DNA from: Zhongshania aquimaris
GTDB lineage: Bacteria; Pseudomonadota; Gammaproteobacteria; Pseudomonadales; Spongiibacteraceae
Length of the DNA: 64,000 nucleotides
Direction of reading: 5' to 3'
Assembly (NCBI RefSeq): GCF_019312595.1
Contig: NZ_JAHWDQ010000002.1
Location: 186,001-250,000 of the forward strand
Under the pieces are notes generated by a model that saw nothing but the letters and a program-made list of their open reading frames with translations, was not told where the DNA came from and ran no database searches. Shown in pieces: positions 1 to 64,000 of the stretch; position 1 is the stretch's first letter; each line of letters starts with the position of its first letter. A program made the translations under genes and the position numbers.

Positions 1-1651
1 CGTGCTGTTTCTGTAGTTCAATTAAGCACTCCTGGCCGTTGTTTGCCGTTATAGCGATCATATTCCAGCGTTTTACTGTATTTGCCACCAGCATTTGATT
101 GACAGGGTTGTCTTCAACGATCAACACCGTTTTACCGGCTAGAACATTTTCTTGAGGTGTCGTTTCATCTATCGCTTGAACAGCTTCGTACCGACATTTC
201 CATTTAATGGTGAATTGGGTACCTTCTCCTAGCTTACTGTCCATTTTAAGCTCAGCGTGCATAAGCGAGCACAAACGTTTAACAATCGCTAAGCCTAAGC
301 CAGAACCGCCATAACGCCGCTTTCTTGATCCGTCTGCCTGCCGAAAACTGTCAAATACAATGAGCTGATCTGATTCGTCGATACCAATACCTGTATCCTT
401 AACGCTAAGCGTTAATAGCAATTCTTTTGCATTTATTTCCTCACTGTCTAATCTTATGTCTATATTTCCACTGTGGGTAAATTTCACAGCGTTTGACGCG
501 AGGTTCAGAACGATTTGGCGAACTCGGGTGTCGTCACCATAAACATTTACTGACCGTAATTTTGAGGACACGCTGTAGTTTAGTTCAACTCCTTTGTTTT
601 TCGCTTCGTAGATTAATGGTGTTAAATGCATGTCAAACAGAGTCGTCGGTGAGTAAAGATGGGAGTCGAGTTTAAGATCACCTTTCTCTATTTTTGAAAA
701 ATCCAAAATATTATTTACAATATTTAATAAGTGTTCACTTGAGCTTTTAGCTATCTCTATATAATTACTTTGTTCCTGATTTAATTCCGTGGTTGATAGC
801 AGTTGCAGCATACCAAGGGCGCCATTCATGGGCGTGCGGAGTTCATGGGTCATCGTAGCCAAGAACAAGCTCTTTGCATTATTCGCTTCATCTGCCAAGG
901 TTTTTGCAAGTTGCAGTTGCTGCAATCGACTGGTGAGTTCAGCTTGCTGAGCCTCGAGATTCATCGTCATTTCATTAATATGATTTTGTAACTCGCCTAA
1001 CTCGCCCTCCCCTTTTACTTTAAGTCGACTACCAAGATTCCCTAAAGATATATTCTTTGTAAATGTGTTTATTTCGGCCAGTGGTTTTGATATTCGTCTA
1101 CTTATTAACCAAGCTAGGAGAATACACAAGAAAATAGAAAGTGCTCCTATGCTACTAGAAACAATAACAATCCGTTTTTGTAGTTTCTCTAATTGATCTT
1201 TCGACTGCTCTATCGTTACGGTGCCAATTTCTTTTGGTGATTTTATAGATGTATCGATATCGCCCGTAAAAGAGTCGCTAATATCTACTCTACTCTGGAA
1301 AACAGGTACTGTTATTAATTCAAATGATTGATGACTTCTATGATTAGACTTTAGATATACTTTATTTTTTGTTAATAAATTTACAACGGTTATTGCTGTT
1401 ATATCTTTGTTGATAGCCGATCGCATGATTTCAATAAGTTGAGTGTCATTTCCACTTATAATTGCTAACTCACTAGATGCGGCAATGTTTTCTGCAATTC
1501 TTATAGCAATTTCTCGCTGATTAGCGGAGGCGTCATTAAGTCGACTTATTAATGAATACGTAAAAAGGGATATAAATATGACAATTGCAGGTGAAATACC
1601 TGCAATCAGTATTTGACTAAAAATAGTATGCTTTCTTAACTTAATTAGCAT
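1..1651 (-). CDS. BarA-like hybrid sensor histidine kinase (3' end beyond the window)
   Basis: Left-truncated membrane hybrid histidine kinase; about 550 residues are visible. In order: a transmembrane helix near residues 10-31, a periplasmic segment of about 130 residues, a second helix near 165-184, a HAMP linker, HisKA with phospho-acceptor H269 in THELRTPMNG, an ATPase domain with N box LNLASNAVKF (about 385) and G1 box DTGIGID, then a receiver beginning VLIVEDNPVNQ (about 510). The receiver aspartate and anything after it (a second receiver or Hpt) lie outside the window. The architecture and N-terminal region resemble BarA/GacS. The ATG begins one base after the stop of the upstream binding-protein gene, so co-transcription with it and the TonB receptor is likely. 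The signal and the partner response regulator are unknown. Confidence 0.93.
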   Translation of the reverse strand, partial: MLIKLRKHTIFSQILIAGISPAIVIFISLFTYSLISRLNDASANQREIAIRIAENIAASSELAIISGNDTQLIEIMRSAINKDITAITVVNLLTKNKVYLKSNHRSHQSFELITVPVFQSRVDISDSFTGDIDTSIKSPKEIGTVTIEQSKDQLEKLQKRIVIVSSSIGALSIFLCILLAWLISRRISKPLAEINTFTKNISLGNLGSRLKVKGEGELGELQNHINEMTMNLEAQQAELTSRLQQLQLAKTLADEANNAKSLFLATMTHELRTPMNGALGMLQLLSTTELNQEQSNYIEIAKSSSEHLLNIVNNILDFSKIEKGDLKLDSHLYSPTTLFDMHLTPLIYEAKNKGVELNYSVSSKLRSVNVYGDDTRVRQIVLNLASNAVKFTHSGNIDIRLDSEEINAKELLLTLSVKDTGIGIDESDQLIVFDSFRQADGSRKRRYGGSGLGLAIVKRLCSLMHAELKMDSKLGEGTQFTIKWKCRYEAVQAIDETTPQENVLAGKTVLIVEDNPVNQMLVANTVKRWNMIAITANNGQECLIELQKQH

Positions 1652-1652
1652 T

Positions 1653-2534
1653 CTAGTTGGACTCCCCATCGGGGAAGCGTCGCCTTAACTCTTCCTCAGA
1701 AGGAAGAGTTAAGCCAAGTGATTCTGCGACGCTATAGTTTATCTTTACTTCAAAATTACTAGGGTATTGTGGAGCAGGTAATTTCTTCGTATCTATATAG
1801 TAATTTACCATTGATACAATATCTGAAGTATATTGATCTGGTGTAGAAAGTACTGTAGCTAGTGCACCGGCTCTGACGAAGCCTTCTGTTGGCCCAATAA
1901 CTAAAGTTTGATGGCGATAACTACTTAACAGAATAGGTCTTATTGTGTCGGAATTATAAATAGTGTTCTCTGATGTAGTTAATAAAACATCATTATTTTG
2001 AATTATTTTTGTTACGCTCCTTATTATATTGGGCGTATTTATCTCGTATGAATTTATAGTTAATAGTGGATTTTGTATAGAAATATCATCAATAATTTTT
2101 TCATAAGTTTCGTCTTGATAGGCAATACCAAGTTGAACTTTTTTATCATCGAAAATTGATTTTATAAGTAGTACTTGTCTTTTTAATGGTTGATCAGAGA
2201 ACAGTGCTGTGGCGTTTTCATGATGATATTTAGCATACTCATTTGAGTTTACATAAAGTGCGAACTTCGCTTTGTAAGAATCGCTTTGTAGTAAGGGGAG
2301 AAGTTTTTCCGATACTATGATTAATATGTCACCCTTATTTTCTTTTTTCGGTAATTCGTTCTCATAGGTGTGAACGATAAAATTTTGTTCTTCTGCAATT
2401 TTTTTTGATAATTTTTCTAGAGTACTATTTTTCGCAGGCAAGATGATATCTACGATGAACATGTCGTCGCTGTAGGCCAACGTTGATATTAACAGTAACG
2501 TTGTTATGAATAATCCGTGAATTAGTTTTATCAA
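1653..2534 (-). CDS. periplasmic ABC_sub_bind-type substrate-binding-like protein
   Basis: 293 residues with a signal peptide (hydrophobic stretch about 7-20, ending near AYSDD). The C-terminal half has the pattern of the ABC transporter substrate-binding family PF04392: a GPTEGFVRAGALATV-like stretch, then STPDQ, and a closing FEVKINYSVAESLGLTLP. The proposed start is a TTG; it is preferred because it gives a complete signal peptide, and the next in-frame Met lies after the signal sequence. No permease or ATPase gene is nearby. Instead the gene lies between a TonB receptor (27 bases upstream) and a hybrid kinase (1 base downstream), which suggests it presents a ligand to the kinase or passes it from the receptor. 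That role is inference. Base composition is very AT-rich compared with the oriC genes. Confidence 0.82.
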   Translation of the reverse strand: MIKLIHGLFITTLLLISTLAYSDDMFIVDIILPAKNSTLEKLSKKIAEEQNFIVHTYENELPKKENKGDILIIVSEKLLPLLQSDSYKAKFALYVNSNEYAKYHHENATALFSDQPLKRQVLLIKSIFDDKKVQLGIAYQDETYEKIIDDISIQNPLLTINSYEINTPNIIRSVTKIIQNNDVLLTTSENTIYNSDTIRPILLSSYRHQTLVIGPTEGFVRAGALATVLSTPDQYTSDIVSMVNYYIDTKKLPAPQYPSNFEVKINYSVAESLGLTLPSEEELRRRFPDGESN

Positions 2535-2561
2535 GAGGCTAGTCCTTGACTCTTGTCGATA

Positions 2562-4553
2562 TTAATACCTTAAATTTATTCCAATAAACTGACGAAAATC
2601 ATCTTTGTATATATTGCTGCTGAGTAGCTCGCTGTCTTCATCGTGCCTAAATTGTCCTGAGTACGAAAACTCAATTTCGCTATCTTTGAAGGAGATAGTT
2701 TTCGATACTCGCATATCGCTGCGCGAATATTTATTCTGGGATGTACCTATTTCTCTAGCGTAATACTGTGAAAATGAAATTTGGATATTGTCGTCTGTCT
2801 TATAGCTAAGCAGAGCGCTAGCAGAATTCTTTGGTGTAAAGGTAGTTTCAGTATTCGGTGTAAATGCTTGGTCGCTATTGCTGTACGCCTTACTTTTAAT
2901 ATACGCGTAGCTGAAATGGATAAGCCATTTTCTGTTCGGCCTGTAGTCGATCTCAGTTTCAATACCAGATTGTTTCAAGTTACCACTATTAACGGGATTA
3001 AATCTTTCCAGTGATATAGAGTTTGAGATAAGTTGTTCTAATTGGTCAAAAAATATTTTCACATCCCACTGCAAATGATACTGATTGAAATTACCGTAGT
3101 AGCCGATTTCCCGCGATTCTATTTTTTCAGGTTTAAGATCTGGGTTTCCATTAGCGCTTAGAATTAATTTGCCTTGTGTTTGACCATTATTCGCAGGTCG
3201 TACATTGCGAGCGGTGTATGTCCAGTTAGCAGATGTTTCAAGTAGATCTGGTGTTCTAATCGCTTCAGAGTAAATTGCACGAAGACTGTGGTTTTTATCA
3301 AAATGATAATGTAAAGCTACTCTTGGCGAGAAACTTTTACCTATATCTTGTTCGTACTCAAAAGACCCGCCGGTGTTAATTGTTAGATTTTCAATAACAT
3401 TTTTTTCGATATTAAAAAATATTTGATAGTTATTGGTGCTGAGTGTTTTTCCGTAGAAGGTTTCAGAGGAAACCCGTGATTTTTTGAGATGGATACCCGC
3501 TACGGTTTTTAGTTTATCGTTCCAAATATAGGTGTCTTGTAGATCTATATCTTGACGATTTACACGTAGGTCTTCGTTTGCGTCGGCTAATACAAGCGGT
3601 GCAGGATTGTTATTAAGGCCAATAAAAAAGGGTGGAACTTCTACAGTCCAGCGATGTGTTTGTTTTTGAGCTGAAAAATTATATCTAAATGCTAGTTGAT
3701 GGAGTTCAGATATTTCCTTTTCGATTTTAGTCGATAGATAGTAATCGTCGGTTTTTGTATTTGGTTGAGTAACGTCTTCATCGGCAAAATCGTCAGTTAT
3801 TTCACCCGTTTTATAACCAGCGCCTAGGCTAATACTGTAGTTGTTAACAAGTGTTTCGTATCTGCTATTAATAATTTTGCTGGATTTACTATCAAACCTT
3901 TCTGAGCCATTTTTGTCTATATCAAAGCCGTCGTCTTGGATGCTTGCAAGAGTTACCCTTACATTTCCGTTAAGCATTTCATCAGCGTAACTAAGGCGAT
4001 AATTTTCGGTATTTTCAGTGCCATTGAGAATATTTGCTTCGTATGCATTTACGTCGGTGGGGTGTCGAGTAATGATATTAATTACGCCTAAAAATGCATT
4101 GGCACCATAGCTAGCGCTAGACGGGCCGCGAACCACTTCGATACGTTCTATGTCGTGAATCGTAATGGGGATATCGCTCCAATCTACGGTTGCTAGTCCA
4201 GATTGATATACAGATCTTCCGTCTATCAAGACCTGCATTCGGCGTGAGTCACGGTAGTTTGTGCCGTGGTAACTAACAACATAGTTCCAGCCATCTCGTG
4301 CGCCGACAGAGGTGCCAGGTATTAGACGAAATAGTTCAGGTATTTCTTTGAGCCCAGAGGCGATAATCATATCGCGATCAATAACACTGACGCTTGCGGG
4401 TACTTCGCTGCGGCTTTGTTTAAGTCTGGCGGGAGTCAATACCACGGGCAGGTCGTCGGTATTCCATATTTCCGCTTCCAGTGGGGAGCACAGTATTAGT
4501 GTACAGGTGCATATAATCAGGCTGCGCCTTAGTAAGCGTCGTTGCATTAACAA
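2562..4553 (-). CDS. TonB-dependent outer membrane receptor
   Basis: 663 residues. A signal peptide (about 1-28) is followed by a TonB-box-like stretch (DLPVVLTPAR), a plug domain with VLIDGRSVYQSG and the conserved IERIEVVRGPSSASYGANA segment, and a C-terminal 22-stranded barrel ending in an aromatic residue (INLRY), typical of outer membrane proteins. It should import or sense a ligand with TonB energy; the ligand is not identifiable. The closest general type is the BtuB/CirA class, but no heme or siderophore signature is evident. A good ribosome site (AAGGA) lies six bases before the ATG. It is the first gene of a leftward operon with the binding-protein and kinase genes and begins 78 bases after mnmE in the same direction. 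Confidence 0.93.
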   Translation of the reverse strand: MLMQRRLLRRSLIICTCTLILCSPLEAEIWNTDDLPVVLTPARLKQSRSEVPASVSVIDRDMIIASGLKEIPELFRLIPGTSVGARDGWNYVVSYHGTNYRDSRRMQVLIDGRSVYQSGLATVDWSDIPITIHDIERIEVVRGPSSASYGANAFLGVINIITRHPTDVNAYEANILNGTENTENYRLSYADEMLNGNVRVTLASIQDDGFDIDKNGSERFDSKSSKIINSRYETLVNNYSISLGAGYKTGEITDDFADEDVTQPNTKTDDYYLSTKIEKEISELHQLAFRYNFSAQKQTHRWTVEVPPFFIGLNNNPAPLVLADANEDLRVNRQDIDLQDTYIWNDKLKTVAGIHLKKSRVSSETFYGKTLSTNNYQIFFNIEKNVIENLTINTGGSFEYEQDIGKSFSPRVALHYHFDKNHSLRAIYSEAIRTPDLLETSANWTYTARNVRPANNGQTQGKLILSANGNPDLKPEKIESREIGYYGNFNQYHLQWDVKIFFDQLEQLISNSISLERFNPVNSGNLKQSGIETEIDYRPNRKWLIHFSYAYIKSKAYSNSDQAFTPNTETTFTPKNSASALLSYKTDDNIQISFSQYYAREIGTSQNKYSRSDMRVSKTISFKDSEIEFSYSGQFRHDEDSELLSSNIYKDDFRQFIGINLRY

Positions 4554-4572
4554 TCCTTAGATACGGTAGTCC

Positions 4573-4612
4573 TATCCTAAGTGTATCCTATAGTGTGATT
4601 ATTACTATGCTA
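4573..4612 (-). promoter_or_regulatory. helically phased repeats upstream of the TonB receptor
   Basis: TATCCTA occurs at 4573-4579 and 4584-4590, and a one-mismatch copy TATGCTA at 4606-4612. Start-to-start spacings are 11 and 22 bases, so all three would lie on one face of the helix. They sit 20-60 bases before the receptor start. Phased direct repeats are common for response regulators. The region is AT-rich, so chance occurrence is possible. Confidence 0.35.
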
Positions 4613-4631
4613 GTTTGCTATGGATATGTGG

Positions 4632-5996
4632 CTATTTTCCGATGCAAAAACTGGAAAAAATACGCCCAAGTAGATCGTCGGAACTAAATTCACCGGTTAT
4701 TTCGGCTAAAGCATTTTGGGCGAGTCGTAGCTCTTCAGCGAGCAGTTCGCCGGCATTATAAGTTGTGAGTTGTAGCTCGCCGTTTAATATGTGGTTTCGG
4801 CCGCGTGTTAATGCATCAATATGCCGACGCCTTGCGATAAACGGCGTATCGCCATCATCATAGCCGACGCACGATTTTAGATGCTCTCGCAGGGTATCAA
4901 TGCCTTGATTTTGTTTAGCGGAAATGAATAAACGGTTAATTCCGTCATCGTGAATTCCGGCTTTCTGTCCGGTTAAATCACATTTATTATAGATAATGGA
5001 GAGTTTGTCTTGTGCGATAAATACGTCAAATTCAGGAGGAATGTTTAAGTTTTCTTCAGCATTGGTTTTACTATCTATGACCAAAAGTATGCGGTCTGCT
5101 TGGCTGATTTCGTTCCAGGCGCGTTTAATCCCTTCGAGCTCAACCGGATCCTCGCTATCGCGTAAACCCGCAGTATCTACGATATGCAAGGGCATACCGT
5201 CGATTAGAATGTTTTCCCGAAGAACATCGCGAGTCGTGCCTGCAATATCGGTGACGATGGCTGATTCCCGCCCAGCTAAAGCATTTAGAAGGCTTGATTT
5301 ACCGGCATTGGGCTTTCCTGCAATAACGACGGTCATGCCTTCCCGCAGTATGCTGCCTTGCTTAGCTGAGTTAAATACCGTCTCAAGATGGTTTTTTATG
5401 TTTTGAAGTTCGCTTGTGACTCTGCCGTCACTAATAAAATCGATCTCTTCTTCTGGAAAATCGATGGCGGCTTCTACATATATTCTTAACAGGGTAATCG
5501 CTTCGACAAGGCTGTTAATTTCTTTGCTGAAGGCGCCTTCCAAAGAGCGCATAGCTTGACGTGCAGCTTGTTCAGAGGCACTGTCGATTAGATCTGCAAT
5601 TGCTTCTGCTTGAGCTAAATCTATTTTGTTGTTGAGAAAAGCACGCTCGGAAAACTCTCCCGGTCTGGCCATTCGAGCACCTTGGCTTATAACCTCGCGC
5701 AGTAAACAGTCAAGAATGACAGGTCCACCGTGACCTTGGAGCTCTAGCACATCTTCACCGGTAAATGAATTTGGTCCGGGGAAAAACAGTGCGATACCTT
5801 GGTCAATCGTTGACGTACTGTTTGCGGTGGTTTCTAAGAAGTTGCCATAGTGCGCGTATCGAGGGGTGATGTTGTCTAGCGCTAGCATGGAGCGCGCGAT
5901 ATCTTGGCTTTTGGGGCCGGAGATACGCACAATACCAACGCCACCTTTTCCCGGTGGCGTGGCGATGGCGGCGATGGTATCCGTTGTGTAAGCCAT
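4632..5996 (-). CDS. mnmE: tRNA modification GTPase MnmE
   Basis: 454 residues, full family length. With MnmG it installs the (carboxymethyl)aminomethyl group on U34 of certain tRNAs. Visible elements: N-terminal formyl-THF-binding domain starting [19 protein letters not shown], a G domain inserted in the helical domain with P-loop GKPNAGKSS, switch [15 protein letters not shown] and NKCDL, and the diagnostic C-terminal CIGK. It starts five bases after yidC ends and is the last gene of the rpmH-rnpA-yidD-yidC-mnmE series. In Pseudomonas the partner mnmG follows directly; here it does not, and a TonB receptor follows instead. Confidence 0.98.
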
Positions 5997-6001
5997 ACTT
6001 G

Positions 6002-7672
6002 TTAGCGGGTTGGTAGGCCGCTTTTTTCAATACGCTTGGTAATAATATATTGTTGAATAATTGAGAGCGTGTTGTTCACGACCCAATATAGCACCAAGCC
6101 CGCAGGGAAGAATAAGAAGAAGAAGGTGAATACAATGGGCATCCACTGCATTATTTTTGCTTGCATTGGGTCCGGCGGCGGCGGGTTTAAGCGTTGCTGA
6201 ATAAACATTGACAGGCCCATTACTAGTGGTAATACGAAATAGGGATCCATTGCCGATAAGTCGTGAATCCACAAAATAAACGGCGCGTGACGTAGTTCAA
6301 TACTCTCCATTAATACCCAATACAATGCGATGAAAACCGGCATCTGTACGACCATGGGCAGGCAGCCGCCGAGTGGATTGATCTTTTCTTTTTTGTACAA
6401 CTCCATCATGGCCTGTGATTGCTTTTGACGGTCATCGGCATAGCGTTCTTTGATTTCAACAAGTTTGGGCTGAAACTTGCGCATATTCGCCATTGAGGTG
6501 AACGCTTTTTGGTTTAGCTTGAAGAATGCAGCTTTAACTAAAATAGTCACACCGATAATCGCAAATCCCCAGTTACCTAATACGGAGTGTATTTTGGTCA
6601 GAAGCCAGAATAATGGCTGTGCTATCCACCATAACCACCCATAATCGACGGTCAGATCCAAACCAGGTGATATTTCTTCAAGGCTGTATTGATCTTTAGG
6701 GCCGGTATATAGACTTGCACTTATTTTGCCTTGGCTCTTTGCATCAATAGTGACGGCGGCACTGGTTACCCGAGCGATATTCATATTTTGTTTGGTAACA
6801 ATAGTGCTTAATTCATTAACGCTGTCTGCCGGCGGCACCCATGCACTGACGAAATAGTGTTGAACCATGCCTATCCAGCCGCCATTCACAGTGGCTTTAA
6901 TGGGTTTATCTTGCATCTTATCGAAGGTGGTTTTTTTGTATAAATCTTCATTGGTTGCATACGCCACGCCGATGAAGGGCTTCATAGCGAACATACCGCC
7001 ATCACCATTCACGCTGGGGTCAGCGCTATTGCCGCGCTTCAATTGACCGAAAAAGCTCGCCTGGAAAGGGGCGTCACTTTGATTGTCGATAAGGTATTCA
7101 ACCTTTATTAGATATTCACCACGAGTAAATTGAAAACGTTTGATAACAGTAATGGCATCACTGTATTGGTAGTGTAAATCGACGTTTAGACTGTCAGACG
7201 ATCTATCTAGAGAATATTCCGCAGCGGTAGCGGTAAAGACAGGGCGACCTTTTGAAGTATCTGTGCCATTGGCACCGATTAATCCGCTTTGAGCTACATA
7301 GTTTCGAACATCGCTGTTCTCAAGGATAACGAACGGGTCGTCAGCTTCTAAGCTGGCTGTGTATTTTGGCAAACCAGCATAGACAATGTCGCCGCCGTGC
7401 AGGTCTATTTTTAGATCAAAGACATCAGTTTGAACGGCGATGTATTTCACGTCAGCAGTGGCATTTGCTTTAATAGCACTGATGTCATCATTGCTAACGA
7501 TGGCAGGTAAATCACTGCTGTCATTGCTGGTTGTCGGCGCACTTTTATTTGTGGCAACAGCAGCAACCTTAGCGGCAGTGTGGCCGGTGTCGAATTTTTG
7601 CCACTCCACTAATAACATAAGTGATAGTGCAGCGATGGCGGCGATAAGAAGATAGCGCTGAAAATCAATCAT
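6002..7672 (-). CDS. yidC: membrane protein insertase YidC
   Basis: 556 residues. Inserts and folds inner membrane proteins, alone or with SecYEG. An N-terminal transmembrane helix (about 5-22) is followed by a large periplasmic beta domain (about 60-330) and the conserved five-helix core (about 345-545), with the long charged cytoplasmic loop around [19 protein letters not shown] and the MNPLGG-type stretch [11 protein letters not shown]. Its ATG overlaps the TGA of yidD (ATGA), a sign of translational coupling. Length and layout are normal for gammaproteobacteria. Confidence 0.98.
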
Positions 7673-7929
7673 TGCTTGAATGCCTTGATAGTGTGAGTTT
7701 CGGTGGAATGACAGTGACAGGATGGTACAGGATCGTAGCCGCCGTCATTGAGTGGGTGACAACGACAAATACGTTTAATGCTTAGCCAGCTTCCGCGCAG
7801 CGCACCGTGTTGTTGTAAAGCTTCTACGGCGTAACTTGAGCAACTGGGATAGAAACGGCAATGCGGAGCCATCAGCGGACTGATAAACAGGCGGTAAAAG
7901 TGGATGCAGGCAATTAGCAAGCGCTGCAT
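7669..7929 (-). CDS. yidD: membrane protein insertion efficiency factor YidD
   Basis: 86 residues, the usual size. The family motif is clear: [20 protein letters not shown] then [14 protein letters not shown] and [17 protein letters not shown], with several conserved cysteines. YidD helps YidC-dependent insertion at the inner membrane surface. It lies in the standard place between rnpA (5 bases upstream) and yidC (4-base overlap). Confidence 0.97.
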
Positions 7930-7934
7930 ATCGA

Positions 7935-8312
7935 CTAGCCCTCTTGCTGACGAAAGCGTTTCTCAGCCCGTTTTTCTAATTGATACCAAAGCTGATTACA
8001 GGTTTCATGAAGTTGCTTGTTATCAATATCGCTTAGCCCGCGTCGAGCTAATACAATAATATCAATGCCTTGCAGCTTATATTGATGTAGCCTGAATGTT
8101 TCTCTTACAACGCGCTTTACGCGATTGCGTTGCACGGAGAGTCGCACGTTTTTCTTTGCTATAACTAAGCCTAATCGAGCGCGGCCTAGGTTGTTTTTGC
8201 GTGCCAAAAATAATAGTTCAGCGGTTGAAACCTTCAGACGTGATTCGTCGAATACCGCTTGGTATTCGCTGGCATTTAAAAGGCGTAATGATTTTTCAAA
8301 GTGAAAATCCAC
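7935..8312 (-). CDS. rnpA: ribonuclease P protein component
   Basis: 125 residues. Protein subunit of RNase P, which removes the 5' leader of pre-tRNAs. The RNA-binding signature is present ([16 protein letters not shown], about 60-75), and [20 protein letters not shown] is typical of the family. The proposed start is GTG, giving [20 protein letters not shown]; no ATG lies nearer. It follows rpmH by 34 bases in the same direction and precedes yidD. Confidence 0.97.
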
Positions 8313-8346
8313 CGTTATGCCAGCATACCGTATCGCTTAATAAGTC

Positions 8347-8484
8347 TTAAGCAGATAGAACAACACGGCCTTTAGCGCGGCGACGGTTGATTAGTTTACG
8401 GCCATTCTTAGTAGCCATACGTGCACGAAAACCGTGGTTGCGTGCTTTCTTAAGATTGCTTGGTTGGAACGTTCTTTTGCTCAT
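8347..8484 (-). CDS. rpmH: 50S ribosomal protein L34
   Basis: 45 residues, [20 protein letters not shown] onward and ending [12 protein letters not shown], an almost canonical L34. The reading frame stays open upstream as far as 8601, but the conserved family start fixes the ATG at 8484. It is the first gene leftward from the origin, with a promoter at 8676-8704, as in Pseudomonas. Confidence 0.98.
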
Positions 8485-8675
8485 GATGTTGTCCGTAATG
8501 TAAATAAGCCGACGGGGTCGCCACCGGCACTGCACAGCTAAATTGCCGAGACAGTGAAAAATCGGATCGCGAATTTTAGTGGACATTAGGAGCAATAGCA
8601 ATGACTTGCTTGGTTTAGTTACACCTTTTTGCGGATTAGCGCTCCACCCTTCTAAATCACAGCTTACCCATAACT

Positions 8676-8704
8676 TATCTACAGGTTTTCAATATTGTTA
8701 TCAA
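8676..8704 (-). promoter_or_regulatory. rpmH promoter overlapped by a DnaA box
   Basis: On the minus strand, -35 TTGATA (8699-8704) and -10 TAGATA (8676-8681) are separated by 17 bases. The -10 lies inside the DnaA box at 8675-8683, so DnaA binding would be expected to affect rpmH-rnpA transcription. Confidence 0.5.
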
Positions 8705-8815
8705 GATGTGGGTGTTTTGTTGGCAGTATTGATAGAAACCTAAATTTCCTCCTTAGAGTGTTGAATAAGAAGGAGTTTTTCCTGAGCGCCTAGATTTTTT
8801 TCTTTGTAAAATTTG

Positions 8816-8844
8816 TGGATAACTGGATACTTGGCGAGTAGAAT
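8816..8844 (+). promoter_or_regulatory. dnaA promoter overlapped by a DnaA box
   Basis: TGGATA (8816-8821) and TAGAAT (8839-8844) are separated by 17 bases and match sigma70 -35 and -10 elements in 4/6 and 5/6 positions. The -35 lies inside the perfect DnaA box at 8814-8822, which fits the known autorepression of dnaA. The untranslated leader would be about 80 bases. Confidence 0.5.
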
Positions 8845-8931
8845 AAGTTGCTCTTCAACGATAAGTTATTCGGCTCTCCCAGAGTTTTGTGGCCATTGTT
8901 GTTTCATTAAAAATCTAAACTTGGAGTATTT

Positions 8932-10407
8932 GTGTTGCCAGAAGCTACGTGGCAAAAATGTATTGCACATTTGCAAGACGAGTTGCCTTCTCAGCAATTT
9001 AATACCTGGATTAGGCCGTTACGGGTTGAATTGGCTGGCGACTTGATACACTTATGTGCGCCAAATCGTTTTGTTCGCGATTGGGTTAGTGATCGTTTTT
9101 ATTCGCGTATCGTTGAGTTGGTTACTGAGCTATCACCACCTGGGAAAAAAGTGCAGGTTGAGCTCGGAATTGCAGAGCGACAGGCAAGTCGAAGCTCGGC
9201 CAGTCCTTTGGCGACAAACCCAAGTACTTCTCGCCAGCCATTTCAGTCATCCCCTATTGCTAAGGATCCTGAACAGGTGTTCTCGCGAGGTCAGGTGGCG
9301 GCGCCTTCGGTGTCTTATCCTCCGCAAGGTGCTCCGCAGATTATCACCGGTCAGCGCCAGGTCGAAGTTGAGGGTGGTATTCGGCACCAGAGTTCACTAA
9401 TGGAATCATACACCTTCGATACTTTTGTCGAGGGTAAGTCGAATCAGCTAGCACGTGCGGCTGCGAGCCAAGTGGCTAGTAATCCTGGGCGGGGATATAA
9501 CCCGCTGTTCCTATATGGTGGTGTTGGGCTAGGCAAAACCCATTTAATGCACGCTGTCGGTAATGCTTTAATTCAGCAAAACCCAAATGCCAAAGTAGTT
9601 TATTTACATTCCGAGCGCTTTGTAGCGGATATGGTAAAGGCCTTGCAGTTAAACGCGATTAATGAGTTTAAGCGCTATTATCGCTCGGTAGATGCTCTTT
9701 TAATTGATGATATCCAGTTTTTCTCCGGTAAGGATCGCTCGCAGGAAGAGTTTTTCCATACTTTTAATGCTCTCCTTGAGGGGGGGCAGCAGATGATACT
9801 GACGTGCGACAGATATCCAAAGGAAATCAAAGGCTTAGAAGAGCGGTTGAAATCTCGTTTTGGTTGGGGCCTCACTGTTGCGGTAGAGCCGCCGGAGTTG
9901 GAGACCCGTGTGGCGATTTTGTTGAAGAAAGCTGAGCAAGAAAAGGCGACCCTACCTTCTGATGCAGCGTTTTTTATCGCCCAACGTGTACGCTCAAATG
10001 TTCGTGAATTAGAAGGCGTGTTAAAGCGTGTAATTGCAAGTTCTCGCTTTATGGCAAGACCCATAGATATCCCGTTGATAAAAGAGTCGCTTAAAGATTT
10101 ATTGGCTTTACAGGATAAGCAGGTGAGCCTAGATAATATTCAGCGAACAGTAGCAGAATATTACAAAATTAAAATTGCTGACCTTATGTCGAAGCGTCGT
10201 AGTCGCTCTGTAGCGAGGCCGCGTCAGGTCGCTATGGCCTTGTCTAAGGAATTAACGAATCACAGTTTGCCAGAGATTGGCGAGGGCTTTGGTGGTAGAG
10301 ATCACACCACAGTGCTTCATGCGTGCCGTAAAATTAAAGAGTTGCGCGAAAGTGATGGTGATATACGAGAAGATTACCAAAATTTGATAAGACTGCTCAC
10401 AAGCTAA
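8932..10407 (+). CDS. dnaA: chromosomal replication initiator DnaA
   Basis: 491 residues. Binds DnaA boxes, opens oriC and loads the DnaB helicase. Domain I ([20 protein letters not shown]) is followed by a variable linker (about 85-155), the AAA+ domain with Walker [11 protein letters not shown], Walker [10 protein letters not shown] and the arginine region [13 protein letters not shown], and the DNA-binding domain IV with [19 protein letters not shown]. The start is GTG at 8932 with a GGAG ribosome site a few bases upstream; TTG at 8935 is the alternative. It is first in the rightward dnaA-dnaN-recF-gyrB series. Confidence 0.99.
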
Positions 10408-10490
10408 TGTTTTAGTGGCGCTTTATATAATAAAGTAGCTTTAATATTCCATAACCTATCAATATATTTAAAAGAACAGGAACCGGAAGC

Positions 10491-11597
10491 ATGAAATTTT
10501 CGATTTCGCGGGAAGCGTTGATAAAGCCCTTGAATCTTGTCGCTGGTGTTGTCGAGCGTCGGCAAACTTTACCAATACTGGCAAACGTACAGCTAGTGTT
10601 AAACGGTCAGGAATTAGCGCTGACCGGCACAGATTTAGAGGTTGAGCTTATTGGCCGTGTTCATCTGGAAGATGAAACGGGTGTGTCAGGTGAGATCACC
10701 ATCCCCGCTCGGAAATTAGTTGATATTTGTAAGGCCTTACCCGACGGTTCTGATATTAGCTTCCAGTTAGATGATCAGAAATTAATTATCAAGTCTGGCC
10801 GTAGCCGATTCCAGCTATCAACTTTGCCTGCGAATGATTTTCCTAGTGTAGAGCAGGCAAAGGGTGGTCAGTCCTTTACTCTGAAGCAAGGTGATTTAAA
10901 GCGCCTGATAGAAAGAACTAGCTTCGCAATGGCGCAACAAGATGTGCGCTATTATTTAAATGGTATGCTGTTTGAAGTGACCAATGGCCAATTACGTGTG
11001 GTGGCTACGGATGGTCACCGCTTAGCGATGGCAACATTTCAGGGTGATATTAGCGTCGATCAAGTTGCCCAAGTCATTGTGCCAAGAAAGGGTGTGGTTG
11101 AGCTCGCCAGGTTGTTGATGAATGAAGATCAGGAAGCTGAAGTCATTGTTGGTGGTAACCATATTCGTGTCGTGACGGCAGACTTTACTTTCACCTCTAA
11201 GCTAATCGATGGCAAGTTCCCAGACTATGAGCGCGTGTTACCGCGTAACAGCACCAAGGTTGTGTTAGGTGCCAGGGCCGATTTAAAACAAGCTTTTGCC
11301 AGGACGGCGATATTATCGAATGAGAAGTATCGCGGGATTCGCATGCTGCTTACTAGTGGGGAGTTGCGCATCGTCGCCAACAACCCTGAGCAGGAAGAAG
11401 CTGAAGAGACTGTTGCGGTCGAATATCAAGGTGATAGCCTGGAAATTGGTTTTAACGTCAGTTATTTACTTGACGTCCTGTCGGCAATTAATGGCGAGTC
11501 AGCAAAGTTCTCGCTGTCTGATGCAAATAGTTCTGCTTTAATTGAAGAAGCAGATGGCGGTAATTGTCAGTACGTCGTAATGCCGATGCGTTTGTAA
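10491..11597 (+). CDS. dnaN: DNA polymerase III beta subunit (sliding clamp)
   Basis: 368 residues, three repeated clamp domains. MKFSISREALIKPLNLVAGV is the canonical start, RQTLPILANV the conserved domain I stretch, and YVVMPMRL the classic C-terminus of the peptide-binding pocket. The ring tethers Pol III and other partners to DNA. It lies 83 bases after dnaA and is followed by an inverted repeat that may end transcription before recF. Confidence 0.99.
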   Translation: MKFSISREALIKPLNLVAGVVERRQTLPILANVQLVLNGQELALTGTDLEVELIGRVHLEDETGVSGEITIPARKLVDICKALPDGSDISFQLDDQKLIIKSGRSRFQLSTLPANDFPSVEQAKGGQSFTLKQGDLKRLIERTSFAMAQQDVRYYLNGMLFEVTNGQLRVVATDGHRLAMATFQGDISVDQVAQVIVPRKGVVELARLLMNEDQEAEVIVGGNHIRVVTADFTFTSKLIDGKFPDYERVLPRNSTKVVLGARADLKQAFARTAILSNEKYRGIRMLLTSGELRIVANNPEQEEAEETVAVEYQGDSLEIGFNVSYLLDVLSAINGESAKFSLSDANSSALIEEADGGNCQYVVMPMRL

Positions 11598-11614
11598 GGT
11601 TTTAGGTCAATTCG

Positions 11615-11649
11615 ACATGCTCTTGTTGGTTTTGCGAATAAGAGCATGT
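11615..11649 (+). terminator. possible terminator after dnaN
   Basis: ACATGCTCTT (11615-11624) and AAGAGCATGT (11640-11649) form a perfect 10-bp stem with a 15-base loop, followed by a T-rich TTGGTTTTTCTT. The stem is only 40% G+C and the loop is long, so it may be partial or act as a pause site between dnaN and recF. Confidence 0.45.
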
Positions 11650-11762
11650 TTGGTTTTTCTTATGCTTGGCTCCCCTCCCCTCAGATTGCTAAATTCTATG
11701 CTTGCTTTTGACGGCATCTATATCGGGCTTGTCCGCATTTCTGGGGACGATAGGTATTCTAG

Positions 11763-12890
11763 GTGTTCATTGTGCGGTTAGAAAAGCTAAGTATCTATAA
11801 TTTTAGAAATCTTTCTCATATAGAGATGCCTCAGCTGGCCTCGTTCAACTTTATTCACGGGGTTAACGGTAGTGGTAAGACTAGCATTTTAGAGGCCGTC
11901 CACACCGTAGCGCTTACTCGTTCGTTTCGTTCGCGGAAAATGGATTCGGTTATTTCTTATGATAAGGACGATCTGACGGTTCGTGGAGAGTTGTGGCAAG
12001 GCGAGCGCGCTGGGCAACAAATTATCGGAGTTCGAAGGCCCAGAAAAGGGCCTGTGTTAGTAAAGCTTGGTGGTGAGAAGCTTTCGACAGCTGGTCAGTT
12101 GGCGGGAGTACTTCCGGTTCAGGTTATAAACCCTGCTAGTTTTGAGTTGTTAGAGGGCTCTCCAGGCGTGAGACGGCAGTATATTGACTGGGGAGTGTTC
12201 CACGTGAAACATTCCGGCTTTTTTGAGTATTGGCCTCGTTATCGTAAAGCGCTTCAGCAGCGTAATTCCTTGCTTAGACGTGGTAATATAGACGTTGCGC
12301 TGCTAGCCCCTTGGGATAGAGAAATGGCGACGATGGGCGCATTAATACACGATGCACGCTCAGCACACTTTGAGCTACTGATAAGCGCGTTTAGTGATAT
12401 TTATCAGCGTCTGCTCAATTTGGTTGGCGCTTCGGAAACTAATGCCCCGTCGCTAAAGGTCTCTATAAATTCGGGGTGGCGTGACAGTGATATGGATTTT
12501 GCTGAGGCATTGCGGTCAGGTTTGGCGGGAGACTTGCGTGCAGGGTTTACACGAAGCGGTCCTCATCGTGCAGATATAGAATTTCGAGTTGGAAAGATGA
12601 TGGCTGGAGATGTTCTCTCAAGAGGGCAAATAAAGACTCTAGTTTGTGCACTTAAACTGGCCCAATCAAAGGTGCTTTTGGACCAGGGTATAGCGACTGT
12701 TTTTCTGATAGATGACTTGGCGGCTGAGCTTGACGAGGGTCGATGCCAGGCGGTTTTTAGTGAGTTGGTGGCGCTTGATGTCCAGGTATTCGCCAGTGCC
12801 GTAAAGCGGTCAGACCTTGATGACAGCTGGTGTTTAGGTAAGAGTTTAAAAAGGTTTCACGTGGAACATGGGGTGCTGACGGAATGCTAG
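11763..12890 (+). CDS. recF: DNA replication and repair protein RecF
   Basis: 375 residues. SMC-like ATPase that, with RecO and RecR, loads RecA on gapped DNA. Walker A is GVNGSGKTS near residue 35, the signature region is VLSRGQIKTLVCALKLAQ and Walker B is FLIDDLAAELD. The start is GTG at 11763; GTG at 11772 is equally possible. Two parS sites are embedded in the coding sequence and both encode the peptide FHV(K/E)H, once in the conserved DWGVFHVKH segment and once in the last dozen residues. The C-terminal tail after Walker B is otherwise ordinary. Confidence 0.98.
   Translation: MFIVRLEKLSIYNFRNLSHIEMPQLASFNFIHGVNGSGKTSILEAVHTVALTRSFRSRKMDSVISYDKDDLTVRGELWQGERAGQQIIGVRRPRKGPVLVKLGGEKLSTAGQLAGVLPVQVINPASFELLEGSPGVRRQYIDWGVFHVKHSGFFEYWPRYRKALQQRNSLLRRGNIDVALLAPWDREMATMGALIHDARSAHFELLISAFSDIYQRLLNLVGASETNAPSLKVSINSGWRDSDMDFAEALRSGLAGDLRAGFTRSGPHRADIEFRVGKMMAGDVLSRGQIKTLVCALKLAQSKVLLDQGIATVFLIDDLAAELDEGRCQAVFSELVALDVQVFASAVKRSDLDDSWCLGKSLKRFHVEHGVLTEC
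12196..12211 (+). other. parS centromere site 1 (inside recF)
   Basis: TGTTCCACGTGAAACA matches the conserved ParB/Spo0J-binding consensus TGTTNCACGTGAAACA at every defined position. It lies about 3.4 kb from the origin, where parS sites cluster in many bacteria. Confidence 0.9.
12853..12868 (-). other. parS centromere site 2 (inside the 3' end of recF)
   Basis: On the minus strand the site reads TGTTCCACGTGAAACC, identical to the parS consensus except for the outermost base. It is 657 bases from site 1 and in the opposite nominal orientation, though the core is palindromic. Confidence 0.8.
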
Positions 12891-12985
12891 GCGTTCTAGA
12901 TAAGAAAGGTTTTTACTCCAAGTTTTAGAGTTTTTAGGTCGGTTTGATGTGGTAAGGCAGTATTCTGCTGCAGGATATAAAATAA

Positions 12986-15442
<2,457 letters not shown>

Positions 15443-15457
15443 AAACCGTTGTCAACT

Positions 15458-15487
15458 CTTGAGACGGAGGCTCACTCCGCTCTCAAG
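15458..15487. terminator. hairpin between convergent gyrB and plsC
   Basis: CTTGAG...CTCAAG (15458-15463 and 15482-15487) with an inner GGAG/CTCC stem forms an interrupted hairpin just after gyrB. There is no clear T-run on either strand, so this is only a terminator-like structure. Confidence 0.35.
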
Positions 15488-15539
15488 TAGTTAAATGATA
15501 GTCGGTAATCGTATTTCAATAGGGTTCGGGTTTAGCGTA

Positions 15540-16265
15540 TTACTGAATTAGTTCGCACTGAGCCTCTATCCAGTTTTCTACTTCTAAGCTTAGTTCTTTA
15601 CTTTCTCGACCGGCAGTAGGTATTGCATCCCCAATTACAAGAATCACCGTGCCAGGTTTTATTCTAAGCCCCCTCGCAGGCCATAATTTTCCGCCGTTGT
15701 GGGCGATTGGCAATACCGGAACCCCTGCCTCTATAGCCATGCCAGCACCACTGCGGGCATATTTTCCACGAACACCGACAGGCGTCCGTGTACCCTCGGG
15801 AAAGATAAGCACGTTATATTTATTTCGCAGCCTCGATAGACCTTGCTCCATCGTCTGTCTAATCGCTGCGCGTGGATTACTGCGATCGATACCAATTGCA
15901 TTCATCATTCTTAAGGCCCAACCGAAGAAAGGAATGCTAAAGAGTTCGCGTTTTACTACAGTAGCAACAGGGAATAAAAACCACTGTAAGTAGAATGTTT
16001 CCCACTGGCTTTGATGCTTTGCCATGGCCACGTAAGGCACTGTTGATGGTAGCTTGCCTCGTATCTCCGTTTTCACACCGCAGCATATTCTCAGCCAAAG
16101 GATAATTGCTGCGTTGCCTAAAACAAAATAACGTCCGCGAACATGAAAAGGCAGGAATGAGGTGAACAGCAAGCCAGTAGTGCAAATAAAAACGGTGATT
16201 AAGGCGTAGCCCGTAAAAAAAAGCACAGAGCGGATTGTTAATATGCTGTTTACAATAAAGGCCAT
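15540..16265 (-). CDS. plsC: 1-acyl-sn-glycerol-3-phosphate acyltransferase
   Basis: 241 residues. Transfers an acyl chain to lysophosphatidic acid to give phosphatidic acid at the inner membrane. A transmembrane helix lies near residues 9-33. The catalytic block is AMAKHQSQWET (His plus acidic residue five positions later, as E rather than the usual D), followed by FPEGTRTPVGVRGKYARSGA, the acyltransferase block 3. Pseudomonas has an lptA/plsC-like gene in the same place after gyrB. Lysophospholipid specificity is inferred from the family. Confidence 0.9.
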   Translation of the reverse strand: MAFIVNSILTIRSVLFFTGYALITVFICTTGLLFTSFLPFHVRGRYFVLGNAAIILWLRICCGVKTEIRGKLPSTVPYVAMAKHQSQWETFYLQWFLFPVATVVKRELFSIPFFGWALRMMNAIGIDRSNPRAAIRQTMEQGLSRLRNKYNVLIFPEGTRTPVGVRGKYARSGAGMAIEAGVPVLPIAHNGGKLWPARGLRIKPGTVILVIGDAIPTAGRESKELSLEVENWIEAQCELIQ

Positions 16266-16327
16266 TCCCGAATCTCGTTTGGTGTTGCGGTGAATTTTGT
16301 GCCCACCGCAAGATAACTATTTACCAC

Positions 16328-16353
16328 CCTCCCTCATTTTTTAGTGAGGGAGG
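16328..16353. terminator. hairpin after glyS
   Basis: CCTCCCTCA (16328-16336) pairs perfectly with TGAGGGAGG (16345-16353) across an 8-base loop, 5 bases past the glyS stop. It is G+C-rich, but no T-run follows on the glyS strand. It may still protect the 3' end or assist termination. Confidence 0.45.
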
Positions 16354-16357
16354 AAAA

Positions 16358-18445
16358 TCATTTACCTACAACTAATAAAGAAATATCCGCCACCTCTAGG
16401 AATAGACCTTGAAGTTGCTTGAGTAAGGCGAGGCGGTTATTACGCAATGCATCATCGTCTGCGTTGACCATGACCTGGTCAAAGAAGGCATCCACGCTAG
16501 ACTGTAGCGACGCCAAAGACTTCAAGCCACCTTCGTAGTCGCCAGCAGCAAACAAAGGTAAAACCTTGCTTTGTTGCCGTAGCAATTGCTCCGCAAGTGT
16601 CGACTCTGCAGCCTCGACTAGTAAATCAGAGTTTATAGTGTCTGCGATTTCACCCTCAGCTTTAGCGAGTATATTAGAAACCCGCTTGTTGGCAGCGGCT
16701 AGCGCAGCGGCCTCTTCCAGTTGATTAAAGGTATGTACCGCTTTAATACGCTTGTCTATATCGAGCGGTTGACTTAGTTGCTTAGCACTTACTGACAAGA
16801 ACACCTCTGCTGATATGCCCTGGTCTTCGTAGCCGGCGCGTAAGCGATCAATAATGTAAGTCACAACGGTGGCCTTTAAGGTTGAATCACCGGAGAATTT
16901 ACCGTGCTTTGCGATGGCTAGATCAACTAAATGGGCAAGGTCCAGGTTGAGATCTTTCTCAACAATGATACGCAGTACACCCAGGGAGGCGCGACGTAAT
17001 GCAAAGGGATCTTTTGATCCGCTTGGTATTTGCCCAATACCAAAAATGCCAGATATTGTATCAAGTCGATCAGCTAGCGCGAGGACGGTTCCGGTGACGG
17101 TTGTTGGCAGACTGTCACCGGCAAAACGCGGCATATATTGCTCGTTCATGCTCAGTGACACATCCGCTTCTTCACCGTCGTTTTGTGCATAGTAATATCC
17201 GGCAATACCCTGCATATCATCGAACTCGAGTACCATGTCGGTAACGAGATCACTTTTAGATAGTTCCGCTGCGCGCTTTGCCGCTTCTGGATTGGCGCCA
17301 ATGAGTTTCGCTATATCGACGCTCAATTCAGCGACACGGCAGGTTTTGTCGTAGATGGTGCCCAGCTTGTCCTGGAACACGATGGCGCGCAGTTTTTCGC
17401 GCTGCTTTTCTAAACTCGTTTTGCAGTCGGTCTCAAAGAAAAAAGCGGCGTCGCTTAGCCGTGGGCGTATCACTCGTTCGTTGCCATCAATTACTTTTTG
17501 AGGCTCGCGACTTTCGATGTTGGACACGGTGATAAAGTGCGGCATAAGTTTATTGTTAGCATCGACAACATGAAAGTATTTCTGATGCTCTTTCATTGAG
17601 GAGATTAACGCTTCAGCGGGCACTTTAAGAAAGCGTTCTTCAAAACTACCAGCCAATGCTACCGGCCATTCTACTAACGCACTTACTTCATCGAGAAGAT
17701 CATCGCTAATCACTGTGTTACCGCCGAGTGTTTTTCCCAGCTCAGTAATTTGACTGCGAATAATATCTTGGCGAACCTGGAAGTCGGCGATAACACTGCC
17801 CTGCTCTTTCAGAATGGTTTCATACTGATTTGCAGAGCTTATGCGTAATTCTTTGTTGCAGTGGAAACGGTGGCCACGGGTAATATTTGAGGATATTAAA
17901 TTAAAAATATTTTCCTCTAAGGGCTCTTCACCAAAAACGATAGCGAGCCACTGTATTGGCCGCACGAATTCTGTGCGCGAAGAGCCCCAGCGCATGCGTT
18001 TTGCTATCGGCAGCGAGTTTAAGGCGGCATCAATAACACTCGCAATAAGGTCTGCGGTGTTCGCGCCTTTTGCGGTAACGTGGTAGCACAGCTTTTCTTG
18101 CTTGCCGTCGTTAGCGACGTGCTTGCTGAGTTCATCAATGTCGATGGCATTCTTCTTTGCAAATGCTATCGCGGCATTGGTTGCATTGCCTGCATCGTCA
18201 AAAGCGACCTTCACCGGCGGGCCCCAAATTTCTAATTCTTTATCTGGGGAGGTCTCAGCTACATCAGATAGTAGTACGGCAAGTCGGCGCGGACTGGCAT
18301 AACTTTTTGCGGCAGAAAAATTTATTGCCTGATTCGAAAGTTGCGAACTGATGCTATTGGTGAATGCAGCCGACAAAGTCTTTAAGGCTTTTGGTGGTAA
18401 TTCTTCGGTGCCTACTTCAATGAGTAAATCGCGATGGGCAGTCAT
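16358..18445 (-). CDS. glyS: glycyl-tRNA synthetase beta subunit
   Basis: 695 residues, close to the 689 of E. coli. It forms the alpha2beta2 enzyme with GlyQ and recognises tRNA-Gly. LLIEVGTEELPPKALKTLS is the typical N-terminus, the HD-like region includes RAAELSKSDLVTDMVLEFDD and GIAGYYYA, and DPFALRRASLGVLRII is a strong family signature; an anticodon-binding-like domain ends the protein. Its ATG overlaps the TAA of glyQ by one base (TAATG), so the subunits are translationally coupled. Confidence 0.98.
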   Translation of the reverse strand: MTAHRDLLIEVGTEELPPKALKTLSAAFTNSISSQLSNQAINFSAAKSYASPRRLAVLLSDVAETSPDKELEIWGPPVKVAFDDAGNATNAAIAFAKKNAIDIDELSKHVANDGKQEKLCYHVTAKGANTADLIASVIDAALNSLPIAKRMRWGSSRTEFVRPIQWLAIVFGEEPLEENIFNLISSNITRGHRFHCNKELRISSANQYETILKEQGSVIADFQVRQDIIRSQITELGKTLGGNTVISDDLLDEVSALVEWPVALAGSFEERFLKVPAEALISSMKEHQKYFHVVDANNKLMPHFITVSNIESREPQKVIDGNERVIRPRLSDAAFFFETDCKTSLEKQREKLRAIVFQDKLGTIYDKTCRVAELSVDIAKLIGANPEAAKRAAELSKSDLVTDMVLEFDDMQGIAGYYYAQNDGEEADVSLSMNEQYMPRFAGDSLPTTVTGTVLALADRLDTISGIFGIGQIPSGSKDPFALRRASLGVLRIIVEKDLNLDLAHLVDLAIAKHGKFSGDSTLKATVVTYIIDRLRAGYEDQGISAEVFLSVSAKQLSQPLDIDKRIKAVHTFNQLEEAAALAAANKRVSNILAKAEGEIADTINSDLLVEAAESTLAEQLLRQQSKVLPLFAAGDYEGGLKSLASLQSSVDAFFDQVMVNADDDALRNNRLALLKQLQGLFLEVADISLLVVGK

Positions 18446-19395
18446 TATTTACTCTCCTTTGCGGCGGCAAATTCTGCGCGTAAATTTTCCGGCGCCAAGG
18501 GAAAACCGAGTGCTTCGCGAGCGTTGAAATAAGCTTGTGCTACCGCGCGAGCTAAGCTTCTAACGCGCAGGATGAAGCGTTGTCGCTCCGTTACAGAAAT
18601 GGCGTGCCTCGCATCGAGTAAATTAAATGCGTGCGACGCCTTCATCACCATCTCGTAAGCGGGTAGCGGCAGTCCCTTTTCGATAAGGCGCTCACTTTCC
18701 TTTTCGCAATGATTAAATTGGGCGAACAGCTGGCTGACGTCGGCCTCTTCAAAATTAAAGTGCGACATTTCAACTTCGTTTTGATGAAACACGTCACCGT
18801 AGCTGACGTTGCCAGCAGGCCCCTTTGTCCAGACCAAATCGTAAATACTGTCAACGCCCTGCAGATACATTGCAATTCGTTCCAAGCCATAGGTGATTTC
18901 GCCGCTAACTGGGTAGCACTCTAAGCCGCCGACTTGTTGGAAGTACGTGAACTGGGTAACTTCCATGCCGTTTAGCCAGACCTCCCAGCCTAGGCCCCAG
19001 GCGCCCAAAGTTGGCGACTCCCAGTTGTCTTCTACAAAACGGATGTCGTGAACTTCTGGGTCGATGCCGAGCATTTTTAAGGATTCTAAATATAGATCCT
19101 GAATATTGCTGGGCGACGGCTTCATAATGACCTGAAACTGATAGTAGTGTTGCAGACGATTGGGGTTGGTGCCGTAGCGACCGTCGGTGGGTCTGCGGCA
19201 AGGCTGGACGTAGGCGGCATTCCAAGTCTCTGGGCCAATAGCGCGCAAAAACGTGGCTGGGTGGAAGGTGCCTGCACCAACCTCCATGTCGAGCGGTTGA
19301 AGTAGCACACAGCCCTGCTCTGCCCAATATTGTTGCAATGCCAAAATTAGCCCCTGAAAGGTGCTGACGTCTGCCTTACTCACGGCCTTCCCCAC
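18445..19395 (-). CDS. glyQ: glycyl-tRNA synthetase alpha subunit
   Basis: 316 residues. Catalytic class II subunit that activates glycine. Conserved blocks: [20 protein letters not shown], the motif [22 protein letters not shown]-site segment [20 protein letters not shown] and [20 protein letters not shown]. Standard length. It is first in the leftward glyQ-glyS pair, divergent from djlA with a 125-base gap that should hold both promoters. Confidence 0.98.
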
Positions 19396-19520
19396 GAAAT
19401 AAATAAAGAGGTGAATTATACAGATTTGATAGCTGCTGCGTTAAGACTTAGGTGGTTTCTGGTCGTAGTAGCGGTGGACTTGCTATTATCGGCGTTCATA
19501 TATGCGGGAGACAGGGTGGA

Positions 19521-20303
19521 ATGGCGAAAATAATCGGTGCGATTTTGGGTTTTATGGTCGGTGGCCCTTTGCTAGCACTCCTAGGATTTGTCGTAGGGAC
19601 ATTTTTTGACCGTGGCTTAGGTCAGGCGATGCGCTTCAATTACGGAGCCGAGCGTGAGCGTGTACAAGGCGTATTTTTCGACACCGTGTTTCGTGTCATG
19701 GGTCATATCGCAAAGGCCGATGGCCGAGTGTGCGAATCTGAGGTTGCGCAGGCAGAGGCAATTATCAGCCAGCTAGGTTTAACAGGTGCTCGTCGTCAGG
19801 ATGCAATTAATAAGTTCAAAGAGGGCAGTGACAGTAGTTTTAAATTAGAGCCGCAGATGTCTGATTTTATGCAGGTGGCAAAAAGTCAGACCTTGCTTCG
19901 CCAAATGTTGCTAGAGGCGTTGTTGACCATGGCGCTGGCAGACGGCGAGATGGCAAGCGCTGAGCGGGATATCGTTACCTTAGTGGCAAAATACTTGGGT
20001 ATGCCGGCTGCCGAGTTTCAGCGTTTAATAGACATGGTGATGGCCCAGCGTCAGTTTCATAGCGGCGGTTCCGCTCAAAGTAACAGCGGTTTAGAGCTTA
20101 AGAAGGCATATCAGGCTATCGGTGTTGACGACTCCATATCCGATGCGGAGCTAAAGCGCGCCTATCGCAAGCTAATGAGCCAGCACCATCCAGATAAGCT
20201 AATTGCTAAAGGTGTTCCTGAAGATATGTTAAAAATTGCAACGGAGAAGGCACAGGAAATTCAGGCAGCCTACGACTTAATTAAGAAAAGTCGCGGCTCC
20301 TGA
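19521..20303 (+). CDS. djlA: DjlA-like co-chaperone (TerB and DnaJ domains)
   Basis: 260 residues. The start is set at 19521, preceded by an AGGGTGG ribosome site; an upstream in-frame start at 19452 would add an unrelated extension. An N-terminal glycine-rich membrane segment (about 3-30) is followed by a TerB-like helical domain (about 55-170, with GHIAKADGRV and MALADGEMASAERD) and a C-terminal J domain with the essential HPD tripeptide (SQHHPDKL). DjlA stimulates DnaK ATPase at the inner membrane. Neighbours do not suggest a specific client. Confidence 0.93.
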   Translation: MAKIIGAILGFMVGGPLLALLGFVVGTFFDRGLGQAMRFNYGAERERVQGVFFDTVFRVMGHIAKADGRVCESEVAQAEAIISQLGLTGARRQDAINKFKEGSDSSFKLEPQMSDFMQVAKSQTLLRQMLLEALLTMALADGEMASAERDIVTLVAKYLGMPAAEFQRLIDMVMAQRQFHSGGSAQSNSGLELKKAYQAIGVDDSISDAELKRAYRKLMSQHHPDKLIAKGVPEDMLKIATEKAQEIQAAYDLIKKSRGS

Positions 20304-20321
20304 TGCAATTCCGCCTGTCGG

Positions 20322-20342
20322 GCCAGCTTATGATTAGCTGGC
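20322..20342. terminator. hairpin between convergent djlA and yebG
   Basis: GCCAGCT (20322-20328) and AGCTGGC (20336-20342) form a perfect 7-bp stem that includes the end of yebG. No strong T-run follows on either side, so termination is unproven. Confidence 0.35.
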
Positions 20343-20621
20343 TTGGGCTGACAAAGGACGCACATTATCGATGGCTTGCGAGTCTATTTCCTCGAGTGCC
20401 TCTACCCTACCCTTGCAGGCTTGCATAATAGCTTCTTTGTTTTTGGCGAGGAAAATGCCAAATTCTTCAGCTTTCGTTTCATCAACATCGGGAATATGTT
20501 GTTGCAGTAATGCACTGAAACCCTCTGCCAACTCCAACATTTTGTCGTAGGCGTCGGCATCTTTTTTGTTGTCAAACATACTGTTGTCCCTATCGCACAT
20601 CCACTTGGCTACTACCGCCAT
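20334..20621 (-). CDS. yebG: SOS-induced YebG family protein
   Basis: 95 residues. The start MAVVAKWMCDRDNSMF and the core KKDADAYDKMLELAEGFSALL match YebG, a small DNA-damage-inducible protein of unknown biochemical role. A GAGGTG ribosome site precedes the ATG. Regulation is clear: a perfect LexA operator lies 46-61 bases upstream, as in E. coli yebG. It is transcribed leftward, convergent with djlA. Confidence 0.9.
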   Translation of the reverse strand: MAVVAKWMCDRDNSMFDNKKDADAYDKMLELAEGFSALLQQHIPDVDETKAEEFGIFLAKNKEAIMQACKGRVEALEEIDSQAIDNVRPLSAQAS

Positions 20622-20666
20622 ATTTCACCTCGTTTGATTTTTTAAGGATATTAACTCTGGCCCGTA

Positions 20667-20682
20667 CTGTATATAAATACAG
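20667..20682 (-). promoter_or_regulatory. LexA (SOS) box of yebG
   Basis: CTGTATATAAATACAG fits CTGT-N8-ACAG exactly with an AT-rich centre. On the minus strand it lies between a TTGCAT -35 and a TACAGT-like -10, so bound LexA would block the yebG promoter. Confidence 0.9.
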
Positions 20683-20817
20683 CTTTTCATGCAAGACATA
20701 ATGCGCAAATACAGCACAGCTCTTGGTATTCATTACTTTGATTGATGTGAGATTGCAGAGGTATGGAAAGGCAAGCTTACCGAAACCATATTGTTTCTTT
20801 AGGCAAATAAGGGCCAA

Positions 20818-22698
20818 TTAGACGTGTTGCGTGCGCTGCATTTCGGCGTAGCGTGTCGCCCAAGATACAAATTGCTCTGCGGGCAGCGGCGGCGAATAGA
20901 GAAAGCCCTGTATCATATCGCAATGCCGCTCTCGGAGTATGCGACGTTGGTTTAGGTTTTCCACGCCTTCGGCAATAACCGTCATGTTGAAACTGTGGCC
21001 CATGGCAATGATCGCGTTGGTAAGGGTCACACTGTCGTTGCAGCTGTCGATGTCATGAACAAAGCTGCGGTCAATTTTTAATGTGTCAAAGGGGTAGCGT
21101 TTGAGATAGCTAAGCGAAGCGTAGCCGGTACCAAAATCATCGAGCGATAAATGAACCCCCAAATTTTTAAGTTGCGCAAATGTATCGCGAATTTCCGGCG
21201 TGTCATTTATGAGTAAACCTTCGGTAATTTCTAGCTCTAACTGCGCGGCGGGAAGGCCACTTTGTTGCAAGGCATAGCGAACGTTTTCAACAATGTCGCC
21301 ATCAGTAAATTGTTTTGCAGAAATATTAATTGCAACAGTCAACTGCGGTAAACCGGATTTAGACCATGACACAATTTGCTTGCAGGCATTTTCGAGCACC
21401 CATTTACCAATGCCAACAATTAAACCACTCTGCTCAGCAACGGGAATAAATTGATCCGGGCCTGGGTTGTTTAAATTAGCATTTTGCCATCTAAGTAGGA
21501 CTTCAACCCCCCTTAGCGTGTTGCTCTGTAAATGGATGACGGGTTGAAAGTAAAGATTAAGTTCGTTGCGGTCGATGGCATGACGTAGTTGATTTTCCAT
21601 CTCTAGACGAAGTTCAGTTTCGCTGCTCATACCCTCTTCATAAAAACTAAAACGATCGCCGCCTTTTTCTTTGGCACTGAACATGGCCGCCTCCGCCCGC
21701 CGCATTAACAGGGGGGCGTCTGAGCCATCTTCGGGGTATTTGCACAGACCAATACTGGCGGAAAGATTAATTTCGTTGTGATTGATATAAAACGGTTCTC
21801 GACAGCGATCAAGCAAGGTTTCTGCAAGAATTTCTGCCTCATTTGTACAGCATTCTGGATTTAAAATAATTAAGAATTCGTCGGCACCTAAGTGCGTAAG
21901 AACCTGATCGTCACTAACGCTGCGCCTAAGTCTCTCTGTGGTTTCAATAAAGATTTTATCGACGACTTGGTGGCCTAGAGAGTCATTGATAAAGCGAATA
22001 CGATCTAGATCGATATGAATAAGAATAAAGCCTTTATCGATATCGCTTTGGTCGTGGATAGATGTATGCAAGGCACGCAGGGCGAAATGTCGATTTGGGA
22101 GACCGGTAAGTACATTGTAGTTTTCGCGTATAAATAATCTATCTTCGATGGCTTTGTGTTCAGAAATATCTTCTGCGCGAATAGCAACCCGAGACAGCTG
22201 CCCGCGTTCATCTAAAATAGGGGTTATGGTCGTCGCGAGGTATTCGTTATTTTGTGAGCGTCCAAAACGCAGTTCACCGCGCCATTCGCGTTTGTCAAAA
22301 ATAGCTTGCTCCACATGCAGGCGGGTCTCTTCTGGAATGTTGTCCTGCCAAATTTTTGTAAGCGAAGCTTCACTGTAATTGCTCGTTTTCATTTTTTGAA
22401 AAGAGGCGTGATGGGTATTGATAAACTCAATATTAAGTTTGTCGTCTAAGAGCAGCAGGGCTGAAGAGCTATGTGCTATGAGCAGGCGCTGTTGTTCGTT
22501 TTTTAGGAGTAGTTGATCGCGCAGTTTGTACTGACGATCTAAAATACGGCTAAGAAATAAGGCGATGATGCTTGTGCACGCGATAAGCGTTGCCAGCATG
22601 AGTAGAGCTGGGTTGTATGGTGTTTCTACAACAAAATATGCCACCGCTGATAGGGCGGCAGATACGATGAATGCGATGGCGAGAACAAGATACGGCAT
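20818..22698 (-). CDS. membrane PAS-GGDEF-EAL cyclic-di-GMP protein
   Basis: 626 residues. Two N-terminal transmembrane helices (about 3-23 and 31-51) are followed by a PAS domain (about 70-185), a GGDEF domain (about 192-355) and an EAL domain (about 365-615). The cyclase motif is GADEF at 271-275, which departs from GG(D/E)EF, so diguanylate cyclase activity is doubtful. The EAL domain has EVL (399-401), keeping the catalytic glutamate, and DDFGTGYASLSYLK, so phosphodiesterase activity is likely. A sensor that breaks down c-di-GMP with a GTP-binding regulatory GGDEF is the best reading. It forms a single transcription unit. Confidence 0.93.
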   Translation of the reverse strand: MPYLVLAIAFIVSAALSAVAYFVVETPYNPALLMLATLIACTSIIALFLSRILDRQYKLRDQLLLKNEQQRLLIAHSSSALLLLDDKLNIEFINTHHASFQKMKTSNYSEASLTKIWQDNIPEETRLHVEQAIFDKREWRGELRFGRSQNNEYLATTITPILDERGQLSRVAIRAEDISEHKAIEDRLFIRENYNVLTGLPNRHFALRALHTSIHDQSDIDKGFILIHIDLDRIRFINDSLGHQVVDKIFIETTERLRRSVSDDQVLTHLGADEFLIILNPECCTNEAEILAETLLDRCREPFYINHNEINLSASIGLCKYPEDGSDAPLLMRRAEAAMFSAKEKGGDRFSFYEEGMSSETELRLEMENQLRHAIDRNELNLYFQPVIHLQSNTLRGVEVLLRWQNANLNNPGPDQFIPVAEQSGLIVGIGKWVLENACKQIVSWSKSGLPQLTVAINISAKQFTDGDIVENVRYALQQSGLPAAQLELEITEGLLINDTPEIRDTFAQLKNLGVHLSLDDFGTGYASLSYLKRYPFDTLKIDRSFVHDIDSCNDSVTLTNAIIAMGHSFNMTVIAEGVENLNQRRILRERHCDMIQGFLYSPPLPAEQFVSWATRYAEMQRTQHV

Positions 22699-22745
22699 TA
22701 TTTGCTCTTTTAAGATTGCCTTAGTACAAATATTCGGCAGCTAGT

Positions 22746-23354
22746 TTAGTTAGTATTGCGGTCTGTTATTTTTCTTGCAACAAGCATTGCTACCGGTTTG
22801 CTGTTTTGCTGAAGCCTTGTTTCTTGATAATAGCGTATTTCTAAATCTTTGAACTGTGCGCGAAGTTCATTTTCCTCAAGATAGTAATTCGAATTGCTGG
22901 GACCAGTATCTATTACCTCCGATCCTGTGGCCTTAGTCTGCACAAAGGTTTGATAAAATAGCAGACCACCCGGCTTTAGTGCTTTTTCGATCGCTTGGAA
23001 TAGTGGTCGGTATAAGAAATAACTCACCACAATCACGTCGTAGCGCTTGTTAACGAAACCATCATTTTCAATGTCTGCACAGCGCCCTGTTACCGCCAAT
23101 TTGTGCTCGTTGGCGTAGTCATTTAGCTTGGAGATCGCGATATCTGATATGTCTACTGCCTCGCACGCTAGGCCGTGACGAGCAAGCAAAAGGGCGTTTC
23201 GCCCAAGTCCACACGCCAGATCGAGGGCGCTGCCCGTTTGAGGCGCTAAGGAAATATGTTGCTGTAGCACCTCGCAGGCGGTGCCGGAAACTTCGCGGTC
23301 ACTGTGACGGTTATTCCACTTTATCCGGCTGGCTTCGCTATTTGTGCTTGGCAT
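22746..23354 (-). CDS. SAM-dependent methyltransferase (TehB-like)
   Basis: 202 residues. The start MPSTNSEASRIKWNNRHSDR is chosen because it lies 2 bases after the trkH stop; a longer frame would overlap trkH by 88 bases. A class I methyltransferase fold is clear: SAM motif I ALDLACGLGRNALLLA, acidic motif II CEAVDISD, and YDVIVVSYFLYRPLF. It resembles TehB/thiopurine methyltransferase-type proteins that act on small molecules. The substrate is unknown. It appears to be the last gene of a trkA-trkH operon. Confidence 0.85.
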   Translation of the reverse strand: MPSTNSEASRIKWNNRHSDREVSGTACEVLQQHISLAPQTGSALDLACGLGRNALLLARHGLACEAVDISDIAISKLNDYANEHKLAVTGRCADIENDGFVNKRYDVIVVSYFLYRPLFQAIEKALKPGGLLFYQTFVQTKATGSEVIDTGPSNSNYYLEENELRAQFKDLEIRYYQETRLQQNSKPVAMLVARKITDRNTN

Positions 23355-23356
23355 GT

Positions 23357-24805
23357 CTAACGGCGCCAGAAAGAAGGCATGAGTAGTACTAAGAGGGTGA
23401 AGATCTCTAAACGTCCTAACAGCATGGCGTAGCACAGAATCCATTTGCCGGTATCGCTCACGCTGCGGTAACTGGCTGCAACTTCACCTAGGCCAGGGCC
23501 CATATTGTTAATCGCGGCTGCCGTAGCCGAAAATGCGCTGATGGAGTCGAGGCCGCAGGCCATCATCGCCAGGGTGATAATGATAAAGGAGATCATGTAA
23601 ACGCCAACAAAACTCCATACCGCGCTGACAATTTTGGCTTCTACACGGTGACTGCCTATTTTTAAGGGAATAACGGCGTTGGGGTGAATGAGCTGTTTCA
23701 TCTCCCGTATTCCTTGTTTGGCAACTAGCATGACGCGAACGGCTTTCATGCCGCCGCCGGTTGATCCTGCACAGCCCCCGATAAAAGACAGCATAATAAC
23801 GGCAACGGGCAAAAAGCTTGGCCATATTGAGAAGTCTTCAGCGCCGAAGCCCGAGGTGGTGATCACGGAAATCGTGTGGAAAATGCCGTGAATAAAGCTG
23901 TCCTGAAGCTCGTAGGTGCCGCTGTAAAATAGATAGACCGAAATGGTGAGCGTGGATATGCCAATCACGGCCAGATAAAAGCGGGTTTCAGCGTCGTTTA
24001 AGTAGTGGCGTATTGAGCGTGACCGCCACGCGTGAAAGTGAATGGTGAAACTCAACGCCGCGAAAAGCATAAACCCGCTGCAAATCATCAGTATTAAAGG
24101 GCTTTGAAAGTATCCCATGCTGGCGTCGTGGGTCGAAAACCCGCCAATGGCGACCGTGGAAAATGAGTGGGTTAACGCGTCGAAAAAGCTCATACCGGCC
24201 AGCCAATAGGCCAGCGTACACACCAAGGTGAGTGACACGTACATTAGGAATAGCACTTTCGCGGTGCCGGTAATCCGCGGTGTGAGTTTATTGTCCTTCA
24301 CCGGCCCTGGTGTTTCGGCGCGATACAGCTGCATGCCACCGATACCCAGTATGGGTAGAATTGCGACCGCGATAACGATGATCCCTATGCCGCCCAGCCA
24401 CTGTAAAAACTGCCGGTAAAACAAGATAGATATGGGTAGCTCATCTAAGCCGGTTATTACCGTAGCCCCGGTTGTTGTAAGGCCCGAGATGGACTCAAAC
24501 ACCGCATTGCTTATCGATAGGCCTGGGTCTTCGGCGAGATAAAATGGCAGAGCACCGAACAGACCTAGTACGGTCCAGAACAGCGACACCACGAGGAAGC
24601 CATCGCGAATGCTCAGCTCACTCTGCTGTTTTAGATTTCCTAGCCAGAGTGCCAAACCACTGCTGAACGTCACGGCAAAGGCGGTGACAAAGGCATTCAG
24701 CGCGCCGTCGCTCAGCCACAGAGAGAGGATGGCCGGAACCGCCATCGTCAAACTGAATATCATCAGCAGCACGCCGATAATTCGGCAAATGATTCTTAGG
24801 TGCAT
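23357..24805 (-). CDS. trkH: Trk potassium uptake channel subunit TrkH
   Basis: 482 residues, membrane-embedded K+ channel built from four two-helix repeats with pore loops. Filter-like segments are visible, e.g. SGLTTTGATVITGLDELP, FSTVAIGGFSTHDAS, ISVITTSGFGAEDF and FSATAAAINNMGPGLG, in the expected order. It works with the regulatory subunit TrkA, encoded 37 bases upstream in the same direction. Confidence 0.97.
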   Translation of the reverse strand: MHLRIICRIIGVLLMIFSLTMAVPAILSLWLSDGALNAFVTAFAVTFSSGLALWLGNLKQQSELSIRDGFLVVSLFWTVLGLFGALPFYLAEDPGLSISNAVFESISGLTTTGATVITGLDELPISILFYRQFLQWLGGIGIIVIAVAILPILGIGGMQLYRAETPGPVKDNKLTPRITGTAKVLFLMYVSLTLVCTLAYWLAGMSFFDALTHSFSTVAIGGFSTHDASMGYFQSPLILMICSGFMLFAALSFTIHFHAWRSRSIRHYLNDAETRFYLAVIGISTLTISVYLFYSGTYELQDSFIHGIFHTISVITTSGFGAEDFSIWPSFLPVAVIMLSFIGGCAGSTGGGMKAVRVMLVAKQGIREMKQLIHPNAVIPLKIGSHRVEAKIVSAVWSFVGVYMISFIIITLAMMACGLDSISAFSATAAAINNMGPGLGEVAASYRSVSDTGKWILCYAMLLGRLEIFTLLVLLMPSFWRR

Positions 24806-24842
24806 AGATTTTTGCCCCAGCTAGTGGGGAATTTCTTGGTCA

Positions 24843-26216
24843 TTAGAAGAAGGTAAATCCGACTTGGAATAGCTTCTCAACCATTTTGATTTTACTTTTA
24901 TCAACGAGGAATAAAATCAAATGGTCTTCCGACTCAACTAATAAATGGCTGTGGGCGATCATGACATCATCACCGCGGACCAGCGCACCAATGCTTACGC
25001 CGTCTGGCAGCACAATTTCATCGAGTCTGCGGCCGACTACTTTCGAGGAGCGGTTGTCGCCGTGGGCGATAATCTCCAACGCCTCTGCCGCGCCGCGCCG
25101 CAATGAGTGAACATTGTAAATATCGCCGCGACGGACGTGGGTGAGCAAGCTGCCGATGGTAATTTGCTGTGGAGAAAGCGCGATATCAATGTCGCCCCCT
25201 TGAACCAAGTCGACATAGGCAGGGTTGGTGATTAAGGTAATTACTTTTCTGGCGCCCATGCGTTTGGCGAGCAGTGACGACATGATATTCGCTTCGTCGT
25301 CATTGGTGAGAGCAAGAAACACATCGGTCTCTTCAATGTTTTCCTGCGCGAGCAAGTCGTGATCAGAGGCGCTGCCATGCAGCACGATGGCCTTAGATAA
25401 CTGCTCTGACAGCGCGCGACAGCGATCATAGCTGCGCTCAATAATCTTCACGTGATAACGGTTTTCTACAGATCTAGCTAGCCGCTCTCCAATATTGCCG
25501 CCACCGGCAATAACCAAGCGCTTATAGGGCGTGTCTAAACGGCGCAGTTCACTCATAACCGGCATCACGTTCTTTTTGGCGGCGATAAAAAATACCTCGT
25601 CGCCCGCTTCAACCACGGTGTCGCCACTGGGTAGAATCGCTGTTCCGCGCCGGAAAATAGCGGCGACGCGGGTGTCGATGGTGGGCATGTGATCGCGAAT
25701 AGCGGCGAGCTCGTTACCGACCAAGGGGCCGCCGTAATAGGCCTTTACGCCCACTAACTGAACTTTACCGTCGGCGAAATCGAGCACCTGCAGTGAACCG
25801 GGGTACTGCAATAGGCGCTTAATATAGCGAGTCACCAGTTCTTCCGGGCTGATAAAAACGTCGATGGGAATGGCGTCGTTGCCAAACAGCTTTTCCACAC
25901 TGGTGTAAGCGTTAGAGCGGATCCGAGAAATTTTGGTGGGGGTGCGAAACAGGGTGTAAGCCACCTGACAGGCGACCATGTTAATTTCGTCGCTATTGGT
26001 CACTGCGATAAGTAAGTCGGCGTCTGCCGCACCAGCTCTGGCTAGCACATCGGGGTGCGAAGCCTGGCCTGTTACTGTGCCGATGTCGAGACGATCTTGC
26101 AGCTCCCTAAGGCGATCGGGGTCTTTATCAACAACCGTGATGTCATTGTGTTCACTGGCGAGGTTCGCGGCTAATGTGCCGCCTACCTGCCCCGCGCCGA
26201 GGATAATGATTTTCAT
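24843..26216 (-). CDS. trkA: Trk system potassium uptake protein TrkA
   Basis: 457 residues. Peripheral nucleotide-gated ring of the Trk channel. Two repeats, each with a Rossmann NAD-binding RCK_N domain ([19 protein letters not shown] near residue 7; [20 protein letters not shown] near 235) and an RCK_C domain. Standard length. It precedes trkH in the same operon and lies 144 bases after rsmB. Confidence 0.97.
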
Positions 26217-26360
26217 TGGTCTAGGTCGCCTGCGCTGCCTGTTATCGGTTTGTGCCTGAGAAAAATACCGCAGCGATGGTAATGCGCTTGCGGTGGAAAT
26301 AGCTAATAGTGTTTAGGCTGTCATTGTGCGGCGCAGGGGTTCCGCACTCAATAGCCGTGA

Positions 26361-27656
26361 TCAGGGTTTTTTACGAAACTTTGCGTAAAAGAAGCCATCG
26401 TGCCCGTCAATTTGCGGAAATAGCTGGCGGCATCCGCCTTGATCTACTCCCCACTTTGCCGTGATAGGTACTAATTCGGCGTCTTCGTGACGGTTCAGAA
26501 ACCCACTTATTTGCTCAATGTTTTCTGCGGGTAGTAAAGAGCAGGTGGCGTAAACAAAAGCGCCCTCCGGCTTTAAGCACGCCCACAGCTTATCTAGCAG
26601 TGTCGACTGTAGCGCCACTAAGGGCGCTATATCTGTTGCGAGCCGATTCAGCTTGATATCGGGATTGCGGCGAATAACGCCGGTTGCTGAACAGGGTGCG
26701 TCGAGTAGTATGCGGTCAAAGTGTTTGCCGTCCCACCATACGTCGGTATCGACCGCATCTGCGCATACCATGGTCGCGTTTAGTTGTAGGCGATCAAGAT
26801 TATCTTGAATACGGCTTAGCCGCTGCTCGTCTATTTCTAAGGCGACAAGCTCCGCTAATTTGGGTTGGCATTCTAGGATTGCGCCGGTTTTGCCACCCGG
26901 TGCTGCACAGGCGTCGAGGACTCGTAAGCCTGGGCTTAGTTCAAGCAAGTCGGTGCATAATTGGGCCGCTTCGTCCTGCACGCTAGCATGGCCATCGCGG
27001 AAGCCCGGCAAGCTATCAACGCTGACGGCGTGCTCAAGGCGGATACCGCTGCCAGCAAAGTCGCAGGCTGTCGCTGCGATGTCAGCGTCCGCCAGTATGT
27101 TTAAATAACTGTCGCGGCTTTGATGCAGGGCGTTTACCCGCAGGCAAAATGGCGGGTGGGCATTGCTGGCGTCCACGATGGCCTGAAGCTGTTCCGGCCA
27201 AGTGGATTGCAGTGAGTCGAATAACCACCTTGGAAATGCCGCCTCTGCAGCGGGGCTCAGTGTTGTGAATAAGCTATCGTGTTCGCGCTGGCAGCGGCGC
27301 AAGATCGCATTTGCCATACCCGATGCCCACTTCTTACCTAAGGTACGACAACCTTCCACGCTGCTATTAATGGCGGCGTGCGGCGGAATACGTGTGTAAA
27401 AAAGTTGGTAGGCGCCAACGTAAATGAGCATTTTTACGTCGCTGTCTTTCGCTTTTAGGGCTTTGCTAAAGAATGGTTTGAGAGCAGCGTCTAGCTTCCA
27501 GTAAAACCGCAGAGTACCGTAACAGAGTTCGCGGTAAAGTGAGCGTTGCGATGGATCTAGGTCTTGTTCTACCCGAGTTAAAACACGGGACAGTGAGCTG
27601 CCCTCTTGCTCGATATTTGCCAAGCAGCGTGCGGCGGCAACCCGTGGACATTTCAT
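26361..27656 (-). CDS. rsmB: 16S rRNA (cytosine-967-C5)-methyltransferase
   Basis: 431 residues. An N-terminal NusB-like RNA-binding domain (about 1-135) precedes a SAM methyltransferase domain with VLDACAAPGGKTGAILE, LLDAPCSATGVIRRNPDIK (first cysteine) and FVYATCSLLPAEN (catalytic cysteine). It methylates C967 of 16S rRNA. Its start overlaps the end of fmt by four bases; def-fmt-rsmB is a conserved operon. Confidence 0.97.
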   Translation of the reverse strand: MKCPRVAAARCLANIEQEGSSLSRVLTRVEQDLDPSQRSLYRELCYGTLRFYWKLDAALKPFFSKALKAKDSDVKMLIYVGAYQLFYTRIPPHAAINSSVEGCRTLGKKWASGMANAILRRCQREHDSLFTTLSPAAEAAFPRWLFDSLQSTWPEQLQAIVDASNAHPPFCLRVNALHQSRDSYLNILADADIAATACDFAGSGIRLEHAVSVDSLPGFRDGHASVQDEAAQLCTDLLELSPGLRVLDACAAPGGKTGAILECQPKLAELVALEIDEQRLSRIQDNLDRLQLNATMVCADAVDTDVWWDGKHFDRILLDAPCSATGVIRRNPDIKLNRLATDIAPLVALQSTLLDKLWACLKPEGAFVYATCSLLPAENIEQISGFLNRHEDAELVPITAKWGVDQGGCRQLFPQIDGHDGFFYAKFRKKP

Positions 27657-28639
27657 AGTGTGCCTGTTGGCGATGCCATTAACGTGCTTGGGCTAAATTG
27701 TGCGGCGCGTGCATTGAGAATATCGCGCGCTGCCAGCACTTTGCCGCCGGGCATCTGTAAATCGAGAATACGCAGTGCACCAATACCGCAGGCGATGGTG
27801 ATGCCTGATTTATCGGCGCCGAGAATTTCGCCCGGCGCCCCCGTGTGTTGATGCGTCGCAAGGGCTTCGGCACGCCAAATTTTTATACGCTCATCATTTT
27901 TGCCGTCGGCGAATCGGGTAAAACATATCGGGAAGGGGTTGAAGGCTCTGATTTTGCGATCTAGCACATTGGCATCTTGCCGCCAGTCAATTTCAGCCTC
28001 CGCCTTGCCAATTTTAGCTGCGTAATTACTAAGGCTGTCATCCTGGCTTTCTGGCTGCGCTTTGCCCTGTGCGAGATCCCCAATACTATCTATTAATGCC
28101 GGGCCGCCAATGTCAGCCAGGCGCGCAAACACGTTTGCGGCGGAGTCGGTAGGGAGAATGGCACATTCAACTTTACGTAGCATGGCGCCGGTGTCGAGCC
28201 CGACATCCATTTGCATAATGGTGATTCCCGTTGTTTGGTCGCCGGCTTCAATTGCGCGCTGGATTGGCGCCGCACCGCGCCAGCGTGGCAGCAGTGACCC
28301 GTGCACATTCACACAGCCCAGGCGCGGTATATCCAATACACTTTGGGGTAGCAACAGACCATAGGCGACCACAATCATTAAGTCTGCGTGATGACTGGCA
28401 AGGGTGTCGCGATCTGCGCCGTCCTTGAAATTTATTGGTTGATATACGGGGATGCCCGCCGCTTCGGCACATACTTTCACTGCGCTGGGCAGCGTTTTTT
28501 TGCCGCGCCCCGCGGGGCGGTCGGGTTGGCTGTACACGGCGACGATGTGGTGCGTACCGTCGTCGATAAGAGCCTGTAAATGCTGGGCGGCAAAATCAGG
28601 GGTGCCTGCAAATATCAGTCGCAGTGACGGTGTGCTCAT
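27653..28639 (-). CDS. fmt: methionyl-tRNA formyltransferase
   Basis: 328 residues. Formylates initiator Met-tRNA with 10-formyl-THF. Formyltransferase fold with [36 protein letters not shown] and the catalytic [20 protein letters not shown], then a C-terminal tRNA-binding beta domain. Overlaps def upstream and rsmB downstream by four bases each. Confidence 0.98.
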
Positions 28640-29145
28640 GACGATTTTTGCTTGTGGAGTTTTTCCATTTTGCCGCGGATACGATTGCGTTTCAGCGGTG
28701 AGATGTAATCGACAAAAAGCTTGCCTAAGAGGTGGTCATTCTCATGTTGAATGCAAACCGCCAATAAGCCCTCTGGCTCCATCACAAAAGACTCGCCATT
28801 GCGATCTAAGGCCTTTACGCGGATATGCTGCGGTCGCGCCACCGTTTCGTAGAAGCCGGGTACCGATAGACAGCCTTCATCGTATTCAAAAATTTCTTGA
28901 TCGAGCACGCTTATCTCTGGGTTGATAAACACCAGTGGTTCACTGCGGTCTTCGCTTACATCGATAACAACAATTTGTTCGTGGACGTCGATTTGACTTG
29001 CAGCGAGGCCGATACCCGGTGCATCGTACATTGTTTCGAACATGTCATCGATGAGGGTGCGGATGCGATCATCGACATTCTTTACCGGTTTTGCCACTGT
29101 TCGGAGTCTTGAGTCGGGAAATTCAAGAATTTCAAGTACAGCCAT
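28636..29145 (-). CDS. def: peptide deformylase
   Basis: 169 residues, the usual size. Metal-dependent removal of the N-formyl group from new proteins. The three motifs are intact: [14 protein letters not shown] (metal-ligand cysteine) and QHENDHL (two metal-ligand histidines and the catalytic glutamate). First gene of the leftward def-fmt-rsmB operon; divergent from the LysM gene over a 187-base gap that should hold both promoters. Confidence 0.98.
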
Positions 29146-29332
29146 AGTAGTTCTTAACCATTTATCGTGTAAGTTGTGTAACTATTGCTAAGATAATGAT
29201 TGAGTAGACATTTTCGCCTACAAATTATTCGCCTGTTGCAGCGTATCCTCTATATTATACAGAGAGCGAATAAGAAATGCCTGATTCTTGCCATTTGCTG
29301 GCGGCCAGTTTAGAGAGTAATAGGATTTAATT

Positions 29333-30358
29333 ATGAAGAACACGGTATTGGGGCTTTGTCTGGGGCTGATGATGGCGTTTGTCCAAGCCGGTGACGTGCT
29401 CACGTTGAAAGCTGGTCATCCGCAAACCTATGTGGTTAAAAAAGGCGATACGCTGTGGGATATTTCGGGCATGTTCCTGAACGACCCTTGGTTTTGGCCA
29501 GAGCTTTGGTATTACAACCCGCAGGTAAAGAACCCGCATTTAATTTATCCTGGCGACGTGTTGAAGCTAATGTGGGTGAATGGCAAGCCGGTGCTGGTGC
29601 GAGATTCGATGCCAAATAACAGCGTGGTTAAGCTGACACCAGAGATGCGTATTTCAGACATCACTGATGCGATTCCCGCTATCCCATTAGATGTGATTGC
29701 GCCCTTTCTAACGCGCAGCCGTGTCGTGACCGACGCCGAGCTAGAGCAGGCGCCTTATGTACTCGCCGGCAAACGGGGCAATATCGTTGCCGGTGCGGGT
29801 GATCAGATTCTAGGCCGTGGCGACTTCAGCAAAGACGAAACCTACGGTGTTTATCGCCGTGGTCAGGTATACCAAGATCCGCAAACCGGTGAAATTTTGG
29901 GCGTTGAGGCAACCGATATTGGTACGGCAAATTTGCTGGCTACCGAAAAAGACGTTGCGACCTTGACGCTTAACCGCAGTACCCAGGAAATTCGCCGCGC
30001 CGATCGATTCCTGCCGATGGAAGTGCGTCACCTGCACGCTCGCTTTGAGCCCAAGGCTCCAGCGCAGAACACCGATGGTTTTATTATCGCCGTCGAGGGT
30101 GGTTTAACCCAGATCGGCAGTTTAGATGTGGTGACCTTAAATTTGGGCGACCAGAGTCAGCTTGAGGCTGGTGATGTGTTGGCAATTTACTCGACGGGGG
30201 TGGTCGTTACCGACCCCATCACTAACGAGCGAGTAAAAGCGCCAGATGTGCGCTCCGGTATTCTTATGGTGTTCCGCACCTTTGATCGTGTGAGCTATGC
30301 CCTGGTGTTGAAAGCTGAACAGCCGTTAAAAGTGGGTGATTTAGTTAAAAACCCGTGA
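29333..30358 (+). CDS. LysM domain cell-envelope protein
   Basis: 341 residues. A signal peptide (about 1-20, ending VQAGD) is followed by a LysM domain (about 33-83: YVVKKGDTLWDISGMFLNDP and LIYPGDVLKL), which binds peptidoglycan, and a long beta-rich C-terminal region of unknown role that includes a repeated GD-rich pattern (LEAGDVLAIYSTG, KVGDLV). The same gene lies between def and dprA in Pseudomonas. It is a periplasmic or envelope protein; no enzymatic motif is seen. Confidence 0.9.
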   Translation: MKNTVLGLCLGLMMAFVQAGDVLTLKAGHPQTYVVKKGDTLWDISGMFLNDPWFWPELWYYNPQVKNPHLIYPGDVLKLMWVNGKPVLVRDSMPNNSVVKLTPEMRISDITDAIPAIPLDVIAPFLTRSRVVTDAELEQAPYVLAGKRGNIVAGAGDQILGRGDFSKDETYGVYRRGQVYQDPQTGEILGVEATDIGTANLLATEKDVATLTLNRSTQEIRRADRFLPMEVRHLHARFEPKAPAQNTDGFIIAVEGGLTQIGSLDVVTLNLGDQSQLEAGDVLAIYSTGVVVTDPITNERVKAPDVRSGILMVFRTFDRVSYALVLKAEQPLKVGDLVKNP

Positions 30359-30368
30359 TGAAATCCCT

Positions 30369-30387
30369 GGGCTGCTAAGTGCAGCCC
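30369..30387 (+). other. hairpin between LysM gene and dprA
   Basis: GGGCTGC (30369-30375) and GCAGCCC (30381-30387) form a perfect 7-bp stem with a 5-base loop just after the LysM stop. No T-run follows, so it is more likely an intercistronic processing or pause structure than a terminator. Confidence 0.4.
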
Positions 30388-30412
30388 CACCACTGTGCGC
30401 AAGGATGCGAAT

Positions 30413-31498
30413 GTGGAAATACTTGCTCGTCGCTGGCTTCAGGCCCAGCAAATATTAGCGTTAGCACCGGCGAATTTTCGCCATGTGATGACAATCTGCG
30501 AAACACCTCAATCAATCTTTGAATTGCCTAAGGCTATGCACGAGCATTTGGGCATCAGTTCGAGCCGACGGCACCGCTTACAAAAGCAGTTGCTGGCGCC
30601 CGATCACGGCGCAGTCGATGACACCTTAAATAGCGCCAATGCCGACGTTCTGTGCATGCATGACGACGACTACCCTGCCCTGCTCAAGGAAATTCACGAT
30701 CCGCCGCCACTGCTCTACTACCGAGGTCGTCGTGAATTGCTGAGTCAGGTTCTGTTTGCGGTAGTCGGCAGTCGCCGTCCTAGCCGCATGGGCAGAGCAG
30801 ACGCTCAAGCGTTTGCTGGAGCGTTGGGTCAGGCTGGTTTTACGGTTGTCAGTGGCTTGGCTTTGGGTGTCGATGCTGCGGCTCATATGGGCGCGATTGC
30901 GAGCCCCGCTTCTACAGTTGCAGTATTGGGAACCGGAGTGGATCATTGTTATCCTCGCAGTAATGCGGCGCTTTACCAGCAAATAGGGATCGAGGGCTTG
31001 CTATTGAGCGAGCTCCCCTTGGGCAGTCCGCCTCTGCGTCATCAATTTCCCCGTCGAAACCGGCTAATTAGCGGAATGAGCTTAGGCGTTTTGGTCGTCG
31101 AAGCGGCAAGGCATAGCGGTTCGCTAATCACCGCTCGGCAAGCCCTGGAGCAGAACCGCGAGGTGTTTGCCATTCCGGGTTCAATTCATAATCCCGCTAG
31201 CCGCGGTTGCAATGCCCTGATCAAACAAGGCGCTAAATTAGTGGAAACCCTCGCGGATATCGTAGAGGAATTTTCAGCTTGGACTAGTGTGGCGGCCGCT
31301 GAGCCGGCTGCAGGCAAACACCCTGGGCCTTGTTTGCATTCTCAAGTCTACGACGCATTGGGCTATGAACCATTATCATTAGACGAGCTCGTTCAGCATT
31401 CTGGTCTTGGGGTAACTGAGCTACTTGCTGACTTAAGTGATTTAGAGGTGGAGGGCTGGGTGGAGCAGCTTCACGGAGGTTGGCAGCGATGTCGATAG
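30413..31498 (+). CDS. dprA: DNA processing protein DprA
   Basis: 361 residues from GTG at 30413, which has AAGGA seven bases upstream; GTG at 30395 is an alternative with no good ribosome site. The Rossmann-like DprA core is clear: VVGSRRPSRMGRADAQAFA, VVSGLALGVDAAAHMGAI, FPRRNRLISGMSLGVLVVEA and SGSLITARQALEQNREVFAI. A winged-helix-like C-terminal domain (about 300-361) follows. DprA protects incoming single strands and loads RecA in natural transformation, but it is widespread in species not known to be competent. Confidence 0.96.
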   Translation: MEILARRWLQAQQILALAPANFRHVMTICETPQSIFELPKAMHEHLGISSSRRHRLQKQLLAPDHGAVDDTLNSANADVLCMHDDDYPALLKEIHDPPPLLYYRGRRELLSQVLFAVVGSRRPSRMGRADAQAFAGALGQAGFTVVSGLALGVDAAAHMGAIASPASTVAVLGTGVDHCYPRSNAALYQQIGIEGLLLSELPLGSPPLRHQFPRRNRLISGMSLGVLVVEAARHSGSLITARQALEQNREVFAIPGSIHNPASRGCNALIKQGAKLVETLADIVEEFSAWTSVAAAEPAAGKHPGPCLHSQVYDALGYEPLSLDELVQHSGLGVTELLADLSDLEVEGWVEQLHGGWQRCR

Positions 31499-31520
31499 CG
31501 CGAGGATTATAGCTATCGAC
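31491..31520 (+). terminator. hairpin spanning the dprA stop codon
   Basis: GTCGATAGC (31491-31499) and GCTATCGAC (31512-31520) form a perfect 9-bp stem with a 12-base loop; the stop TAG lies in the left arm. It is followed by ATTCGGGTTTTC, a weak T-run. Probable end of the dprA transcript. Confidence 0.45.
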
Positions 31521-31661
31521 ATTCGGGTTTTCATAGTGAGCATTATTTCCTCTCTTTTATCCTGTGCTACTTCTGCAATTTACAGCTCATTGATCTATAA
31601 AAACGGGTATACTTTGGCCGCATTTTGTCGCTTTCGCCAATCACTATGCGGATCTATTGTT

Positions 31662-32228
31662 ATGGCCTTGCCAGATTCCTATCGGCTGCGCCGCGCCGCC
31701 GCCTTGCTGCGAGCAGGTGCTGTTGTCAGCCACCCAACCGAAGCGGTGTGGGGTTTAGCTTGCGTGCCTTGGGATCGCGCCGCGGTCACCCAAATCCTGC
31801 AAATGAAAAAGCGCGACCCTGCCAAAGGCTTAGTATTGGTGGCGGATTGCACAGCGCGGTTCGAGTCAATACTAGTAAACCTACCTGATACCATTCGTGA
31901 AACTGTCGAAGCGAGCTGGCCCGGCCCTCACACATGGGTAGTGCCAGATTTTGGCTGGGCGCCGGAGTGGATTCGCGGCCGTCATCATAGCGTGGCTATT
32001 CGTGTTAGTGACCACCCACTTACGTCGGCGCTCTGTCGTGCCGCGAATACCTGTTTAGTCTCTACGTCGGCTAATCCCGCAGGGCGCGAGCCCGCAAGAA
32101 CACAGTTTGAAGCTCAACACTATTTCCGTTCACAAATTGATTGCTACGTGCCCGGTCGTACCGGCGCCTTGGCTCAGCCTACCGATATTCGCGATGCACT
32201 GAGCGGTGAGTATTTGCGTGGGGCTTGA
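31662..32228 (+). CDS. tsaC: threonylcarbamoyl-AMP synthase (YrdC/TsaC)
   Basis: 188 residues. Makes threonylcarbamoyl-AMP for the t6A37 tRNA modification. The start MALPDSYRLRRAAALLRAGA is set from family length; an upstream in-frame start at 31536 would add 42 unrelated residues. Key features are VVSHPTEAVWGLACVP, the KKRDPAKGLVLVAD nucleotide loop, HSVAIRVSDHP and LVSTSANPAG. It precedes hemF and aroE in the same direction, as in Pseudomonas. Confidence 0.95.
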   Translation: MALPDSYRLRRAAALLRAGAVVSHPTEAVWGLACVPWDRAAVTQILQMKKRDPAKGLVLVADCTARFESILVNLPDTIRETVEASWPGPHTWVVPDFGWAPEWIRGRHHSVAIRVSDHPLTSALCRAANTCLVSTSANPAGREPARTQFEAQHYFRSQIDCYVPGRTGALAQPTDIRDALSGEYLRGA

Positions 32229-33170
<942 letters not shown>

Positions 33171-33191
33171 TAAAGGCAGTAATTCTGAGCT

Positions 33192-34025
33192 ATGGAAAAT
33201 AAAGATCAGTACGCAGTGTACGGAAACCCTGTTAAACACAGCAAGTCGCCGCAGATTCATGCCGCATTTGCTGAGCAGACGGGGCAGCAATTGCATTATC
33301 GCGCGCACAAAGTAGAGCTGGGTCGGTTTGCAGATGCGGCTGGGCAGTTCTTTAGCCACGGTGGCAAGGGCTTAAATATAACTGTGCCATTTAAGTTAGA
33401 TGCCTTTGAGTTTGCCGGTCAATTGAGTGGCCGCGCACGTCGAGCTGGCGCGGTAAATACCCTTGCTTTGCAAGACGACGGCACTGTTTATGGTGACAAT
33501 ACCGATGGCGTTGGCTTGGTGCGGGATATTCACGACAATCTTGGTTGGCAATTGAATGGCCGCCGAATTTTGGTGTTGGGTGCTGGAGGTGCGGTGCGCG
33601 GTATTTTAGGCCCGCTATTAAAGCAGGGTCCTGCCCATGTGCTGGTGGCGAACCGCACAGTGACTAAAGCACAAAGTGTGGCTAAGCACTTTGATGGGCT
33701 AGGACATGTAGCGGGGTGCAGTTATGAAGGGCTGGCTAGCGGTCAGTTTGACCTGATTATAAATGGCACTAGTGCGAGTATGAGCGGAGATTTACCGCCC
33801 CTTCCCCACCATATATTGAGTAATGATGGCTGCGCCTACGATATGATGTACGGCGCCGAGCCAACCCCGTTTATGCGCTGGGCTGCCGGTGAAGCCGCTT
33901 GGGCGGTGTCCGATGGTTTAGGGATGTTAGTCGAACAGGCCGCAGAGTCATTTTGTATTTGGCGCGGTGTACGGCCAGATACCAAGCCGGTTATTGAATT
34001 AGTTCGTCAATCTTTGTCGGCGTAA
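33192..34025 (+). CDS. aroE: shikimate dehydrogenase
   Basis: 277 residues. NADPH-dependent reduction of 3-dehydroshikimate. Substrate site GNPVKHSKSPQIH, catalytic lysine in NITVPFKLDAFEF, DNTDGVGLVRDI and the nucleotide loop VLGAGGAVRGIL, with NRT (NADP preference) afterwards. It follows hemF by 21 bases, so probably one transcript with tsaC and hemF. Confidence 0.97.
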   Translation: MENKDQYAVYGNPVKHSKSPQIHAAFAEQTGQQLHYRAHKVELGRFADAAGQFFSHGGKGLNITVPFKLDAFEFAGQLSGRARRAGAVNTLALQDDGTVYGDNTDGVGLVRDIHDNLGWQLNGRRILVLGAGGAVRGILGPLLKQGPAHVLVANRTVTKAQSVAKHFDGLGHVAGCSYEGLASGQFDLIINGTSASMSGDLPPLPHHILSNDGCAYDMMYGAEPTPFMRWAAGEAAWAVSDGLGMLVEQAAESFCIWRGVRPDTKPVIELVRQSLSA

Positions 34026-34059
34026 AAACGATGCCGGCGTTCTAGTTGGAAATTATTGT

Positions 34060-35028
34060 ATGTTGTTAACTGTTGTCGCCTTGATTGTGGGCTTGGTTTT
34101 GCTTGTGTGGAGTGCTGATCGTTTTGTTATTGGTGCATCTGCGACGGCGTCAATATTGGGTGTCTCGCCCTTGGTAGTGGGTATTTTGGTGGTGGGTATT
34201 GGCACCTCTGCGCCAGAAATGCTGGTCTCTGCCATTGCCGCGGTGGATGGTCAGCCCGGCTTGGCAGTGGGTAATGCGCTGGGTTCTAATATCACCAATA
34301 TTGCCTTGATCTTGGGCTTTACAGCCCTGCTCATTCCGCTAAATGTTCAATCTAAGCTGATTAGCCGCGAAATCCCGCTGTTAATTTTGGTGATGTTGGT
34401 GGGCTTTTTTCTGCTGTCTGACAATGATCTCGGCGTAATGGACGGCACAATCCTACTGGTGGGATTTTTGCTGGTGGTACTGAGGCAATTATGGGAAGCC
34501 AAACACAGCAAAGGCGATAGCATCGAGGCGGAGTTCGCCGCTGAAATTCCTCGCGATATGTCCCTGTCGGTTGCCCTGGGCTGGTTGTTACTTGGCTTTA
34601 TATTGCTGATCGCATCGGCGCGGGTGCTGGTGTGGTCGGCGGTAGAAATCGCGCAGTTCTTCGGCCTTAGCGATTTGGTGATTGGTCTGACGGTTGTTGC
34701 AGTCGGAACAAGCTTGCCTGAGTTGGCGGCTTCTGTAGCTGCGGCGCGCAAGAACGAACACGATATCGCCATTGGCAACGTGGTGGGGTCGAACCTATTC
34801 AATTTGCTGGGTGTCATGGCATTACCGGGTGTGATTGCCCCCGGCGCGATTGATGCAAAAGTATTGAGCAGAGATTATCCGGTGATGTTATTGCTAACCG
34901 GGTTATTCTTTTTGGTCGCTCGCGGGCCGCGCAGAGCTCGCCGCATATCGAGAATAGAGGGTGGTGGTCTATTGTTAATTTATGTCGCCTATATCGTCTA
35001 CCTACTGCATGACGCTGGTGTTTATTAA
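34060..35028 (+). CDS. CaCA-family sodium/calcium exchanger (YrbG-like)
   Basis: 322 residues, about 10 membrane helices in two homologous halves. Both alpha repeats are present: GIGTSAPEMLVSAIAAV with AVGNALGSNITNIALILG near residues 46-85, and AVGTSLPELAASVAAA with AIGNVVGSNLFNLLGV near 205-245. The first glutamates in the GTSxPE motifs bind Ca2+ or Na+. Probably a Ca2+/cation antiporter; the direction and ion are inferred from family. Confidence 0.93.
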   Translation: MLLTVVALIVGLVLLVWSADRFVIGASATASILGVSPLVVGILVVGIGTSAPEMLVSAIAAVDGQPGLAVGNALGSNITNIALILGFTALLIPLNVQSKLISREIPLLILVMLVGFFLLSDNDLGVMDGTILLVGFLLVVLRQLWEAKHSKGDSIEAEFAAEIPRDMSLSVALGWLLLGFILLIASARVLVWSAVEIAQFFGLSDLVIGLTVVAVGTSLPELAASVAAARKNEHDIAIGNVVGSNLFNLLGVMALPGVIAPGAIDAKVLSRDYPVMLLLTGLFFLVARGPRRARRISRIEGGGLLLIYVAYIVYLLHDAGVY

Positions 35029-35039
35029 TTCACCTGTCG

Positions 35040-35597
35040 TTAAGTATCGAGCGCAGCAATGTGACGATCTTTTAGTTTGGCGTAGTTAGTTGCGCTGTAG
35101 CTAAAGTAGCTGTACTCGCCTTCGGTAAGTTTTCTAATGGGTTTCGCTGGGCTGCCTACGTATAGCCACCCGCTCGGCAAGTGTTTGCCGGGTGGTATCA
35201 GCGAATTGGCACCCACAACCACATTGTCTTCAATTACGGCGCCATCCATGACAATCGTGCCCATACCAATAAGTACACGGTTGCCAATGCTACAGCCGTG
35301 TAAGGTAACGCTGTGTGCTACCGTCACTTCGTCACCAATTGCTAGCGGATAGCCTTCAGGGTTGTACGGCCCAGCGTGGGTGATATGCAGCACGCTATTG
35401 TCTTGAATACTGCTGCGGGCACCAATACGGATACGATGCATATCGCCGCGCACCGTGGTGTTAGGCCAAATTGAGCTGTCGTCGCCAATACCGACGTCGC
35501 CGATGACTACCGCACTGGGGTCGATAAATACACGCTCGCCCAAGACCGGGCTGTGCTCTTCAAACCCTCTTACAAAGTGCTCGGCTCGGTAACTCAT
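35040..35597 (-). CDS. gamma carbonic anhydrase family protein
   Basis: 185 residues of left-handed parallel beta helix with hexapeptide repeats (e.g. VIGDVGIGDDSSIWPNTTV). Three metal-ligand histidines are visible (HITHAGP and VAHSVTLHGCSIG). YrdA/PaaY-type proteins of this group bind zinc or iron; carbonic anhydrase activity is established for only some. Divergent from prlC. Confidence 0.92.
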   Translation of the reverse strand: MSYRAEHFVRGFEEHSPVLGERVFIDPSAVVIGDVGIGDDSSIWPNTTVRGDMHRIRIGARSSIQDNSVLHITHAGPYNPEGYPLAIGDEVTVAHSVTLHGCSIGNRVLIGMGTIVMDGAVIEDNVVVGANSLIPPGKHLPSGWLYVGSPAKPIRKLTEGEYSYFSYSATNYAKLKDRHIAALDT

Positions 35598-35747
35598 TAC
35601 TTTTCTCCATAATTGATATGACGGCCATTTATTCAGTTGGCAATCTACATAGTCATCGCTAAAACGATGTTAACAGGCTTCGAGCGGCCTGTAGATTTGT
35701 TACACTGGGCGACATTGTTTTCAATAGTTTATAAGGTCTTTTGCACC

Positions 35748-37781
35748 ATGACGGCTAATAGTTTACCGATATTCTCTACGCTTGAACCAAAGGCAATGGC
35801 TAAAGAGTGTGAAATATTGCTCGCGGAGTCTCGACAGCAGGTGGCGGCAGTGGTTGCGGACGTGCGCAGTCCGGATTGGGATAATTTAATGGCGCCGCTG
35901 GAAGAGATTGATGACAAGATTGGTCGTTTTTGGGCGCCGATGAGTCATTTGCACAGCGTGCTTAGTGGTGAGGCCTGGCGCGAAGCGTACAGCAACTGCC
36001 TGCCTTTGCTGACCGCATACAACAGTGAAATGGGGCAAAATCGGCCCCTGTTTGATCGTGTCCAAGCCTTTGCTGACAGCGGTGAATATCAAGCTTTACC
36101 TGTTCCGCGCCAGAAGGCGGTCGCCAATATGCTCCGTGATTTTACCCTGTCGGGTGTGGCTTTAGACGGTGAAAATGCGCGCCGCTTCGCAGCGATTCAA
36201 CAGCGCTTAAGCGAACTTTCTACCGGATTCTCAAACAACGTCCTGGACGCGACCGATGGCTGGGAAAAGATCATTGACGACGCGAATGACTTAGCTGGTG
36301 TGCCCGCCACGGTGCTGGATAATTTAAGGGAGTCCGCCAAGACCAAAGATTTGCAAGGTTACCGCTTGAGTTTGGATATCCCCAGTTATTTGCCAATTAT
36401 GCAGTACGCCGATAATCGCGAACTGCGCGAAGAGATGTACTCTGCCTATGTAACCCGGGCGTCGGCGGTGGGGCCGCAGGGTGGTAAATGGGACAATGGA
36501 CCTTTGATGGTTGAGATTTCCCAGCTGAGGCAAGAAATGGCTCAGTTACTTGGCTTTGCTCATTATTCTGATTATTCACTGGCTAGCAAAATGGCAGAGT
36601 CGAGTCAGCAAGTGATCGCATTTCTAGAGGAGTTGGCAGCGGCGAGCAAGCCCGTTGCCGAGCAAGATTTTGCAGACTTAAGTGCATTTGCCGCGCAGCA
36701 CGGTGTTGCGGAATTACAGGCATGGGATGTCGCGTATTTTAGTGAGAAATTAAAAGAAGCCTCATTCACCCTTTCTCAAGAAGCTTTGCGTCCCTATTTT
36801 CCGGCTGAAAAAGTGATAAGTGGGCTGTTTAAAATTACGGGGCAATTATTTGATATTGAGATCTCGGCTCTAGACGATGTGGATTTTTGGCATAAAGATG
36901 CACAGTGCTACCGCATTTCACGCGGCGGAGATGTCCTCGCGCATTTCTACTTAGACCTCTATGCGCGCAGTAACAAACGCGGTGGCGCATGGATGGCCAA
37001 TGCACGCGGCCGTCGCGTTTTGGCGGATGGCGATATCCAGCAGCCGGTGGCGTTTTTAGTGTGTAATTTCTCGCCGCCAACCAGCGATCGCCCTTCGCTG
37101 TTAACCCACAATGAAGTTACTACCCTCTTCCACGAGTTTGGCCATGGTCTGCATCATATGCTGACTAAAATTGATTGCTTAAGTGTGTCGGGCATTAGCG
37201 GCGTTGCCTGGGACGCGGTGGAACTACCCAGCCAGTTTTTAGAAAACTGGTGCTGGGAAAAATCGGCCATCCCAGATATCTCGGCGCACTATCAAAGCGG
37301 TGAGCCGCTGCCGACGGATATGCTTGAGAAATTACTGGCTGCTAAGAACTTTCAGTCTGGCATGCAGATGCTCAGGCAAATTGAGTTTTCGCTGTTTGAT
37401 TTTAAATTGCACATGCAATCCGCTATTGGCGATGAGGCTGATATTGATTCGGTGCTTAATGCGGTACGCGATCAAGTCGCGGTATTTCAACCGCCGAGTT
37501 TTAATCGTTTCCAAAATAGCTTTTCGCATATTTTTGCCGGTGGATACGCCGCTGGATACTACAGTTATAAGTGGGCGGAAGTACTGTCGGCGGATGCGTT
37601 TTCACTGTTCGAGGAACTGGGCGTAATGAATGTCGACGTCGGTGAAAAATTCCGCGCAGAGATTCTTGAACGCGGTGGCTCGGAAGATGCAGCGGTACTA
37701 TTTAAAAATTTCCGCGGGCGCGCGCCTGCGAATGACGCCTTACTACGGCACTCCGGTATTGCGATCGCGAAGGGAGCTTAA
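35748..37781 (+). CDS. prlC: oligopeptidase A (M3 metallopeptidase)
   Basis: 677 residues from ATG at 35748; an upstream in-frame start at 35637 would add 37 hydrophobic residues not found in the family. Cytosolic zinc peptidase that degrades short peptides, including signal peptides. The zinc motif is TLFHEFGHGLHHML (HEFGH) near residue 463, with the downstream glutamate in VELPSQFLENWCWE. It is followed two bases later by the zinc-ribbon gene, an arrangement also seen in Pseudomonas. Confidence 0.97.
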   Translation: MTANSLPIFSTLEPKAMAKECEILLAESRQQVAAVVADVRSPDWDNLMAPLEEIDDKIGRFWAPMSHLHSVLSGEAWREAYSNCLPLLTAYNSEMGQNRPLFDRVQAFADSGEYQALPVPRQKAVANMLRDFTLSGVALDGENARRFAAIQQRLSELSTGFSNNVLDATDGWEKIIDDANDLAGVPATVLDNLRESAKTKDLQGYRLSLDIPSYLPIMQYADNRELREEMYSAYVTRASAVGPQGGKWDNGPLMVEISQLRQEMAQLLGFAHYSDYSLASKMAESSQQVIAFLEELAAASKPVAEQDFADLSAFAAQHGVAELQAWDVAYFSEKLKEASFTLSQEALRPYFPAEKVISGLFKITGQLFDIEISALDDVDFWHKDAQCYRISRGGDVLAHFYLDLYARSNKRGGAWMANARGRRVLADGDIQQPVAFLVCNFSPPTSDRPSLLTHNEVTTLFHEFGHGLHHMLTKIDCLSVSGISGVAWDAVELPSQFLENWCWEKSAIPDISAHYQSGEPLPTDMLEKLLAAKNFQSGMQMLRQIEFSLFDFKLHMQSAIGDEADIDSVLNAVRDQVAVFQPPSFNRFQNSFSHIFAGGYAAGYYSYKWAEVLSADAFSLFEELGVMNVDVGEKFRAEILERGGSEDAAVLFKNFRGRAPANDALLRHSGIAIAKGA

Positions 37782-37783
37782 AC

Positions 37784-38071
37784 GTGGCCACTGTATTTAA
37801 CCAACGACGTTTTATCGCGGGTGCGGTGTGCCCAAAGTGTGCCGAAATGGATAAGACGGTGCTGTATCGAACATCGGACGTTGAGCAAATTCGTGAATGC
37901 GTTCGCTGCGGGTTTAAGGAATCTATTCGCGACGATACCGGAAAAATTGAAGAGCCGACCACGCGAGTAAATCAACCTCGTCCGGGTGAAGAAGTGTTAG
38001 CCCACGAAGATGAGATACATATTGTGTCCCTAATTGATCCCCGAGATGGGCGAAATCGCAGCGATCATTGA
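37784..38071 (+). CDS. YheV-like zinc-ribbon protein
   Basis: 95 residues from a GTG two bases after the prlC stop, so translationally linked. The N-terminal block RRFIAGAVCPKCAEMDK followed by IRECVRCGF gives a CxxC...CxxC zinc ribbon, as in the YheV/DUF2387 family. The C-terminal 45 residues are acidic and variable. The function is unknown. Confidence 0.88.
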   Translation: MATVFNQRRFIAGAVCPKCAEMDKTVLYRTSDVEQIRECVRCGFKESIRDDTGKIEEPTTRVNQPRPGEEVLAHEDEIHIVSLIDPRDGRNRSDH

Positions 38072-38158
38072 GTAATAATACCCATTTGCAGTTTATGGGG
38101 AACGCAAATGCGGTGATCTTGCCTATACTTTATACAAAGCATTTGCGGAGGAAATTCC

Positions 38159-38539
38159 ATGCTGGAGTTATTGACCCTTCCTTTCCCCCACGTTGTAGGT
38201 GTTAGGGTTTCTGGCAAGATTAATCACAACGACATCGAGATTATTTTGCGCGAAGTTGAGCGCAAATTGATCAAGGAAGATAATTTAAATATCTTTATTG
38301 AACTCGAACATTTTGAAGGTTTTACAGTGCGCGGTTGGCTAAAAGAAATGCGTTTTTTAGCCAAGTATATAAATCGCTTTACGCGCACTGCCATCCTAGG
38401 TGAGCCGCGTTGGTTTAATCGGGGTTCAGCACTTATTACACGAGCCTTTCCCAATATCGAAATTGATCACTTTATTCCCATACAAAAAGATGAAGCATTA
38501 ATTTGGGTGAGTGAGCGCGATGTTGGAGCGCTTGGATAG
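38159..38539 (+). CDS. STAS/SpoIIAA-like protein
   Basis: 126 residues preceded by a strong GGAGG site. A STAS-like alpha/beta fold of the DUF3478/SpoIIAA-like family is suggested by VVGVRVSGKINHNDIEIILRE, NIFIELEHFEGFTVRGWLKE and RTAILGEPRWF. Such proteins are soluble and of unknown role; some respond to stress. Single gene, ended by a hairpin. Confidence 0.85.
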   Translation: MLELLTLPFPHVVGVRVSGKINHNDIEIILREVERKLIKEDNLNIFIELEHFEGFTVRGWLKEMRFLAKYINRFTRTAILGEPRWFNRGSALITRAFPNIEIDHFIPIQKDEALIWVSERDVGALG

Positions 38540-38561
38540 TTAGCTGCGTGATTACTGAATA

Positions 38562-38590
38562 TGGCGGCTATGTTAATTCATATGCCGCCA
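38562..38590. terminator. hairpin between convergent STAS gene and reductase gene
   Basis: TGGCGGC-TATG (38562-38572) pairs with CATA and GCCGCCA (38579-38582 and 38584-38590) with one bulged T, an 11-bp stem around a 6-base AT loop. It sits midway between two convergent genes. No T-run is evident. A bidirectional terminator is likely but unproven. Confidence 0.5.
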
Positions 38591-38616
38591 GCACTCGGTG
38601 TTTCCTGCATTTTGTG

Positions 38617-39834
38617 TTACTTGATAAGGCTGAAAGTCAGGCCCGAGTAAGCTTTTAGGCGCTCGATTAAGGTGTTACCAAAGCAGCTTGCGGGGGTAAG
38701 TAAGCCCCCTGCTATTTGAGTTCTATCGATATCCCGCGCTAGACATATACTTGCCTGCCCCAGCATTTTCGCGGTTGAGCCATAGCCCGGATCGCGGTCG
38801 CCAGTAACTCGGCATTCCAGCTTTTTGCCCGATGCAGTTTTGCCGTAAAAAAGCATATCGTAAAAGCCGGTTTCCTGTTCTTGTGGGCTGGGGCCTTCGC
38901 CGGGTGATGGCAGCAAGCGAGAAAGAAGCCAGCGGCCGGGGCTGAGACTGGCCGTTAACATAAATCCAGCTAGGCCTCCGCCAATAGCACCTGCTTTGAC
39001 TCTGCCGCTGAAGCCTTTGCCGACCATCATGGCCTCGTCGTAGAGAAATGGCTTCGCGTAATTATCTTTTAGTATTGAATTCGAACGCTGCACAATTCGC
39101 GTATTTATTGCCGCCATAATAAAGGGGGTGGTCCAGCTGCCGCAGCTACTATCAAACTGCGCCAAACCCGTATTAATTTGGCGTGCTTTTGCGGTTTCAT
39201 TGGGGCACAGCGAATACGGGTCTGCCATTTCTTTGCGAAGCGCAGGATTGTTTGAGGCTTCTTTCATAACATTGATTAGGCTGGCAAAGGTGCCGCCGGA
39301 TAATCCGCCTTTGGCGGCTTTTACCCGCATACTGACGGACGTGCAGTTTTCGTCAAACAGCTCTTTGCTTTGTTGCTGGGTATAGAATACGCCGAGATCA
39401 GAGGGGATAGAGTCAAAACCACAGCAATTTACTATTCGTGCCCCAGAGGCTTTGGCCACGGCATCGTAGCGTGCAATCATTTTACTTATCCACTGTACTT
39501 CGCCGGTCAGATCACAGTAGTCGGTGCCAGTTTCCGCGCATATTTTGACTAGGGGCTCGCCGTATAAGGCGTAGGGCCCCACCGTGGTGGTAACTACGCT
39601 GGTTTGTGCGCACAGGGCACGCAGTGCCTCTTCGTCGGCGGCGTCGGCAATAATGATGTCTAAATCGGCCTTGTTAAGTTTAGCTTTTACCGCCTCAAGC
39701 TTGCTGGCAGAGCGCCCGGCTATTGCCCAGCGTAGCGCGGGTTCTTCGCGATTTTTACTCAAGTACTGACACAGTATCTCGCCGACAAAGCTGCTCGCAC
39801 CGAAAACGACAATATCGTATTTGTTCTGTGTCAT
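38617..39834 (-). CDS. saccharopine dehydrogenase-like / trans-acting enoyl reductase family protein
   Basis: 405 residues. Rossmann start KYDIVVFGASSFVGEILCQYL, then TVGPYALYGEPLVKICAETG and DYCDLTGEVQWI, and NCCGFDSIPSDLGVFY; these are typical of the saccharopine dehydrogenase-like group that includes trans-acting enoyl reductases of mycobacteria. True lysine metabolism is unlikely. The substrate is unknown; lipid or polyketide reduction is a guess from family. Single leftward gene. Confidence 0.88.
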   Translation of the reverse strand: MTQNKYDIVVFGASSFVGEILCQYLSKNREEPALRWAIAGRSASKLEAVKAKLNKADLDIIIADAADEEALRALCAQTSVVTTTVGPYALYGEPLVKICAETGTDYCDLTGEVQWISKMIARYDAVAKASGARIVNCCGFDSIPSDLGVFYTQQQSKELFDENCTSVSMRVKAAKGGLSGGTFASLINVMKEASNNPALRKEMADPYSLCPNETAKARQINTGLAQFDSSCGSWTTPFIMAAINTRIVQRSNSILKDNYAKPFLYDEAMMVGKGFSGRVKAGAIGGGLAGFMLTASLSPGRWLLSRLLPSPGEGPSPQEQETGFYDMLFYGKTASGKKLECRVTGDRDPGYGSTAKMLGQASICLARDIDRTQIAGGLLTPASCFGNTLIERLKAYSGLTFSLIK

Positions 39835-40019
39835 AGGTCTTCCCCTGTTGGGCCAATTTAAAATGACTAAGCGTTCTTAGGGCAGGAGCTTAGCACTATT
39901 TGTTCACTGTCAACATTGATTGTGAGAATGCTGAATATTATCGAGGACAATAGCGTTGAGTTTGTTCGGCTTTGTTTATTCGGTCACGAGCAAAATTTAA
40001 ATTACCGAGGCCAATAAGC

Positions 40020-40178
40020 CTATTTGTAGTGGGGGGTATTTGACTTGCATTTGCCGCGGTCATTATTGTCTAGAATTTTCTCGCATTCTTGCAGACGCCA
40101 CTCGCGTGATTGATCGAAGGATGAGCTTCCGCATGCACAGAGCAGGCATGCAAGAGAAAGGATTACTAGGATTCGCAT
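40020..40178 (-). CDS. small putative lipoprotein of 52 residues
   Basis: A short reading frame in the 413-base gap between the reductase and ZIP-like genes. It begins MRILVILSLACLLCACGSSS, a complete lipoprotein signal peptide with lipobox LCAC (cleavage before C16). The mature part of about 37 residues has two more cysteines (EWRLQECEKILDNNDRGKC) that could pair. The ribosome site is weak (ACGAG). No family is recognised. The clear lipobox is the main support. The rest of this gap (39835-40019, 40179-40247) shows nothing else. Confidence 0.6.
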   Translation of the reverse strand: MRILVILSLACLLCACGSSSFDQSREWRLQECEKILDNNDRGKCKSNTPHYK

Positions 40179-40247
40179 AATAGCTCGTTAAATAATGTGT
40201 GGCTGATCAAGTGTACCTGAGGCGACAGGGCTGTGGTATGCGGTCAA

Positions 40248-40964
40248 CTAATATTGATTTAGAACGACGCCCAGCATAGCAATGCTAAATCCGATAACGG
40301 CGCCGAGTGGCGGGCTACGGTGTTTGCGTATCGGTATTTGCGGGGCAATATCTTGAAATATGAGATAGAGAATGCCACCACTAGCGATCAGCATGATACC
40401 ACCTAATATTTCGTGTTGATCTCCAAGTACGCTGAAGCCCGCCACGCCAAATAGTGGCCCCAGGGGAAGCAGTGCCAGCATCATAAGTAGTACTTTCTTG
40501 GAAGAGTGCCCTGCGTCAGTAAGCTCTTTATAGGCATTAAAGCCTTCGGGCAAATTTTGCAGGCCAATGAGCACGGCTAGCAGCACGGTACTGTCTGCAC
40601 CGCTCGCGGCGATACCACCGAGTGCCAGTGATTCGGGCACATAATCTAGCAGCATTCCGGTAAGTTGTGGTGCCGAGCGACGATGAATATCCAAGTATTT
40701 TTCCAAGTAATAGAAAAATACCCCGCCACTAAGCATAAGTACAATCGCCCACGGTGAATGATTGAGATGTTTCAGGGCATCGGGTACTAAAACAATGGCG
40801 ACGGCGCCGAGTAAAATACCAGCGCCTAAGGCAATAACGCTATGACGAAATTCTTCATCAAGCCACTTTCGCTGAATGCGAGTTTGGCTAGCAATAAAAC
40901 CGCCGATAGGGATGCAGGCGCCGGCTGCGGCAGTGAGTAGAATAATATTGAGCATGCCGTGCAT
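40248..40964 (-). CDS. ZIP-family metal transporter-like membrane protein
   Basis: 238 residues with about eight membrane helices. The start is set at 40964 because the longer frame would run into the esterase gene. The ZIP pattern is seen in DYVPESLALGG (fourth helix) and GLQNLPEGFNAYKEL (fifth helix). The canonical metal-binding histidines of these helices (HNxPEG type) are replaced by D and Q, so substrate or activity may differ. It follows the esterase gene by 16 bases. Confidence 0.85.
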   Translation of the reverse strand: MHGMLNIILLTAAAGACIPIGGFIASQTRIQRKWLDEEFRHSVIALGAGILLGAVAIVLVPDALKHLNHSPWAIVLMLSGGVFFYYLEKYLDIHRRSAPQLTGMLLDYVPESLALGGIAASGADSTVLLAVLIGLQNLPEGFNAYKELTDAGHSSKKVLLMMLALLPLGPLFGVAGFSVLGDQHEILGGIMLIASGGILYLIFQDIAPQIPIRKHRSPPLGAVIGFSIAMLGVVLNQY

Positions 40965-40980
40965 AGAAGTGTTTGCTACA

Positions 40981-41841
40981 TTAATTTGTACTGGGTAAGT
41001 AGGTGCTGAAACGCGCATCTACACTTCGAATAAAATCTTCTACTTGTCGTGTGTAGTCAGAGTCCGTCCCGAGCTTGCCATTGATATCGCCGTGGGACAA
41101 ATCAAGCCTTATTTGTCGTGCATTGACACCAAGTTCCTGGGCCTTTTTGGCAAAGGCATTGGTTTGTGTACAGCTATGTTCACGCCGTGTTGAGCAAACC
41201 AACAGTATTGGCTGTACATTTTTGTGAAGATGTTGAATAGCAGAATTTTTGCGCCAATAGTTAGGGTCGTTGCCAAAGGCGCGATCGTATAGCCGAGCAT
41301 GATCTCGGGTCATAAGGAGATTGATATCTAGTGCGGCGCTGTCTAATAGAATGGCCGCTTGAATGCTAGTCAGAGTTCGTGTGTCTGTAAGTGTGGGGTC
41401 CGTCATCACTAGAGAAACTAAGTGCGCGCCGGCGGAGTGGCCCATGACGATGATTTTTGAGCTGTCGGCGTGCCAGTCGCTAGCGTGTGCTTGCACGTAT
41501 TCTATGGCTTTCGCGACATCTCCTGCCTGCTGGTAGGGATCGGTTTTTGGTAACATTCGATAATTGATAGAGATGAATACCCAGCCACGTTGTCGCCAGC
41601 GCTCGACTTTTGCCTTTACTACCTGTTGATTTTGCTTGTCCCCAATGCGCCAAGCGCCACCGTGAACCATAAACATGATGGGGCTATTTGCTGTGTTGTC
41701 GGGCAGGTAGACATCGAGTTTCTGTTTTTTGGCGTCGCCGTAGGAAATGTCTTTAAGAGTCTCGGCGTGTGCCGTCGTTCCCGCACAAAGAGTCAAGAAA
41801 AATAAAGGAAAAATAAAGGACGCCAGTGATAAATTTTTCAT
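40981..41841 (-). CDS. exported alpha/beta hydrolase (esterase/lipase-like)
   Basis: 286 residues. Signal peptide about 1-25, ending TTAHAE. The oxyanion-hole motif HGGAW and nucleophile elbow GHSAGAH (serine near residue 146) place it in the BD-FAE/hormone-sensitive-lipase-like group of esterases; the late SHGDINGK supplies the likely catalytic histidine. It should act in the periplasm or outside on an ester substrate, unknown. Directly upstream of the ZIP-like gene. Confidence 0.9.
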   Translation of the reverse strand: MKNLSLASFIFPLFFLTLCAGTTAHAETLKDISYGDAKKQKLDVYLPDNTANSPIMFMVHGGAWRIGDKQNQQVVKAKVERWRQRGWVFISINYRMLPKTDPYQQAGDVAKAIEYVQAHASDWHADSSKIIVMGHSAGAHLVSLVMTDPTLTDTRTLTSIQAAILLDSAALDINLLMTRDHARLYDRAFGNDPNYWRKNSAIQHLHKNVQPILLVCSTRREHSCTQTNAFAKKAQELGVNARQIRLDLSHGDINGKLGTDSDYTRQVEDFIRSVDARFSTYLPSTN

Positions 41842-41864
41842 TCGCCCTTCCCTATTGCCTAGGG

Positions 41865-42290
41865 CTACGGTTTGACGTTGGGTAGATCACAGGTGGTGCG
41901 GTTAGCCCATAGTGATTCTAATATCGCACTTCGCGTAATTAGGCCGATCAGTTTGCCTTCGTTAGCTACCGGGTAGGACTTGGGTTTGTTTTTCCCCATT
42001 TTTTGGGCGAGATCGATAATAGACGAGTCAGCTTCTACCGATAATACTTCCCGGCTCATCACATCATCAACAATCGGAGCGCCTTCACAGTGGTAGCTGC
42101 TGACCAGCACGGAGTGGATACAGTCTTGTTCTGACACAAACCCCACTAATTCATGTTGCTCGTTGATAACTGGGAGGCCGAATACGCCATGCTTTAGCAA
42201 TGTTTCAACCACTTCGCCAAGGTCACAGCCTTGTTTCACGAAGGGTGATGGTGAGGTCATCACGTCCCGTACCAGCATTGATGTAGTCAT
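41865..42290 (-). CDS. tandem CBS-domain protein
   Basis: 141 residues made of two CBS domains (about 7-65 and 75-130: RDVMTSPSPFVKQGCDLGEV, GLPVINEQHELVGFVSEQD, then SREVLSVEADSSI and GLITRSAILESLW). CBS pairs bind adenine nucleotides and regulate partner proteins. No effector domain is fused and no obvious partner is adjacent. Role unknown. Confidence 0.92.
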   Translation of the reverse strand: MTTSMLVRDVMTSPSPFVKQGCDLGEVVETLLKHGVFGLPVINEQHELVGFVSEQDCIHSVLVSSYHCEGAPIVDDVMSREVLSVEADSSIIDLAQKMGKNKPKSYPVANEGKLIGLITRSAILESLWANRTTCDLPNVKP

Positions 42291-42485
42291 AAATTACTCC
42301 GCTAGAGCTGTATTCTTACTATATCGCGCTTGAGTCGATAGCGTAAATATGATGTTACCGGCTACCAATAATGGTTTTGGCTATCGAAAATGCGTGTTCG
42401 GTGACTTACTGCTATTACTGAGTTTAACCCAATTTTGTTGTTAAGTGGATTTGCCGCGGCACTGCTTATTGCGATGATGAGTGTT

Positions 42486-42510
42486 TTGGGTAGCCAGATT
42501 GGCTACCCAA
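42486..42510. terminator. hairpin after the pirin gene
   Basis: TTGGGTAGCCA (42486-42496) and TGGCTACCCAA (42500-42510) form a perfect 11-bp stem with a 3-base loop, three bases past the pirin stop. The T-run expected on the pirin strand is absent (A-rich instead), so efficiency is uncertain. The remainder of the 42291-42513 gap shows nothing else. Confidence 0.5.
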
Positions 42511-42513
42511 TTA

Positions 42514-43377
42514 TCAAGCCGTGGTAAGTACACCGTCGCGGTAGTCTCGCATTGCCTGCTCAATTTCGTCGCGGGTATTCATCACAAAGGGGCCGTATTG
42601 CACCACGGCTTCGCCTATTGCTTTCCCGGCCAGAATTAATAGCTTGGCTCCGTCAGTGGTGCTTAGTGTTAGTGATTCGCCGTTGCTGAGTATTGCCGCA
42701 GCGTTATTCCTAAGCTGTTGGTCGCCAATCTCTGCAATCCCCTCATAAATATATACCAGTGCATTATGTTCGGGCTTTAACGTGACAGTCGCGTTTTCGC
42801 CCGCGCCAATGCGCAAGTCGATATAGACAGGGTCAGTACTCAGCCTTTGCCCATCTAAGCCATTGATATACCCGGTCGCCGCTGCGCCGTTTATTTGAGA
42901 GCGACCCGCTATGAGCACGGCCTCACTATGTTGGCTTAGCGCTAAATGGGGGATGTGCTCTGCCGAAATATCTCGGTAGCTCGCGGCTTGCATTTTCTCG
43001 TTGGCGGGTAGGTTGATCCACAGCTGAAAGCCGCGCATGCGCCCCGCTTCCTGTTGTGGCATTTCGGAATGGATAACGCCGCGTCCAGCAGTCATCCACT
43101 GCACACTGCCGTCCTTGAGGTGCCCTTTGTTGCCCAGATGGTCTTCGTGAAGCATATGACCTTCAAGCATATAGGTGACTGTTTCAAAGCCGCGGTGCGG
43201 ATGCGAGGGAAATCCCGCCAGATAATCCGCCGGCTCGTCGGAAAAAAACTCATCGAGCATCAAAAACGGGTCATGACGAGCGCTATTGGACTGCCCGAGA
43301 CTGCGTTTGAGTTTAACGCCCGCGCCATCAGAAGTGGCTAGCGCCGAGATTATCTGTGTCACTGTGCGAGTCGTCAT
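42514..43377 (-). CDS. pirin family protein
   Basis: 287 residues, bicupin. The metal ligands are intact: HPHRGFETVTYMLEG and VIHSEMP. Bacterial pirins include quercetinases and redox-sensing regulators. It lies 30 bases after azoR in the same direction, so the two probably form an operon controlled by the divergent LysR-type gene. Confidence 0.93.
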   Translation of the reverse strand: MTTRTVTQIISALATSDGAGVKLKRSLGQSNSARHDPFLMLDEFFSDEPADYLAGFPSHPHRGFETVTYMLEGHMLHEDHLGNKGHLKDGSVQWMTAGRGVIHSEMPQQEAGRMRGFQLWINLPANEKMQAASYRDISAEHIPHLALSQHSEAVLIAGRSQINGAAATGYINGLDGQRLSTDPVYIDLRIGAGENATVTLKPEHNALVYIYEGIAEIGDQQLRNNAAAILSNGESLTLSTTDGAKLLILAGKAIGEAVVQYGPFVMNTRDEIEQAMRDYRDGVLTTA

Positions 43378-43407
43378 GAGGCCTTCTCCTTCGAGCTCTT
43401 GTTAAGC

Positions 43408-44010
43408 TTAGGCTGCTTTTTCAAGTAATTGCGTGCGGGCATCGGCAAGCGCTTTGTCTGCTATATCGGGTCCCATATTCAGACCTTCGGCGTAAACAAA
43501 TTCAATATCGCTGATCCCCATTAAGCCTAATATGTGGCGCAAATAAGGGGTTTGGGTGTCCATCGGGGTCTCAAGGTACTTGCCGCCGCGGGCGGCGAAA
43601 ACGTAAACCTTTTTATTGCTAAGCAAGCCTTCCGGGCCGTTCGCGGTATAGCGGAAGGTTTCCCCAGCGCGGGCGACGTGGTCTATATAAGCCTTGAATG
43701 TCGATGGCACGCCTAAGTTATAAAGCGGAATACCAAGCACAATAATATCGGCGTCGCGCAATTCATTTATTAGCACATCCGATTCCGCCACGATAAGTTT
43801 TTGCTCTTCTGTTCTTTGTTCGGCGGGCGTGACAAAAGCGGTGAATCGCTTGCCGTCCAAGTGCGGGATTGGGTTTGCATGTAAGTCGCGAGACATCAGA
43901 GCGGAATCATCGAGCTTGCTTCGCAAGGCCTGAATAAATTGATTTGCCATCTGGCTGGATTTACCGTCTTCGCCAAATAAACTGCTATTAATGTGAAGGA
44001 TATTCGTCAT
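43408..44010 (-). CDS. azoR: FMN-dependent NADH-azoreductase
   Basis: 200 residues, flavodoxin-like fold of the AzoR/NQO family. Start TNILHINSSLFGEDGKSSQ, flavin-binding segment VLGIPLYNLGVPSTFKAYID, and VYVFAARGGKYLETPMD. It reduces quinones and azo compounds with NADH. Divergent from the LysR gene, which probably regulates it; operon with pirin. Confidence 0.94.
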   Translation of the reverse strand: MTNILHINSSLFGEDGKSSQMANQFIQALRSKLDDSALMSRDLHANPIPHLDGKRFTAFVTPAEQRTEEQKLIVAESDVLINELRDADIIVLGIPLYNLGVPSTFKAYIDHVARAGETFRYTANGPEGLLSNKKVYVFAARGGKYLETPMDTQTPYLRHILGLMGISDIEFVYAEGLNMGPDIADKALADARTQLLEKAA

Positions 44011-44120
44011 GGTGTGCTCCTTAAAATAAATGTTGGCTTGTCACTGCCGATGACCTATTAAACTATTGATAAATTTGTTTAAAAAGCGCAATTTATTGAC
44101 ATTAATGATCAGGAAAGTTG
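44011..44120. promoter_or_regulatory. divergent azoR / LysR control region
   Basis: The 110-base gap between divergent azoR and the LysR-type gene is very AT-rich (AACTATTGATAAATTTGTTT and neighbours) and should hold both promoters and the LysR operator. No single T-N11-A box stands out clearly. Confidence 0.4.
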
Positions 44121-45023
44121 ATGTTTATGGCGGGGCCCAGGACTAATTTAGAGCAGTGGTACTGTTTTTTGGCAGTTGTGGACGAGGGCAGCTATGCCCG
44201 CGCGGCGGAGGTATTGCACAAAAGCCAGTCAGCCGTGACCTATACCATTCAAAAGATGGAAGAGCAGCTTGGTGTAAAGGTGTTCGAAATCCAGGGTAGA
44301 AAGTCGCAGCTGACCGAGGTGGGGCAAATGTTGTACCGCCGAGGCCGCGCGTTGATAGATGAAGCTTTGCGTTTGGAAAAATCGGCTAAGTCAGTCGCAG
44401 CGGGCTGGGAGCCGCAATTGCGAATTGTTTGCGACACTCTGTTTCCTAGTCACACGATGTTAGATTGTTTGGCTGATCTGAGTGAACGCTGCCCAGATAC
44501 GCGCATTGAATGTGTTGAAACAGTCTTAAGCGGCGCGGAAGAAGCCCTCCTTGAGCGACGCTGCGATGTGGCGATTACGGGTATTGTGCCGCCGGGATTT
44601 TTGGGAGATCACATTCTTAGAGTGAAGTTTATTGCGGTCGCACACCGAGACCATGCCCTTCATAAATTAGATCGTCAGTTAGATTATCGGGATTTACGGC
44701 CGTTTCGACAGGTGGTGGTTCGAGATTCCGGCGTGCGTCGGCAGCGCGATGCGGGGTGGTTGGAGGCCGCGCAGCGCTTAACTGTTAGTCGTATGGAGCT
44801 GTCTATAAGTGCAGTCGCGCGCGGATTAGGTTTTGCGTGGCTACCGGAAATAGCGATGGAAAAAGAATTAGAGAGTGGCGAAATTATGCCCTTGCCCATG
44901 ATTGAAGGTGGCGAGCGCTATGCCGATTTATTTTTGATTTTACCGAATCGAGACCTAGCTGGCGCCGCGGCTTTGCGCTGTGAAGCATTGATAAAAGCGG
45001 CTACCGAAAATTTAGTTTGTTAA
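44121..45023 (+). CDS. LysR-family transcriptional regulator
   Basis: 300 residues from ATG at 44121, six bases after an AGGAAAG site; TTG at 44118 is not needed. Winged helix at the N-terminus (LEQWYCFLAVVDEGSYARAA then SQSAVTYTIQKMEEQLGVKV) and a periplasmic-binding-protein-like effector domain (about 90-295). By its position it should control azoR-pirin in response to a quinone or electrophile; the inducer is inferred. Confidence 0.94.
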   Translation: MFMAGPRTNLEQWYCFLAVVDEGSYARAAEVLHKSQSAVTYTIQKMEEQLGVKVFEIQGRKSQLTEVGQMLYRRGRALIDEALRLEKSAKSVAAGWEPQLRIVCDTLFPSHTMLDCLADLSERCPDTRIECVETVLSGAEEALLERRCDVAITGIVPPGFLGDHILRVKFIAVAHRDHALHKLDRQLDYRDLRPFRQVVVRDSGVRRQRDAGWLEAAQRLTVSRMELSISAVARGLGFAWLPEIAMEKELESGEIMPLPMIEGGERYADLFLILPNRDLAGAAALRCEALIKAATENLVC

Positions 45024-45089
45024 TTATGAGCGTGGGCAAAATAAGTTAGGGCCGGCTTTGGCCGTATATTGAGTTGATGGAGTTTTAAA

Positions 45090-45647
45090 ATGGGGCGTCA
45101 ACAACAGTTTGAATTGATGGGCCGATATAACCGAGATATGAACCAGCGTCTTTACGCGGCAGCGGCGACCATGGATGAGGATCAGTTAGCCAGCAATGTC
45201 GGTGCTTTTTTTCACTCAATTATAGGCACCTTAAATCACCTCTACGTGGCAGATGTCATGTGGTTGCAGCGCTTTGCAGTGCATCACTTTTCCGCTGCGA
45301 ATCACCTTGCAGATGTGGCAGCCATGGCGCGTCCTACCGCCTTGAATCAAGTATTGCATGAAGATTTTGAAGAGTTGTTTCGCGTTCGACGAGCGCTTGA
45401 TACAACGATATGTGCGTGGACAGAGAATTTACAAGAAGTGAGTTTTGATCGCCCGCTAACTTATAAAAACAGCAAAGGCCACGATTTCTGCAAGCCGTTT
45501 GGATTGGTGTTACAGCATTTCTTTAATCATCAGGCGCATCATCGCGGTCAGGTAACCACCCTGCTGAGTCAGCAGGGTGTGGATGTAGGCGTAACTGATT
45601 TACTGCTTTGGATCGAGGAGTTGCCGTTTGAATCGGCTGAAAAGTAG
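45090..45647 (+). CDS. DinB family protein
   Basis: 185 residues, four-helix bundle of the DinB superfamily with the three metal-ligand histidines (GTLNHLYVADVMW and FFNHQAHHRGQ). Members are often thiol-dependent transferases or damage-inducible proteins; the function here is unknown. A GGAG site precedes the ATG. No LexA box is seen upstream despite the family name. Confidence 0.9.
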   Translation: MGRQQQFELMGRYNRDMNQRLYAAAATMDEDQLASNVGAFFHSIIGTLNHLYVADVMWLQRFAVHHFSAANHLADVAAMARPTALNQVLHEDFEELFRVRRALDTTICAWTENLQEVSFDRPLTYKNSKGHDFCKPFGLVLQHFFNHQAHHRGQVTTLLSQQGVDVGVTDLLLWIEELPFESAEK

Positions 45648-45648
45648 A

Positions 45649-45978
45649 TTAGTTGGCGGCGAAGGTGGAGCGGACGTCGTTTTGCTTGTAGAACACGACA
45701 AGCTCGTTATATGCGTTCGTGACTCTTTCCATGCGATTGATTGCCGCGTTGTAGCTGACAGGCGAAACCTTTTTGCCGCAGGCTTCTAATCTTTGGTCCG
45801 CATCCTCAATGTAATTGCGGACTTCTTTTTCAAGTTTCACAACTTGCGCAAACGTCGTTTCTTGTAATCTGGGAATCTCAGGTGCGCGATAAACCGCGCG
45901 CGCCGCACAGTCGGCAAAAACGCCATTACTGATAACACTCAGTAACAATAGGGCCAGTATATTGGCGGTGTTTCTCAT
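45649..45978 (-). CDS. small exported protein of unknown function
   Basis: 109 residues. Signal peptide about 1-22, ending GVFADC. The mature part has a conserved-looking pair of cysteines (ADCAARAVYRAP and LEACGKKV), probably a disulfide, and long helical stretches. No family is recognised. It ends one base after the DinB gene on the opposite strand, so the two convergent genes share no room for a terminator. Confidence 0.75.
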   Translation of the reverse strand: MRNTANILALLLLSVISNGVFADCAARAVYRAPEIPRLQETTFAQVVKLEKEVRNYIEDADQRLEACGKKVSPVSYNAAINRMERVTNAYNELVVFYKQNDVRSTFAAN

Positions 45979-46129
45979 TGGTCATACCTCTAAATAAAAA
46001 ATGACGCAAAATGGTTTCAAGAAGTTGGGCAGGAGGGGGTGATACCTATATGCACAAATATTGTTACGCAGGCTTGCGGATTAATCAACCGCTAACGGCT
46101 GTCTTGCGTTGAGTGACATTGTTTTTGTG

Positions 46130-47467
46130 TTACGAATGGTAGCGAGCTTCGGATTTCCGCGCGGGTAGATTTTTTAACACACTTTGCTTAAATAGCGTGG
46201 CTAAACTTATACCGCGGGCCAAATTAAATACACTGAACGTTAACCAGAGCCCGTGGTTGTCCCAGTGTCGCGTGGCAGCCCAGAGCGGCAGGTATACGGC
46301 ACATACGCAAAATATCATGCACCATTGCATGGCCCTGGTTTTTAGCGCCCCAATGTAAATACCATCGAGCAGGTAGCTGGGCGCGCAAAGCAGCGGAAGC
46401 CAAACGAGCCAGAAATAATACTCATTAAGCAGCCCGTTCACGGCTGGCAAATCAGTCATTCCGGTAATGATCAGGGGTTTAAGTAGGAATAAAAGTGCGC
46501 TCACGGCGATGGCTGTTATCGCGCAATAATTAGTACAGGCGCGGCATACAGCCATCAGGATGTTGGGATCTCGACGCTTGTAGGCTTCCCCCACAAGTGC
46601 CTCAGCAGCATGGGCAAAACCATCTAAGCCATATGCACTAATCATCATAAGCTGCAGTAGTATGGCGTTAGCGGCGAGCTCGTTTTGACCAAGAGCAGCG
46701 CTTTGGGCGGTAAAGAAAGCAATGCTAAATAGCAGTGCAGCAGTGCGAATAAAAAGCTGTAAATTGCTACTAAAAAGCGCCTTAAGACTGGGCCCGTATG
46801 ACCAAGTTTGCTGTATGCCAAGTCTTAGCATTCGCGCTAGCGGCATCCGAACTGACCATAGTGCTAGACAAAAGCCGCAATATTCACTGATAGCACTGGC
46901 CGCCGCTGCGCCGTCGCTTTGGTAGCCCCATTTGATAATAAATAGGTAATCTAGGCCGATATTAAGGATGTTGCTTGTCACTGCTATGGCCAGAGGCCAG
47001 CGAGTTTGTTGTTGACCTATGAGCCAGCCTACCACCACATAGGTGCCGAGAACGGCGGGGGCGCTGTATAGGCGAATTGATAAGTAGCTTTGGGCTAAGG
47101 GATGCAGCACTTCGTCGGCATTCATTATTGACAAGCCGATATGCCCGAGTAAATTCCCGCCGAGAAGTATAAGCGCGGCAATGGCCCAGCTAAAGGCGAG
47201 CGCTTTTATAAGTAAGCCGGCGCCCTCCTTGTCGTTATGCGCTTGGGCACTAGCGCCGGTAGTGCCCATTCTTAAAAAGCCGAACCCCCAATATATGAAG
47301 GCGAGCAGGCTGGTGCTTATCGCAACGGCACTTAGGTAGCGACTATCGCTGAGATGGCCGAGGATGGCGGTATCGACGATGCCAAGAAGTGGCACAGATA
47401 AATTTGCAAGGATCATTGGCCCGGCTAGGGCGCGAATGCGTAGCTTGATAGGTCTCGCAGTGGTCAT
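46130..47467 (-). CDS. MATE-family efflux transporter (DinF-like)
   Basis: 445 residues from ATG at 47467; a GTG at 47497 gives ten more residues with no better ribosome site. Twelve membrane helices; the MATE pattern is seen at PMILANLSVPLLGIVDTAIL and GFGFLRMGTTGASAQAHN. DinF-type exporters use Na+ or H+ to expel cationic or organic compounds. Substrate unknown. Single gene, divergent from the oxidase cluster. Confidence 0.93.
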   Translation of the reverse strand: MTTARPIKLRIRALAGPMILANLSVPLLGIVDTAILGHLSDSRYLSAVAISTSLLAFIYWGFGFLRMGTTGASAQAHNDKEGAGLLIKALAFSWAIAALILLGGNLLGHIGLSIMNADEVLHPLAQSYLSIRLYSAPAVLGTYVVVGWLIGQQQTRWPLAIAVTSNILNIGLDYLFIIKWGYQSDGAAAASAISEYCGFCLALWSVRMPLARMLRLGIQQTWSYGPSLKALFSSNLQLFIRTAALLFSIAFFTAQSAALGQNELAANAILLQLMMISAYGLDGFAHAAEALVGEAYKRRDPNILMAVCRACTNYCAITAIAVSALLFLLKPLIITGMTDLPAVNGLLNEYYFWLVWLPLLCAPSYLLDGIYIGALKTRAMQWCMIFCVCAVYLPLWAATRHWDNHGLWLTFSVFNLARGISLATLFKQSVLKNLPARKSEARYHS

Positions 47468-47926
47468 GGGTGAAGCATATCGCTCAACTAGGCCCACAGG
47501 TTCACTGTGCGCACAAAACTAGGGCGGAAATAAACTGATCTTGAGATCAGGATTAAATTAGATTTTACCCTATATCTAGTGGTTGCAGCTGAACATTAAC
47601 CCTTTAATTGGTGGGGATAAGCTAAAAGTGATGGGGTTAAGCTGAAAGCTGTAACTTAATCCTTTAATGCAGAGTAGCGCTGGTGCATTTAACGGGTTTA
47701 TAATTGCGGCGTTTTGTCGCACCCAAAGCAGTGTTTACGGGTAAAGTGATGCACAAATTACGAATGAATCTCAATACGGATTTTACGAAATTCGCACTGG
47801 GATTCGTTTGTGTCTGTTTTAAGAGTTCAATTTAACGATTGTGTTCCCCCAGCAGATCAAAAACTTGTCCATCGCCTGTCCAAACCGGCTTAGGGGTCTT
47901 TATTAACTGTACATGGAGACACGGGA
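47468..47926. promoter_or_regulatory. upstream region of the cytochrome oxidase cluster with nested repeats
   Basis: A 459-base gap with no convincing gene. It holds two copies of TTAA(C/T)CCTTTAAT (47596-47608 and 47656-47668) that flank two copies of TGGGG(A/T)TAAGCT(A/G)AAAG (47612-47628 and 47632-47648, 15 of 17 identical, 20 bases apart). A palindrome CTGATCTTGAGATCAG lies at 47535-47550. TATAAT at 47699-47704 is a good -10 for coxB without a clear -35. A 28-codon frame at 47749-47835 is probably not a gene. Confidence 0.5.
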
Positions 47927-49084
47927 ATGTATTTACAAGCGAAACGGCTGCTTAAGCTGGCGCTTAGTCCTGTGCTAATGCTGCTAAGTCTGTTTAGTGC
48001 CGGCGCATGGGCCGAAGCAGGCGAGCGTTGGCAAACCAATATGGCCCCCGGTGTTACCGAGGTTGGTCATCAAATTTACGATTTGCATATGTGGGTTTTC
48101 TACATTTGTGTCGTAACAGGCATAGTGGTTTTTGGCGTGATGTTTTACTCGGTATTTGCCTACCGCAAAGAGCGTCATCAGGAGCCGGCAACTTTTCACG
48201 AAAATACCCGCGTGGAAATTGCTTGGACAATAGTTCCATTTCTGGTTTTGTTGTTTATGGCTGTTCCGGCCACAAAAACACTCATCGAAATCTACGACAC
48301 CGATGACGCTGATCTTGATATTTTGATCACCGGTTACCAGTGGAAGTGGAAATACGAATACATCAACCCGCATGGCGACAATATCAGTTTCTTTTCTAAT
48401 CTGTCGACCGATGGCGCAGAAATTGCGAACACCGAAGCCAAAGGGTCAAACTATTTGCTGGAAGTTGACGAGCCTGTTGTCATTCCCGTAAATAAGAAAG
48501 TGCGCTTTTTGGTGACTGCTAACGACGTATTGCACGCGTGGTGGGTACCTGCACTGGCTGTAAAGCGTGATGCGATTCCTGGTTTCATCAACGAAGCATG
48601 GACTAAAGCGACTGAAACCGGTGTTTACCGCGGGCAGTGTGCGGAGCTATGTGGACGTAACCACGGCTTTATGCCGATTGTGGTTAACGTGGTTGAAGAG
48701 CCTCAGTACCAGGCGTGGTTGGGCGAGAAGCAAGCCGCTGCTGCTGAGATTAAAGAGTTAATGGCGAAAGACTTTTCTTTGGAAGAGCTGGTTGAGCGCG
48801 GTAAGTCAGTTTACGCGAGCAGCTGTTCAGCGTGTCACGGAGCAAATGGTGAAGGCGGTGTTGGTAAAGCCATTGCCGGCAGCCCAATTGCGACCGGCGC
48901 AATGAAAGAGCACACCGATCGCGTTGTGAACGGTGTACCTGGCACAGCTATGCCAGCATTTGGTAGTCAGCTAAATGAGGTGGATCTTGCTGCTGTAATT
49001 ACATATCAGCGCAACGCCTTTGGTAACAACATGGGTGACATGTTGCAGCCAGTTGATATTTACAAATTCAAGAAAGGTCAGTAG
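47927..49084 (+). CDS. coxB: cytochrome c oxidase subunit II with fused cytochrome c domain
   Basis: 385 residues. Signal peptide (about 1-29), two membrane helices (about 50-75 and 95-115), the CuA domain with GQCAELCGRNHGFMP and the preceding HAWWVPAL, then a C-terminal cytochrome c domain with heme motif CSACH (about residue 300) and methionine ligand in GTAMPAFG. The fused heme domain marks a caa3-like subunit II, as in the Pseudomonas aa3 oxidase. Electrons from cytochrome c enter at CuA. First gene of the cluster. Confidence 0.97.
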   Translation: MYLQAKRLLKLALSPVLMLLSLFSAGAWAEAGERWQTNMAPGVTEVGHQIYDLHMWVFYICVVTGIVVFGVMFYSVFAYRKERHQEPATFHENTRVEIAWTIVPFLVLLFMAVPATKTLIEIYDTDDADLDILITGYQWKWKYEYINPHGDNISFFSNLSTDGAEIANTEAKGSNYLLEVDEPVVIPVNKKVRFLVTANDVLHAWWVPALAVKRDAIPGFINEAWTKATETGVYRGQCAELCGRNHGFMPIVVNVVEEPQYQAWLGEKQAAAAEIKELMAKDFSLEELVERGKSVYASSCSACHGANGEGGVGKAIAGSPIATGAMKEHTDRVVNGVPGTAMPAFGSQLNEVDLAAVITYQRNAFGNNMGDMLQPVDIYKFKKGQ

Positions 49085-49096
49085 GGGGATTACACC

Positions 49097-50656
49097 ATGG
49101 GTGCTCATCACGGACCTGCTAAAGGTTTGACTCGGTGGTTATTTACCACCAACCATAAAGACATCGGTACGATGTACTTGTGGTTCAGCTTTGCGATGTT
49201 TTTACTAGGCGGCTCGTTCGCTATGATTATTCGCGCCGAGCTTTTTCAACCAGGCTTGCAAATAGTCCAGCCTGAGTTTTTCAACCAGATGACCACCATG
49301 CATGGTTTGGTCATGGTTTTCGGTGCCATTATGCCGGCCTTTGTTGGTTTGGCTAACTGGATGATTCCGATGATGATCGGCGCGCCAGATATGGCTTTGC
49401 CACGGATGAACAACTGGTCGTTCTGGATATTGCCACCAACGTTCCTATTGCTGGCGTCTACCTTGTTTATGGATGGGGGTGGTCCTAACTTTGGTTGGAC
49501 GTTCTACGCGCCACTGTCTACGACGTATGCGCCACCAAGCGTGACCTTCTTTATATTCGCGGTTCACGCCATGGGTATATCGTCGATCATGGGTTCCATC
49601 AACATCATCGCTACTGTAGTTAATATGCGCGCGCCTGGCATGACCTACATGAAAATGCCGATGTTTGTATGGACTTGGTTGATCACTGCGTTCTTATTAG
49701 TTGCTGTAATGCCAGTATTGGCCGGTGCAGTAACCATGATGTTGATGGATATTCACTTCGGTACCAGCTTCTTTAGTGCGGCCGGCGGTGGTGACCCAGT
49801 CTTGTTCCAGCATGTATTCTGGTTCTTTGGTCACCCAGAAGTTTACATCATCATTTTGCCAGCATTTGGTGTCGTGTCAGAGGTTATTCCAACCTTCTCT
49901 CGCAAGCCTTTGTTCGGTTATGACTCAATGGTTTACGCAACATCATCAATCGCGTTCTTGTCGTTCATAGTATGGGCTCACCATATGTACACGGTAGGTA
50001 TGCCGATTGCTGGCGAACTGTTCTTTATGTACGCCACCATGTTAATTGCGGTACCAACGGCGGCGAAGGTGTTCAACTGGATCACCACCATGTTCAAGGG
50101 TTCTATTACGCTTGAAACGCCAATGCTGTTTGCGATCGCCAAGGTGTTCTTGTTCACCGTCGGCGGTTTCTCTGGTCTGATGCTGGCGATTGCGCCTGCT
50201 GACTTCCAGTATCACGACAGTTACTTTGTTGTTGCTCACTTCCACTACACAATGGTTGCTGGTGCGATCTTCGCGCTGTCTTCTGCCGTGTACTACTGGA
50301 TTCCAAAGTGGACCGGCAAAATGTATAACGAGACTATGGGTAAAACCCATTTCTGGATCTCGTTCATTGGTTTCAACCTGACCTTCTTCCCTCAGCACTT
50401 TGTGGGTCTGGCAGGTATGCCGCGTCGTATTCCTGACTACAACCTGATGTTTGCTGACTTCAATATGATGTCATCGATCGGGGCGTTTATTTACGGTGCC
50501 AGCCAGTTGTTGTTCTTATTCAATATTGTTAGAACGATTACTCATGGCAAGCCTGTCAGCGATCCGAAAGTGTGGGAAGGTGGAACGACTTTGGAATGGA
50601 CAGTGCCTACGCCTGCGCCATACCACACCTTTACGACTCCGCCCCAGCTTAAGTAA
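49097..50656 (+). CDS. coxA: cytochrome c oxidase subunit I
   Basis: 519 residues, about 12 membrane helices. It carries low-spin heme a, high-spin heme a3 and CuB. Visible are the heme/CuB region FWFFGHPEVYIIILPAFGVV (cross-linked His-Tyr pair), WAHHMYTVGMP and HFHYTMVAGAIFA. The YIxx and K-channel elements mark an A-type oxidase. It follows coxB by 12 bases. Confidence 0.98.
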   Translation: MGAHHGPAKGLTRWLFTTNHKDIGTMYLWFSFAMFLLGGSFAMIIRAELFQPGLQIVQPEFFNQMTTMHGLVMVFGAIMPAFVGLANWMIPMMIGAPDMALPRMNNWSFWILPPTFLLLASTLFMDGGGPNFGWTFYAPLSTTYAPPSVTFFIFAVHAMGISSIMGSINIIATVVNMRAPGMTYMKMPMFVWTWLITAFLLVAVMPVLAGAVTMMLMDIHFGTSFFSAAGGGDPVLFQHVFWFFGHPEVYIIILPAFGVVSEVIPTFSRKPLFGYDSMVYATSSIAFLSFIVWAHHMYTVGMPIAGELFFMYATMLIAVPTAAKVFNWITTMFKGSITLETPMLFAIAKVFLFTVGGFSGLMLAIAPADFQYHDSYFVVAHFHYTMVAGAIFALSSAVYYWIPKWTGKMYNETMGKTHFWISFIGFNLTFFPQHFVGLAGMPRRIPDYNLMFADFNMMSSIGAFIYGASQLLFLFNIVRTITHGKPVSDPKVWEGGTTLEWTVPTPAPYHTFTTPPQLK

Positions 50657-50668
50657 GAGGCAGTAATT

Positions 50669-51241
50669 ATGGCGACTCAGGCAGACAAAAATATCAAAGT
50701 GCTCAGCGTTAAGCTGGCGGGTTTGGTAGTTGTGATGTTTGCCTTCGCCATGTGGGTTATGCCCCCGCTTTACAATGCGTTGTGTGAAGCGTTGGGCATT
50801 AACGGGAAGACTAACGGTCAGCAGTACACGGTTGTAGATAGTCAAATCGATACGAATAGAATTGTGAAGGTACAGTTTGTTGCGCAAAACAATGAAATGA
50901 TGCCTTGGGAGTTTGCGCCAAACACCAGTCAGATTGAGGTTCATCCAGGTGAATCTAATCAAGTCACTTATTACGCAAAGAATACGCAAGATAAGTTCAT
51001 GGTGTCGCAGGCAATTCCCAGCATTGTTCCGTCCCGCGCTGCTGAGTATTTCCACAAAACTGAATGTTTTTGTTTTAATCAGCAGCCCTTAGCGGCGGGA
51101 AAAAACGCAGATTTGGCACTACAATTTATTATCGATCGCGATTTACCCAAAGATATCCACGTAATTACCTTGTCGTACACAATTTTTGATGTAACCGAGA
51201 TGGCGGCGAAACAGGATTCTGTTGCGGCATCATCGAAATAG
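50669..51241 (+). CDS. ctaG: cytochrome c oxidase assembly protein CtaG/Cox11
   Basis: 190 residues. Copper chaperone that delivers Cu to CuB of subunit I. One N-terminal membrane helix (about 13-35) and a periplasmic domain with the copper motif CFCFNQQPL. In the standard position between coxA and coxC. Confidence 0.96.
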   Translation: MATQADKNIKVLSVKLAGLVVVMFAFAMWVMPPLYNALCEALGINGKTNGQQYTVVDSQIDTNRIVKVQFVAQNNEMMPWEFAPNTSQIEVHPGESNQVTYYAKNTQDKFMVSQAIPSIVPSRAAEYFHKTECFCFNQQPLAAGKNADLALQFIIDRDLPKDIHVITLSYTIFDVTEMAAKQDSVAASSK

Positions 51242-51281
51242 AAAAGAGATTTTTCTCTCCCGAGAAAATGGAGATTTAACA

Positions 51282-52262
51282 ATGGCGGGTCAAAGCAATA
51301 CAGGGCACGAAACCTACTACGTGCCCGACAGTAGTAAGCTTGCTGTCAGCGCATCGATAGGTATGACAACCATCGTTTATGGTGCTGCCAGCGTCATTAA
51401 TGACAGCAGTTATCGTGCAGGCGAAGATACCAATTCCGGCTTTATTCTATATGCCGGTTTATTTTGGTTGGCGGCTACTCTTTTTGTATGGTTTAGCACG
51501 ACGATTCGTGAAAACCGTGCAGGCATGAACAGCGCACAGCTTAAGCAATCCTATGTGATTGGGATGCAGTGGTTTATCTTCTCTGAAGTGATGTTCTTCG
51601 GCGCCTTCTTCGGCGCCCTCTTCTACATCCGTAACCTTTCAGCGCCTTGGTTGGCGGGTGAAGGTGCAGGAACAATGAATACCCTGTTATGGCCTGGTTT
51701 TGAGTACTCGTGGCCATTGCTGACAACACCACAAGACGCAATTGGTGGCGTGCAGGCTCAGGCAGCCGCTGGACATTTGGCAAACAATGGTGCTTTCGTT
51801 GGTGCTGAGCACAGTTTGTCGTTCCCAGGTTTTGCTAATATTGCGCACTGGTTGCCACTCTATAACACCGTTATTCTGTTGGCTTCTAGTTTCACCTGCC
51901 ACATTGCTCATATGGGCATTAAGCAGAATGATCGCAAGAAGTTTAACCTGTGGTTGTTTATTACCGTGGCGCTCGGTTGTATCTTCCTGTACCTACAGTA
52001 CATGGAATATCATGAGGCGCTGTTTGAATATGGTATCAAACTGAATAGCGGTGTATACGGAACGACCTTCTTTATGTTGACCGGATTCCACGGTTTTCAC
52101 GTAGCGATGGGTACGTTTATGCTGTTGGTACAGTGGCTGCGCTCAAAAACCAAAGGTCACTTCTCTGCAGAAGACCAATTTGGTTTTGAAGCTTCGTCTT
52201 GGTACTGGCACTTTGTTGACGTGGTTTGGGTATTCCTATTCCTTTTCGTCTACATAATGTAA
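51282..52262 (+). CDS. coxC: cytochrome c oxidase subunit III
   Basis: 326 residues, seven helices. The start is set at 51282 (MAGQSNTGHETYYVPDSSKL); a frame opening at 51222 overlaps ctaG and is unlikely. Typical segments: QWFIFSEVMFFGAFFGALFY and FYHLFDVVW-like WYWHFVDVVWVFLF at the C-terminus. There is a longer loop (about 130-185) than in many subunits III, as in Pseudomonas. It ends the coxB-coxA-ctaG-coxC block. Confidence 0.96.
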   Translation: MAGQSNTGHETYYVPDSSKLAVSASIGMTTIVYGAASVINDSSYRAGEDTNSGFILYAGLFWLAATLFVWFSTTIRENRAGMNSAQLKQSYVIGMQWFIFSEVMFFGAFFGALFYIRNLSAPWLAGEGAGTMNTLLWPGFEYSWPLLTTPQDAIGGVQAQAAAGHLANNGAFVGAEHSLSFPGFANIAHWLPLYNTVILLASSFTCHIAHMGIKQNDRKKFNLWLFITVALGCIFLYLQYMEYHEALFEYGIKLNSGVYGTTFFMLTGFHGFHVAMGTFMLLVQWLRSKTKGHFSAEDQFGFEASSWYWHFVDVVWVFLFLFVYIM

Positions 52263-52289
52263 GCGCAAGCAACTCGACGTATTGAGTCA

Positions 52290-52335
52290 TTGGCCGGTAC
52301 ATCTGCTTACAACGTAAGTAGGTGGTACCGGCCAA
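52290..52335. terminator. long hairpin after coxC (bidirectional terminator candidate)
   Basis: TTGGCCGGTAC (52290-52300) and GTACCGGCCAA (52325-52335) are perfectly complementary, and inside them CTGCTTAC pairs with GTAAGTAG (one G-U). Together they give about 19 paired bases with one internal bulge. It lies between convergent coxC and the twin-membrane gene. No T-run follows; the length suggests a strong structure. Confidence 0.65.
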
Positions 52336-52351
52336 GTTCATTATTGAGCTG

Positions 52352-52603
52352 CTACGGGGTTTGTTGTACTGCGGCCCCAGATTCTAAATAGCGTTGATCC
52401 CATGGGGCGTTCGATCCCAGTTTTCCGGTGAAAACCCCGTAAAAAAGGAAGCCCATCATCAAGGTGGCAAGTATCAGGCGGACCTTAAGAGACTGCCAAG
52501 TTCGCATGGTGGTACCACGGTCTTGCATTAGGAAAAACAGCCCGCTAAATAGGCTGATGACAAGTGCGATAAACAGCACAGCTATGACAATCTTTAACCA
52601 CAT
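52352..52603 (-). CDS. twin-transmembrane protein (DUF2909-like)
   Basis: 83 residues with two membrane helices (about 4-26 and 41-62) and little else. It matches the small DUF2909 membrane proteins that sit between coxC and SURF1 on the opposite strand in Pseudomonas. Role unknown; presumably oxidase assembly or stability, from context only. Confidence 0.85.
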   Translation of the reverse strand: MWLKIVIAVLFIALVISLFSGLFFLMQDRGTTMRTWQSLKVRLILATLMMGFLFYGVFTGKLGSNAPWDQRYLESGAAVQQTP

Positions 52604-52656
52604 ATCGGTAAACCTCCCTTAACGTTTGCCGCAGTATACACAATAGGATTTCATAA

Positions 52657-53403
52657 ATGGCTAGCCAGCGGACAAGGTTTCAGTGGCAGCTCGATTGGAA
52701 GTCGGTACTGGCGATAATGTTAATGTTGCCGGTATTGGTGAGCCTCGGCTGCTGGCAGCTGCGTAGAGCGGATGAAAAGCGAGTATTGCTGGCCAACTTT
52801 GAAGAGCGTCGTTTACTACCTGCCGTGAATATCGCAGATCTTGACGCCTATCCAAATTACCGCCCCGTTTATGCTGTGGGTGAGTTTGATCCTGAGAAAT
52901 ATTGGTTGCTCGATAATCGAATTTCTCACGGTCGATTCGGATATGAGATAATGGCGGTTTTTATCCAAACTGATGGAAGTCAGTTACTAGTTGATCGCGG
53001 TTGGATTGAGGGCGATGCCTCGCGCCGAACTGTCCCGGCAGTGACGGTTCCCAAAGGTCTTGTCAGCATTAGCGGTGAGCTTTACCGCAGTGAGGATAAA
53101 AACTTTAGTTTGGGTAGCGAGGTTCAGACTGGGTGGCCACGCCGCCAACAGTGGTTGGATATTGATACTGTTAAGCAGGAATTTCAAAACATGCTGCCGG
53201 TCAGTCTGCGGCTTGATGAAAGCAGTATTGGGGCATTTCAGACCGAGCGACTGGTGGTGAATGTTACACCGGCAAAACACACCGGTTACGCCGTGCAGTG
53301 GTTTGCGATGGCCTTGGCCTTAGGCATTATTTTTATTTTCCTTAACACAAATTTGGCTGAGCTACTTAAGCGCCGCAAAGACGAAGAGAACAAAGAGCTA
53401 TGA
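52657..53403 (+). CDS. SURF1 family oxidase assembly protein
   Basis: 248 residues with a membrane helix at each end (about 17-33 and 210-228) and a periplasmic domain. The signatures are LGCWQLRRADEKRVLL, YRPVYAVGEFDPEKYWLLDN and LLVDRGWIEGD. SURF1 helps insert heme a into subunit I. Its end overlaps the next gene by four bases. Confidence 0.95.
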   Translation: MASQRTRFQWQLDWKSVLAIMLMLPVLVSLGCWQLRRADEKRVLLANFEERRLLPAVNIADLDAYPNYRPVYAVGEFDPEKYWLLDNRISHGRFGYEIMAVFIQTDGSQLLVDRGWIEGDASRRTVPAVTVPKGLVSISGELYRSEDKNFSLGSEVQTGWPRRQQWLDIDTVKQEFQNMLPVSLRLDESSIGAFQTERLVVNVTPAKHTGYAVQWFAMALALGIIFIFLNTNLAELLKRRKDEENKEL

Positions 53404-54020
53404 CAACAACTGTAGACCCCAAGCGCGGTAAGCGTCTTCTTAGTTTGATATTAGGTATTCCAATTGTCGTCATTTTATTGTCTAGCGCAGTTTATTATCT
53501 TGCCAAGGAAAATATCATTAATTTCCGTACCGTTAATCGCGGCACTTTGATCAACCCACCGGTACAACTTGGTGACTTACACCCCCAGCGCATTGACGGT
53601 GGCGAATTCCTTTTTAACCATGCGGATTCTCGCTGGGTGTTCATGGTGGTTGGTGGTCAAAACTGTATTGATGCCTGCGAGCGCATGCTTTATTTAACAC
53701 GGCAAACGCATACTGCGTTGGGTAAAAAAGTCGATCGGGTTGAGCGTATTTATCTTGCGACGGAAGGACCTTTGTCGCCATCGTTGCGTGATTTTATTGA
53801 AGCAGAGCATAGCGACCTTACCGTTTTACATGCCGACGGTACGCCATTTTTGAGCAAATTAAAAAACCTAGAAATTAATCCCTTTGATTCCCGTGCCTTT
53901 TACGTTGTCGATCCGATGGGCTGGGTAATGATGTATTACCGCGCGGGGGACACGGAGCAGCAAACACTGACTACATTAGGCAAGGATGTCCTCAAAGATA
54001 TGGGGCGCCTGATTAATTAA
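53400..54020 (+). CDS. oxidase-cluster membrane-anchored protein of unknown function
   Basis: 206 residues. One membrane helix (about 13-33), then a periplasmic domain with thioredoxin-like features: GGEFLFNHADSRWVFMVVGG with CIDACERMLYLTRQ (CxxxC), similar in outline to Sco proteins. The same gene lies between SURF1 and ctaA in Pseudomonas. A copper or redox assembly role is inferred from context and CxxxC. Confidence 0.85.
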   Translation: MTTTVDPKRGKRLLSLILGIPIVVILLSSAVYYLAKENIINFRTVNRGTLINPPVQLGDLHPQRIDGGEFLFNHADSRWVFMVVGGQNCIDACERMLYLTRQTHTALGKKVDRVERIYLATEGPLSPSLRDFIEAEHSDLTVLHADGTPFLSKLKNLEINPFDSRAFYVVDPMGWVMMYYRAGDTEQQTLTTLGKDVLKDMGRLIN

Positions 54021-54056
54021 TTGGCGCGGAAAGAGTAGCGAATACGGAACTAAACA

Positions 54057-55106
54057 ATGGCTTTATTTAATACCCCTGAGCAACGCAAAGCAGGTTTTCT
54101 TCTGACGCTGATTGCCTGTTTTGTTGCCGTTATTGTATTGGGCATGGGCGTGTTTACTCGATTGGCTGACGCTGGCTTAGGGTGTCCTGACTGGCCGGGG
54201 TGCTATGGTCATGTATTGTGGCCCAGCGAAGACCATGAGGTGGCGCGGGCCAATGAGGCATTTCCAGAAACGCCTGTTGAGCACGATAAAACTTGGCCGG
54301 AAATGATTCATCGCTATCTGGCTTCAAGCTTGGGCTTATTCACAATTGGGATCTTGGTATTTTCGCTGCGTAGCCGCGAACCAGAACAGCCTGTAAAGCT
54401 GCCGATATTCTTGCTGGCCTTTATTATATTACAAGGCATGTTTGGCATGTGGACGGTAACCTTAAAACTTTGGCCGCAGGTAGTTACAGCGCATTTGCTT
54501 GGTGGCTTCACTACGCTTAGCTTGCTGTGGTTACTTACGCTTCGGCTCAATAATTCCCGCTGGCAAATTCCAGCGATCGCAGAAAACAAACTAAAATCGA
54601 TTCGACCATTAGCCGTTATTGGCTTGTTGATCGTTGTAACACAGATTGCCTTGGGTGGCTGGACGACGTCGAATTACGCAGATATAGCGTGTCCTGATTT
54701 TCCAACTTGTCAGGGTGCTTGGTTACCACCAATGAATTTCACCGACGGCTTTAACGTTGGCCAGCATATTGGTCCCAATTACCTAGGTGGGACAATGGAC
54801 AACGCGGCGCGGGTGGCAATTCATTTTAGTCATCGTGTTGGCGCAATTGTGACCGCAGCGTATTTAGTATTTTTGGCGATCAAGTTGTGTGGTTTGGGTT
54901 TGGTCGCGGCGAAAAAAATTGCGGTTGCTACGCTTCTTGTATTGGTCGCGCAAATTAGCTTGGGTATTAGTAATATCGTGTTCCAATTTCCTATCGATGT
55001 TGCGGTAGCACACAATTTGGTTGGCGCCCTACTTTTACTGACGCAGGTCACCACCACTTATTTTGTATATACAGCGGCGGTAAACCGCGGGGGTATTAGA
55101 GTATGA
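54057..55106 (+). CDS. ctaA: heme A synthase (COX15/CtaA)
   Basis: 349 residues, eight helices. Oxidises the C8 methyl of heme O to give heme A. Paired heme-ligand histidines are visible ([47 protein letters not shown]), and [19 protein letters not shown] is the family start. Overlaps ctaB by four bases. Confidence 0.96.
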
Positions 55107-56014
55107 CGCAGCCAAAGGTCGAGTCAGCAAACTGGCGAGATTATTACGAACTGTGTAAACCCAATGTTGTACTCTTGATGTTGCTAACTTCGGTGATTGG
55201 CATGTTTATGTCAGTGCCGGGCATGGTGCCGTGGGAACCCTTGGTTTACGGCAACCTCGGCATTGCACTTTGTGCCGGTGCGGCGGCGGCGGTGAATCAT
55301 TTGGTCGACAGTCGTATTGATCTAGTTATGGCGCGGACCCACAATCGCCCCATTGCTCAGGGACGTGTAAAAACCCGCGATGCAGCAATTTTTGCTGCGG
55401 TGATTGGCGGTTTAGGTATGGCGGTTTTACTTATTAAAGTGAATGCCTTAACCGCGTGGCTTACTTTAGCTTCACTGCTTGGTTATGCAGTGGTCTACAC
55501 ACTCTATTTAAAGCGTGCGACACCACAGAATATTGTCATTGGTGGTATTGCCGGTGCGGCACCGCCACTGTTGGGGTGGACTGCAGTAACCAACCAAGTT
55601 GAAGGGCACGCTTTATTACTGGTATTGATCATTTTCATTTGGACGCCACCACATTTTTGGGCATTGGCAATTCATCGCAGAGACGATTATGCAAAGGTAG
55701 AAATTCCGATGTTGCCGGTAACCCATGGTATTGGCTATACAAAATTGCATACTTTGCTTTATACCATTTTATTGTTTGTGGTGACGTTATTACCCTTTGC
55801 AACTGGCATGAGCGGCACCCTGTATTTATTGGGCGCCGTGTGTCTTGGCGCAGGGTTTATTTACTGGGCTATTGTTTTAATGCGGGGCAATAACCCCAAG
55901 GCGCCGATGGCCACCTTTAAATACTCCATCATATATCTGATGGCATTGTTTATGATTATGCTATTGGATCACTATTTGTTGCCGGCGATCACTATTTTTG
56001 AGGTTGATTACTAA
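55103..56014 (+). CDS. ctaB: heme O synthase (protoheme IX farnesyltransferase)
   Basis: 303 residues, UbiA-type prenyltransferase with about nine helices. Farnesylates heme B to give heme O. Prenyl-diphosphate motifs [20 protein letters not shown] (first) and [16 protein letters not shown] (second) are intact. Supplies substrate for CtaA; ends overlapping the Sco gene by one base (TAATG). Confidence 0.96.
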
Positions 56015-56682
56015 TGACTGATGAAAAACAGCAAAATGCCACAGCAAAGCGAGACCGCGGTATTCGCTTAACCGTTTTAGCGATTTTCTCAGTGGCGATA
56101 ATTTTGGTGGGGGGCTTTTTCTATGCCTTTACCCGCGCGCGGGTGATGACAACCGAAGAGCTAAAATCGCAAGGTGCTTATCTCTACGAAAACCCCCGCC
56201 TACTCCCTAACTTTACTTTGTCGGACGATCGTGGCGAACAAGTAACACCAACGACATTTCAGGGTCAATGGAGTCTAGTGTTTTTTGGCTTCACCTACTG
56301 TCCAGATATTTGTCCAACAACCCTTGCGCAATTGAAATCCTTTTATCAGGAGCTGGACCCTGAAGTGCAGGCAGATACTCAGATATGGTTGGCTAGTGTT
56401 GATCCGGCCCGCGATACTCCAGAGCAATTGCACAGTTATTTAGATTTCTTCCATCCGGCATTTCGCGGCATTACGGGTGACTTTTTGGAAATTCATCGCT
56501 TTGCCACATCGATGAATATTCCGTTTACCAAGGTTCCTGGCGGCGGCAGCAATTATCAAGTTGAACATAGTGCCAATGTGGCTTTGGTTAACCCTAAAGG
56601 GCATTCCGTCGGTTTTTTTAGAGCGCCGTTAGAGATTAGTAAAATGAAGCGCGCCTATTTATCAATTAGAGAATACTACTAA
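56014..56682 (+). CDS. SCO1/SenC copper chaperone
   Basis: 222 residues. One N-terminal helix (about 20-42) and a thioredoxin-like periplasmic domain with CPDICPTTLAQLK (CxxxC) and the distal copper histidine in YQVEHSANVALV. Metallates the CuA site of subunit II. Last gene of the oxidase cluster. Confidence 0.95.
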   Translation: MTDEKQQNATAKRDRGIRLTVLAIFSVAIILVGGFFYAFTRARVMTTEELKSQGAYLYENPRLLPNFTLSDDRGEQVTPTTFQGQWSLVFFGFTYCPDICPTTLAQLKSFYQELDPEVQADTQIWLASVDPARDTPEQLHSYLDFFHPAFRGITGDFLEIHRFATSMNIPFTKVPGGGSNYQVEHSANVALVNPKGHSVGFFRAPLEISKMKRAYLSIREYY

Positions 56683-56708
56683 GTTTTTAGTAGATGACGC
56701 CGAGTTAT

Positions 56709-57500
56709 TTAGTCGCGCCGATAACTCGGTCCTAATTGTCCCAGCACAAATAAACATCCGGCGCCTAGTACGATGCTAGGGCCTGCCGGAGTATCCCAAT
56801 ACCATGCCCCTGCTAAGCCGGACATAACGGCGATGGCGCCACAAATTATTGCAAGTAGCGCAGCTTGTTCTGGGCTGCGGGCGAAGCGACCGACCGCGGA
56901 AGCGGGAATGATCAGCATGGCAGTGATCAATAGCACCCCAACTATTTTCATCGCAACCGCGACCGTCGCGGCTACCATAAGCATTAATAGCAGGCGTAAA
57001 CGCTTCACGGGGAGCCCTTCTATCTCGGCAAGTTCTGCGTGCGCGGTCACGGCAACAAGCGCTGGCCAGTAGCGAAACAATAACGCCATAACTATGCCGC
57101 AAATAACAGCAAGGTTGATAAGATCTTCTTTGGCTATGGCTAGCAAATCACCAAATAAGAAACCGTTTAAATCTAACTGTTGATTGTCTAAAAATGACAA
57201 GCACACCAAACCTAGCGCGAGACTGCTGTGGGACAAAATACCCAGCAGGCTATCTAGTGCAATATCGCGCCACCACTGCAGGGCGAAAAGAGCGCTAGCG
57301 ATAATCATACAAGTCAGTAGCACGCTATATTGCAAGTTTGCTTGTAAGGTTAAACCCAGCGCAAGACCAAGTAACGCAGAATGGGCGAGAGTGTCGCCGT
57401 AGTACGCCATGCGCTGCCACGTTACCAGTGCGCCGAGGGGACCGCATAAGGAGGCCACCAGTAAACCGGCAATAAGGGCGTTAAATAGAATATCAATCAT
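56709..57500 (-). CDS. znuB: zinc ABC transporter permease ZnuB
   Basis: 263 residues, about eight membrane helices of the ABC-3 metal permease family (LVASLCGPLGALVTWQRMAY, GDTLAHSALLGLALG). The start MIDILFNALIAGLLV at 57500 is the family start; a longer frame inside znuC is rejected. It overlaps znuC by eight bases. Part of the Zur-controlled zur-znuC-znuB operon. Confidence 0.96.
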   Translation of the reverse strand: MIDILFNALIAGLLVASLCGPLGALVTWQRMAYYGDTLAHSALLGLALGLTLQANLQYSVLLTCMIIASALFALQWWRDIALDSLLGILSHSSLALGLVCLSFLDNQQLDLNGFLFGDLLAIAKEDLINLAVICGIVMALLFRYWPALVAVTAHAELAEIEGLPVKRLRLLLMLMVAATVAVAMKIVGVLLITAMLIIPASAVGRFARSPEQAALLAIICGAIAVMSGLAGAWYWDTPAGPSIVLGAGCLFVLGQLGPSYRRD

Positions 57501-58248
57501 GGTGACGGTGCTCGCATACAACATCGCCGTGAATGTCGTGCTGATGGTCGTGGTCGTGTTGATAAAGTGCAACCGCTTCGGCGTGGCGTCGGCCAAATAG
57601 TGATAAATACGCCGGATCGTTGCTGACGTGCTCAGGGTGGCCGTGACAGCAAACATGTTGATTCAAACAAATAACCGTATCGGTTTGCGCCATAACCCAG
57701 TGTAAATCATGGGATACCATTAACACCGCGCAGCCTAGGGTATCTCGTAAATAGTTAATCAGTTCGTAGAGCTCAGTTTGTCCGCTAATATCGACACCTT
57801 GCGCCGGCTCGTCTAGTACCAGTAAGTTGGGGTCACTTAATAAGGCGCGGCTGAGCAACACACGTTGGGTTTCCCCACCGGAAATGTTGTGTAAGGGGCG
57901 TTTGCGCAGGTGGCTAATGCCAGTTAGCTCCAGTGCGTTAGCGATATTTTGTTTGCTCGGGCTGGCCATTGTTAAAAAGCGCTCTACACTCAAAGGCATT
58001 AAGGGGTTAAGAGTCAGGCGCTGTGGCATATAACCGATACGGAGATTTGCCTGCCGAAATATACTACCGCTGTCTGGTTTGATTAAACCCAGTGCAATTT
58101 TGATTAAGGTGCTTTTACCCGCGCCGTTGGGGCCAATGATGGTCATAATCTGGCGTGGAATGAGGCTGAGGCTGACATCGCTAAGCAGGCTTTGTTGCTG
58201 ACGCTTTAAAGAGATGTGATCGAGCTTGATCAGCGGAGAATCAATCAT
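57493..58248 (-). CDS. znuC: zinc ABC transporter ATPase ZnuC
   Basis: 251 residues. Walker A GPNGAGKST, signature NISGGETQRVLLSRAL, Walker B NLLVLDEPAQGVD and the switch histidine in VLMVSHDLHW. The C-terminus is histidine-rich (HDHDHQHDIHGD then EHRHHD), a known feature of ZnuC that may bind zinc. Start at 58248, overlapping the end of zur by eight bases. Confidence 0.97.
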   Translation of the reverse strand: MIDSPLIKLDHISLKRQQQSLLSDVSLSLIPRQIMTIIGPNGAGKSTLIKIALGLIKPDSGSIFRQANLRIGYMPQRLTLNPLMPLSVERFLTMASPSKQNIANALELTGISHLRKRPLHNISGGETQRVLLSRALLSDPNLLVLDEPAQGVDISGQTELYELINYLRDTLGCAVLMVSHDLHWVMAQTDTVICLNQHVCCHGHPEHVSNDPAYLSLFGRRHAEAVALYQHDHDHQHDIHGDVVCEHRHHD

Positions 58249-58744
58249 TGTCGCGATTCTCCTTGCAGTGGGCACAGCAGCCAACGACTTCGACACAGGG
58301 TACTTCTACAGAGAAACCGTGTTGTTTGGCCGCGGTGTTGATGGCGGTATTGATAATATCGGTGTCTAGCTCCGTTGCATTTCGACACTGGCGGCAAATT
58401 AAAAAATGTCCTTGATGTTGGTGACTGGGGTCTTGGCAGCCAATGAATGCATTCAGTGAGGCAATGCGATGCACTAGGCCATTGTCGAGCAAAAAATCTA
58501 ATGCGCGGTACACGGTGGGTGGGGCTGGGCGCCGGCTAGAATCTTTCGCTAACTCCTCGAGAATGGTATAAGCCCCTACGGGTTGGTGATTAGCCCATAC
58601 ACACGCTAAAACCTGTTCGCGAATACGGGTGAACTTTACTTGCCGACTATGACATAGCGCCTTTGCGCGGGTCATGGCGTCATCAATACAACGCTGATGG
58701 TTGTGATGTTCAGTTATATTGTGCATTGAGCTTAAGTTCTGCAT
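58241..58744 (-). CDS. zur: zinc uptake regulator Zur (Fur family)
   Basis: 167 residues from ATG at 58744 (a second ATG lies at 58726). Winged helix (VKFTRIREQVLACVWANHQP then PPTVYRALDFLLDNGLVHRI) and zinc sites: CRQCRNATEL and CCAHCKEN, plus histidines in DPSHQHQGHFLIC. With zinc bound it represses the znu genes. It leads the zur-znuC-znuB operon and binds the palindrome just upstream. Confidence 0.95.
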   Translation of the reverse strand: MQNLSSMHNITEHHNHQRCIDDAMTRAKALCHSRQVKFTRIREQVLACVWANHQPVGAYTILEELAKDSSRRPAPPTVYRALDFLLDNGLVHRIASLNAFIGCQDPSHQHQGHFLICRQCRNATELDTDIINTAINTAAKQHGFSVEVPCVEVVGCCAHCKENRDND

Positions 58745-58750
58745 AAAATA

Positions 58751-58771
58751 AAATGTTATAATATTGCATTT
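58751..58771. promoter_or_regulatory. Zur box between zur and znuA
   Basis: AAATGTTATAATATTGCATTT is an imperfect palindrome (AAATG..ATAATAT..CATTT) close to the gammaproteobacterial Zur consensus built on ATGTTATA. It contains TATAAT at 58757-58762, so repressor binding would cover the -10 and control both divergent transcripts. Confidence 0.8.
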
Positions 58772-58800
58772 GCACGGTAATAAACAATGGGGACAATTAA

Positions 58801-59652
58801 TTGAGAGTTGTAGTGTGGTATGTATTAACGGCTTGGATGCTCAGTGGTGCGGCATGGGCAGCTAATGATAAGCCGGTAGTGCTGTCCAGCATTATGCCTT
58901 TGCAGATGATTGTTCGGGATATTGGTGGTGATGCAATTACGGCAGAGCTGCTAGCTCCGGCGACGGTATCCCCTCACGATTTTCAGTTGCGGCCTTCCGA
59001 TGCCCAGCGAATTCGTTCCGCTGATTTAGTGCTGTGGGTGGGGCCAGTATTGGAAACCTTTTTGCAAAAGTTATTGGATAAGCAAGATAACGCGGTAGCT
59101 CTTTATCCAAATTTAAAGAACAGCGAAGATCCTCATGTTTGGATGGACGCAGAAGAGGTCCAAAGCATCGCTCGGCGAGTGGCGCGTTTGCTATCAGATC
59201 GTTTACCGTCTCGGGGCGCTTATTTCCATGCAAATGCGGCGCGTTTTAGTACTGAGTTCAGGCTGTACGATAAGCAGTTGCAAGAAGAGATAGCGCGTCA
59301 TGAGCGCCGCCCTTATCTATTGCTGCACGATGGTTTTAGCCGTTTTGAGCGCCACCATGGTTTACCTGCAGGTGAGATGGTGATGGCTGGATCTGATCGT
59401 TTACCGGGTGCTAGGCATATTGTTGATTTGCGTGCTCGATTGCAGGCGGGAGAGTTTTCTTGTGTGTTTAGGGAGCCGCAATATGCACCGGCAATGCTGA
59501 ATGCGTTAATTGCAGATGTCGACATACGAGTTATTGAAATAGATCCCTTGGGGGAGCGGCTTGTTACTAGCGGAAACAAGGAAGGTGCTGACGGGTTTTT
59601 GAGATTATACCGTCAGCTCGGGCAGGCATTTCTTGCCTGTTTTGATCGTTAG
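58801..59652 (+). CDS. znuA: zinc ABC transporter periplasmic binding protein ZnuA
   Basis: 283 residues, TTG start after GGGGACA. Signal peptide about 1-20. Zinc ligands: H in SPHDFQL, H in DPHVWMD and H in LLLHDGFSRF, with the C-terminal EIDPLGE providing the acidic residue. The histidine-rich loop seen in many ZnuA proteins is short or absent here. Delivers zinc to ZnuB/ZnuC; divergent from zur over the Zur box. Confidence 0.94.
   Translation: MRVVVWYVLTAWMLSGAAWAANDKPVVLSSIMPLQMIVRDIGGDAITAELLAPATVSPHDFQLRPSDAQRIRSADLVLWVGPVLETFLQKLLDKQDNAVALYPNLKNSEDPHVWMDAEEVQSIARRVARLLSDRLPSRGAYFHANAARFSTEFRLYDKQLQEEIARHERRPYLLLHDGFSRFERHHGLPAGEMVMAGSDRLPGARHIVDLRARLQAGEFSCVFREPQYAPAMLNALIADVDIRVIEIDPLGERLVTSGNKEGADGFLRLYRQLGQAFLACFDR
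59623..59643 (+). terminator. terminator overlapping the znuA 3' end
   Basis: CAGGCA (59623-59628) and TGCCTG (59634-59639) form a 6-bp stem with a 5-base loop, followed by TTTT (59640-59643). It lies inside the last codons of znuA. Confidence 0.45.
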
Positions 59653-59685
59653 TAGTCCGTAAAGACAAATCATCAAGCTTGGGGC

Positions 59686-59952
59686 TTATTCGTCTATACG
59701 TGGTGTCATTAAACTACTAATTTTGTCTTCAAGCTCAACACTTAAGCTAGCGGCAACAACGTCCAGATTTTGCTCTAGAAAGCGTTCTGCTGAGCGCTGA
59801 CTGGCGTACTCAATGTTAGCGTCAGGCAGTTTGACACTATTGACCTGATTGTAGGCTAAAACCATTGGCTCTGAGTCTGCAATATTGGGTTCTGCTGCAG
59901 TTGCCATGGCGCTGGCTATTAGGACAAAGATTGCACTGATAGTTTTGTTCAT
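59686..59952 (-). CDS. small exported protein of unknown function
   Basis: 88 residues. Signal peptide about 1-19 (IFVLIASAMATAAEP). The mature part is acidic, with no cysteines and a helical C-terminal half (SAERFLEQNLDVVAASLSVE). No family is recognised. An ACTCCTTTCT stretch upstream gives a GGAG-type ribosome site on the minus strand. A palindromic repeat lies 50-80 bases upstream and may control it. Confidence 0.7.
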   Translation of the reverse strand: MNKTISAIFVLIASAMATAAEPNIADSEPMVLAYNQVNSVKLPDANIEYASQRSAERFLEQNLDVVAASLSVELEDKISSLMTPRIDE

Positions 59953-60002
59953 TTGTATTACTCCTTTCTATTTGGGCATGTTTGGCCCTGCACAAGATAA
60001 AG

Positions 60003-60030
60003 GTTACCTTGTGTTACGTAAGGTAACACA
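60003..60030. promoter_or_regulatory. overlapping palindromes, candidate operator
   Basis: TGTGTTAC (60010-60017) and GTAACACA (60023-60030) are a perfect inverted repeat. GTTACCTT (60003-60010) and AAGGTAAC (60020-60027) form a second, interleaved one. A third GTAACACA copy lies at 60120-60127, nearer polA. The arrangement suggests a dimeric regulator's binding sites upstream of the small exported protein, or a hairpin in its leader. Confidence 0.5.
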
Positions 60031-60211
60031 TAATATTAGGTTCTCCTCTTAATTTTTGTTAATTTCTCAGCAATGTGGCAAATTGCCAAGGTGTCACCCA
60101 CCTCGATTTGTGAAAATAGGTAACACATCGACTTATTTTGCATAGCTAATGATGCTTGGCAGCCTCGTGGTACACTGCCCTTCCCAATAATTGATGTATC
60201 AAATCGCTCCC

Positions 60212-62971
60212 ATGACAGCCATAAAGCCCCTTGTTTTAGTTGACGGTTCTTCTTATTTGTATCGTGCGTTCCACGCCCTGCCGCCGCTTAACACCTCAAC
60301 AGGCCAACCCACCGGCGCCATAAAGGGGGTGATTAATATGTTGCGCCGATTACAGAAAGATTACCCCGATAGCCCAATCGCTGTGGTATTTGACGCTAAA
60401 GGCAAAACTTTCCGCGACGATCTTTATTCACAGTACAAGGCGCAGCGCCCGCCTATGCCTGATGACTTGCGCAGTCAGGTCGAGCCGATAAATGCCATCG
60501 TTGATGCAATGGGGTTGCCGCGGTTAGTAATTGATGGTGTTGAGGCTGATGACGTTATCGGCACTCTGGCGGCTCAGGCCGGTATGGAGCGTCCAGTGCT
60601 GGTATCAACCGGCGATAAAGATATGGCGCAGCTGGTAAATGAGCATGTGACCTTAGTGAATACGATGACTGATACCGTGATGGATATTGCGGGGGTCAAT
60701 GAGAAGTTTGGTATTCCTCCGGAGCTAATCATCGACTTTTTGGCGCTAATGGGCGACAAAGTCGACAATATCCCCGGTGTTGCCGGTGTTGGTGAGAAAA
60801 CGGCTCTCGCCCTACTGCAAGCGCTGGGTGGCTTGGAAGATATCTACCAAAACCTCGACAAGGTGCCAGACTTGCCAATCCGCGGCGCCAAAGGCATAGC
60901 TAAAAAACTTGCCGATAGTCGCGAGCAAGCTTTCCTTTCCTACACTTTGGCGACAATCAAATGCGATGTGCCGCTAGCGGTGTCGATGGCCGAGCTTCTG
61001 CCAACTGAGCCTGATAACGCGCGCTTGTTGAGCTTGTTTACAGAGTTTGAATTCAAAACGTGGATGCAAGAATTAAGTCGCACTGAGCGTGCGGAATCTG
61101 TGGAGCAGGCAGATCTCCTAAACGGCGGCGAAGCTGAGCCGGCTGTGCCCGCTTTTTCTGGAGAAGCAGATTACCAATTGATTTTAACGCAGGGCCAATT
61201 TGATGAATGGCTCGCGAAATTGCGCGCGGCTCAATTGTTTGCCTTTGATACCGAAACAACCAGTTTGAATTATATGCAGGCGCGGGTAGTCGGTGTGTCC
61301 TTTGCGGTGCAAGCTGGTCAGGCGGCTTATCTCCCCTTTGGGCACGATTATTTGGACGCGCCAGATCAGCTCGACGAGAAGATGGTCTTGGCCGCCTTGA
61401 AACCGATTTTAGAAGACCCCAGCAAAGCTAAGCTGGGTCAGAACTTAAAATACGATGCCAATGTGCTGCTCAATCACGGTATTACCCTTCGAGGTATTAC
61501 TGAGGACACAATGCTTGAGTCCTATGTGCTGGATTCTATTGGTAGTCGTCACGATATGGACACCCTCGCCCTGAAGCATTTGGGCCTCAGCACTATCCAT
61601 TTTGAAGATATTGCTGGCAAGGGCGCCAAGCAGCTGACCTTTAATCAGGTTGCTCTGGAACAGGCCGGCCCCTACGCAGCAGAAGACGCGGATATTACCC
61701 TGCGCTTGCATCAAGTGATGTCTCCACAGTTAAAGGCCTGCTCGGAGCTTATGTCGGTCTATCGCGACATCGAATTACCGCTGGTGCCGGTTTTGTCGCG
61801 TATTGAGCGCAATGGTGCGCTAGTGAGCCGTGACTTGCTTAATAAGCAGAGTCATGAGCTTGGTTTGAAAATGCAGGCACTGGAGAAAGAAGCTTATGAC
61901 TTGGCGGGTGGGGAATTTAATCTTGCCTCGCCAAAGCAGTTGGGTGAAATATTATTTGAGCGATTAAATATTCCCGTAATAAAGAAAACCCCAAAGGGTG
62001 CGCCGTCCACTGCTGAGGAGGTCTTGGTTGAGCTAGCGCATGATTACCCGCTTCCCAAGGTGCTTCTCGAACATCGCGGCATGGCCAAGCTTAAATCGAC
62101 TTATACAGATAAATTACCATTATTGATTGATCCGGCGAGCGGCCGGATTCACACCTCTTACCATCAGGCGGTGGCAGCAACGGGTCGTTTATCTTCTTCG
62201 GATCCTAACTTGCAGAATATCCCAATTCGCAGTGCTGAGGGGCGGCGGATTAGGCAGGCGTTTATCGCGCCGCCGGGCTATGTCATTTTGGCTGCTGATT
62301 ATTCTCAAATAGAGCTGCGCATTATGGCGCACTTGTCGGGCGATCGCGGCTTGATCGATGCTTTTGCCGCGGGTGAAGACATCCATAAAGCCACGGCTGC
62401 GGAGGTGTTCGGGGTCGCTTTAGACGAAGTAAGTGATGAGCAGCGTCGCAATGCAAAGGCGATTAATTTTGGTTTAATTTATGGCATGTCGGCCTTTGGT
62501 CTTGCGCGGCAATTACATATCGGCCGCAAAGAAGCTCAAGAATATATAGACCTCTATTTTGAGCGGTACCCGGGCGTGTTGCGTTATATGGATGAAACTC
62601 GGGTATTGGCGTCAGAAAAAGGTTATGTAGAAACCTTGTTTGGTCGACGCCTATATTTGCCGGAAATAAATGCCAGCAATGGAATGCGCCGACAAGCAGC
62701 AGAACGCACGGCCATTAACGCGCCAATGCAGGGTACGGCGGCTGATATCATCAAACGGGCCATGATTTCGGTAGATCGCTATTTGTCAGAAAGTGGCGTA
62801 GATGCCCGTATGATCATGCAAGTTCACGACGAATTGGTGTTGGAAGTAGCGCCGGCGGCCTTGGATTCTGTGAAGGCGGAAGTGATAAAACTGATGATGG
62901 CAGCGGCAGATTTATCGGTACCTCTGGAGGTCGGGATGGGTGTGGGTGCGAATTGGGACGAGGCGCATTAA
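60212..62971 (+). CDS. polA: DNA polymerase I
   Basis: 919 residues from ATG at 60212; an upstream TTG-ATG adds seven residues. A 5'-3' exonuclease domain (about 1-290: [40 protein letters not shown]), a 3'-5' proofreading domain with FDTETTSLN intact (about 350), and the family A polymerase domain with [52 protein letters not shown] and QVHDELVLE. All three activities should be present. Removes RNA primers and fills gaps. Followed by a likely sRNA. Confidence 0.98.
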
Positions 62972-63006
62972 TTTGCGTATTCGCAAATCTGCGTCTACTT
63001 TTAATA

Positions 63007-63116
63007 GGCTGTTGCTCTTAAATGTATGTGAGAACAGCCCCGCGTTAGGAGACTTGTCTCCCCCTGACTCCTTAGGAGTAGGATTGCCCGGTGAGTTCAG
63101 CGCACCGGGCTTTTTT
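63007..63116 (+). ncRNA. candidate small RNA between polA and engB (Spot42/ErsA locus)
   Basis: The polA-engB gap holds a well-folded 110-base stretch. Stem 1: GGCTGTT-g-CTC (63007-63017) with GAG-AACAGCC (63030-63039). Stem 2: GGAGA/TCTCC (63048-63061). Stem 3: ACTCC-TTA-GGAGT (63067-63079). Last is a strong Rho-independent terminator (63086-63116). A weak promoter, TTGCGT (62973-62978) and TACTTT (62996-63001) with 17-base spacing, places the start at about 63007, exactly at stem 1. Spot42 in enterics and ErsA in Pseudomonas occupy this locus. No sequence identity to them is claimed. Confidence 0.55.
63086..63116 (+). terminator. Rho-independent terminator after polA / sRNA
   Basis: GCCCGGTG (63086-63093) and CACCGGGC (63103-63110) form a perfect 8-bp G+C-rich stem with a 9-base loop, followed directly by six T residues. 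It ends rightward transcription before convergent engB. Confidence 0.92.
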
Positions 63117-63133
63117 GCACCTGGCAAATAGCG

Positions 63134-63802
63134 TTAAATCTCATTATTGGGCTCTGCCAGCTCATCGATACCAACTTCTTCACGTCTTGGAATATCCAGC
63201 CACTGGTCTAACTGGCTTCGCAGCGCCTGCAGGCCGTCGCCGTTATGGGCGGAAAACAATTGCACACTAATTAAGTCGCCGTATTCGGCGAGCTCCTTAC
63301 GCACTGCCAATAAGGTTGCCGACGCGGGGCCGCGTTTCAGTTTGTCAGATTTGGTAAGTAAAATGTGCATAGGCATGGTGCTTTTGGTCGCCCAGCTCAC
63401 CATTTGTTTGTCAAACTCCGTGAGGGGGTGGCGGATATCCATCATTAACACCATGCCCCGCAGCGATTCGCGTTTTTGTAAATAGGCTTCAAGGTTGCGC
63501 TGCCACTCATTTTTAACTGCCAGTGGAACTTTGGCAAAGCCATAGCCTGGGAGATCGACAAGTCGCTGGCGGCCGCTTTCATCTAAGATAAAAAAGTTGA
63601 GTAACTGGGTTCGGCCAGGCGTTTTACTGGTTTTAGCGAGCTTCTTGTTTTCCGTTAAGCGATTGATTGCACTAGATTTTCCTGCATTAGAGCGGCCAGC
63701 GAAGGCAACCTCCGCTCCGGTGTCATCTGGGCAGTGCATCAGGTTTGGCGAGCTCTTTAGATAACTGGCGCGGCGGTAGTTTAAAGCAGGGGAGGAATCC
63801 AT
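63134..63802 (-). CDS. engB: ribosome biogenesis GTPase EngB (YihA)
   Basis: 222 residues; the start [20 protein letters not shown] at 63802 is the family start and has a GGA-rich region upstream, while a longer frame to 63865 is not supported. GTPase motifs: [44 protein letters not shown] and [10 protein letters not shown]. Required for 50S subunit assembly. Convergent with polA, as in Pseudomonas and E. coli. Confidence 0.97.
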
Positions 63803-63856
63803 AATATATCCGAGAAAATGACTAAGGCAGTGTGTACAAGCTCTAGGGCAATAACT

Positions 63857-63885
63857 GGCCCACACGCCGACTAGTTGTGTATAAT
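63857..63885 (+). promoter_or_regulatory. possible promoter of the right-edge gene
   Basis: TATAAT (63880-63885) is a perfect -10 in the gap divergent from engB. The matching -35 (GGCCCA, 17 bases upstream) is poor, so an activator may be needed. Confidence 0.35.
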
Positions 63886-63979
63886 GCCGCAGTTTTTGTG
63901 CGGGGTCACTTTAGGTGCTGAGTAAGCCCCAGCGTTCCGAAAAACGAGTTCGAACTGCTGATATTTGGAGATGTAACTC

Positions 63980-64000
63980 ATGCATAAATGGTTTGTGGCT
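63980..64000 (+). CDS. start of a gene cut by the window edge, probably a cytochrome c
   Basis: ATG at 63980 with a GGAG site nine bases upstream begins MHKWFVA, the first residues of a likely signal peptide. In Pseudomonas the gene divergent from engB encodes cytochrome c4. Only seven codons are visible, so the identity rests on gene order alone. Confidence 0.4.

Follow-up and report, generated by a model that had tools for sequence, protein, structure and literature searches.

What occupies the short gap between polA and engB in Zhongshania, and is it related to the regulatory RNAs that lie downstream of polA in other bacteria? In the 64,000-nt stretch of Zhongshania aquimaris DNA analyzed here (the window), the polA gene for DNA polymerase I (60191–62971, + strand; the start codon is the one given by the ORF tool, and a later ATG is possible) is followed by the convergent gene engB/yihA (63134–63802, − strand), recognized from its open reading frame and by EngB comparison. 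The unannotated gap between them contains a promoter-like pair of elements, three hairpins, and a terminator. The reading that we favor, with a probability of about 0.6, is that this gap is filled by an independent, trans-acting small RNA gene, the Zhongshania descendant of an ErsA-type RNA, which would act through C-rich pairing with ribosome-binding sites and whose transcriptional control has changed. On the other side of polA, the window holds a small divergent ORF (59686–59952, − strand) and, between this ORF and polA, an inverted repeat, GTGTTAC-GTAAG-GTAACAC (60011–60029), that is a possible operator.

Conservation and predicted fold of the proposed RNA in the gap

A DNA search finds the element in 10 of 18 genomes of the genus, and all 10 copies lie between polA and engB. 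The remaining eight congeners gave no match in this search. Five of them (G007, G008, G011, G016, and G017; loci L044–L047 and L049) have a polA–engB gap of only 7–17 bp, and the RNA is hence absent there; the other three have no engB within 1.5 kb of polA, and no clear copy is found downstream of polA. EngB is 66–70% identical in the five genomes with the short gap. Six records of Zhongshania contain an EngB relative with 89–94% identity: two species-level MAGs, strain BJYM1, Z. antarctica, Z. marina, and Z. aliphaticivorans, and the contigs of the last two carry the locus. The 7 genomes of the main clade give 21 pairwise comparisons, over which the RNA, at 92% identity, is more conserved than its surroundings: the final 300 nt of polA reach 77% and polA four-fold sites 38%. 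In the 21 pairs that span the two clades, the corresponding values are 76, 75, and 37%. A small protein was considered and rejected, as every frame is interrupted in at least one of the 10 copies and the loops carry single-base indels.

The proposed small RNA, of about 111 nt on the + strand, would extend from 63006 or 63007 to 63116. The predicted transcript 63006–63116 folds at −46.1 kcal/mol into three hairpins and a terminator (z −4.74), and none of 200 dinucleotide shuffles folds as well. The same four-hairpin order is predicted in all 10 genus copies, which bears out the three ordered stems and strong terminator described by the first-pass annotation. Hairpin 1 (63007–63039, with its stem within 63006–63040) is followed by a single-stranded linker, CCGCGTTA (63040–63047), the most exposed conserved C-rich stretch of the molecule, which in the main clade reads CCCCGCGTTA when 63038–63039 are included and which, as CCCCGCGUUA, is predicted to be open at CCGCGUUA. 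Hairpin 2 (63048–63061; GGAGA-CUUG-UCUCC, GGAGACTTGTCTCC) is invariant in all 10 genomes, and hairpin 3 (63063–63082; CCUGACUCC-UUA-GGAGUAGG, CCTGACTCCTTAGGAGTAGG) has a nearly invariant stem and a variable loop. Together, these two hairpins form a tract resembling an anti–Shine-Dalgarno sequence, UCUCCCCCUGACUCC. The intrinsic terminator (63086–63116, + strand), recognized from sequence and fold, consists of a hairpin at 63086–63110 and a U6 tail at 63111–63116. A consensus scanner reported no terminators in 62800–63300; we attribute this to a loop that exceeds the limit of the scanner.

Covariation between paired positions is concentrated in hairpin 1, where three of the six counted pairs show compensatory changes (GGCTGTT..AACAGCC, GCTATT..AATAGC, and GCCGTC..GATGGC). 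Hairpin 2 never varies and hairpin 3 does so solely at its outer counted pair and in its loop; neither, therefore, provides evidence from covariation. The first-pass annotation had named stems that do not covary among the grounds for abandoning its proposal, and on this count stem 1 upholds the proposal, whereas the invariant stem 2 and the single outer pair of stem 3 do not speak to it. Taking the helices together, pairing holds in 97.1% of cells, compared with 95.0% in shuffles and 40–50% for slid partners. None of 500 shuffles reached the covariation score, but 50 of the 500 reached the observed count of doubly changed pairs. Conserved structure, a terminator, and the lack of a reading frame are what is expected of an independent bacterial small RNA gene; they confirm the observation of the first-pass annotation that a new small RNA is likely to lie here and support a conserved, non-coding RNA gene with a predicted promoter and a terminator of its own.

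Promoter-like elements and the polA-downstream site across the order

Upstream of the RNA, a −35-like element, TTTGCG (62972–62977, + strand), and a −10-like element, GTCTACT (62993–62999, + strand), contain the strings TTGC and GTCTA, respectively, each invariant in the 10 RNA-bearing genomes. TTTGCG and TCTACT (62994–62999) are 16 nt apart, and TTGC-N16-GTCTA keeps this one spacing in all 10 genomes even though the spacer diverges between the clades. In the 7 main-clade genomes, TTGC begins 1 nt past the polA stop codon; in the second clade, polA and the −35 are separated by 16–47 nt. By rule of thumb, transcription from such a promoter would start near 63006/63007, at stem 1, and end at the RNA's own terminator. 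The spaced promoter with a start at stem 1 that had been annotated is thus compatible with the 16-nt spacing, but the consensus scanner found no sigma-70 promoters in 62800–63300, and the hexamers are weak sigma-70 matches. A palindrome over the −35, TTTGCG-TATT-CGCAAA, had also been put forward as a regulator site; we rejected it as an operator because its 5-nt arms, TTTGC/GCAAA, are kept in just 5 of the 10 genomes, and TTGC alone in all of them.

The −10 string recurs at another promoter of the same genome. The Zhongshania genome has one AlgU/RpoE above the family cut-off, and upstream of algU/rpoE we read by eye GAACTT-N16-TCTACT, a promoter that a stricter script pattern did not list. Because TCTACT is shared, the RNA has the genome's own sigma-E −10 at the right distance, with TTTGCG in place of GAACTT. 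The GAACTT −35 pattern occurs in 0 of the 10 RNA-bearing genomes, where the −10 alone fits. Control of the gene may accordingly have been altered by loss of a sigma-E −35 that a sister genus and many relatives carry, with the −10 retained.

These relatives come from a survey of 116 author-picked stretches downstream of polA, comprising 41 of 80 engB-side loci for which polA was found (mostly from the top of the EngB-similarity list), 60 of 69 polA-side matches, and 15 Zhongshania gaps; 26 of the 116 are shorter than 453 nt. The C-terminal 98 residues encoded by polA are present in all 69 order genomes searched. A sigma-E-type pattern, GAACT-N15-19-TCNNA, written after first sight of the sequences, occurs in 44 of the 116 stretches and in 15 of 31 families, compared with a mean of 2.35 and a maximum of 6 in shuffles and with 5 of 116 in the reverse-strand control. 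At least one of the 44 matches (G210, f36) looks coding. In 60 genomes, the pattern is found 20 times in the first 450 nt and 3 times in the next 450 nt. The sequence that follows it is rich in C, with 98 runs of at least four C compared with 55 in shuffles, and 26 G runs; 43 of the 44 stretches hold at least one C run. A simple rule places a terminator after 29 of the 44 patterns, at a median of 112 nt from the −10. In the sister genus (G018), we read by eye GAACT-N17-TCTAA; two hairpins come next, then UUUUUCCCC and a terminator whose opening sequence, GAUUGCCCGG, is as in Zhongshania.

Some of these RNAs belong to the ErsA family, RF01719, as is the case in four loci of family f21, which we infer to be the Pseudomonadaceae. 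RF01719 exceeds its cut-off in 12 of 293 order genomes, all from f21, and 14 more match below the cut-off at E 0.01. By coordinates, such weaker matches lie beside polA or engB in G053, G089, G168, G199, and G238, beside engB only in G126, and elsewhere in G160 and G121. Loci of f34 and f8 reach 25–41 bits with RF01719 at the site. Five f8 stretches (L133, L153, L161, L162, and L177) each contain two sigma-E-type matches about 170–210 nt apart, an arrangement that resembles tandem ErsA-like RNAs, and RF01719 matches twice in L133, L161, and L177. The survey points to a sigma-E-driven RNA of the ErsA type as a common neighbor of polA in Pseudomonadales, well in excess of what Rfam recognizes (12/293).

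The Zhongshania RNA itself is not linked to ErsA by any of the sequence searches. An Rfam search placed it in no family at cut-off, ErsA and Spot 42 included, and neither RF01719 nor Spot 42 matched even at E 10 over 351 bases. RF01719 likewise matched 0 of the 12 genus genomes in the order sample at E 0.01. A covariance model built on the 10 copies (R1) and run on 21 genomes of the family recovers those 10 genomes and gives a single additional match, which resembles a terminator. Across the order, R1 gives five non-genus matches, and five weak loci that were read (L068–L072) are terminators elsewhere; such a search, suggested by the first-pass annotation along with the Rfam comparison, retrieves the genus copies and, among the loci read outside the genus, terminators. 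With filters off, R1 reached at best E 0.04 on 39 order loci, which is not evidence. An nhmmer profile without the terminator found nothing beyond the genus (best E 2.3, on the wrong strand), and MAFFT of six distant RNAs gave no useful alignment. The best pairwise alignment, collinear with an RNA at the site in G086 (f47), was reached by 2 of 200 shuffles; as one of 106 targets tried, it is not significant alone. Given the missing RF01719 match, the lack of an nhmmer homolog, and the weak pairwise score, we do not file the RNA as ErsA. By sequence it is not ErsA; by descent it perhaps is, as site, orientation, size, C-richness, and −10 agree. The earlier suggestion of a divergent Spot 42 or ErsA counterpart is accordingly plausible from synteny, from the ErsA-like loci across the order, and from the sigma-E-like −10, but no sequence or Rfam search ties the RNA to either.

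Proposed pairing with ribosome-binding sites and alternative readings

Pairing with ribosome-binding sites is, in our analysis, the likeliest mechanism of the RNA, at moderate odds. The C-rich stretches (the linker CCCCGCGUU and the tract UCUCCCCCUGACUCC) would pair with G-rich ribosome-binding sites and so lower translation, the linker and UCUCCCCC being the stretches proposed for target pairing. The GGAG and CTCC motifs that the first-pass annotation noted in stems 2 and 3 are indeed present and are predicted to pair with each other, but this pairing would bury them inside the stems rather than leave them free for ribosome-binding sites, and all but one or two bases of UCUCCCCCUGACUCC are predicted to be paired. 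For the tract to pair, hairpins 2 and 3 would have to open, probably with the help of Hfq; an hfq gene is present in the Zhongshania genome.

The one candidate target tested does not discriminate. Upstream of a gene of the OmpA/OprF family in the Zhongshania genome (L225:397–1503, − strand), whose ribosome-binding site is unusually rich in G, UUAGGGGGAGA is fully complementary to UCUCCCCCUGA, with one G-U pair. All 18 congeners, the 10 with the RNA and the 8 without it, have the G-rich site (AGGGGGAG or AGGGGAG) before the OprF-like ortholog (L249–L266), so it gives no support for targeting and is not diagnostic. Upstream of ATG, G-rich sites show hardly any enrichment (30 compared with 22 in a backwards control), and duplex energies in the target search ranked mostly spurious frames. 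The search candidates include sites at GrxC, FtsX, and coxI; the last, the gene for cytochrome c oxidase subunit I, is preceded by AGGGGGATTACACCATG (window ∼49083–49099, + strand), one of the 30 G-rich sites.

Descent from an ErsA-type RNA has to be weighed against a genus-specific gene that arose anew in a gap tolerant of small RNAs, acting by C-rich pairing or by another mechanism. Such an origin would account for the lack of detectable sequence similarity beyond the genus, for the different −35, and for the 5 of 18 congeners that have a 7–17-bp gap and no RNA. We nevertheless consider it unlikely, since the gap, orientation, size, and C-rich four-hairpin style match those of the ErsA-type loci of the order, and since the sister genus has a sigma-E-type RNA at this place and the −10 is shared.

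Two further readings question whether the hairpins form a separate pairing RNA at all. They could be a processed or structured 3′ UTR that just terminates and protects polA mRNA, with no separate promoter. That the main-clade RNA immediately follows the polA stop, that its terminator would also serve polA, and that no consensus sigma-70 promoter is found are all in keeping with this, yet the second clade preserves the TTGC-N16-GTCTA spacing behind 16–47 nt of intervening sequence, and a terminator alone would have no need of invariant hairpins 2 and 3. We regard this reading as improbable, and a small RNA derived from a 3′ end would still be a regulatory RNA. Least probable of all is an RNA that binds a protein through GGA in the manner of CsrA/RsmA ligands, or that serves as an RNA sponge through GGAG, in place of C-rich mRNA pairing. 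GGA occurs three times (GGAGA, GGAGU, and AGGAUU) and hairpins 2 and 3 are invariant even where paired. Csr/Rsm RNAs, however, present their GGA motifs in apical loops, and both GGAG motifs here are in stems. An independent, trans-acting small RNA of ErsA-type descent remains our preferred reading.

Comparison with known RNAs of the polA locus

Three well-studied regulators, Spot 42, ErsA, and sX13, occupy this site in other bacteria. Spot 42 is repressed by CRP. PMC3295665 describes its gene in E. coli and Aliivibrio as having polA on the upstream side and engB/yihA on the downstream side, and by eye we see the Spot 42 gap in two Shewanella loci as well (L056 and L057). The Zhongshania RNA shares this gap with Spot 42 but has neither an Rfam match nor any sequence likeness to it.

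The closest parallel is with ErsA (RF01719, Pseudomon-1 RNA), placed in the polA–engB gap of Pseudomonas by PMC8575079 and described in PMC6321483 as repressing algC by ribosome-binding site pairing with Hfq, as well as the porin OprD. The two RNAs have in common their location, a similar size (132 nt for ErsA), C-rich stretches, a terminator of their own, and an AlgU-type −10. The Zhongshania RNA differs in giving no RF01719 match (gathering score 50 bits), in having no sigma-22/AlgU GAACTT −35 and, by eye, no conserved ErsA segment CUCCU..GUGUUNAGUGUUGGC, and in carrying its C tract in stems rather than loops.

With sX13 (RF02232) of the Xanthomonadaceae, which PMC3771888 describes as an RNA of ∼115 nt downstream of polA with three stable hairpins, whose C-rich loops act, without Hfq, to repress mRNAs that carry G-rich motifs close to their start, the RNA shares its position downstream of polA, three hairpins, and C-rich motifs. 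It has no Rfam match to sX13, however, and where sX13 displays C-runs in three apical loops, its own loops are CUUG and UUA/UUUA and its C-runs lie in stems and linker. A polA–engB RNA in another locus (L081, f40, ∼1521–1645) weakly matches both RF01719 (25.3 bits) and RF02232 (25.1 bits) and is a possible link between the two families.

The best Rfam score for the RNA comes from a family of other loci, the Betaproteobacteria toxic small RNA (RF02278), at 28.1 bits for 63055–63117, short of the 50 bits that its cut-off requires (E 0.00079 in a search of 351 bases, 0.064 in one of 28 kb). Both have a CUCC-rich segment before a GC-rich terminator, but several pairs of the model are broken in the Zhongshania RNA, and PMC4603805 describes RF02278 as present several times in each Burkholderia genome, at other loci.

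These comparisons allow a broader, more tentative conjecture, which we hold to be possible though doubtful: that the site downstream of polA is one old regulatory RNA locus of Gammaproteobacteria, at which ErsA, sX13, and the unnamed C-rich, sigma-E-driven RNAs found here in Pseudomonadales have a common origin, perhaps together with Spot 42, and at which lineages swap the promoter and keep the gene. Zhongshania would then represent the state after such a swap, in which the −10 was kept, the sigma-E −35 gave way to TTGC, and the C tract moved from loops into stems that can be opened. Our literature search, limited to the papers searchable here, found none joining Zhongshania with a small RNA, nor ErsA with sX13. 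The authors of the sX13 study raised in PMC3771888 the question of whether small RNAs are likewise encoded at the polA locus in other bacteria; the order survey provides a list of loci on which that question can be tested, and the Zhongshania RNA adds a new family at the site of Spot 42, ErsA, and sX13.
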